Assembly: GCA_030950985.1 (NCBI GenBank)
Contig: JAUZQM010000011.1
Location: forward strand, 1 to 41,561
DNA length: 41,561 bases
Reading direction: 5' to 3'
DNA from: Mariprofundaceae bacterium
GTDB taxonomy: Bacteria; Pseudomonadota; Zetaproteobacteria; Mariprofundales; Mariprofundaceae
The translations under genes were made by a program, and so were the position numbers. Shown piece after piece: positions 1 to 41,561 of the stretch. How positions within the stretch are numbered: the first letter of the stretch is position 1; each line of letters starts with the position of its first letter. Under the pieces are notes generated by a model. It saw only the letters and a list, made by a program, of their open reading frames with translations, was not told where the DNA came from and made no database searches.

Positions 1-752
1 CAGCCGTGTCATCCGCTCAAAACATTATCAAATGTTGTAAACGTTGTAATCTTGATGTGTCTGGTATGGTGCTCGAACAAGTAGCTTCCAGTGAAGCAGT
101 ATTAAGCCAAGATGAAAAAGATATTGGTGTTGTTTTGATTGATATTGGTGGTGGAACAACGGATATGGCCATCTTTATTGATGGGGCGATTACACATACA
201 GCGGTGATTCCGATTGGTGGTGATCATCTAACCAGTGATTTAGTGAATTGTTTGCGCACATCTGCAAGGGAAGCTGATATATTAAAAATAAGATATGGTT
301 CATGTATGGTTGATTTAGTGCCTGGCGATGAACAAATTGATGTTCCTGGTGTAGGCGGACGTGAATCAAGCCCCATGTCAAGACAGGTGATGGTGCAATA
401 CCTTGAGGCAAGAACCCTGGAACTCTTAGAGTATGTAAAAAACGAATTACAACGTTCAGGTTATGAAGAATTAGTTGCTGCGGGCTTGGTGATTACAGGT
501 GGCACATCTTTATTGGAAGGCATGGTGGAACTTGCGGAACAAACATTTGATGGATTACCCGTACGTCGAGGTTACCCACAAGGTGTAGATGGTTTAGTTG
601 ATGTCGTTTCTAGCCCTATTTATGCTACAGGTGTGGGGTTATTATTATATGGTAAAAATAATCAACATACATCAGCTGTAGCACATAGTATAAATGAAGA
701 TCATCAAGGACTTTGGCACAAGATGCGACAATGGTTTGGCGATACAAAGTAA
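1..752 (+). CDS. ftsA: Cell division protein FtsA, 5'-truncated by the window (C-terminal part)
   Basis: Open from the left edge. Contains the actin-like ATPase motif VVLIDIGGGTTDMAIF and VITGGTSLLEGM; directly upstream of ftsZ. Confidence 0.95.
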   Translation, partial: AVSSAQNIIKCCKRCNLDVSGMVLEQVASSEAVLSQDEKDIGVVLIDIGGGTTDMAIFIDGAITHTAVIPIGGDHLTSDLVNCLRTSAREADILKIRYGSCMVDLVPGDEQIDVPGVGGRESSPMSRQVMVQYLEARTLELLEYVKNELQRSGYEELVAAGLVITGGTSLLEGMVELAEQTFDGLPVRRGYPQGVDGLVDVVSSPIYATGVGLLLYGKNNQHTSAVAHSINEDHQGLWHKMRQWFGDTK

Positions 753-788
753 ACCATTAAATCAAAAGAATATAGTAAGGAGACGAAA

Positions 789-2051
789 GTGGCTATTTTT
801 TATGAACTAGATGAGACCAGCGGGCTTTCAGCCAAAATTAAAGTCATTGGTGTTGGTGGTGGTGGTGGTAATGCTATCAATAATATGATTTGTCAAAATA
901 TGACAGGCGTTGAATTTATTGTCGCTAATACCGATGCTCAAGCGATTGAGAAAAGTCAGGCTGAAATTCGTTTACAATTAGGTAGCGAACAAACACGTGG
1001 TCTGGGTGCAGGGGCAAAACCTCAAATTGGTAAAGAAGCGGCAGAGTTAGAAAAAGAACATTTGCGTGAATTGCTTGTTGATACAGACATGTTATTTATT
1101 ACAGCAGGCATGGGTGGTGGAACCGGGACAGGCGCAGCACCCGTCATTGCCGAAGTTGCCAAAGAAATGGGTATTCTTAGTGTAGGTATTGTGACCAAAC
1201 CTTTTGCTTTTGAAGGTCGACGTCGTATGAAACAAGCTGAAGAAGGGATTCAGGAGCTTCATAAATTTATTGATACATTGATTGTCATCCCAAATCAAAA
1301 ACTTTTGGGTGCTGTGAGTAAAAACACAAGCTTGATGGATTCTTTTATTGAAGCTGATAATGTTTTATATCAAGCAGTGAAAGGTATTTCTGATTTGATT
1401 GCTAATTCAGGCTATATCAATGTGGATTTTGCCGATGTGAAATCTGTAATGAGTGAAGAACAGAGCATGGCAATGATGGGAACAGGACGAGCAAGTGGTG
1501 AAAACCGTGCTTGTGAAGCCATCGAAAAAGCTATCTCGTCTTCTCTGCTTGAAGATGTTAATATTCAAGGTGCGCGTTCCGTTTTAATTAACGTAACTGG
1601 CAATGAAAGTGTTGGTTTGCATGAAGTTGATGAAGCCGTCGGAACGATTTCGAATCTTGTTGACGAAGATGCCAATATTATCTTTGGTGTTGTCAATGAT
1701 CCTGATATGGGAGATGAATTAAGTATTACAGTGGTAGCAACGGGTTTAAATCATAAGCTTTCCCCTGTAGTTCTGAAGGAAGAAAGTAAAGAAGTGGTAC
1801 AAGAAGTTACCATGCCTAAACAAACTAAAACTAGTATTCCGCATGCTAAAGATTATGCTAAATTTGAAGTGACGAAAACCGTGAGAAGTTCCTCAAAATC
1901 AAATAATACAGTGGCTTATGATGAAGCTGAACTTGCTATTCCTGCATATGAACGTAATCAATCAGGAGCTAGAGCAGTCGTAGGTCAAGCAGTGGCACGT
2001 GAGAAAGATCAAATATCTATCCCAACATGGATTCGCAAACAAGCAGACTAA
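789..2051 (+). CDS. ftsZ: Cell division GTPase FtsZ
   Basis: Tubulin signature GGGTGTGAAPVIAEVAKE, N-terminal IKVIGVGGGGGNAINNM, conserved C-terminal tail SIPTWIRKQAD. GTG start preceded by AAGGAGA. Confidence 0.98.
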   Translation: MAIFYELDETSGLSAKIKVIGVGGGGGNAINNMICQNMTGVEFIVANTDAQAIEKSQAEIRLQLGSEQTRGLGAGAKPQIGKEAAELEKEHLRELLVDTDMLFITAGMGGGTGTGAAPVIAEVAKEMGILSVGIVTKPFAFEGRRRMKQAEEGIQELHKFIDTLIVIPNQKLLGAVSKNTSLMDSFIEADNVLYQAVKGISDLIANSGYINVDFADVKSVMSEEQSMAMMGTGRASGENRACEAIEKAISSSLLEDVNIQGARSVLINVTGNESVGLHEVDEAVGTISNLVDEDANIIFGVVNDPDMGDELSITVVATGLNHKLSPVVLKEESKEVVQEVTMPKQTKTSIPHAKDYAKFEVTKTVRSSSKSNNTVAYDEAELAIPAYERNQSGARAVVGQAVAREKDQISIPTWIRKQAD

Positions 2052-2118
2052 ACCATGATATGTGGATTGGATGACTTTATACTTTTAAATAATGAGCCTT
2101 TTGGGAAGGATGGTTGTT

Positions 2119-3030
2119 ATGATGCTACAATGTACATTAAATCACAGTATTCGTTGTAGTGGAATCGGTCTCCATTCAGGAAGAAAAATTCAGTTAGTGT
2201 TACACCCTGCTCCAGAGGATAGTGGCATTACTTTCTATCGAACAGATTTGGATATCACTATTCCTGCCCATTCAAACTACGTCACGGACACTAGGCTTTG
2301 TACCACATTAGGGACAAATGAAGGTCATGTATCTACTGTAGAACACTTGTTATCAGCACTTGCAGGTCTAGGCATTGATAATGTTCGTATTGATATCAAT
2401 GGGTCTGAAATACCTATTATGGATGGTTCTGCAGCACCGTTTGTTTTTCTGATTCAATGTGCTGGTATTCGCAAACAATCAAAAGTAAAGAAAGTGATTC
2501 GTATCTTGGATAAAGTGGAAGCATCTCAAGATGATAAATATTGCGCACTTTATCCATCAAAGAGTTTTAAAATATCGTACACATTAGATTATGATCATCC
2601 ACTATTACATCAGTGCAAAGTAAGCATTGATTTTTCAAATCAAGCATACACGCGTGAAGTTAGCCGGGCTCGTACCTTTGGTTTTTTACATGAAATTGAA
2701 GCGTTACAAAAGTCTGGTCTCGCTTTGGGTGGATCTTTGGAAAATGCTATTGTTTTGGATCAGTACCGCGTGATTAATGAAGGTGGCTTGCGCTACCATG
2801 ACGAATGTGTACGCCACAAAGTTTTAGATACTGTAGGTGATTTATCATTGGCTGGTTTACCCATCTTAGGGGCATTTGAAGGCATGAGAACAGGTCACGA
2901 AATGAATCACCATTTAGTTGAAAAATTATTAAATACGCCTGAAGCATGGATTATTGAAGATATGGTCAATGCTACTACCAGTATAGAACAACATAAAACT
3001 TCAGCATCTTTAAATCCACAATATTCTTAA
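2119..3030 (+). CDS. lpxC: UDP-3-O-acyl-N-acetylglucosamine deacetylase LpxC
   Basis: Motifs GIGLHSGRKI, STVEHLLSALAGLGIDN, HKVLDTVGDLSLAG, GHEMNHHLV. The ORF opens at 2092 but the internal ATG (2119/2122) after AAGGA fits LpxC N-termini better. Confidence 0.96.
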   Translation: MMLQCTLNHSIRCSGIGLHSGRKIQLVLHPAPEDSGITFYRTDLDITIPAHSNYVTDTRLCTTLGTNEGHVSTVEHLLSALAGLGIDNVRIDINGSEIPIMDGSAAPFVFLIQCAGIRKQSKVKKVIRILDKVEASQDDKYCALYPSKSFKISYTLDYDHPLLHQCKVSIDFSNQAYTREVSRARTFGFLHEIEALQKSGLALGGSLENAIVLDQYRVINEGGLRYHDECVRHKVLDTVGDLSLAGLPILGAFEGMRTGHEMNHHLVEKLLNTPEAWIIEDMVNATTSIEQHKTSASLNPQYS

Positions 3031-3207
3031 CTTAACCTTATAACATTCGAATAATCAAAGTACAGAAAATGATATATCTACTCAGTGTTGACCATCATAT
3101 TTTTCTTTTTGAATAGAAAACAACCAAGGTTTCTCAAATATTTTACGGATATTTTGAAATTTACATGGATAATAATTATAGTTTTTATATTTTATTATCC
3201 AATCTTG

Positions 3208-3225
3208 GAAGGGTTAAAACCCTTC
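3208..3225. repeat. Perfect short palindrome upstream of the TnpA relic
   Basis: GAAGGGTT-AA-AACCCTTC. Confidence 0.7.
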
Positions 3226-3283
3226 AGATGGCAGCTTTTAGCATTTTCTTTTATAGTTCTGAGTACAGCAGAAGAATACAGGC

Positions 3284-3702
3284 ATGAAACGGACTCATTT
3301 TTCCGATGACACGTTCATCTTGTATGGTGTGAAAATATCGAAAAAGCATTCTTTATGATTATTTTTCAGCATGATTCAGAGGATTTATCTCGGTAACTAT
3401 ATTCAGAGATGGAAGTTGATACATTGTCATGAGTAGTGTTGAAAAATCATGGTATCGATGCCCCCGCAGGTTTCCGTGAGCAAGCTGATTCAAAAGGTGA
3501 AGGGAAAAGCATCGTACGAATTACAACGATAATTTATAGAGTTGCGAAAGGAATATTGGGGTCAACGGATATTTTTCATGCAATACGGGTAATGTGACGT
3601 ATATTGATGGGTACATGAAATAGAATGATAATTTCAAGCTTGCCGACTTTGAGTTGATCTGAAGCCGCTTTAAGGCGGAATCTTGCAGTCGGCTTTAGCC
3701 GA
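3284..3702 (+). pseudogene. Degenerate IS200/IS605-type TnpA (Y1/HUH transposase) relic
   Basis: Across several frames: HLVWCE + YRKK-like, then PPQVSVSKLIQKVKGKASYELQ..FIELRKEYWGQ..., then GNVTYIDGYMK..NDNFKLADFEL. This matches the order of IS200-type TnpA blocks, interrupted by stops and frameshifts. Confidence 0.75.
3664..3702. repeat. Two adjacent REP-like hairpins at the 3' end of the TnpA relic
   Basis: GCCGCTTTAAGGCGG followed by TCGGCT-TT-AGCCGA. Confidence 0.65.
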
Positions 3703-3816
3703 AACACCATATAAAATATACCCGATCAATGTAAGTTAACAGGCAAGTTCACCGGCATTAGCGATCAATGCGGCAAAGGCAAATATTGACACTTTGCTTT
3801 GCAGGCTAATAAGCAT

Positions 3817-3847
3817 AAAAAAAGCCGTCATGAAAGTGACGGCTTTT
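3817..3847 (-). terminator. Intrinsic terminator downstream of glnA
   Basis: Minus strand: GCCGTCA-CTTTCA-TGACGGC followed by a T-run. Partly bidirectional. Confidence 0.9.
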
Positions 3848-3868
3848 ACTACGAATCAATTGATTCTA

Positions 3869-5284
3869 TTATACTGAATAATACATTTCCATTTCTATTG
3901 GATGTGGACGCATGCGAATTTCATTCACTTCTTCCATCTTTAATCCGATGTAAGCATCAATCATATCATCATCCATCACACCGCCGACTTTCAAGAACTC
4001 GCGATCAGCACTCAGTGCTTCCAAAGCTTGATCCAAACTATTACATACAGTCGGAATTTTCGCTTCTTCTTCAGGTGACAAAGCATACAAATTCATATCA
4101 GAAGGTTCGCCAGGATCGATTTTATTGGCAATACCATCAAGGCCAGCCATCAATAAAGCAGTGTATGCCAAATATGGGTTCGCCGTGCAATCTGGGAAAC
4201 GTACTTCAATACGACGCGCTGGATCAGAATTGACCACAGGAATACGAATTGATGCAGAGCGGTTACGATTTGAATAAGCCAACATGACTGGTGCTTCAAA
4301 ACCGGGAACCAAACGTTTATATGAGTTGGTAGACGCATTGGTGAACGCATTAAGAGCGCGTGCATGTTTAATGATACCACCGATATACCACAACGCTTCT
4401 TGTGAAAGATTTGCATATTGATCACCTGCAAAAAGGTTCACACCATCTTTCCAAATCGATTGATGAACATGCATCGCTGTACCATTATCACCGTAGATAG
4501 GTTTAGGCATGAATGTTGCAGTTTTACCATGTGCATCAGCAACATTATGTACCACATATTTATACCATTGCGCACGATCAGCAATATCAATTAACTCACC
4601 GAATTTCATGGCTAATTCGCATTGACCCGCAGTCGCTACTTCATGGTGATGACATTCCATTTCCATGCCAAGATCAGTCATGACGAGTGACATGTCATTG
4701 CGTATTTCATGCAAAGAATCCACAGGCGGAACAGGGAAATAACCACCCTTCACTTTAGGACGATGACCCGTGTTTTTACCTTCAAATTTTTCATTGGAAT
4801 TCCAAGCAGCTTCTTGAGAACCAATTTCATAGCTACAAGAGCCCATTTCATTGCTGTAACGCATGCTATCAAAAACAAAAAATTCTAATTCAGGACCAAA
4901 ATAAACGGTATCCGCAATACCTGCTTTCTTGATATATTTTAATGCACGTTGTGCGACTTGGCGTGGGCAACGGTTGTAATCTTCTCCAGAAATCGGATCA
5001 ATTACTTGAGCAACCAAAACCAGTGTGCAAGCTTCAAAAAATGGATCGATACGTGCGCTATCTGGATCAGGAATCAATGCCATATCGGAGTTGTTAATTT
5101 CACACCAACCCTCAATCGAAGAGCCATCAAAGGCAAAGCCATCTTCGAAGCAATCTTCTTTCAATGTGTGAATAGGAAATGTTACATGTTGCCATTTTCC
5201 CTTACTATCCGTAAAACGAACATCAACAAAATCGCATTCATTTTCTTCAATTAGTTCAAAGACCTTCTTTATCGCGTCACTCAC
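3869..5284 (-). CDS. glnA: Glutamine synthetase type I
   Basis: Motifs [33 protein letters not shown]; 471 aa. Confidence 0.98.
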
Positions 5285-5472
5285 AAGTATATTCCTCCAG
5301 AGATATGTTTAGCCCATGCAAAAAAGCATTCGGAACGATACACAACTCCATTTAATGTACAATATACGAAGGCATCGGATGTTAAAAATATCGCAAGTGA
5401 TACAGTGCGCAAAAAAATAATGATACACATGACATTTCAAGCGTGATGAAGTAAGAAAAAACATAAAGGATA

Positions 5473-6057
5473 ATGATAATGAAAGAACAAAAAATTTTAG
5501 ATATGTACGAGGATGCTGGAGCATTATTGAATGGGCATTTCATCCTTTCAAGTGGTCGTCATTCAGCGCGTTATTTACAATCAGCATTGGTGTTGATGTC
5601 GATGGAAAATGCTAAGGAATTAGCTGAATCCTTGATTAAAAATATGAATCCTGATGATTTTGATATGGTTGTTTCTCCTGCCATTGGTGGTTTGGTGATT
5701 GGTCAAGAAGTAGCACGGCAATTAAAAAAACCATTTATTTTCACCGAACGTAAAGAAGGTGTGATGCAAATGCGGCGTGGCTTTTCCATTCCAAAAGGTA
5801 CAAAGCTTTTGGTGGTGGAAGATGTGATTACAACGGGTGGTTCAGTCTGTGAATGTATGGCAGTGGTGCGTGAACATGGTGGCGTGCCGACATCGATTGT
5901 GGCTGTTGTCGATCGAGCACCCGATGCAGAAGGACGTTTTGATGTACCTCATAGCACCGCAATTGCATTGAATGTTGAAACCTTTGCAGCCGATAGCTGC
6001 CCTTTATGTGCAAAAGGCACACCTGCGGTAAAACCTGGTAGTCGAGGTAGTGTTTAA
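5473..6057 (+). CDS. pyrE: Orotate phosphoribosyltransferase
   Basis: PRPP-binding loop LLVVEDVITTGGS, N-terminal GHFILSSGRHSARYLQ. Confidence 0.93.
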   Translation: MIMKEQKILDMYEDAGALLNGHFILSSGRHSARYLQSALVLMSMENAKELAESLIKNMNPDDFDMVVSPAIGGLVIGQEVARQLKKPFIFTERKEGVMQMRRGFSIPKGTKLLVVEDVITTGGSVCECMAVVREHGGVPTSIVAVVDRAPDAEGRFDVPHSTAIALNVETFAADSCPLCAKGTPAVKPGSRGSV

Positions 6058-7724
6058 TGGCTAAATTTTCAGAAGGTGCCGTGATTCGCTGTTTTCCTTT
6101 TGGTGGTGTGGGTGAATTTGGCAAAAACATGATGGTGTACGCTGTCGATGATGATGCTGTCATTGTCGATTGTGGCATGGGATTTCCAGAACCTGGTCAA
6201 CATGGTATTGACGTCGTTGTGCCTGATATTACAGCACTCAATGAGATGGGCTTAAAAATTCATGCCTTATTATTAACCCATGGTCATGAAGATCATATTG
6301 GTGGCGTGCCGTTTTTATTGCCTAAATTACATGTGCCTGTTTATGGTACGTCCATTACCTTAGCGATGGTTAAAGCGAAGTTATCAGAACGCGGTTATAA
6401 AGGTGATTTACGCCGTTTGGATGAACATACACCCATTAAAATCGGTCCTTTTCGGGTTGAAGGTGTACCCGTAACCCATTCGATTATGGATGCCATTTCA
6501 ATCGTGATTCACACCGACCAAGGTGCGATTATTCATACGGGTGATTTTAAGTTTGATGCTTCTCCAATTGATGGTCGCGTGAGTGGTTTGGCACGTTTTG
6601 GTGAATTAGGCGAAGAAGGTGTGTTGTTATTGGCAGCTGATTCGACCAATGCCACACGTGATGGCACAGTACCTTCTGAAAGCACGGTAGGGCCAGCGTT
6701 GAAAGAAGCTGTATCGACATGTAAAGGCAAAGTAGTCGTAACAACATTTGCTTCTAATATGTTTCGCATTCAACAAATTGTTGAAGCTGCCCAAGCATCA
6801 GGGCGACGTGTTGCCATTGCAGGTCGTAGCCTTGAAAAAAATATTGGTTTAAGCCGTGAATTAAATCGCATTCATTTCCCTTCCAATATTTTGATAGATA
6901 TTAAGCGTTCAGGCAGCGTACCCGATTCAGAATTATTGATTATTGCTACAGGTTCACAAGGTGAATGGCGTGCTGCTTTGGCACGCATTGCACAAGATAA
7001 ATTCCCCGGTATTCGTTTAGGCGCGGATGATTTGGTGATTTTTTCATCCTCCAATATTCCCGGCAATGAACGGGTGATTGCAGGATTATTTAACCATATT
7101 TACCGCCGTGGTGCGCGCGTTTTACATGCACGACAAGCCGCTTTACATGTATCAGGACATGCCCAAGCTGATGAACTCAAAACCATGTTGACGTTGACCA
7201 AACCAAAATATTTTTATCCCGTGCATGGTGAATTTCGTAACTTGGTCGAACATCAAGAATTAGGTGTGAGTACAGGCATTCCCTTTAAAAACACAGTCTT
7301 AGCTGAAAATGGACAGAGTGTGGTGATCGATGAGTACGGCATTGGTCGTGGTCCTAAATTTCATGCTGGTGCGGTTTTTGTGGATGGTACGCATCGGGAT
7401 GAAGTCGATGATATGGTTTTGCGTGATCGTCGTGTTTTAGCAGACGATGGCATGATTTCAGTGACCGTTTTAATTTCACAAAACGAAGGTTCTTTGTTGG
7501 CAAAACCTGAGTTGATTGCACGCGGTGTTTTACATGAATCGGTGAGTGAAAAAGTGTTGGAAGAAGCTGCCGATGATATGCATCGTCATTTAAGCAACAT
7601 TGATCAAGAAATGTTGGCTGATTTAGATGAAACCCGTGAAGAAATTCGTGTTTGGTTGCGTCGCTGGTGTAAACGTCATTTAGGTCGCCGTCCGATGGTG
7701 TTGCCTGTTGTGCTTGAAATTTAG
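6057..7724 (+). CDS. rnj: Ribonuclease J family metallo-beta-lactamase/beta-CASP RNase
   Basis: LLLTHGHEDHIGGVPFLL, IHTGDFKFD, C-terminal VSGHAQADELKTMLTLTKPKYFYPVHGEFRNL. Overlaps the pyrE stop (TAATG). Confidence 0.95.
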   Translation: MAKFSEGAVIRCFPFGGVGEFGKNMMVYAVDDDAVIVDCGMGFPEPGQHGIDVVVPDITALNEMGLKIHALLLTHGHEDHIGGVPFLLPKLHVPVYGTSITLAMVKAKLSERGYKGDLRRLDEHTPIKIGPFRVEGVPVTHSIMDAISIVIHTDQGAIIHTGDFKFDASPIDGRVSGLARFGELGEEGVLLLAADSTNATRDGTVPSESTVGPALKEAVSTCKGKVVVTTFASNMFRIQQIVEAAQASGRRVAIAGRSLEKNIGLSRELNRIHFPSNILIDIKRSGSVPDSELLIIATGSQGEWRAALARIAQDKFPGIRLGADDLVIFSSSNIPGNERVIAGLFNHIYRRGARVLHARQAALHVSGHAQADELKTMLTLTKPKYFYPVHGEFRNLVEHQELGVSTGIPFKNTVLAENGQSVVIDEYGIGRGPKFHAGAVFVDGTHRDEVDDMVLRDRRVLADDGMISVTVLISQNEGSLLAKPELIARGVLHESVSEKVLEEAADDMHRHLSNIDQEMLADLDETREEIRVWLRRWCKRHLGRRPMVLPVVLEI

Positions 7725-8133
7725 TACGTCATCTTCGATAGGTTTGTGGGCGGCACTTAAAGGCACTTGGGTGGATCGAATGCTTTTGTTTACCGCCTTA
7801 TTTAGTATTATTGTTGTTTGGCAGTGGGTTCATCTAGTCGTTGGTGAATCCACACCTATGGTGCGTATTTTTCATGCAAAAACATTATTGGCGAGTTATC
7901 CCTTAACTGCCGAAAAATCAGTTCATTATGATGCACAGGGAGATGTTGGTGGCGCTGAGATTGTGATTGAGGGGGGGCATGTGCGTATTATTCATTCGAC
8001 ATGTGCAAGCAAGGCATGTGTGCTTTCTGGAGAACATCACCAATTGGGTGATATGATTGTTTGTGTTCCCAACCGCATCCTTGTACTGATTGATGGACAA
8101 AAGGATTTACGTTTGGATGCTGTAACGGAATGA
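7708..8133 (+). CDS. NusG domain II-containing small protein
   Basis: One N-terminal hydrophobic segment, then a compact domain ending GGHVRIIHSTCASKACVLSG..DMIVCVPNRILVLI, typical of NusG_II. Start uncertain; ATG at 7780 possible. Confidence 0.75.
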   Translation: MCLKFSTSSSIGLWAALKGTWVDRMLLFTALFSIIVVWQWVHLVVGESTPMVRIFHAKTLLASYPLTAEKSVHYDAQGDVGGAEIVIEGGHVRIIHSTCASKACVLSGEHHQLGDMIVCVPNRILVLIDGQKDLRLDAVTE

Positions 8134-8684
8134 ATCCATGCTTACCCTTACGTCCACCCTTGGTAGAGCTTGAAAAAAAAGCATTTTGGCTTGGTTTTTT
8201 ACTCCTTGCCAGTGGTTTACATGTCTTTGAAGCAGCTCTGCCCAATTTTGGCCCTTGGTTCAAATTGGGTTTGGCAAATATCATGACATTGATTGTTTTG
8301 GTACTGATGGGTGAGCGTTATGCGATTGCATTGGCTTTGGCGCGTATTGTGATTGGGGCTTTATTGTTGGGGACACTCTTTACGCCTACATTTATCGTGT
8401 CATTGATATCAACAGTGGCAGCCACGTTCAGCATGATTTTGGTCTGGCGATATGTGCCGAGAGTAAGTTTGATAGGGACAAGTTTGTGTGCGGCATTGGT
8501 GCATATGAGCGCACAATTTTGGGTTGTTGGAACATTTATTATTCAACAAAGTGCGTTGTATTACCTATTGCCGCCCTTACTTTTATTGGCTTGTTTGACA
8601 GGTTGGTTGAACGGAGCCTTAGCACACTATATGGTCGCACAACTTCAAATGAGGAATGGGGAAAACATTGTTGGGAAAAATTGA
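8130..8684 (+). CDS. Gx transporter / 'heptaprenyl diphosphate synthase component I'-like integral membrane protein
   Basis: LPNFGPWFKLGLANIMTLIVL typical of the family, multiple TM segments, adjacent NusG_II protein. Confidence 0.75.
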   Translation: MNPCLPLRPPLVELEKKAFWLGFLLLASGLHVFEAALPNFGPWFKLGLANIMTLIVLVLMGERYAIALALARIVIGALLLGTLFTPTFIVSLISTVAATFSMILVWRYVPRVSLIGTSLCAALVHMSAQFWVVGTFIIQQSALYYLLPPLLLLACLTGWLNGALAHYMVAQLQMRNGENIVGKN

Positions 8685-9588
8685 ACATAAGCGTTTGGGT
8701 ATAGCTCTTGTCGCATCTATTTTGCTACATGTTGCATTGGCATGGGTTATAACACTCAATCATCACGACCAAGCATTGCATAAAAAGACAGTACCCCAAT
8801 TCATGGATGTGGTATTATTAAAACCTAATCAACAGTCTTTGAAAAAAAAGCCTAAAGATGCCCAAACCATTTCCAATCAAAATGCACAAGGCAGTAGTCG
8901 TCATGCTCAAGATAAAATGACCAGACGTGCTAAAGCGCCAGTGGTAGGGCAACAACATAAAAAGCCCAAACCTGTTCATCCAAGGATGCCCAAAAGAGTC
9001 GTTTCGCCACCTGAATCGAGTAAAAAACGACCGCAAATTATGACTAAAAACAGTTTAAACCATACCGATGGTCAGCGTGCTTTAGTCACCCCTAAGAAAA
9101 TTGATAAGAAAATAGCCAAAACTAAACCTGTCCCGATGCAACCTGTAAACATGTCTAATTTATTACCTTCTAGCATGGCCTTATCGGAATTATCGCGTGA
9201 TTTTGAGCGTGAACGTCGGCTGAAACAAATGCTATCGAAAGAAGCCGATATTCCGATCAATACCAAAGAAGCCAAATATGCACCTTATGCGCAAGCATTG
9301 GTTCATGCGCTAGAAGAACAATGGCGACCGGGTGATGCTGATTATCGTCAATTTTCTGATCATGCACGACAAGTATTAATGCGTGTGACCATTGAGTTGA
9401 ATGGTGAAATGAGCAATTTGGAAATTTTACGTCCCAGTCCTATTCAAGGTTTAAATGAAAGTGCTATCAAAGCCTTGCATGCAGCAGCACCTTTTCATCC
9501 CTTGCCAAGCTCTTGGGGGCTGGATCGTGCAAGCTTTTATTTAACCTTTGAAGTTATCGAGGATCAAGCTGTTTTCCGTGCCATGTAA
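8656..9588 (+). CDS. TonB/TolA-like energy transducer
   Basis: N-terminal TM anchor, long K/P-rich linker, C-terminal TonB-like region (VTIELNGEMSNLEILRPSPIQGLNESAIKAL..APFHPLP). Confidence 0.75.
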   Translation: MGKTLLGKIEHKRLGIALVASILLHVALAWVITLNHHDQALHKKTVPQFMDVVLLKPNQQSLKKKPKDAQTISNQNAQGSSRHAQDKMTRRAKAPVVGQQHKKPKPVHPRMPKRVVSPPESSKKRPQIMTKNSLNHTDGQRALVTPKKIDKKIAKTKPVPMQPVNMSNLLPSSMALSELSRDFERERRLKQMLSKEADIPINTKEAKYAPYAQALVHALEEQWRPGDADYRQFSDHARQVLMRVTIELNGEMSNLEILRPSPIQGLNESAIKALHAAAPFHPLPSSWGLDRASFYLTFEVIEDQAVFRAM

Positions 9589-10528
9589 ACCCTTATTGAC
9601 GTGGTATGCCATACATCATCGTGATTTACCTTGGCGAAAAACCAACAATCCTTACCGTATTTGGGTATCTGAAATCATGTTGCAACAAACTCAAGTAAAA
9701 ACGGTGCTGCCACGTTATGAACGATGGTTTGAGCGTTTTCCAAGCATGGACAGTTTGGCGGCAGCAAGTTTGGATGATGTCTTAAAAGCATGGGAAGGTT
9801 TGGGTTATTATCGTCGCGCACGATTTATTCATGCAGCATCTCAACACATCATGACACATCACCAAGGTCATTTTCCTCAATTATTTGAGGAAATGCTGGC
9901 ATTGCCGGGGATTGGTCGTTCGACAGCAGGTGCGATTTCATCATTTTGTTTTCACACAGCCACACCTGTGTTGGATGGTAATGTCAAACGTGTCTTAAAG
10001 CGTTGGCAACGTGATGAGCAGTTAAACGATAAACAGCTTTGGCATTTGGCACAGTCAGCCATTGACCAAGCAGATGATGCAGGCTTGTGGAATCAAGCCA
10101 TGATGGAATTGGGTGCAACGGTTTGTTCAGTACGTCAGCCTGATTGTGCTGCTTGCCCTGTATCTGAACACTGTTTGTCTTCTTTTGATGTACAAGAAAG
10201 CATCCCGACAAAAAAAGTGGTGGTTAAAGATTTATATTGGCAGGTTTGTGTGTATCAACATCATGACAAAGGGATATTTTTACAACAACGACCTGCCACG
10301 GGTGTTTGGGCAGGTTTATGGACACCGCCCTTGATTGAATTGCCGAAAAAACCAACAAAAAAGCCACAGCATATTCATCTATTAACCCACCGACGGTTAC
10401 ATCTTTATGCGCATACGCCTACCAATGATGTGGATGAACTAGAAGGTCAATGGTTTCCATCCTTAGATCAGATTGCTTTACCGACAGGTATACATCGACT
10501 GTTTGCATCTATTCATTTGAAACTTTAA
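9548..10528 (+). CDS. mutY: A/G-specific adenine glycosylase MutY
   Basis: WVSEIMLQQTQVKTVLPRYERW, LPGIGRSTAGAI, LDGNVKRVL, Fe-S loop CSVRQPDCAACPVSEHC, C-terminal NUDIX-like region. Confidence 0.95.
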   Translation: MKLSRIKLFSVPCKPLLTWYAIHHRDLPWRKTNNPYRIWVSEIMLQQTQVKTVLPRYERWFERFPSMDSLAAASLDDVLKAWEGLGYYRRARFIHAASQHIMTHHQGHFPQLFEEMLALPGIGRSTAGAISSFCFHTATPVLDGNVKRVLKRWQRDEQLNDKQLWHLAQSAIDQADDAGLWNQAMMELGATVCSVRQPDCAACPVSEHCLSSFDVQESIPTKKVVVKDLYWQVCVYQHHDKGIFLQQRPATGVWAGLWTPPLIELPKKPTKKPQHIHLLTHRRLHLYAHTPTNDVDELEGQWFPSLDQIALPTGIHRLFASIHLKL

Positions 10529-10557
10529 ATTGGAAGACATAATAATCGATAGTTACA

Positions 10558-10770
10558 TCAGGATAATCGCATTAAAAATAGCTGGTTTCTAATTAGCATA
10601 TTTTCCAAAAAATCATGATTCCACCCCGCTTTAAGGCTTTTATTTTTAATACCAATTTTGAATGATGTGTCGGCTCTGATTAAATTCAGCGCAATATGCC
10701 GAATCACTATGATATTTGCGTCGCTACTTCCTTTTTGTGCACTGTTGAAACATTTATCAAAAGCATCATC
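10558..10770 (-). pseudogene. C-terminal remnant of an ISAs1-family transposase
   Basis: Minus-strand translation DDAFDKCFNSAQKGSSDANIIVIRHIALNLIRADTSFKIGIKNKSLKAGWNHDFLENML resembles ISAs1 C-termini (IRHIALNLL..K.GIK.KR..AGWD..YL). No catalytic DDE region present. Confidence 0.75.
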
Positions 10771-10902
10771 CTATGTTTAGGATTCCATCACGGGAATCAT
10801 CGGTCATTCATTACTGCGATGAAAGTTATGTTGTGCGTCATTTAATGTCATATTTATTATAATATATGGATATATGCTTCATAAAAAAGATACCATACGT
10901 TC

Positions 10903-11205
10903 ATGTCTAACTTGATCCACGGTAGAACAACAGTTCATCATATTGGCTATCATATAGTCTGGTCAGTGAAATATCGGTGCACAAGGTACTTGTTGTAGAT
11001 GTTGAGATATCTCTGAAGAATATACGCCATAAAATTGAGTAAGATAAAGGGTATTTCTGCTAGAAGACTGTTCGTCAGACACCCAGATTTAAAGTCAAAA
11101 CTATGGGCTGGGTATTTGTGGAATCCATCAACATATATTGAAACCATCAAGCATCTTTCAGAAGATACTGTGCGTAAATATATTGAGGCTAAAAAAAAGA
11201 AATGA
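10903..11205 (+). pseudogene. Internally deleted IS200/IS605-type TnpA
   Basis: MSNLIHGRTTVHHIGYHIVWSVKYRCTRYLL*...*RIYAIKLSKIKGISARRLFVRHPDLKSKLWAGYLWNPSTYIETIKHLSEDTVRKYIEAKKKK*. Start and end of TnpA recognisable; HUH segment absent; two in-frame stops. Confidence 0.85.
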
Positions 11206-11210
11206 AAGAA

Positions 11211-11577
11211 GTTGTGAATAAAGCATACAAGTTCCGCATCTATCTTGAAACACTAAATGTGAAGGGGGTGATAAGAAACCGACACCTCTCAAAATTCATA
11301 TCCGATTGGGGTTGGGGTGAGTTTGTCAGGCAACTTAAATACAAAGTGGCCTAGTCTAGCTCAATCGTTATTCAAATTGGGCAATGGAAGCCATCCAGAA
11401 AACTTTGTCCTACCAAGGGATGTGATTACAAACATGATACATTAAAACTCTCGGATAAAGCATGGACATGTCCACAATACAACACAATCCATGATAGAAA
11501 CATCAACGCTGCCAAAAACATCCAATAAATTAGGCTGGAAGCGCCCGAATTAACGCCTGTGAAGAAAATACAAGCCG
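11211..11577 (+). pseudogene. Internally deleted TnpB (IS605 OrfB-type) remnant
   Basis: N-terminal NKAYKFRIY followed almost directly by C-terminal HLSKFISDWGWGEFVRQLKYKV, then KLCPTKGC..TLKLSDKAWTCPQYNTIHDRNINAAKNIQ* (zinc-finger and RuvC-III region). Most of the protein is missing. Confidence 0.85.
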
Positions 11578-11716
11578 ATTCGCTAAAACAGTAATCTCAT
11601 GCATCCGTTTGATGCTCTGTATTTTAATGCCGAGAGAACTTCACAAGGTTATTCAACATGTTTTGAAATATGTCTTTAGCTGTGCCTTGATACTTCATTC
11701 GAAGAGGATAAATCAG

Positions 11717-11754
11717 CACGTTACAAACGTGATAAATATGCATCATCATGCATA
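11717..11754. repeat. Two adjacent short hairpins downstream of the TnpB remnant
   Basis: CACGTTACAAACGTG and TATGCAT-CATC-ATGCATA. Confidence 0.55.
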
Positions 11755-11932
11755 CTAAATAGTTACCTATGAACTAGTAAAAAGACTCTTTTAAAAATTA
11801 AAATTCAGAATGTAAATCATCCATTTCTTTCAATTTCTAGATTTTCGATTAAAAGACTACTGGAATAACGCTGTTATAAAATAAGTTACAAAGAAGAACA
11901 TTAATAAATTCAACATAAAAGGCTCTATTACT

Positions 11933-12307
11933 ATGAAAAATAACACAATTCTTAAAAAAATAAGCATTGCCCAAAATTTAAAACACTTTGAAATGAAAGA
12001 AATTTTTGAATTAGGTGGCTTGAAGTTAAGCAGTAGCCAAATCAAAGCGTTTATGGCTGGTCCTAGCAATAAAAACTATGAAAAAATTTCCAGTGAGGAT
12101 TTTGAATCCTTTTTAAATGGTATGATTGTATTTTCACGCGGTGAAAAAGATGAGCCAAATACCGTTCCTAGAGCCATTGAACACTATGTTTTAGGTTTGA
12201 TGCAAGCAGGTCAAAGTGCAGCTTTAGATGAACTCCGTTGCTTGGTTGAAGATGCGAGAGATGGTATTGTAAAAGGCTGTGATAGCGATGAAAAGCCTGT
12301 GTCTTAA
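11933..12307 (+). CDS. DUF1456 (YehS-like) family protein
   Basis: NNTILKKISIAQNLKHFEMKEIFELGGLKLSSSQIKAFMAGPSNKNYEKISSEDFESFLNGMIVFSRG matches the DUF1456 repeat pattern. Confidence 0.75.
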   Translation: MKNNTILKKISIAQNLKHFEMKEIFELGGLKLSSSQIKAFMAGPSNKNYEKISSEDFESFLNGMIVFSRGEKDEPNTVPRAIEHYVLGLMQAGQSAALDELRCLVEDARDGIVKGCDSDEKPVS

Positions 12308-12310
12308 CGG

Positions 12311-12406
12311 ATATGACGCACTCGTCATTCCTCTGGTGAATGATGAGTGCGTAAGCGCTTCACTACTGTCGATGCTGCACTAGTGAATACTCATAGACAG
12401 CGCTTA
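12311..12406. repeat. Compound hairpin region 3' of the DUF1456 gene
   Basis: ACGCACTCGTCATTC-loop-GAATGATGAGTGCGT (14/15 pairs), then AAGCGCT..AGCGCTT enclosing TTCACTA..TAGTGAA. Confidence 0.7.
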
Positions 12407-12499
12407 AGTGAATATTTACTAATACTTTTAATCAAGTACCATCCTCGCCCATTCAAATGGTATGAGTGGTTATTTTAGCATTGGAGATTTACTACTCGC

Positions 12500-13338
12500 A
12501 TGATTCATGAACTTCAAGGAATCTTTCACAATATCCTCTCAAGTCAGATTAATAAAAAAGATAAATTTAGGCTATTAGCACGGGTATTTATCTTCTTACC
12601 CTATCAAATACAATTACAACATTTGTTTCAGCACTACGATTTACTTGAAGTGCCACAAAAAAATCCCAGACATTACTATCGATTCTCCCTACCTTACTTA
12701 TCTGCAAAACTTAGTAATAAAAAGAAACTTGCTTACTTAGAAAATCATTTTAAAACCATTTCAGTCGACTACTTTTTATAATAACAATCTCACGCTGGCT
12801 GACTGTCGTCCATGTGGGATATCGTTATTGTTTAAAATGACTTATCTTGAACAGTTTGAAAAAGAAGGCGAAATCACATTTTACTTAGAAAATAGTGACG
12901 ATAATAGTATGATTTATACGCTTACAGGTCTTTTTTCTGATCAAGGGTTTATGATTAGCGGCTTTCAGGGCTATAGTGACCTAAGTCAAATGAGAACTTT
13001 AACCAAACAATGCCATGGCATGCGTCCTCATAATTTGTTGTTTTTTTTGTGTTACAGAATTTTGTCGTCAACTCGGTTGTATCAATATTTATGGCATTAG
13101 CAATCAGGCTCATGTTTCTCAAAGTCATCATAAAACCAAAGATCGTATTAAATTTGATTATGATGCTTTTTGGTCTGAAATGACAGCAATCAAAGAGGAT
13201 GAACATTGGTTTTCTATGCCATATAAATACCCTCAAAAAGATATTAGTGAAGTGAAAACGAAAAAAAGAGGGATGTACAGAAAGCGTTACCTGATACTTG
13301 ATGAAATAGTACAACAAATTACCTCTCGTCAGAAATAA
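12500..13338 (+). pseudogene. VirK/YbjX (DUF535) family gene split by two frameshifts at T-runs
   Basis: ORFs 12500-12781, 12828-13100 and 13015-13338 join into one DUF535-like protein (FEKEGEITFYLEN.., TKQCHGMRPHNLLFF, GISNQAHV, FDYDAFWSEM, YPQKDISEVKTKKRGMYRKRYLILDEI). Frame changes occur at T5 (~12774) and T8 (~13041). Confidence 0.8.
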
Positions 13339-13427
13339 ATACATTGAACACTGCTTGTCACGCCGTTGTTTTTTACCTTGCCAATAAATATCCTATCAAT
13401 CTAAGCTTCAATAATGGATATTGTCAC

Positions 13428-14228
13428 TCATGTTGACTCCAAAATCTCTTGTTTAGCTTGTAAATATAGTGTTTCCAAAGCATCCAGCTTTAATTGTTTT
13501 AAATCCAAAGATTGATCGGATGCAATACTTTCCATACGCCGAAATCGACTATCAAATTTTCGATTGCTTTGCATCAAACATAATTCGGCATCAATATCCA
13601 ATTTACGAGCCAAATTGGTCAAAGTAAATAATACATCACCAAACTCATCTTCAATGCGTGCTTTGGGCTGTTTATGGCGTACTTCGTATGCCAATTCATC
13701 CAATTCCTCTTGCATTTTTTCAATGACATCGTCAGTTCTTTCCCAATCAAACCCCACACGCGCAGCCCGTTGTTGCTGTTTTTGGGCATAAGCAAGGGCA
13801 GGAAGGGGTGGAATGCCATCCATGAGACTGGTGCGTTCTTGGTGTTCCGTATCTTTAAGCGATTCCCACTGGGTTAATACATCATCAGGTTTCGCATCCG
13901 CAAACACATGGGGATGACGATAAATCATTTTCCCCACCAAAGTATCCACCACATCATCAAAATCAAACTGACTCTCTTCGTTTGCAATGCAACAATGAAA
14001 GGCAATTTGTAGCAATAAATCACCCAGTTCACTTTTCAAATTCTGCCAATCCCCTGTTTGGTAGGCTTGTTCCATAGCTTCCAGCACTTCATGGGATTCT
14101 TCCAATAAATAACGACGTAAACTTTCAATGGTTTGGGCTTGATCCCACGGACATTCAGCACGCAATAACTTCATCAAAGCTTGCAGTTGCTCGAATTTAT
14201 TTTGAATAGCCAAGATACGTTCAGGCAT
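13428..14228 (-). CDS. mazG: Nucleoside triphosphate pyrophosphohydrolase MazG
   Basis: LLRAECPWDQAQTIESLRRYLLEESHEVLEAM, IEDEFGDVLFTLTNLARKL. Confidence 0.96.
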   Translation of the reverse strand: MPERILAIQNKFEQLQALMKLLRAECPWDQAQTIESLRRYLLEESHEVLEAMEQAYQTGDWQNLKSELGDLLLQIAFHCCIANEESQFDFDDVVDTLVGKMIYRHPHVFADAKPDDVLTQWESLKDTEHQERTSLMDGIPPLPALAYAQKQQQRAARVGFDWERTDDVIEKMQEELDELAYEVRHKQPKARIEDEFGDVLFTLTNLARKLDIDAELCLMQSNRKFDSRFRRMESIASDQSLDLKQLKLDALETLYLQAKQEILEST

Positions 14229-15165
14229 AAGGCGTTTCCTTCATAAGCTGACCCGAAGCCCAAGAAAAGGCTTGTTCCATACGTTGAATACGTGCTAATT
14301 CATGTGGCAAAGGATGATGTTTCATGTGTTTAAATTGTGTGAATACATCATCTAAATTTTCCATCGCTTGGCGTGGATAAGGTTCATAACCTGCATCATC
14401 AAAAGCAACATCACGGATATGTTCACCCACTTGCATTTTAACGACTTTTTGACGATCCGCATACAACTCGGGTTCGCCTTCTACACCCATAAATACCAAT
14501 GAACGAGGTTGTTTTAAAGCGATATTGGCTTCAGCCATATAATTGGCATAAGGCGTATGAAAAAAACCATTTAACTGACCCTCACATTGCATGGGATTCA
14601 ATAAACGAGCGACTGTATTGGCAAAAGAACGTACGCCTAAACGGGGTCGCAATTGATAAATGCGATGTAAATCAGGCGATATATCACTTAAATCCATATA
14701 CACCATACCATCGTGTTGCATGATAGTTTGAGCATCATGCAAACTTTTCGCACGCACGACCCCTTCTTTTTGCAGTATTTCCCATGCCGTAATCCGCCCT
14801 TCAATAGATTCCACACCATGAATAAATATCGGCACACCAGCATCACGCATGTGTAACGCAGCCACAAGATAAGCATGTGCAGCACGGCGTTTTCCTGCAT
14901 AACATGGTAAATCCACAGCACCTTGAACGGCGTGATAGCTATCAAACCCTTGAATATGCTGGCGAGATGCTTCAATAAACCCCGTCAATTCTTGAGAAGT
15001 TTCCCCTTTCATACGTTGAGCAATCAAGAAAGCACCTAGTTGTAAAAGGTCGGCATCAGGCTTTAAGAGTGTTGAAAAGACTGTACGAGCATCCTCTCGA
15101 CTTAAATGTTCAGAGCCATGTTTACCACGCGCCACTTGTTTGATGTAAAATGATACATCAGGCAT
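14221..15165 (-). CDS. Anthranilate phosphoribosyltransferase-like protein (YbiB/TrpD2 type)
   Basis: LSREDARTVFSTLLKPDADLLQLGAFLIAQRMKGETSQELTGF, PCYAGKRRAAHAYLVAALHMRDAGVPIFIHGVES, FFHTPYANYMAEANIALKQPRSLVFMGVEGEPE. Confidence 0.85.
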   Translation of the reverse strand: MPDVSFYIKQVARGKHGSEHLSREDARTVFSTLLKPDADLLQLGAFLIAQRMKGETSQELTGFIEASRQHIQGFDSYHAVQGAVDLPCYAGKRRAAHAYLVAALHMRDAGVPIFIHGVESIEGRITAWEILQKEGVVRAKSLHDAQTIMQHDGMVYMDLSDISPDLHRIYQLRPRLGVRSFANTVARLLNPMQCEGQLNGFFHTPYANYMAEANIALKQPRSLVFMGVEGEPELYADRQKVVKMQVGEHIRDVAFDDAGYEPYPRQAMENLDDVFTQFKHMKHHPLPHELARIQRMEQAFSWASGQLMKETPYA

Positions 15166-16016
15166 TATTTTTTATCCCAAATGTTATTCAAATGAATCCC
15201 ATCCGATTCAATACGAATCATTTTAGTTTTGTATAAACTACCCATTCCCTTTTTGAACAAACCTTTGCTCATTGAAAAGACACGTAAAATATCTTCGGGT
15301 GAACTTTTATCATGATAGGGCATAAAACCACCATGTTTACGCAATGATTTGAGAATAGATTGAGCTGTTTTATCCAATTTATCACTCATATTCGCGTGCA
15401 AACAAACATCAATTTTACCATCTTCTCGAAGGTTTTTAATCAAGCCTGTGAAACGTTCACCGCGTTTAAGTGAACGGCTGGCATCATGCTCATGCAATAA
15501 ACCCCAATGACTGTTGTTGATAATGACCTTATAACCCAAATCCGTTTTATTGGCATTGAGTAAACTTACTTTATCGCCGACTTTAAAATCCTCATCGCTA
15601 TCTTGGAATAAAAAACGATCCAATTTCGCAGACCCTGTAATTCTCCCACTTTGTTCATCAATATAAAGATAAACAACGTACGACTTTCCTTCTTCCATCG
15701 GTGGTTTTTGTTGATTAAAAGGCACCAGTAAATCTTTCATCAGCCCCCAATTCATAAAAGCACCCACACGATTAGTGGCAACGCATTTCAAATAAGCACA
15801 TTCCCCCACTTTGGCATAGGGTGTTTCTGTCGTGGCAATGACACGATCTTCAGAATCATGGTATAAAAACACATCGATTGGCTCACCGACTTTACAATGT
15901 TCAGGAACATAACGTAGGGGTAAAAGCACTTCGCCCAAGGTATCTCCATCTAAATAGACACCAAAATCAACTTCTTTCAACACGGTTAATGTGTTTATTT
16001 TTCCAATCATAATCAC
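15165..16016 (-). CDS. CvfB/YitL-like S1 RNA-binding protein
   Basis: DGDTLGEVLLPLRYVPEHCKVGEPIDVFLYHDSEDRVIATTETPYAKVGE, AFMNWGLMKDLLVPFNQQ, winged-helix-like C-terminus. Confidence 0.9.
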   Translation of the reverse strand: MIMIGKINTLTVLKEVDFGVYLDGDTLGEVLLPLRYVPEHCKVGEPIDVFLYHDSEDRVIATTETPYAKVGECAYLKCVATNRVGAFMNWGLMKDLLVPFNQQKPPMEEGKSYVVYLYIDEQSGRITGSAKLDRFLFQDSDEDFKVGDKVSLLNANKTDLGYKVIINNSHWGLLHEHDASRSLKRGERFTGLIKNLREDGKIDVCLHANMSDKLDKTAQSILKSLRKHGGFMPYHDKSSPEDILRVFSMSKGLFKKGMGSLYKTKMIRIESDGIHLNNIWDKK

Positions 16017-16030
16017 CTCTAAGCTTCATC

Positions 16031-16059
16031 AAAAAAGGCGTAGCCTAAGCCACGCCTTG
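16031..16059 (-). terminator. Intrinsic terminator of amt
   Basis: Minus strand: AAGGCGTGGC-TTAG-GCTACGCCTTTTTT. Confidence 0.9.
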
Positions 16060-16081
16060 ATCAAATGTATCCAAACAATAT

Positions 16082-17275
16082 TTAAGAGCCCATATCTTCT
16101 TCGGGGTTGGCGCTGATATGATGAATCGACAAATCTGCACCCCTGTATTCATCTTCTTCGGATAGCCGAATACCGATAGTCGCTTTGATGATGCCATAAA
16201 CGATAAAACCACCTGCAATAGCAATGCTCACACCAAGCAATGTTCCGATGAGTTGCGACATAAATGTTACACCACCTGCACCACCTAACGCAGTCGAACC
16301 AAAAATACCCGCAGCAATACCGCCCCAAGCACCACACACGCCATGCAATGGAATGACACCCAAAACGTCATCTAATTTCAATTTACTTTGAATAAATTCA
16401 AAACCCCAAACAAAGACTACACCAGCCACCATGCCAATGACTATCGCTCCAATCGGGTGTACAAGGTCTGAACCTGCACAAATTGCGACCAAACCTGCCA
16501 GTGCGCCATTGTGTACAAACCCTGGATCATTTTTACCGACCACCAAAGCAGCAATCAAACCGCCGACCATCGCAAGTAAGGAGTTAATCGCGACCAAGCC
16601 CGATGCACCGTCCGCCGTGCCTGCGCTCATCACATTAAATCCGAACCAGCCGACACATAAAATCCAAGAACCCAATGCTAAAAATGGAATATTGGAAGGT
16701 AGAATAGCTTTCATTTTACCCTCTTTAGTGTAACGCCCTAAACGTGCGCCAAGCAATGTCACTGCGCCTAAAGCTAAAAATCCACCCATTGCATGAACGA
16801 CCACTGAACCTGAAAAATCATGAAATTCCGCACCAAAACTATCATTTAACCATGCTTGAAAGCCAAAATGACCATTCCAAATGATGCCCTCATAAAAAGG
16901 GTAAATGAAAGCGACCAATAAAACAGTCGCCAAAACATTCGGCCAAAAACGAACACGTTCAGTAATACCCCCTGAAATAATCGCAGGAATAGCTGCTGCA
17001 AACGTTAATAAGAAAAAGAAATGCACCATTTCATAACCATTGGTATGACCACCGATGACATTCAATTCTGAAACAGGCGCAAAAAAGTTAATTCCATAAG
17101 CCACTGCAAAACCAATGAAGAAATATGCCAAGGTCGAAAATCCAAAATCAGTCATCACACGCGTCAACGCATTGACCTGATTCTTTTTACGGACTGTGCC
17201 GACTTCTAAAAATGCAAAACCAGCATGCATGGCCAACACCATGGCTGCTCCCATCGTAAGAAAAAAAACGTCCAT
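16082..17275 (-). CDS. amt: Ammonium transporter
   Basis: HAGFAFLEVGTVRKKNQVNAL, DFSGSVVVHAMGGFLALGA, IPLHGVCGAWGGIAAGIFG. Confidence 0.96.
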   Translation of the reverse strand: MDVFFLTMGAAMVLAMHAGFAFLEVGTVRKKNQVNALTRVMTDFGFSTLAYFFIGFAVAYGINFFAPVSELNVIGGHTNGYEMVHFFFLLTFAAAIPAIISGGITERVRFWPNVLATVLLVAFIYPFYEGIIWNGHFGFQAWLNDSFGAEFHDFSGSVVVHAMGGFLALGAVTLLGARLGRYTKEGKMKAILPSNIPFLALGSWILCVGWFGFNVMSAGTADGASGLVAINSLLAMVGGLIAALVVGKNDPGFVHNGALAGLVAICAGSDLVHPIGAIVIGMVAGVVFVWGFEFIQSKLKLDDVLGVIPLHGVCGAWGGIAAGIFGSTALGGAGGVTFMSQLIGTLLGVSIAIAGGFIVYGIIKATIGIRLSEEDEYRGADLSIHHISANPEEDMGS

Positions 17276-17329
17276 CTAAAACTCCCTTAAATAGTTACTG
17301 ACTGATGAAAATTAAATCACTCACTTGGA

Positions 17330-17689
<360 letters not shown>

Positions 17690-17958
17690 TCATTGCGGAA
17701 ATCATGACAAAACAAAGGAAAAAGTCTAAGTAACTATTCACCTCACTCCTTATTTTACCGATATCGTCATTAAAAAAAAGTCTCACTTACAGTACAATAG
17801 CTTTACATCAAATTGGTCAGCGTAAAATTTAAGAAATTACAGAGGATGGAAATACTGGGGGCATAATATGAGTTATCTAATGGTTAAAATAAAGCTCATG
17901 GAATGTTCATACTTAAATTATTATAGTGCTGTTTTTTAATAAAGGAGCAAGCAGGTAC

Positions 17959-18729
17959 ATGGATATATTACAATCGATTATTTTGGGTCTGATTGAAGGT
18001 GCAACTGAATTTTTACCGATTTCATCGACAGGGCATATGATTGTTGCCAGCGAATGGATGAACATTGAACAAAATGACAAAAATAAAGCCTTTGAAGTGA
18101 TTATTCAGTTGGCAGCTATTTTGGCCGTCGTTGCCAATTATAGTGAGAAATTTTCTTTGAAATATATGGAATTATGGCAAAAAGTTATATTGGCTTTTAT
18201 TCCCATTGGTGCTGTGGCTTTAGTATTTCATTCTCAAATTAAAGCCATGTTCACTGTTGAAACTGTGGTGATTATGTTCATCATTGGTGGTGTGATATTT
18301 CTTATCATTGAATATTTTCATAAGGATAAAGTATATCCTATACAAAACGTTGAAGATTTAAGTTATCGACAAGCCATGTGGATTGGTGTGGCACAAGTTT
18401 TTGCGCTTATCCCGGGTACAAGCCGTGCAGGTTCAACCATTATTGGTGCGATGTTGGTTGGTTTAAGCCGTAAAGCGAGTGCTGAATTTTCGTTTTTATT
18501 GGCATTGCCTGTGATGTTGGCAGCCAGTGGCTTTGATTTACTCAAACATTATCAAGATTTTATAGGCATGGATATTTTACCCTTGTTGGTAGGTTTTGTG
18601 GTGGCATTTGTATCGTCATGGCTGGTGATGCGTCTATTCATTCAATTTCTTGAACGCTTCACTTTTGTTGCTTTTGGGGTTTATCGTATTGTGTTTGGGC
18701 TTTTATTACTTTGGATGGTGGGAACATGA
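17959..18729 (+). CDS. uppP: Undecaprenyl-diphosphate phosphatase
   Basis: [60 protein letters not shown]. Confidence 0.96.
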
Positions 18730-19532
18730 TTGCCCCTCATATTGATCCGATTGCCTTAGAGTTAGGTCCCTTTGCCATCCATTGGTATGGCTTGATGTAT
18801 GTCTTTGGTTTTACAGCCACTTGGCTTTTAGTACGCAAGCAACTGCGTGAATGCGGTGCTTGGGGTGTGAGTGTTCAGCCCGAAGCGTATGAAGGTTTAT
18901 TTACAGCTTTGATTCTCGGTGTGGTACTCGGTGGTCGCTTGGCTTATGTGTTATTTTATAACTTTTCTTATTATATGGGTCATCCGATTGAGATTTTTTA
19001 TATTTGGCAAGGCGGCATGTCTTTTCACGGTGGTTTTTTAGGTTCAATCGTGGCGGGTTGGTGGTATTGCCGAAAATATAACATGCCCTTTATGTTGATG
19101 ATGGATAAAATTTGTGTGGTTGCACCGATTGGTTTGGCATTTGGACGCATGGGTAATTTCATCAATAGTGAACTTTGGGGGCGTGTGGTGACGCATCCTG
19201 CTGATGTACCGTGGGCAATGATTTTCCCAAATGCTGGACTTGAACCCCGTCACCCCAGTCAACTTTATGAACTTGGGCTTGAAGGTCTGCTTTTATTTGT
19301 GTTGTTATGGTTCACGCGAAAATTAAATTGGCCAATCGGTATGCGTGCCGCCTTATTTTTAATGGGTTATGCTTTGGCGCGTATTTTTTGTGAGCAATTT
19401 CGACAACCTGATATCCAACTTGGTTTTATTTATAGCGATTGGCTGACAATGGGCATGCTACTTTCTTCTAGTATGTTGGCTGTGGGAGTGAGTTGGATGA
19501 TTTGGCTCATGATGAAAGGGAAAAAAACATGA
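18726..19532 (+). CDS. lgt: Prolipoprotein diacylglyceryl transferase
   Basis: [64 protein letters not shown]. Confidence 0.97.
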
Positions 19533-20293
19533 AAATAACCACATGGAATGTCAATTCACTCAAAGTACGTTTGCCGCATGTTTTGGACTATTTAGAACAA
19601 GAAAATCCTGATGTCTTGGCTTTACAAGAAACCAAACAACAAGATAAAGATTTTCCACAATCAACCTTTGAAGATGCGGGTTATCATGTCCAATTTTCAG
19701 GGCAAAAGACATACAATGGCGTGGCGATGATTAGCAAACATCCGATGCAGGATGTGGTGATGAATCTGCCAAACTTGGATGACCCGCAACGCCGTTTGTT
19801 AGCCGCTACGATTGATGGTGTGCGTATTGTTGATGTGTATATACCCAATGGGCAGGAAGTGGGTTGTGATAAATATGACTATAAATTTCGTTGGCTTCAT
19901 GCCTTACGTGAATTTCTAGAAATAGAATTGAAACATCATCAAAAATTGATTTTACTGGGTGATTACAATATCGCTCCTGCCGATTTGGATATTCATGATG
20001 CTTCACGTTGGCTTGAAAAAATCATGTGTTCCACACCTGAACGAGAATGGTTTGATTCACTCATCACGATGGGATTGAGTGATACGATTCGCCAACGTCA
20101 CCCTCATGAAGCGATGCATAGCTGGTGGGATTATCGGATGAATGCTTACCGCCGAGGTTGGGGTATTCGTATTGATCATATCTTAGCGACGCAAGCTTTG
20201 CAGATTCAAGAAGGTGGTGTGCATACTGCTTATCGAGCTAAAGAACGCCCCTCGGACCATGCTCCTGTTTGGGCATGTTTATCAGATAACTGA
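19529..20293 (+). CDS. xthA: Exodeoxyribonuclease III (XthA-type AP endonuclease)
   Basis: [70 protein letters not shown]. Confidence 0.95.
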   Translation: MKITTWNVNSLKVRLPHVLDYLEQENPDVLALQETKQQDKDFPQSTFEDAGYHVQFSGQKTYNGVAMISKHPMQDVVMNLPNLDDPQRRLLAATIDGVRIVDVYIPNGQEVGCDKYDYKFRWLHALREFLEIELKHHQKLILLGDYNIAPADLDIHDASRWLEKIMCSTPEREWFDSLITMGLSDTIRQRHPHEAMHSWWDYRMNAYRRGWGIRIDHILATQALQIQEGGVHTAYRAKERPSDHAPVWACLSDN

Positions 20294-20474
20294 GCTTACG
20301 AAAACCGTCATTCACATGGTCTTTTAATCGGATTTCGGGGATGACATTGCTGTGTATTCATTACTCTGGGGGTGCGGCTTTAGCCGCGCTGAATAAAGTA
20401 TCAGGGCGTGGATAAATCCACACTTCCTAAACATGAAATGACGGTTTTTTTCATCAAAATACGTAACATCAGTT
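20288..20474 (+). mobile_element. MITE-like repeat, copy A
   Basis: Ends AACTGAgcTTACG...CGTAACATCAGTT. Shares TGGTCTTTTAATCGG-TTTCGGGGATGA-ATTGCTGTGTATTCATTA-TCTGG-GTGCGGCTTTAGCCGC with copies B and C. Confidence 0.75.
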
Positions 20475-20532
20475 AGATAAAATGTAAGCAGCTTGATGAA
20501 ACAACGACAACATCCTCAATGTTTATAAAAAA

Positions 20533-20548
20533 ATAGGGAAGACCCTAT
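20533..20548 (-). terminator. Small hairpin/terminator-like structure upstream of the DUF547 gene
   Basis: ATAGGG-AAGA-CCCTAT; on the minus strand followed by TTTTTTT. Confidence 0.5.
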
Positions 20549-20565
20549 CAGGATGCTCACAAACA

Positions 20566-21291
20566 ATGCGCTTATTATCATTATGTATATTATTATTTTA
20601 CCCAATATTGGCTCAAAGCCATGATTTTTCCAGTTGGAATGGTTTATTAAAAGATTATATCCACACAGGAAATAAACATGCTATTCAGCTCAATGTCGTC
20701 AATTATCAAAGTCTTCAACAAGATGCTCGTTGGCATCAAACACTTAATGAGCTCAAACAAGCCCATGTCAAAACATTACTGACAAAACAAGATAAACTCG
20801 CGTTTTGGATCAATAGCTACAACATTCTTGCCGTCAAAATAGTGGTAGAACACGCGGGTATTCAAAGTATCAAAGATGCGGGGCGTTGGTATACACCTAT
20901 TTGGAAAGAAGATGCAGGTATGGTGGCAGGTAAGGTTTATTCTTTAAATGATATTGAAAATAATATCTTACGTCCGATGGGCGAACCGCGTATTCACTTT
21001 GCGATTGTCTGCGCCTCGGTAAGTTGTCCTGATTTAAGAGATGAAGCTTATCAAGCTGATCGATTGGATGGACAGTTGAATGAACAAGTCCATCGTTTTT
21101 TAGCCAATCAAGGCAAAGGTGCGCGTTTACATCAAGGTAAATTGGAAGTTTCCTCAATTTTTAAATGGTTTGCCGATGACTTTGAACATGTCGGTGGTGT
21201 GATAGCTTTCATGCAAAAATATAGCACCATCAAATCCCATCCTATTGATGGTTACTTGGATTATGATTGGTCGTTAAACGCATCGCAATGA
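20566..21291 (+). CDS. DUF547 domain-containing secreted protein
   Basis: Signal-like N-terminus; KLAFWINSYNILAVKIVVEH, IENNILRPMGEPRIHFAIVCASVSCPDLRDEAY, SSIFKWFADDF. Confidence 0.9.
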   Translation: MRLLSLCILLFYPILAQSHDFSSWNGLLKDYIHTGNKHAIQLNVVNYQSLQQDARWHQTLNELKQAHVKTLLTKQDKLAFWINSYNILAVKIVVEHAGIQSIKDAGRWYTPIWKEDAGMVAGKVYSLNDIENNILRPMGEPRIHFAIVCASVSCPDLRDEAYQADRLDGQLNEQVHRFLANQGKGARLHQGKLEVSSIFKWFADDFEHVGGVIAFMQKYSTIKSHPIDGYLDYDWSLNASQ

Positions 21292-21350
21292 TGCATGAAA
21301 AGTCATCTGATTTTTCTACATAATTTATATTGAAAAATATATTGGGTCAA

Positions 21351-21466
21351 CATGCTTTGAAAGTGTGGCTTAATCCGCACTTCCAGAGTAATGAACACAC
21401 AGCAATCTCATCCCCGAAACCTTTCATCAGAGCTCTATGAGAATGACCGTATGCATAACATCAGCT
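21351..21466 (-). mobile_element. MITE-like repeat, copy B (opposite orientation to A and C; one end degraded)
   Basis: CATGCTTTGAAAGTGTGGCTTAATCCGCACTTCCAGAGTAATGAACACACAGCAATCTCATCCCCGAAA...TGCATAACATCAG aligns with the reverse complements of A and C. Confidence 0.75.
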
Positions 21467-21501
21467 GGTAAGAAAATAGATGTTCGTTAGCGTGCATCGC
21501 T

Positions 21502-22632
21502 ATGATAAAACAGATAAAACAGATGAATTTAGATGATTTGCGTGCGGCGATTGATTGTGTCGATGATCAAGTGCTTGAACTTATTCAACGCAGGTCTGAA
21601 CTTGCTGCGGCTGTGGGTGAACGTAAAATTTCACAAGCCAATGCGCCTTTTTATGTGCCTAGTCGTGAAGCCAGTATTATTCGACGCTTACTGGATCGCC
21701 ATCGAGAAAAAGCCAATTCAGGTCATGTTTCCAATATTCCAGATGAGGCGATTCATGGCATCTATCGGGGTATTATTGGGGCATGTTTAGCCTTAGAACA
21801 CCCGATGACCATCGCTTTTTTAGGTCCTGAAGGAACATTCTCACACACTGCTGCCCAACGTCAATTTGGTTATACCGCGCACTATCTCCCATGCCCCAAC
21901 TTAAATCGTGTCTTTGAAGAAGTGGAAGCTGGACGGGCCACTTATGGTGTTGTACCTGTTGAAAATGCCTTTGAAGGTGCGGTCAACGATACCCATGATC
22001 AATTTGCAGACAGCAATATGAAACTTTTAATCTGTGCTGAAATTCAACTTTCCATTCATCACCAACTGTTAAGTTCATGTACTGATCTTCAAGCTATTCA
22101 AGCCGTGTATTCGCATCCTCAAGCATTAGGACAATGTAAGTCATGGTTAGCTGCACATCTTCCTCATGCCAATGTATGCGATGTTGAATCCACAGCTCGA
22201 GGTGCAGAAATCGTACAACAAGATCAGCAAGCTCATAGTGCGGCTATTGCATCGATGGTGATGGCTGAAAAATTGTCACTGCCCGTACTCGCAGCGAATA
22301 TTGAGGATCATCATCAAAATACCACTCGTTTTTTCGTCATTGGACAACATGATTCACCCGCATCGGGGGAAGATAAAACAGGTTTGGTCATCACCATGAA
22401 AGATCAACCCGGTGCTTTATTTAATCTTATGAAGCCTTTTGCTGCACGCAATTTGGATTTGACCCGCATTGAATCCCGTCCATCCAAGAAAAAATTATGG
22501 GAATATGTATTTTTCATAGATATTTTAGGCCATCGTGATGATAAAGGTGTCAGCGAAGCGATTGACGATGTAAAAAATATGGGTGCAACAGTGAAAATTT
22601 TAGGTTCATACCCCATTTCGAGGAAGTTATAA
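21502..22632 (+). CDS. pheA: Bifunctional chorismate mutase/prephenate dehydratase
   Basis: LDDLRAAIDCVDDQVLELIQRRSELA (chorismate mutase), FLGPEGTFSHTAA, VPVENAFEGAV, ACT-domain GALFNLMKPFAARNLDLTRIESRP. Confidence 0.97.
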   Translation: MIKQIKQMNLDDLRAAIDCVDDQVLELIQRRSELAAAVGERKISQANAPFYVPSREASIIRRLLDRHREKANSGHVSNIPDEAIHGIYRGIIGACLALEHPMTIAFLGPEGTFSHTAAQRQFGYTAHYLPCPNLNRVFEEVEAGRATYGVVPVENAFEGAVNDTHDQFADSNMKLLICAEIQLSIHHQLLSSCTDLQAIQAVYSHPQALGQCKSWLAAHLPHANVCDVESTARGAEIVQQDQQAHSAAIASMVMAEKLSLPVLAANIEDHHQNTTRFFVIGQHDSPASGEDKTGLVITMKDQPGALFNLMKPFAARNLDLTRIESRPSKKKLWEYVFFIDILGHRDDKGVSEAIDDVKNMGATVKILGSYPISRKL

Positions 22633-22634
22633 TC

Positions 22635-23735
22635 ATGGACTGGATGACTCAAGCCGTAGCTCAAGCACAAGGTTTATATCCTTATGTTCCGGGTAAACCC
22701 ATCGAACAATTATTGCGTGAAAAAGGTCTTGATAAAGCAATCAAATTGGCTTCCAATGAAAATGCCTATGGTCCTAGCCCGAAAGCCATACTTGCCATAC
22801 ATGCCGCTATTGATGAATGTCACCGTTATCCCGATGGAGATTCGCATACACTCAAGGCTGCACTGGCTAAAAAACATGCGGTTCATACGAATCAAATTCT
22901 TTTGGGCAATGGTTCTAACGAAGTATTGGAATTGGTGATTCGCTGCTTTGCAGGTGTTGGTGATGAAGTCATTTACAGTCAGCATGGTTTTATTGTGTAT
23001 GCCTTGGCAGCGCAAGCGGCAGGGGCAACCCGTGTACCTGTACAAGATACTTCTGAACTCGAACATGATTTGGATGCCATGTTGTCAGCCATCACCGAGC
23101 GCACGAAAATCATTTGTATCGCCAACCCCAACAACCCTACAGGAACATTGTTATCCAATGATGCCCTACAAACGTTTTTCGATGCCCTACCACACCATAT
23201 CATCGTTATTTTAGATGAAGCATATGATGAATTTGTTAGCGATATTAAAACAGACAGTTTAACAACCCTTCAATATGATGGACTGGTTGTCAGCCGTACT
23301 TTTTCCAAAGCGTATGGTTTAGCAGGTTGTCGTATCGGTTATGCTGTTGGCAATGCGGATCTTCTTGAAGCCGTCAATCGTTTTCGTGAACCGTTTAATG
23401 TGAATAGTTTAGCACAGGTCGCCGCTTTAGCCGCTTTGGATGATGTTGATTGGGTTATGGATAAAGTCACACGTATCAAACAAGCACGTACTTTCTTGGA
23501 ACAACAACTTGCCAAGCGTGGCTTACTTTCTATTAAAAGTTTTGCTAATTTCATTTTATTGCATCATCCAGAAGCTTTAGAATTACACCAACAATTTGAA
23601 AATATTGGTATCATTACGCGTCCTTTAGCAGGTTATGGTTTACCTGATTATTTGCGTGTTTCTGTAGGCAATGATGAAGAAAACACTGCCTTTTTAGATG
23701 CTTTAGATACTGTATTATTCAAGTTAAAAGCTTAA
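22635..23735 (+). CDS. hisC: Histidinol-phosphate/aromatic aminotransferase (HisC type)
   Basis: KLASNENAYGPSPKA, ANPNNPTGTLL, DEAYDEF, SRTFSKAYGLAGCRIGYA. Confidence 0.93.
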   Translation: MDWMTQAVAQAQGLYPYVPGKPIEQLLREKGLDKAIKLASNENAYGPSPKAILAIHAAIDECHRYPDGDSHTLKAALAKKHAVHTNQILLGNGSNEVLELVIRCFAGVGDEVIYSQHGFIVYALAAQAAGATRVPVQDTSELEHDLDAMLSAITERTKIICIANPNNPTGTLLSNDALQTFFDALPHHIIVILDEAYDEFVSDIKTDSLTTLQYDGLVVSRTFSKAYGLAGCRIGYAVGNADLLEAVNRFREPFNVNSLAQVAALAALDDVDWVMDKVTRIKQARTFLEQQLAKRGLLSIKSFANFILLHHPEALELHQQFENIGIITRPLAGYGLPDYLRVSVGNDEENTAFLDALDTVLFKLKA

Positions 23736-23737
23736 AT

Positions 23738-24607
23738 ATGAGTCTAGCTATTCAACATTTAGTGGTTATTGGGACAGGTTTAATCGGTGGCTCATTGGCA
23801 TTGGCACTGAAACAAGCAGGCGTGGTCAAACGTGTCACAGGCGTTGGACGAAACGTCCAAAACCTTCAAGATGCCTTGCGTTTGGGTGTGATTGATGATG
23901 CGAGTCATCATATTCAAGAGGCTGTGAGCCATGCGGATATGGTGTGTGTGGCCGTGCCAGTTTCAGCATCTGCCCAAGTGTTTCGTGAACTTGCGCTTGC
24001 CTTACCTCACCATGCCTTGATTACGGATGCAGGAAGCACCAAACAATCGGTCATTCAAGATGCACACCATAGTGGTTTGGATATGTCTCGCTTTGTGCCA
24101 GCTCACCCTATTGCAGGTACAGAATATTCAGGAGCAGCGGCAGCTTTTCCAGAACTTTTCCAACACCATCGTTGTATTTTAACACCCACAGAACAAACCT
24201 CTGAAGATGCGATCATGAAAGTCAAAAAGATGTGGGAAGTAGCAGGTGCAAGCGTTGAAACCATGCATGCCAAGGAACATGATGAAATCATGGCTTCCAT
24301 TAGTCATTTACCGCATTTAACTGCATTTGCGATGATGAATGCCTTACAAAACCACGATGATTTTCGCTTTGCTGCAGGTGGCTTTCGTGATTTTACACGT
24401 ATTGCCTCATCATCGCCTGACATGTGGCGAGATATTAGCCTATGCAATGCTGCTGCCATTAGCGATAAAATTAATGCACTGCAAACAGAACTTGCAAGTC
24501 TTCGTGAGGCTTTACAAAGCCAAAATGGTGACGTTTTATTACAAAAATTTACGGCTGCAAAATTAGCACGCGATGCGTGGTTGGCAGCTGGTGGAGACAC
24601 GATATGA
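23738..24607 (+). CDS. tyrA: Prephenate dehydrogenase
   Basis: VIGTGLIGGSLALALKQAG, PAHPIAGTEYSGAAAA, SHLPHLTAFAMMNAL. Confidence 0.93.
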   Translation: MSLAIQHLVVIGTGLIGGSLALALKQAGVVKRVTGVGRNVQNLQDALRLGVIDDASHHIQEAVSHADMVCVAVPVSASAQVFRELALALPHHALITDAGSTKQSVIQDAHHSGLDMSRFVPAHPIAGTEYSGAAAAFPELFQHHRCILTPTEQTSEDAIMKVKKMWEVAGASVETMHAKEHDEIMASISHLPHLTAFAMMNALQNHDDFRFAAGGFRDFTRIASSSPDMWRDISLCNAAAISDKINALQTELASLREALQSQNGDVLLQKFTAAKLARDAWLAAGGDTI

Positions 24608-25941
24608 ATGTAGGTGGAACACTGATTGCAGGCCCAGCAAGCTCTGGATTAAGCGGCACATTAACCATTCCCGGTGATAAATCGATGTCACACCGTGCCA
24701 TTATGTTGGCATCGCTTGCAGATGGTATCACGGATATTCATGGTTTTTTACCCGGTGATGATTGCCTTGCAACGGCACAGATGTTTGTGGCGATGGGTGT
24801 TCGTATTGATTGGCTTAATGATGAAAAAACATCGCTTAAAGTCTATGGCGTTGGCTTGCACGGTTTAAAAAAACCAACAGATATCCTTGAGGCTGGAAAC
24901 TCTGGCACATGTGTTCGATTGATGATGGGTATTTTAGCCGCTCAACCCTTTGATTGTGTTCTTTCTGGTGATAGTTCTTTGCAAAAACGACCGATGAAAC
25001 GTGTTGCCGATCCTTTGCGGAAGATGGGTGCGAACATCACTGGCGAACACGATTTACTTCCCTTAACCATTCATGGCTCACCATTGCATGGTATTCATCA
25101 CACATCCAAAATAGCCAGTGCGCAGGTGAAATCATGCATACTTTTTGCAGGCCTTTATGCTCAAGGCGAAACAACCATCACTGAACCTCGTCCGTCACGC
25201 GATCACACCGAACGCATGTTGCCGCTGTTTGGGCAAAGCATCGATGTTGATACGCAATGTGTGATTCATTTGCAAGCCACAGGCAAACTGACCGCACCCA
25301 CAGAGCCTATTTACATTCCTGCTGACCCTTCATCGGCTTGTTTTTTTGCTGTAGCAGCATCTTTAATACCTGATTCACAAATTACCCTAAAGAGCATTGG
25401 CATGAACCCTTTGCGCAATGGTTGGCAACGTATTTTATCCGATATGGGTGCTGATTTAACTTTGCAACACAGCACTATAGTGGGTAAAGAAGAAGTCGCA
25501 GATATTCACATTTCACATCAGCGTTTGCATGCTATTGATGTTCATCCTGCGGATGTTCCCGATGCGATTGATGAATTTCCAGCCATGTTTGCAGCGGCAA
25601 GTCTGGCAGAGGGTACATTTAAACTGACAGAAGCCACAGAATTGCGCGTCAAGGAATCCGATCGGATTGCTGTGATGTCAACAGCGTTACGGCTTGCAGG
25701 TGCGGACATCGAAGAATTTCCCGATGGTGCGCATGTGCTTGGTGGAACATTGAAAGGTGGTGTGACCATTGATGCCCATGGTGATCATCGTATTGCCATG
25801 TCGATGGCGGTGGCAGCTCAATGTGCTGAATCTGATATTTGTATCAAAAATGCGGCAACGATTACCACTTCTTTTCCTGACTTTGTTCCTTTGGCTCAAC
25901 TATTAGGCATGAATGTTCATTGGGATGAGGTTGAACGATGA
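24604..25941 (+). CDS. aroA: 3-phosphoshikimate 1-carboxyvinyltransferase (EPSP synthase)
   Basis: GTLTIPGDKSMSHRAIML, LEAGNSGTCVRLMMGILA, RVKESDRIAVM, DHRIAMSMAVAA. Confidence 0.97.
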   Translation: MNVGGTLIAGPASSGLSGTLTIPGDKSMSHRAIMLASLADGITDIHGFLPGDDCLATAQMFVAMGVRIDWLNDEKTSLKVYGVGLHGLKKPTDILEAGNSGTCVRLMMGILAAQPFDCVLSGDSSLQKRPMKRVADPLRKMGANITGEHDLLPLTIHGSPLHGIHHTSKIASAQVKSCILFAGLYAQGETTITEPRPSRDHTERMLPLFGQSIDVDTQCVIHLQATGKLTAPTEPIYIPADPSSACFFAVAASLIPDSQITLKSIGMNPLRNGWQRILSDMGADLTLQHSTIVGKEEVADIHISHQRLHAIDVHPADVPDAIDEFPAMFAAASLAEGTFKLTEATELRVKESDRIAVMSTALRLAGADIEEFPDGAHVLGGTLKGGVTIDAHGDHRIAMSMAVAAQCAESDICIKNAATITTSFPDFVPLAQLLGMNVHWDEVER

Positions 25942-26636
25942 GTCATTTATATTGGCAACCCATTGAAGGTCTGCAAATTGCCATTGATGGGCCTTCAGGA
26001 TCAGGCAAAGGAACTGTTGCACTAGAATTGGGCAAAGAACTGGGTTTACCTGTATTGGATACAGGGCTGCTTTATCGCTTTACAGCTTGGCAAGCCCAAC
26101 AAGCTGAGATTGATATTCACAATGAAACGGCAGTATTACAACACCTTAAAGCAAGCCTTAAAAGCATGCAGTGGTCTATTGATGGAATATTTTTTTTAGG
26201 TAAAGATTGCACTTCACAGTTACGGAGTGAGGATGTCGGCGGCTTGGCATCGCTTGTCGCTGCTTCAAACAACATTCGCAAGACACTTTTGGATGTTCAA
26301 CGCGATTTGGCACAATCAGGTTGCGTGATGGATGGGCGAGATATTGGCAGTGTTGTACTCCCTCAAGCACAAGGAAAATTCTTCTTAACCGCCAGTGTTC
26401 GCGAACGCGCACGGCGACGCTGGTCTCAATTACGCGTGAATGATCCTGAATTATCGATTGAACACATTGTTCAAGATTTGACCGCACGAGATCAACGAGA
26501 TGCCAAACGTGAATGTGCGCCATTAAGTCATGTTGAAGGTGCGATAAAAATTGATTCAACCATCATGCGTGCGGATGAAGTGGTGGATCGAATGCTCTCC
26601 GTGTTGGAGCGTAAAGAACTGATTAAAGCTCTTTAA
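25938..26636 (+). CDS. cmk: Cytidylate kinase
   Basis: IAIDGPSGSGKGTVALELG, LDTGLLYRF, MDGRDIGSVVLPQA, RDQRDAKRECAPL. Confidence 0.96.
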   Translation: MSHLYWQPIEGLQIAIDGPSGSGKGTVALELGKELGLPVLDTGLLYRFTAWQAQQAEIDIHNETAVLQHLKASLKSMQWSIDGIFFLGKDCTSQLRSEDVGGLASLVAASNNIRKTLLDVQRDLAQSGCVMDGRDIGSVVLPQAQGKFFLTASVRERARRRWSQLRVNDPELSIEHIVQDLTARDQRDAKRECAPLSHVEGAIKIDSTIMRADEVVDRMLSVLERKELIKAL

Positions 26637-26690
26637 AAACAACGCAATAGTTTTTTTATTTTTTATTATGAATCACAGGTGGATGAAACA

Positions 26691-28370
26691 ATGGTGAATG
26701 AGCAAGCGACAGTCCCAGCGGAAGAAAACTTTAAGGCGATGTTTGAGGCATCTCTCAAACAAGAAAAACCCCTAAGAAAAGGGGCAAGTGTTTGTGGTAT
26801 GGTCGTTGAAGTGCGTGAAGAGCAAGTTATCATGGATGTCGGCGGCAAAAATGAAGGTTCTATTGCCATCACTGAATTTACAACATTAGGACTTGATACA
26901 CCCAAAGCTGGTGATGAAATTGATGTGATTGTTTTATCAACAGGTGGTTCGATTCAACTTTCTGTCTTGGAAGTAAAACGGCGTGAACAATGGTTAAAAA
27001 TTGATGCGGTTATCGCGGCTGATGAAACCATTGAAGCGACCATTACTTCAGAAGTCAAAGGTGGCTATCGTGTTGATTTAGCTGGCTTACAAGGTTTCAT
27101 GCCTCGCTCAGAAGTGGATATTCATGCAGGTATGAAATCAGATAAATTGATTGGTAATACCTATCAAGTAGCTATTTTGGAAGCGACTCATCGCCCTCAA
27201 AATATTGTTGTATCACGGAAAAAACCGATTGCTGATCTCGCTGATTTAGAACGTGCAAAATTCTTTAAAACCATCACTTTGGGTGATCGTGTGACAGGTA
27301 CTGTAAAACGCCTGACTGATTTTGGTGCATTTGTTGATTTGGATGGTGTGGATGCACTTTTGCATATTTCAGATATGACATGGCGCCGCATTCTTCATGC
27401 CTCTGAAGTATTAACGTTGGGGCAAACCATCACCGCTGAAATTATCAAACTTAACGCTGAAAGTGGTAAAATATCCATTTCCACCAAGTCTTTACAAGAA
27501 GATCCTTGGAATCATGTTGCAGGCACCTATGAAGCAGGTATGCGTTTAACGGGTACTGTGCGTAAACTTTTAGATTTTGGGGCTGTAGTTGAATTAGAAG
27601 CAGGTGTTGAAGGCATGATTCACCGTTCTGAAATGAGCTGGACGCGCAGTGACATTAAACCGACTGAAATGTTAGTTGAAGGTGATGTCGTTGATGTTGC
27701 TGTATTAGAAGTCGATGAAAAACAACGCCGTATTCGTTTAAGTTTGAAAGAAGTGGCTGAAAATCCTTGGCAAGCTTGGATGACAGAACATCCTGAAGGC
27801 TCACGTATTACAGGTAAAATTCGTAATATCACAGATTTTGGTTTCTTTGTTGGATTAAATAGTGAACTGGATGGCTTAGTCCATATTGGCAATATATCTT
27901 GGACAGCATTAGGGCAAGATGCCATTCAAAACTACCAAAAAGGGCAAGAAGTTGAATGTGTTATTTTGGGTGTTGATGTTGCAAAACAACGTATTGGGCT
28001 AGGTATTAAGCAATTAGAAGATGATCCTTTTGAAGTCTTTATGGCTGGCGTTAAACGTGGTGCATCTGTAAAAGGAACCGTCATTGAAGTCGCATCAGGC
28101 GCAGCTTGGGTGCAATTGGGTGAACATGTTCGCGCACGTTTGGCATTTCGTGAAGTGCCTCGTGATCAAAGTCTTAATGCTGGCGATGACATTGAAGCTA
28201 AGGTGATTGATGTCAATCGCCGCCGTAAGCAAGTTGATTTGTCCATTCGTCAATTTTTAAATGACGAAGAACGCGAAGCTGTTCGTCAATATAGCCAAAG
28301 TATTTCCAATGAAGATGCGCCTTCAGCGTTGGCATTGGCATTACAGCGTAGTTTTGATCAAAAAAAATAG
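26691..28370 (+). CDS. rpsA: Ribosomal protein S1
   Basis: Multiple S1 repeats (GTVKRLTDFGAFVDLDGVDALLHISDMTW; GKIRNITDFGFFVGLNSELDGLVHIGNISW); position after cmk. GTG at 26679 is an alternative start. Confidence 0.97.
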   Translation: MVNEQATVPAEENFKAMFEASLKQEKPLRKGASVCGMVVEVREEQVIMDVGGKNEGSIAITEFTTLGLDTPKAGDEIDVIVLSTGGSIQLSVLEVKRREQWLKIDAVIAADETIEATITSEVKGGYRVDLAGLQGFMPRSEVDIHAGMKSDKLIGNTYQVAILEATHRPQNIVVSRKKPIADLADLERAKFFKTITLGDRVTGTVKRLTDFGAFVDLDGVDALLHISDMTWRRILHASEVLTLGQTITAEIIKLNAESGKISISTKSLQEDPWNHVAGTYEAGMRLTGTVRKLLDFGAVVELEAGVEGMIHRSEMSWTRSDIKPTEMLVEGDVVDVAVLEVDEKQRRIRLSLKEVAENPWQAWMTEHPEGSRITGKIRNITDFGFFVGLNSELDGLVHIGNISWTALGQDAIQNYQKGQEVECVILGVDVAKQRIGLGIKQLEDDPFEVFMAGVKRGASVKGTVIEVASGAAWVQLGEHVRARLAFREVPRDQSLNAGDDIEAKVIDVNRRRKQVDLSIRQFLNDEEREAVRQYSQSISNEDAPSALALALQRSFDQKK

Positions 28371-28420
28371 TAACTATTTAGCTTACAGTTATTTCATTGC
28401 GTACTGAAGTGTTATAAACG

Positions 28421-28618
28421 GATGTTACGCACTTTGATGAAAAACTGATGTTACGCATCCCATCATTCCGTGGTCTTTTAATCGGTTTTTGGGGATGAAG
28501 ATTGCTGTGTATTTATTATTCTGGAAGTGCGGCTAAAGCCGCACTTCCAAAGCATGCCGAATTTAGAAACTAAGAGCATCGGATGATCTATCTTTTTCAG
28601 AAAGTACGTAACATCAGT
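28421..28618 (+). mobile_element. MITE-like repeat, copy C
   Basis: Left GATGTTACGCACTTTGATGAAAAA pairs with right TTTTTCAGAAAGTACGTAACATC. A second inner ACTGATGTTACGCATCC begins at 28444. Shared core as in A and B. Confidence 0.75.
28523..28548. repeat. Central perfect palindrome of copy C
   Basis: GGAAGTGCGGC-TAAA-GCCGCACTTCC. Confidence 0.85.
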
Positions 28619-28743
28619 GAAAAAGAAACGTCATCCCCGAAATATTTCGTCGGGGATCTCATGTTTGAAACAAAAGACCCTCAACACAAATTCTTAACAC
28701 AAACCCTCGAGGGTGACGACGAGAGTAGCAATACACCTCATAG

Positions 28744-29037
28744 ATGAGAGAGGGCTTTATGACCAAATCAGATTTAATTCAATGGCTTGCTGAAGAACAT
28801 CCAGCATTATCGACATCTCAGGCTGAATCGGTTGTGCATCAACTATTTCAATCTATCCAAGATAGCATTACCTCAGGTGAACATGTGGAATTGCGTGGTT
28901 TTGGCAGCTTTACGATTAAACAGCATCATCCTCATATAGGTCGTAACCCCAAAAACGGCTGTTCTGTTGAGGTGAAGGCCAAACGGATTCCTTTTTTCAA
29001 ACCGGGTAAAGCCCTGCGAGAAGCTGGGAAAAAATAA
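28744..29037 (+). CDS. ihfB: Integration host factor beta-type HU/IHF protein
   Basis: MTKSDLIQWLAEEHPALSTSQAESVV, VELRGFGSFTIKQHHPHIGRNPKNG, IPFFKPGKALRE. Confidence 0.93.
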   Translation: MREGFMTKSDLIQWLAEEHPALSTSQAESVVHQLFQSIQDSITSGEHVELRGFGSFTIKQHHPHIGRNPKNGCSVEVKAKRIPFFKPGKALREAGKK

Positions 29038-29048
29038 ACGTTAATTTC

Positions 29049-29369
29049 ATGAAAACATATCCTAAACAAAGTTCAATTCATTGGCTTAATATTTCCATTG
29101 TCATCATGCTTACCCTATTTGGTATTGCCTTTGCCACGGATAATTTAAACTTGGTACATGTTCAATTTCTTGGTTTTTCTACGCTTGATATTCCTCTCTA
29201 TATACCTATTTTTATCGCTTTTTTCATGGGTATCATCGGTGGCGTTTTGTCCTTATATTTTTCACGTCGAAAACACAAAGTTGAGATTGATCGGCTACAA
29301 CAAGAAAGCCTTCTACTTCAACAAGAAGTCGAAAATTTACGCAACATTCCACTCCAAGATGATGTGTAA
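29049..29369 (+). CDS. lapA: LapA-domain (DUF1049) membrane protein
   Basis: Two TM segments then a coiled coil; directly upstream of lapB. Confidence 0.8.
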   Translation: MKTYPKQSSIHWLNISIVIMLTLFGIAFATDNLNLVHVQFLGFSTLDIPLYIPIFIAFFMGIIGGVLSLYFSRRKHKVEIDRLQQESLLLQQEVENLRNIPLQDDV

Positions 29370-29387
29370 CTATTCTGGTACACAGCG

Positions 29388-30515
29388 ATGAATACACTTG
29401 CCATCATTGCTTTATTAAGCACCATTGTTACGGGCTTTTGGATTCTTTTAATTCGCCCATCCATCCATGACGAACATCCCCAAGAAACTGATACATCGGA
29501 TAAGCAACGTGTGTCTGCGCTTTTACGGGGTATTCATCATTTATTATCCGATAAACCAAGCTTAGCAATACAAGATATGGTTGAAGTGGCACGGCTTCGA
29601 TCTGAATCGATAGAAGTTTACATGGCATTGGGTGAGATGTTTCTTTCCCAAGGCGAAATTGGTCGCGCTGTACGTATCCATCAAAATATATTAGCTCGCC
29701 CTAAGGTTCCTCAACCCCTCTATATTCAAGCTCATTTTGCTTTAGCAAACGATTTTCAAACAGGCGGACTCTTGGATCGCGCATTGCGGCATTATCAAAA
29801 AGTTTTAGATGTTCAGTCCGATCACTTGGATGCTTTAATCGCTTCGTTACGTATTCGAGAAATGAGCCATGAATGGAAAGAAGCCGAATCTTTATTATCC
29901 CGTATTGAACGTCTTCAAAATCAGGATAATAGTCTTCATGGGGCTTATTTATGCGCAGAAATGGCCGAAGAAAGCTTACAACAAGGCAATCACACACAAG
30001 CGCGTCAACATGCTGAACAAGCCTTGCAGATGTCCGATGATTGTATTCATGCTTACCTTATCATGATTGCGATTGAACTGGCTGAAAAAAATATCCCAGC
30101 ATTAAGCCAATATATCGATAAAATGAATGATGAAAAAGAGGATTATCTTCATCTTCTTGTGCCTATGTTACAGGCTGAACATCCCGAATTATTGATGCAA
30201 TGTTGGCAAGATAGTAACAATCATGAACTGGCTTTAACATGGCTTGAAACACTTGCTCAAGAAAAAGAACATAGGCAGCTTGAACAAAATATATCCATCC
30301 ATCCTAAACATTTGAGAGAATCTTTACGCTTAGCTGCACTCGGAAAAATAGGCGATGATTGTTTAATTCAATATGCACAAGCATGGCGGACATCCATGAA
30401 ACGCTATCATTGCGAACAATGTGGTATTGATGTTGTCGAGATGTATTGGCAATGCCCACAGTGTCATACATGGGGAACTAGTGTGCTGACAGAACAGCAT
30501 GGCATCAAGGAGTGA
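29388..30515 (+). CDS. lapB: LapB/YciM TPR protein (LPS assembly regulator)
   Basis: N-terminal TM, TPR repeats, C-terminal rubredoxin-like CEQCGIDVVEMYWQCPQCHTWGT. Confidence 0.92.
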   Translation: MNTLAIIALLSTIVTGFWILLIRPSIHDEHPQETDTSDKQRVSALLRGIHHLLSDKPSLAIQDMVEVARLRSESIEVYMALGEMFLSQGEIGRAVRIHQNILARPKVPQPLYIQAHFALANDFQTGGLLDRALRHYQKVLDVQSDHLDALIASLRIREMSHEWKEAESLLSRIERLQNQDNSLHGAYLCAEMAEESLQQGNHTQARQHAEQALQMSDDCIHAYLIMIAIELAEKNIPALSQYIDKMNDEKEDYLHLLVPMLQAEHPELLMQCWQDSNNHELALTWLETLAQEKEHRQLEQNISIHPKHLRESLRLAALGKIGDDCLIQYAQAWRTSMKRYHCEQCGIDVVEMYWQCPQCHTWGTSVLTEQHGIKE

Positions 30516-31204
30516 TGATGAATAAAGAAGATTTTCGCCAACGTTTGATGGTGGCATTGGATGTGCCAAATGCACAAGAAGCATGGATAAAACGCGATCA
30601 ACTCGCTGACCATGTAGGTTGGTTCAAAGTCGGTTTACGTCTTTTCGTAGCTGAGGGTGCGCCTTTGGTTCGGACATTGCTTAAAACACACAAAGTATTT
30701 CTTGATTTAAAATTTCATGATATTCCGAATACGGTGGCACAAGCCATTGAAAGTGCGGGGAACTTGGGTGTTCAAATGGTCAATGTTCACGCAGCAGGTG
30801 GGGCTGACATGCTTCAAGCCGCAGTACAAGCTGCTTCTGCATTTCCTAACATGAAATTAATTGCCGTAACTGTCTTAACCAGTGATTCGATGCCCGCAAA
30901 ACAAGCCAATGCACTGGCTGTAGAACGTGCCTTACTTGCCAAACAAGCAGGTTTGCATGGTGTGGTTTGCAGTGTTCATGAAGTTGCCAACATTAAACAA
31001 GCATGTGGGCATGATTTTATCACGGTGACTCCGGGGATTCGCTGGGGAAACCAAGATATTCAAGATCAAAAACGTATTGCTAATCCTGCGTTTGCGATTC
31101 AATCAGGTTCGGATTATTTGGTGGTTGGTCGCCCCATTATTCAAGCTGAAAATCCAGCTAGCGCAGCTGATGAAGCCGTCAATATGATGGCAAGTAAAAG
31201 CTAA
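30512..31204 (+). CDS. pyrF: Orotidine 5'-phosphate decarboxylase
   Basis: VALDVPNAQEA, FLDLKFHDIPNTVAQA, VTPGIRW, YLVVGRPI. Confidence 0.96.
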   Translation: MMMNKEDFRQRLMVALDVPNAQEAWIKRDQLADHVGWFKVGLRLFVAEGAPLVRTLLKTHKVFLDLKFHDIPNTVAQAIESAGNLGVQMVNVHAAGGADMLQAAVQAASAFPNMKLIAVTVLTSDSMPAKQANALAVERALLAKQAGLHGVVCSVHEVANIKQACGHDFITVTPGIRWGNQDIQDQKRIANPAFAIQSGSDYLVVGRPIIQAENPASAADEAVNMMASKS

Positions 31205-31287
31205 AGAAAATCGATATACCCTTGCTTGCTAATAGCCTATGCATGTCCAACATGCGCGCACTTTTGATTTGATTCGCTGGAGATTCC

Positions 31288-32802
31288 ATGTTTGCCCTAT
31301 ATAATAAACACGCCACAGGTGTGAAAGATGATGTTTTATCTGGATTGACTGTGGCATTGGCTTTAGTCCCTGAAGCCGTTGCTTTTGCCTTTGTGGCAGG
31401 AGTTCACCCATTGGTGGGTTTATATGCGGCATTTATGGTCGGTTTAATCACCTCATTGATAGGTGGTCGTCCAGGTATGATTTCTGGTGCTACAGGTTCG
31501 ATGGCGGTTGTCATGGTGGCATTGGTTGCACAACATGGCGTGGAATATTTATTTGCCACCGTCGTATTAACAGGTGTCTTACAAATTATTTTTGGTGTAT
31601 TAAGATTTGGGAAATTTATTCGCATGGTGCCTTACCCTGTCATGCTTGGTTTTGTGAATGGTTTGGCCATCGTTATTTTTCTAGCCCAACTTCCTCAATT
31701 TCAAGTCAATCATGTTTGGATGCAGGGGAATGATTTATATTTGATGTTGGCGTTGGTTGTAGGAACGATGGCAATCATGTATTTCTTACCCAAATTGACG
31801 ACAGTGATTCCCGCAGGTCTGGTTGCCATTGTAGCTTTATCGTGTGTGGTTATTTTTGGTGGTTTCGATACCAAAACAGTCGGCGATATTGCTGATATTG
31901 GCGGTAACTTACCCTCGTTCCATATTCCTGATTTACCCATCAATTTTGAAACCTTATGGATTGTCTTACCTTATGCCTTTATTTTGGCAGGCGTGGGTTT
32001 GATTGAATCTTTATTAACCATGAGTGTCATTGATGAAATGACACATACCCGAGGACAAGGCAATCGCGTATCCATTGGGCAAGGCACTGCCAATGTGGTC
32101 AGTGGATTTTTTGGTAGTATGGGTGGCTGTGCCATGATTGGTCAGTCCATGATTAACATTTCATCAGGTGGTTTACGCAATCTTTCGGGTATTGCTGCTT
32201 CTTTATTTTTACTTTCCTTTATTTTATTTACCAATGAACTCATTGAAATGATTCCTGTTGCTGTATTGGTAGGTATTATGTTTATGGTCGTCATCGGAAC
32301 CTTTGAATGGGGAAGTTTTAACCTCATCAATAAAATGCCGCGAGAAGATTTATTTGTTGGAATACTTGTCACAGTAGTGACTGTCTTCACTGATTTAGCG
32401 ATGGCTGTCATTATTGGTGTGATTGCCACTGCTTTAATGTTTGCGTGGAAACAAGCCAAACATATTCATGCTGTTATCACCCAAGAGAATGAAACCAAAG
32501 TCTATACCATTCAGGGTCCATTATTTTTCGCATCGATTCACCCCTTTAATCAATTGTTTGATGTGGAGAAAGATCCACAACATATCATCATTAGTTTTGC
32601 CCAGTCACGGGTCGCCGACCATTCCGCTATTGAAGCAATCGATGCCTTAGCTGAAAAATATAAGAAAGCAGGAAAAAACTTACAAATTCGCCATTTAAGT
32701 AAAGAGTGCCGTCAATTATTGAAAAAAGCTGGTAGCTTGGTGAAAGTCAATATTCAAGAAGATCCTGATTATCATGTCGCCGATGATCGTTTGGCAAAAT
32801 AA
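31288..32802 (+). CDS. SulP-family anion transporter with C-terminal STAS domain
   Basis: DVLSGLTVALALVPEAVAFAFVAGVHPLVGLYAAFMVGL, GGRPGMISGATGSMAVV, STAS-like C-terminus. Confidence 0.92.
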   Translation: MFALYNKHATGVKDDVLSGLTVALALVPEAVAFAFVAGVHPLVGLYAAFMVGLITSLIGGRPGMISGATGSMAVVMVALVAQHGVEYLFATVVLTGVLQIIFGVLRFGKFIRMVPYPVMLGFVNGLAIVIFLAQLPQFQVNHVWMQGNDLYLMLALVVGTMAIMYFLPKLTTVIPAGLVAIVALSCVVIFGGFDTKTVGDIADIGGNLPSFHIPDLPINFETLWIVLPYAFILAGVGLIESLLTMSVIDEMTHTRGQGNRVSIGQGTANVVSGFFGSMGGCAMIGQSMINISSGGLRNLSGIAASLFLLSFILFTNELIEMIPVAVLVGIMFMVVIGTFEWGSFNLINKMPREDLFVGILVTVVTVFTDLAMAVIIGVIATALMFAWKQAKHIHAVITQENETKVYTIQGPLFFASIHPFNQLFDVEKDPQHIIISFAQSRVADHSAIEAIDALAEKYKKAGKNLQIRHLSKECRQLLKKAGSLVKVNIQEDPDYHVADDRLAK

Positions 32803-32824
32803 CACGGATTAAAAGGATTCGATC

Positions 32825-33226
32825 ATGGTCACAAGTGTTATCTTAGTTCTCATTAGTTTCGCTTGGTTGGCACTGGCTTGGTTTTTTAGAAACATACGAC
32901 GTTTCCATATTCCAGCGATGATTTTATTGGTCGTTTTTGATCTGTTTTTTCCCGTTTATTTGTACCTTACCCATGATTGGTGGCAACGGCTTATTATTCA
33001 CCAAGAAGCCCTGTCTTTTGCTGTCTGGAGTCACTTAATATTCATCATTGTATTGTATTCCTTATATGTTTTACAAATCATGGCAGGGCGCGGTATGTTG
33101 CAAACAGAAGGTACTGATTATCAAGAACATCAACATGACCATGCCAAACAATTTATTGGTATTGTCATTATCCGTACCTTGGTCTTTGCATCAGGTGCAT
33201 TGTTGATTGTGCCAGCAGGTACGTAA
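32825..33226 (+). CDS. Small multi-TM membrane protein of unknown function
   Basis: Good ORF downstream of SulP; several TM segments with scattered histidines. Confidence 0.6.
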   Translation: MVTSVILVLISFAWLALAWFFRNIRRFHIPAMILLVVFDLFFPVYLYLTHDWWQRLIIHQEALSFAVWSHLIFIIVLYSLYVLQIMAGRGMLQTEGTDYQEHQHDHAKQFIGIVIIRTLVFASGALLIVPAGT

Positions 33227-33242
33227 TAAACATGAGGGTTTT

Positions 33243-33479
33243 ATGACAGCAAAAAAGACATTAGATAACACCATTTGGAAACGCTTGATGAAACGCTATA
33301 GCATATTAATGCTATTGGGTCTCATTGTGACGGTTGTGATGGTTATCTACATGAGAGAAGGCGCAGAAACTTGGAAGATGGGCGTGTTATTATTGGGTGG
33401 CTTAGGCATATTTGGTGGTTTTTTTGGTTTAGCTGTGTCTTTATTTTTTCACCTTTGGCATAGTAAAAAAGAAGATTAA
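33243..33479 (+). CDS. Small two-TM membrane protein of unknown function
   Basis: ATG at 33243 (MTAKKTLDN) after a GAGGG-like RBS; two hydrophobic segments. Confidence 0.6.
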   Translation: MTAKKTLDNTIWKRLMKRYSILMLLGLIVTVVMVIYMREGAETWKMGVLLLGGLGIFGGFFGLAVSLFFHLWHSKKED

Positions 33480-33508
33480 AACATCGCTAGCTTTCTTTAG
33501 GGAGTCCC

Positions 33509-34189
33509 ATGTACATTGAGCATGCTATTATTTTAGCCGCAGGTTTGGGAACACGTCTTAAATGGCTAACTAAACATCACCCTAAAGCGATGATGAAGAT
33601 ACAAGACGAGCCTGCCATTATTCATGTCATTCGACACTTAAGCCAACAAGGTATTCGTCATATCGTCATCAATGTTCACCACCACGCTCAACAGTTGATG
33701 AAACTACTCGGGCATGGTGAACATTTGGGCATTCGCATTGATTTTAGCCATGAAAAACACTTGCTCGATTCAGGCGGTGGGGTTCGTACAGCCATGCAGT
33801 ATTTACCCAAAAATGTGCCTTTTATTGTACATAATACTGATATTATCACGGATATAGACATTCAATCATTGTCTAGCCTTACTGCTCATCACAGATGCAT
33901 TTTAGCAGTGGTGAATAATCCAAATCATCACCCTGAGGGTGATTTTTCATGTCATCAACATCAAATCAGCTTAACAGGGCAACCGCGTTACACTTTTTCG
34001 GGTGTTTCACTCTGGTATCCTGAAATCTTGCAAGCCTTTCCCTGCAATACCCCGTTTTCACTTGTCGATGTCATTCATAAGCAAATCAAACAGCAAAGCT
34101 GTGAAGGTTTCATTCATCGAGGGCAATGGTTTGATATTGGGCGACCACGCGATTTAATGCGTGCCAATCAACACTGGAGAGCATTATGA
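33509..34189 (+). CDS. Sugar-1-phosphate nucleotidyltransferase (MurU-like)
   Basis: AIILAAGLGTRLKWLTKHHPKAMMKI, DSGGGVRTAMQYL, WFDIGRPRDL. Confidence 0.85.
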   Translation: MYIEHAIILAAGLGTRLKWLTKHHPKAMMKIQDEPAIIHVIRHLSQQGIRHIVINVHHHAQQLMKLLGHGEHLGIRIDFSHEKHLLDSGGGVRTAMQYLPKNVPFIVHNTDIITDIDIQSLSSLTAHHRCILAVVNNPNHHPEGDFSCHQHQISLTGQPRYTFSGVSLWYPEILQAFPCNTPFSLVDVIHKQIKQQSCEGFIHRGQWFDIGRPRDLMRANQHWRAL

Positions 34190-34590
34190 TATTACACCCA
34201 CAATTAAAAGCTGATTGTATCGAGCTTGGTCAACTATCACTCTGCACCGTCTTATTGATGCCCGATGCCCATTATCCTTGGCTTATTTTGGTTCCTCAAC
34301 GTGAGAATATCCGAGATATTTATGATTTATCCGATGGTGATCAACAACAACTGATGCGCGAATCTTGTTTTGTTGCCAAAACTTTAGCAGACATGTTTGA
34401 TGCGGATAAAATCAATGTGGCGAGCTTGGGAAATATCGTGCCTCAATTACATATTCACCATATTGTTCGTTATCACCATGATGTTAGTTGGCCAGCACCT
34501 GTTTGGGGCGCAAAGCCTGCCAAACTTTATGAAGCGAAATCCTTAGATAAGCGTTGCCAAGCCATACAAAAGGCGTTGAAGCTTACTTAG
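34186..34590 (+). CDS. HIT-domain protein
   Basis: WLILVPQRENIRDIYDLSDGDQQQLMRE, NIVPQLHIHHIVRYHHDVSWPAPVWG. Confidence 0.88.
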   Translation: MILHPQLKADCIELGQLSLCTVLLMPDAHYPWLILVPQRENIRDIYDLSDGDQQQLMRESCFVAKTLADMFDADKINVASLGNIVPQLHIHHIVRYHHDVSWPAPVWGAKPAKLYEAKSLDKRCQAIQKALKLT

Positions 34591-34618
34591 GGTCACGGAA
34601 ATAAATCATCATCCCATG

Positions 34619-36628
34619 TTAATCGACACTATCTTTCATCGGTCGCCAAAATCGAATCATCGCTTCATTTAATGTCATATTAGGCATATTTTCATGCCAA
34701 TGACGTACCCAATTCATATCTTTCTGCATATTTAATAAACGAAAACCTGCATCACCACTTTGCTGTGTACCAATCGCATCACCAGAACCACGCATCGTTA
34801 AATCCATCTCTGCCAATTCCAAACCATCATGGTGTTGCACCATTAGCTTTAAGCGTTTCAAGGCAGTGTTTGAAGCATGTTGACTGGGAACCAACATGCA
34901 ATATCCCTGTTCATTGGAACGCCCGACCCGACCCCGCAACTGATGGAGCTGTGCCAAGCCGTAACAATCCGCATCTTCAATGACAATCAAACGTGCTTCA
35001 GGGACATTGACGCCCACTTCCACGACCGTGGTGGATACAAGAAAACGACATGTCCCATCTGTAAAAGCATTGAGAATCTGTTGTTTTTCTTTGCTTTTCA
35101 TGCGTCCATGCAAGCCCTGAAGCCCGACATGTTCAAAATATGGGCGCAAACTTTCAACACGTGCATCCACAGACATCGTGACTTGTTCTTCATCTTGCTC
35201 AATGCGTGGAACAATCCAATAAATTCGCCCACCTTGATTCAATAAACGCTGAATACCTTTGGATAAATCGGGAAACTTTTGCGTAGATAACACCCGTGTT
35301 TCTACTTTTTTCCGACCTTTCGGCATCCCCTTCATGACCGTTAAATCCAGATCACCATACACTGCCAATGCCAAACTTCTTGGAATCGGTGTAGCTGTCA
35401 TGGCTAATAAATGAACGGCTTTTTGCCCTGTTTGTGTTTTTTCAGTCAATGCCCAACGTTGTTTGACACCAAAGCGATGTTGTTCATCGACAATCGCCAA
35501 ACCTAATTTTCTATAGATGACATCCTCTGAAATTAAGGCATGTGTACCCACCAAAGCTTGTAATTCACCGTCAAGCAACCCTTTAAGTATTTTTTTACGT
35601 TGAGCGGCTCGGGTACTTCCCGTGAGTAAAGCTATTTGAACACCCAAAGGCTCTAATAATTCGGATAAACTTTTCTGATGTTGCTGTGCCAACACTTCTG
35701 TAGGTGCCATGAAAGCCACTTGAAAACCCGCTTGAATCGCCTGCAACATGGCCAACGCTGCCACCCATGTTTTTCCGCTTCCCACATCACCTTGAATCAA
35801 ACGGTGCATGCGTTTCCCTGTGTTTAAATCACCTTGAATATCCACCCAAGCGTGTTGTTGAGCAGATGTTAAATCATACGGTAAGGCTTGTATAAATTTT
35901 TGAGCCAAGGAACTATCTTGAAATAGTGGTGCGGCGACTGAAGCAATACGTCTTTTTTCCTGCATAAGCTTCAAATACACCAATAATTCTTCTGCTTTCA
36001 AACGCTGCATGGCGTGTTGAAAAACAGCTGCGTGAATGTCATTAGGTTGATGCACATGTTTTAATGCTTCACGCAACGGCATGTCCATCACCGCATCTAA
36101 GGGTGAGACGCAAGCTTGCGGCATCATGGTTAACGCCGACTGAATAAAACCACGCAATCGCTGCCCTGAAATACCTGCCAACATCCCATAAATAGGCTTA
36201 AAAGAAGCGATGAAACGTTCAGGAGTCGTCCATTCAGGATGGGTCATTTGCCATGATTGACCCCAAGATTGAGCCACACCTCGCACACAAATCACGCGCC
36301 CTTCTTGTAAACGGGCATCACGCAATAAATAAGCCGCATGAAAAAAATGTAAGTTTACTTGCCCTGTGCCATCTTCAACCTTAATCGAAACCTTTTTTTG
36401 TGCCCCAACACCATGCGATATACATTGGATAATGCGTGCTTGAATACGCGCTGATTTCTCATGCTTTAATGCTGATATGGGTGTGATAAGTCGGTCATCT
36501 AAATAATCTCGTGGCAGGTGACATAATAAATCACCCATATAACGGATAGAACGTGCTTCTAAACGTTTTTTAAGGCTGATACCAATGCCTTGAATACTGT
36601 CTAAAGGTTGAAAGAAGAAATTATACAT
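34619..36628 (-). CDS. recG: ATP-dependent DNA helicase RecG
   Basis: RLIQGDVGSGKTWVAALAMLQA, FMAPTEVLAQQH, IVDEQHRFGVKQR, MTATPIPRSLAL, QLRGRVGRSNEQGYC. Confidence 0.97.
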   Translation of the reverse strand: MYNFFFQPLDSIQGIGISLKKRLEARSIRYMGDLLCHLPRDYLDDRLITPISALKHEKSARIQARIIQCISHGVGAQKKVSIKVEDGTGQVNLHFFHAAYLLRDARLQEGRVICVRGVAQSWGQSWQMTHPEWTTPERFIASFKPIYGMLAGISGQRLRGFIQSALTMMPQACVSPLDAVMDMPLREALKHVHQPNDIHAAVFQHAMQRLKAEELLVYLKLMQEKRRIASVAAPLFQDSSLAQKFIQALPYDLTSAQQHAWVDIQGDLNTGKRMHRLIQGDVGSGKTWVAALAMLQAIQAGFQVAFMAPTEVLAQQHQKSLSELLEPLGVQIALLTGSTRAAQRKKILKGLLDGELQALVGTHALISEDVIYRKLGLAIVDEQHRFGVKQRWALTEKTQTGQKAVHLLAMTATPIPRSLALAVYGDLDLTVMKGMPKGRKKVETRVLSTQKFPDLSKGIQRLLNQGGRIYWIVPRIEQDEEQVTMSVDARVESLRPYFEHVGLQGLHGRMKSKEKQQILNAFTDGTCRFLVSTTVVEVGVNVPEARLIVIEDADCYGLAQLHQLRGRVGRSNEQGYCMLVPSQHASNTALKRLKLMVQHHDGLELAEMDLTMRGSGDAIGTQQSGDAGFRLLNMQKDMNWVRHWHENMPNMTLNEAMIRFWRPMKDSVD

Positions 36629-36652
36629 GCTTTTTATACACGCTGAAATGCG

Positions 36653-36928
36653 TTACCTGCGACGAACATCTTGGTTGTTTTTTCGACCACTTAAGAAAAT
36701 CCATCCATCTAACAAGATGGAAAAAGCCACTAAAATCCATAACAAAAGCGAAGAAAGACCTGTTTTTTCAACCAGAACTTCCATACCTAAAGCCTGATCA
36801 AAATGTAAAAACAAGACTATTGCCAATATAAGGTGTCCTGCAATTAATGATAAAAGCATCATAATAGTCCAAAAACCACTAAGCAATAAAGCGATTGTTG
36901 ATGCGTTTCCCGGAGGTTTCAATGCCAT
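36653..36928 (-). CDS. Small membrane protein, unknown
   Basis: Two hydrophobic segments; lies between recG and the BamE-like gene on the same strand. Confidence 0.5.
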   Translation of the reverse strand: MALKPPGNASTIALLLSGFWTIMMLLSLIAGHLILAIVLFLHFDQALGMEVLVEKTGLSSLLLWILVAFSILLDGWIFLSGRKNNQDVRRR

Positions 36929-36937
36929 AGTAAGCCC

Positions 36938-37237
36938 TTAAAACCCAAAACGCTGCAAGCTTTTTACACGTAATCTCTTATCATATTCTACAATGATACC
37001 ACGCACATATGCTTTGTTTTTTTCTTTATCTTTCACTTGCTCTACATATTCCACACGATTGGCATGCAGTGGATCGATGAGTGCAGGGCTTCCCCATTCA
37101 GTTTCAACTTGAAATTGACTATCGCCTTTTTGAATCAACCAAACCTTATCTTTCGTTATTTCATTGCCTTGATGAATCGGGCGTTGCACACAAGAAACCA
37201 CGCATAATAAAGCCAATATACCATATATAAATCTCAC
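36938..37237 (-). CDS. BamE/SmpA/OmlA-like lipoprotein
   Basis: Lipobox-like ALLCVVSC; IQKGDSQFQVETEWGSPALIDPLHANRVEYVE. Confidence 0.6.
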   Translation of the reverse strand: MRFIYGILALLCVVSCVQRPIHQGNEITKDKVWLIQKGDSQFQVETEWGSPALIDPLHANRVEYVEQVKDKEKNKAYVRGIIVEYDKRLRVKSLQRFGF

Positions 37238-38196
37238 ACGATCACCTGTGGGCCACGATGCCCTGCTTCAAGATGCGACATATAATCAGTAATCCCTTGC
37301 TCCAAACTCCATGATGGTTGCCAATTTAAAATACGTGATGTTTCAGATAAATCTGCTTCTGTATGATTTTGAAAAAATGGAAAAGGATTATCAAAATATT
37401 CAGGCGTAAAGTGTTGTTCTAAACTTTTTCCTAAACATGCGACAATATCATTGTATGGACGTGCTTTACCCGAACCAACATTACACACACCCGATTGTGT
37501 GCTGGTCAATGCTGCTATATTTGCGCCCACCACATCTTGAATATACACAAAATCACGCATTTGTTCGCCATATTTAAACAAACGCAACGCTTCGCCTGCT
37601 TTTGCCTTTTCATACCATTGCAACATCATCGATGCTGTTTTTGTACCATCTTTTTCATTTTTATGATGTTCGCCACAGCCATACACATTAAAATAACGCA
37701 AACCAATAATCGGTGCGCTATGTTTTCCATACCAACGAGCGGCAATGCGATCCATCAAAAGTTTGGAAAATCCATAAATATTTTCAGGTTCTTCGCCGAC
37801 ACCAATCGTATTGGGCGCAGGTGAATTACCATACGTACCTGCTGAAGACGCATAAATAACCCGTGTTCCAGATTGATGTGCAGCCTCTAATATTTTAGCA
37901 AACGCATTGGTATTCACTTCCACCATCAAACGTTGATCCATGATGGTTGTATCTGTAATGGCAGCTTCATGATACACCGCTTCATAACGCCCATCTGCGA
38001 TTTCTTGTAACACGTTTGCATCATCACTATCAGCGGCGCGTACTTCACAATCCACATGAATCAAATTCCGCCAGTCACCCGAAGAAAAATCATCCACAAC
38101 GACCACTTCTCGACCGTGTTTTTTACTAAGGGTGGCAGCTAAGTTAGAACCAATAAAGCCAGCTCCACCTGTAATTAAGATATGTTTTTTTGTCAT
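37234..38196 (-). CDS. hldD: NAD-dependent epimerase, HldD-like (ADP-glyceromanno-heptose 6-epimerase type)
   Basis: ITGGAGFIGSNLAATL, YGFSKLLMD, GLRYFNVYGCGEHHKN, MRDFVYIQDVV. Confidence 0.8.
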   Translation of the reverse strand: MTKKHILITGGAGFIGSNLAATLSKKHGREVVVVDDFSSGDWRNLIHVDCEVRAADSDDANVLQEIADGRYEAVYHEAAITDTTIMDQRLMVEVNTNAFAKILEAAHQSGTRVIYASSAGTYGNSPAPNTIGVGEEPENIYGFSKLLMDRIAARWYGKHSAPIIGLRYFNVYGCGEHHKNEKDGTKTASMMLQWYEKAKAGEALRLFKYGEQMRDFVYIQDVVGANIAALTSTQSGVCNVGSGKARPYNDIVACLGKSLEQHFTPEYFDNPFPFFQNHTEADLSETSRILNWQPSWSLEQGITDYMSHLEAGHRGPQVIV

Positions 38197-38207
38197 AAGA
38201 TTTCCTT

Positions 38208-38618
38208 CTATTTGGATGCGCTGGCTGCGCCTTTCCACTGAAGTTGTAAGTGAGATAAGGCTTGTATCGTTGCATCGTTACAAATCTTATAACCCGCTTT
38301 TTTATTGATCTTTTGCATCAATATGTGGGCATCTGTATCTTGCACTTGCTGTTGATTACAACCTACTTCCGCCAATAAGCGGGAAATCCAAGAACCAAGC
38401 TCTGCAAGTTGATTGATTTGTATGGTACGAATCAATTCATCACAACGTTCGACACTGACTTGATGCCCTGTTTTCAATGATAATGATGCGGCATCATCCT
38501 CTGTTAACGATACAATAGGTCGGCATAATAATTTAAAAATAACCCATTCACTTTCGCTAATAAATGTTTTATCTGCATGGAGTGGAAATACGCCTGGTAA
38601 TGCTTGAACCTTATTCAT
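38208..38618 (-). CDS. Hypothetical protein
   Basis: 136 aa ORF in a minus-strand cluster, no recognised motif. Confidence 0.5.
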   Translation of the reverse strand: MNKVQALPGVFPLHADKTFISESEWVIFKLLCRPIVSLTEDDAASLSLKTGHQVSVERCDELIRTIQINQLAELGSWISRLLAEVGCNQQQVQDTDAHILMQKINKKAGYKICNDATIQALSHLQLQWKGAASASK

Positions 38619-38629
38619 GATATTTCCTC

Positions 38630-39067
38630 TTAATCAACGTAGGCTGTTGGACCTGTAATATATGCACCTTTCAAGCCCCATTTATGAATCTTTGCACCAA
38701 TGCGATTGGAGCCTGTGAGGTTCGAGCGACGAAGTTTAGCACCTGTCAAATCAGCTTCAAACAAATCAGATTCACTTAAATCTGCACCGCGTAAATCTGC
38801 TTTGGTAAAGTTGCATGCACGCAAATTAGCACGCACCAATTTAGTATTGCGTAAATTAGCACCACTAAAATCACACGCTATCAACGTTGCTTTGGAGAAA
38901 TCTTGTTCTGATAAATCTTGCCCAGAAAAACTTTCACCTTCAATTTTTTGACCTTGTTGTATTGCACTTAAAAGACCTTGAAGCGTCATATCTTTCCCCC
39001 ATACCTTTAGAAACGTGGTTGCGATAGTACGTCTTATCATTTTCCACGCAAGCTGCTTGAAATCCAC
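38630..39067 (-). CDS. Pentapeptide-repeat protein
   Basis: Tandem A(D/N)LxX repeats (LIACDFSGANLRNTKLVRANLRACNFTKADLRGADLSESDLFEADLTGAKL). Start may be 38989 (MTLQGLLSAIQ). Confidence 0.85.
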   Translation of the reverse strand: MDFKQLAWKMIRRTIATTFLKVWGKDMTLQGLLSAIQQGQKIEGESFSGQDLSEQDFSKATLIACDFSGANLRNTKLVRANLRACNFTKADLRGADLSESDLFEADLTGAKLRRSNLTGSNRIGAKIHKWGLKGAYITGPTAYVD

Positions 39068-39171
39068 GCTGAAAAGTGGGCAACACTCGATTTTTTGTTG
39101 TTCATAAGCTTAGGGGCTTCGCATCATTGGGACAATTATTTATTTCCGAAGCCCTGAAGTCTGACCCATAT

Positions 39172-41058
39172 TTAGCATTCATCATTCGCACGTTCTAAAT
39201 CTTCACAGGCTTGCATCCAAGCTTCTTCTGTATCATCAACTTGCTGTTGAATCATGCCATGTTCGCGTGTGAGCTGTTTAAGTTTTTCATTTTGATGACC
39301 TGAATAAAGATCTGCATCAGCCAGTTGTTCCGCCAAGGTATCTTTTTTTATTTGAAGCTGGTCTAATGTTTTTTCTAACTGACGTATGTTGTCACGCAAA
39401 GGTTTTAACTGTTTTCGTCGATCATGATTTAATTTTCGTTGTTCTTTTTTACCCGTAACAGCAAGGTCATTCCTTGTTTTTTCAACATCATTATGTTCCA
39501 TTAACCATGTGGCATACGCATCTAAATCATCGTCAAAAGCTTGCACTTTTCCATCTGCTACCAGTAATAAATCATCACACACCATGCGTAATAAATGACG
39601 ATCATGAGAAATTAAAATCATCGCACCTTCAAAGGATTGTAAAGCGATGGATAAAGCATGACGCATATCCATATCCAAATGGTTGGTTGGTTCATCCAAT
39701 AAAAGAAGATTGGGTTGTTGATACACCAAAATTGCCAACACCAAACGCGCTTTCTCACCACCAGAGAATCCACGAATACGATTCAAAGCCATATCATCAC
39801 GAAATGCGAAGCCACCCAAAAACAAGCGCAATTCTTTTTCAGAGGCTTGCTCATTCAACATTTGCAAATGTTGGATGGGGGATAACTCATCATGAAGTTG
39901 TTCCAGTTGATGTTGTGCAAAATAACCAATTCTCAAACCTTGAGCGGCTTCATATTGCCCCAACAAAGGCGGCATTTCCCCAGCCAAAACCTTGATTAAC
40001 GTTGACTTTCCTGAACCATTTTTACCCAACAAACCTAATCTTTCACCGGGTAGAAGCCCCATCGTCACGTTCTCTAAAATACGATGTTCACCATAACCCA
40101 CCGTCACTTTCGTCAAACGCAACAAAGGGTTGGGTACTTGATTGGGCTGCTTAAAGGTGAACGAAAAAGGTGAATCGACATGCGCCGATGTAATGAGTTC
40201 CATCCGCTCTAAGGCTTTGATGCGGCTTTGTGCTTGTTTGGCTTTACTCGCCTTTGCACGGAAACGTCGAATATAATCTTGCATGTGTTCCACTTCACGC
40301 TGCTGTTTTTCATACGATGATTGTTGCAATTCCATTTTTTCGGCACGCATACGTTCAAAATCGCTATAATTCCCTGTATAAAGTGTCATAGATTGACGTT
40401 CAATATGGGCAATTTGTTTGATACTTTGATCTAAAAAATCACGATCATGAGAAATGAGTAATAAAGCACCTTGATAATGTTGCAGCCATGTTTCCAACCA
40501 AATAACCGCTTCTAAATCCAAATGATTGGTAGGTTCATCCAGTAGTAAAACATCAGAACGACACATCAAAGCTTGCGCTAAATTCAAACGCATGCGCCAG
40601 CCACCTGAAAAACTAGCGACCGATTGCTCTTCCTGCCCTGATTTGAAGCCCAAACCATGCATCAAGCGTGCTGCTCGTGCATGGGCAGCATAACCATCAA
40701 TTTGTGCCATACGTTCATGTAACTGGGTTAAACGTATGCCATCATCTTGTTGTTCAACTTGCGTAATGGTTTGCTGTAAGGATTCAAGTTCGCTATCACC
40801 TTGCATCACATAAGCAATCGCCGATGTATCCAAGGCAGGCGTTTCCTGTGCCACATGCGCAAGCGTGATGTTTTTCTGCATGGAAAATTGACCTGTATCT
40901 TCTTCCAATTCACCACGAATAAGAGAAAATAACGATGATTTTCCTGTACCATTGGCTCCCGTTAAACCAATTTTATCATGATTGTGAATCACCCATGTCA
41001 TATGTTGGAAAAGAAGTTTTGTACCGTGCCTTAAACTGACATTATTAAAATAAATCAT
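39172..41058 (-). CDS. ABC-F family ATPase (YheS/Uup type)
   Basis: Two ABC cassettes: LTGANGTGKSSLFSLI..SFSGGWRMRLNLAQAL..LLLDEPTNHLD and LLGKNGSGKSTLIKVL..GFSGGEKARLVLAIL..LLLDEPTNHLD; C-terminal coiled coil. Confidence 0.95.
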   Translation of the reverse strand: MIYFNNVSLRHGTKLLFQHMTWVIHNHDKIGLTGANGTGKSSLFSLIRGELEEDTGQFSMQKNITLAHVAQETPALDTSAIAYVMQGDSELESLQQTITQVEQQDDGIRLTQLHERMAQIDGYAAHARAARLMHGLGFKSGQEEQSVASFSGGWRMRLNLAQALMCRSDVLLLDEPTNHLDLEAVIWLETWLQHYQGALLLISHDRDFLDQSIKQIAHIERQSMTLYTGNYSDFERMRAEKMELQQSSYEKQQREVEHMQDYIRRFRAKASKAKQAQSRIKALERMELITSAHVDSPFSFTFKQPNQVPNPLLRLTKVTVGYGEHRILENVTMGLLPGERLGLLGKNGSGKSTLIKVLAGEMPPLLGQYEAAQGLRIGYFAQHQLEQLHDELSPIQHLQMLNEQASEKELRLFLGGFAFRDDMALNRIRGFSGGEKARLVLAILVYQQPNLLLLDEPTNHLDMDMRHALSIALQSFEGAMILISHDRHLLRMVCDDLLLVADGKVQAFDDDLDAYATWLMEHNDVEKTRNDLAVTGKKEQRKLNHDRRKQLKPLRDNIRQLEKTLDQLQIKKDTLAEQLADADLYSGHQNEKLKQLTREHGMIQQQVDDTEEAWMQACEDLERANDEC

Positions 41059-41390
41059 CTGCGACCTGAACCATGACGAGCTTGCTTACGCGGCTCAATT
41101 TGATGAATGTAATTGCCTCGTAACACCAATTCACAACCACAAGCTTTACAGCGATTACCAAAACCTGAAAATGGAAAGACCTTTAATCGTTGACAGTTGG
41201 GGCAACACCCTTGTTTTGCCTTAAAAGGTAGCCAAAACAAACAAATGCCAATGATGACAAAGGAAAATATACCCGTTAATGGCATAAAAAAACTTAAACC
41301 AAGGGATAAACCCCATAAAGGTAGCGATAAAAAAATAATACGAAAAGGTGCAGGTTTGGCTGGCAAAATAGCAATGGTCGCTTGTGACAT
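41055..41390 (-). CDS. Small membrane protein with zinc-ribbon-like cysteines
   Basis: CCPNCQRLKVFPFSGFGNRCKACGC plus a double hydrophobic segment. Confidence 0.6.
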   Translation of the reverse strand: MSQATIAILPAKPAPFRIIFLSLPLWGLSLGLSFFMPLTGIFSFVIIGICLFWLPFKAKQGCCPNCQRLKVFPFSGFGNRCKACGCELVLRGNYIHQIEPRKQARHGSGRR

Positions 41391-41447
41391 ATTTCCTCTT
41401 TTTTTATATATTCTAGTCTAAATCAATACCTTCGCCAAAAATTGATA

Positions 41448-41511
41448 GGGTAGCCTCTTTGCCATAGCATGATTTTTTTCAAAAAAAATAACCAAACAAA
41501 AGAAGCTACCC
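41448..41511. repeat. Long nested inverted repeat immediately before an ATG at the right edge
   Basis: Outer GGGTAGCCTCTT..AAGAAGCTACCC (11/12) and inner ATTTTTTT-C-AAAAAAAAT. Confidence 0.7.
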
Positions 41512-41561
41512 ATGAACGAAATAATGCGCACTCTACTGCCAATAGGCAATATTCTGGATTC
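41512..41561 (+). CDS. 5' start of an unidentified gene truncated by the window (MNEIMRTLLPIGNILDS...)
   Basis: Open frame from ATG to the window edge; too short to classify. Confidence 0.35.
   Translation, partial: MNEIMRTLLPIGNILD

Follow-up and report, generated by a model that had tools for sequence, protein, structure and literature searches.

A family of short non-autonomous mobile elements with ISAba11-group ends in a Mariprofundaceae genome

The transposases of the ISAba11 group of insertion sequences (ISs), classed as IS701-type in NCBIfam, carry the signature motif HHEK, which is reportedly defined in a 2012 paper by Rieck. ISAba11 is filed under the IS701 family (PMC7326120) and generates 5-bp repeats (PMC7885321). 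Type II MITEs, such as QMITE1 and QMITE2 of Coxiella, Chunjie of Geobacter, MITEAba12 and Correia elements, are shorter than 500 bp, have terminal inverted repeats and direct repeats, insert between genes, form stable hairpins and occur as truncated and nested copies (PMC10969869). REPIN/RAYT and ERIC elements are also found in many intergenic copies, with inverted palindromes at their centre.

The repeats described here occur in a stretch of 41,561 nucleotides (the window), which is contig C13 of the draft genome G000 of a Mariprofundaceae bacterium (1.75 Mb, 139 contigs, 88.8% complete). Like members of the ISAba11 group, they have the ends ACTGATGTTACGC(A) and target duplications of 5-6 bp. 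However, they are only 117-426 bp long, contain no gene and have nothing but the ends in common with the IS. They resemble the type II MITEs in each of the traits listed above, even if their sequence is different and another transposase family is concerned. In contrast to REPIN/RAYT and ERIC elements, they have transposase-type ends with target duplications on either side of their palindromes, and these palindromes were not found alone. The open literature searched, as far as the accessible texts go, yielded no published MITE of the ISAba11 type, and a literature search with the end sequence returned nothing relevant. This is an ordinary kind of mobile DNA; the family is new, as far as the open literature and the collections searched show.

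The family and its copies in the window

Genome-wide, there are 114 exact matches to the 12-mer ACTGATGTTACG, vs. 0 for the reversed control, and 14-mer ends with at most two mismatches occur 234 times, vs. 12 for the control. These counts are far above chance. Complete elements, defined as non-overlapping inward-facing end pairs 117-426 bp apart, number 53 in 263 kb of stretches around copies, the total copy number being an estimate. The sequence-only reading of the window, with its three copies, was thus an undercount. Lengths are mostly 140-210 bp, and 41 of the 53 elements could be aligned to give a 186-bp consensus with an inverted repeat of 14-15 bp, ACTGATGTTACGCA, and a centre made up of two inverted palindromic units. 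Inverted repeats of ~40 bp, proposed earlier as ancestral, are seen in copy A but do not belong to the family consensus. A subfamily (C2, C26:14391, C62, and C81:25368) has kept the ends and the left part with a different interior. The closest pairs of copies are 95-96% identical and the median pairwise identity is 65%, so that the copies are of mixed, mostly not very recent age. By their length (under 500 bp), their terminal inverted repeats and their lack of coding capacity, the repeats are MITEs. The earlier recognition of a MITE-like, non-coding repeat at three places of the window is borne out, inverted ACTGATGTTACG ends being present at each. Many copies sit at contig ends. At one end of contig C26, a truncated-MITE unit of 148 bp forms a tandem array of 2.9 copies that runs off the contig (L296 416-847).

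The window was searched with a profile of 41 aligned genomic copies, which includes copies A and C but neither copy B nor two decayed pieces; the scores of A and C are therefore partly by construction. Copy A (20289-20473, plus strand; nhmmer 1.8e-51) is a full-length MITE of 185 bp with a decayed left end, ACTGAGCTTACG, and an intact right end. The repeat itself had been recognized correctly, and only its boundaries, formerly placed at 20288-20474, had to be corrected. Its left end provides the TGA stop codon (20291-20293) of the xthA-like gene, and it is flanked by an imperfect 6-bp duplication, CAGATA (20283-20288) and TAGATA (20474-20479). Copy B (21351-21465, minus strand; nhmmer 1.3e-14, aligned 21464-21351) is a MITE without its other end. 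The sole terminus left (21454-21465) reads GCTGATGTTATG on the minus strand and is common, together with its flank as far as pheA, to the window and to the sister species G008.

Copy C (28444-28618, plus strand; nhmmer 6.7e-41) is a complete MITE of 175 bp with exact ends, ACTGATGTTACG and CGTAACATCAGT, and a central hairpin reduced to a single perfect 13-bp stem. The 5-bp target-site duplication GAAAA is found on its left (28439-28443) and on its right (28619-28623). Immediately to the left, the minus strand of 28418-28443 carries ACGGATGTTACGCACTTTGATGAAAA, the family right end reversed, which belongs to an older MITE; this end is split by copy C and is also present in G008. The older, truncated element is continued beyond copy C (28624-28659, minus strand). 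Copy C is thus inserted into an older MITE, and this nesting explains why the left boundary of copy C had been set at 28421 instead of 28444. Two decayed MITE fragments also lie on the minus strand: a central piece at 11649-11759 (nhmmer 3.4e-8), absent from the earlier annotation, and a left part at 11804-11874 (nhmmer 3.5e-4). An Rfam scan of the window gave no match.

Mobility and the partner transposase

Perfect direct repeats are present directly outside ACTG...CAGT in 28 of the 53 complete elements (5 bp in 18 and 6 bp in 10), vs. about 0.9% for left flanks combined with the right flanks of other elements; 25 elements have no perfect 5-6 bp duplication. The target is biased in a symmetric manner, roughly T-TANTA-A, with T at -6 in 44 of the 53 elements and A at +6 in 49. 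Besides these duplications, an empty site was looked for and found at one locus. In G008, whose rpsA is 95% identical to that of the window, the rpsA-ihfB gap reads ...CACTTTGATGAAAAAAGCGTCATCCCCG..., vs. ...CACTTTGATGAAAA[175 bp]GAAAAAGAAACGTCATCCCCG... in the window. Copy C is absent there and the flank is intact: G008 has the empty site, and the window has the 5-bp GAAAA in duplicate. In G005 and G006, the same gap measures only about 45 bp. In the congeners G008 (L191) and G002 (L197), this gap also holds a palindromic repeat of another kind, whose ends are AACTATTCAGC and GCTGAATAGTTA-like, vs. a shorter stretch, AACTATTTAGCTTACAGTTATTTC, retained in the window.

The sequence-only reading had postulated mobility in trans by a partner transposase. 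An autonomous element with matching termini was found in Ghiorsea sp. isolate Faavne_M6_B18 (G043), a member of the Mariprofundales placed in the same family as the window's bacterium, which presumably belongs to another genus. Contig JAUZSH010000015 carries an intact IS of 1112 bp with the same ends (L130 489-1600). Its open frame of 354 amino acids matches the NCBIfam model NF049921, transpos_IS701_2, with 348.8 bits (cutoff 250), and also matches Pfam DDE_5. In the same genome, a MITE of 192 bp matches the ends of the IS perfectly over 40 bp and 19 bp and, by its sequence, is a direct link from IS to MITE. Some same-end pairs of this genome, the IS among them, are more than 1 kb apart. Another (G043:C6, ~1.66 kb; L131 540-2201; 1663 bp) looked like an IS but holds an unrelated split transposase; it is probably a MITE into which a different IS has inserted.

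Many relatives of the Ghiorsea IS occur in other bacteria. They are ~1.1 kb long, with ends ACTGATGTTACGC(A) and duplications of 5-6 bp where visible. The same ends are found on ISs of Psychromonas, Methylobacter, a cyanobacterium, and Acinetobacter. Among these, a plasmid copy of Cyanobacterium sp. HL-69, annotated as “group ISAba11 transposase”, and the IS of Acinetobacter schindleri both score above the NCBIfam cutoff. The Ghiorsea transposase is 51-76% identical to the aligned group members. Residues H281, H304, E278, and K285, candidates for the HHEK motif, do not vary among the five members aligned.

The situation is different in the genome of the window, where the partner is not found intact. 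Six transposase matches were detected, all with internal stops and none full-length; one stands beside an exact end (C33:4983) and another finishes in a decayed end (C119). No intact partner transposase was found in this genome or in the 10 other searched genomes of its genus, and a search of the window's genome with PF01609 (DDE_Tnp_1) gave no match. Among 100 relatives, transposase matches are seen only in G043 and G000, and G005, G006, G008, and G011 carry the ends without a transposase match. Repeated ISs are easily lost from incomplete assemblies. With broken remnants only, the MITEs thus look like a population whose transposase has been lost or was not assembled. As a MITE may outlive its transposase, the missing intact gene bears on present mobility and not on origin. 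Finally, the MITEs of the window share nothing with the IS beyond the ends and hence are not simple deletion derivatives of it.

Altogether, the repeats are very probably non-autonomous MITEs with ISAba11-group ends, multiplied in trans by a DDE transposase of that group (transpos_IS701_2). That this transposase was the mover we infer from the observed ends, duplications and empty site, the relative's intact IS, and the remnants, which lend support to the mobility in trans proposed earlier. According to this model, the transposase would act in trans on MITEs carrying its 14-15 bp ends, and insertion produces a 5-bp, sometimes 6-bp, duplication at AT-rich T-TANTA-A sites located between genes. 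Transposase is probably now in short supply in this genome, and the copies of the family would survive as inert spacers and homologous recombination sites.

Gene order, central hairpins and RNA folding

The location of copies A and B at synteny breaks relative to G008 suggests an additional role of the repeats as sites of recombination. The pheA-side half of copy B is found in G008 with its flank, but its neighbour there is not DUF547; it is an ABC transporter substrate-binding gene. After xthA, that genome has a MITE end and next a gene that reads as uvrA (gene names assigned by eye). In the genome of the window, the small contig C95 bears a repeat of copy A's right part and of the DUF547 start (~190 bp); a different gene adjoins it, as does another MITE. 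Together with the single end of copy B, these arrangements suggest, at the level of draft genomes, that recombination between copies may have occurred. One may go further and consider the MITEs as being now chiefly recombination sites, with a present effect on gene order and not on expression. We hold this reading to be tentative, with slightly more against it than for it. Indeed, the draft genomes are fragmented and do not show the direction, the mechanism or the order of the rearrangements; moreover, the window's assembly yielded no orthologue of the transporter gene of G008. Such a role is compatible with multiplication by an ISAba11-group transposase and does not exclude it. It would be a larger step to see in orphan MITEs, stranded by the decay of an ISAba11-type transposase, a main driver, by recombination between copies, of gene-order change between close zetaproteobacterial species, and we consider this rather unlikely. 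On contig C95 (L090), GTTCACTGCCGCACAGGCAGCTTAGAAA occurs three times, with differing spacers, in the last ~200 bases, beside two MITEs, which stretch we take to be the start of a CRISPR array with a type I-F-like repeat.

The central hairpins had been called REP-like. If the elements were REPINs, two inverted REPs (GGAAGTGCGGCTTTAGCC) would be moved by a RAYT (Y1) transposase and the ACTGATGTTACG ends would be incidental, in agreement with the two inverted palindromic units of the centre and with the two RAYT-like Y1 genes of the genome. This is most improbable. In the fetched stretches, all 43 such motifs lie within 200 bp of an ACTGATGTTACG end, and the Y1 genes have none nearby; core-only matches are mostly decayed MITEs with remnants of the ends, and the target duplications are placed at the ACTG ends. 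A REPIN/RAYT origin of the hairpin was therefore rejected, and the hairpin is to be regarded as part of the MITE. The two RAYT-like Y1 genes themselves (C98, L287; C137, L288) are intact frames of 321 codons with no MITE-type REP nearby. The window has its own Y1 remnants. Positions 10900-11540 correspond to a decayed IS200/IS605-type element, with a Y1 piece at 11038-11190 (PF01797, E 3e-9) and an apparent TnpB zinc-finger remnant downstream. A second Y1-transposase remnant, at 3446-3710 (PF01797, E 3.2e-8), contains two stops, and a GGCTTTAGCC hairpin is found at 3691, just downstream of it.

A role at the 3′ ends of genes, possibly in RNA stability, had also been proposed. All 53 complete copies are intergenic: no open frame contains one, in stretches of which a simple ORF caller scores 82% as coding; this test could miss a gene split by an insertion. 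The copies are flanked by 56 3′ and 42 5′ gene ends, vs. 119 and 113 for intergenic gaps generally, so that a preference for 3′ ends is at most slight. Copies A and C fold better than shuffled sequences (z -4.2 and -5.65), and stable RNA folds of this kind are as expected of an inverted-repeat element. RNAalifold applied to 37 copies gave weak support for the central stem with almost no compensatory changes, which offers no argument for a selected RNA structure. None of copies A, B, and C has a terminator-like site with a T run. With neither special 3′ placement nor terminator, an RNA-stability role is unsupported. That the copies are conserved transcription terminators or 3′-end stabilisers at fixed places, alike by chance, might be upheld from these folds and from the gene that precedes each of A, B, and C, but it is scarcely credible, being contradicted by the empty site of copy C and the target duplications, by the different neighbours at A and B, and by the lack of both a clear 3′ preference and T-run sites.

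Significance of the family

These elements constitute a high-copy MITE family tied to a transposase group known mainly from Acinetobacter. The fragmented state of these draft genomes may be due in part to the MITE copies. The same 14-base ends are conserved from Proteobacteria to cyanobacteria and hence provide a handle to search for the MITEs of this group in any genome.
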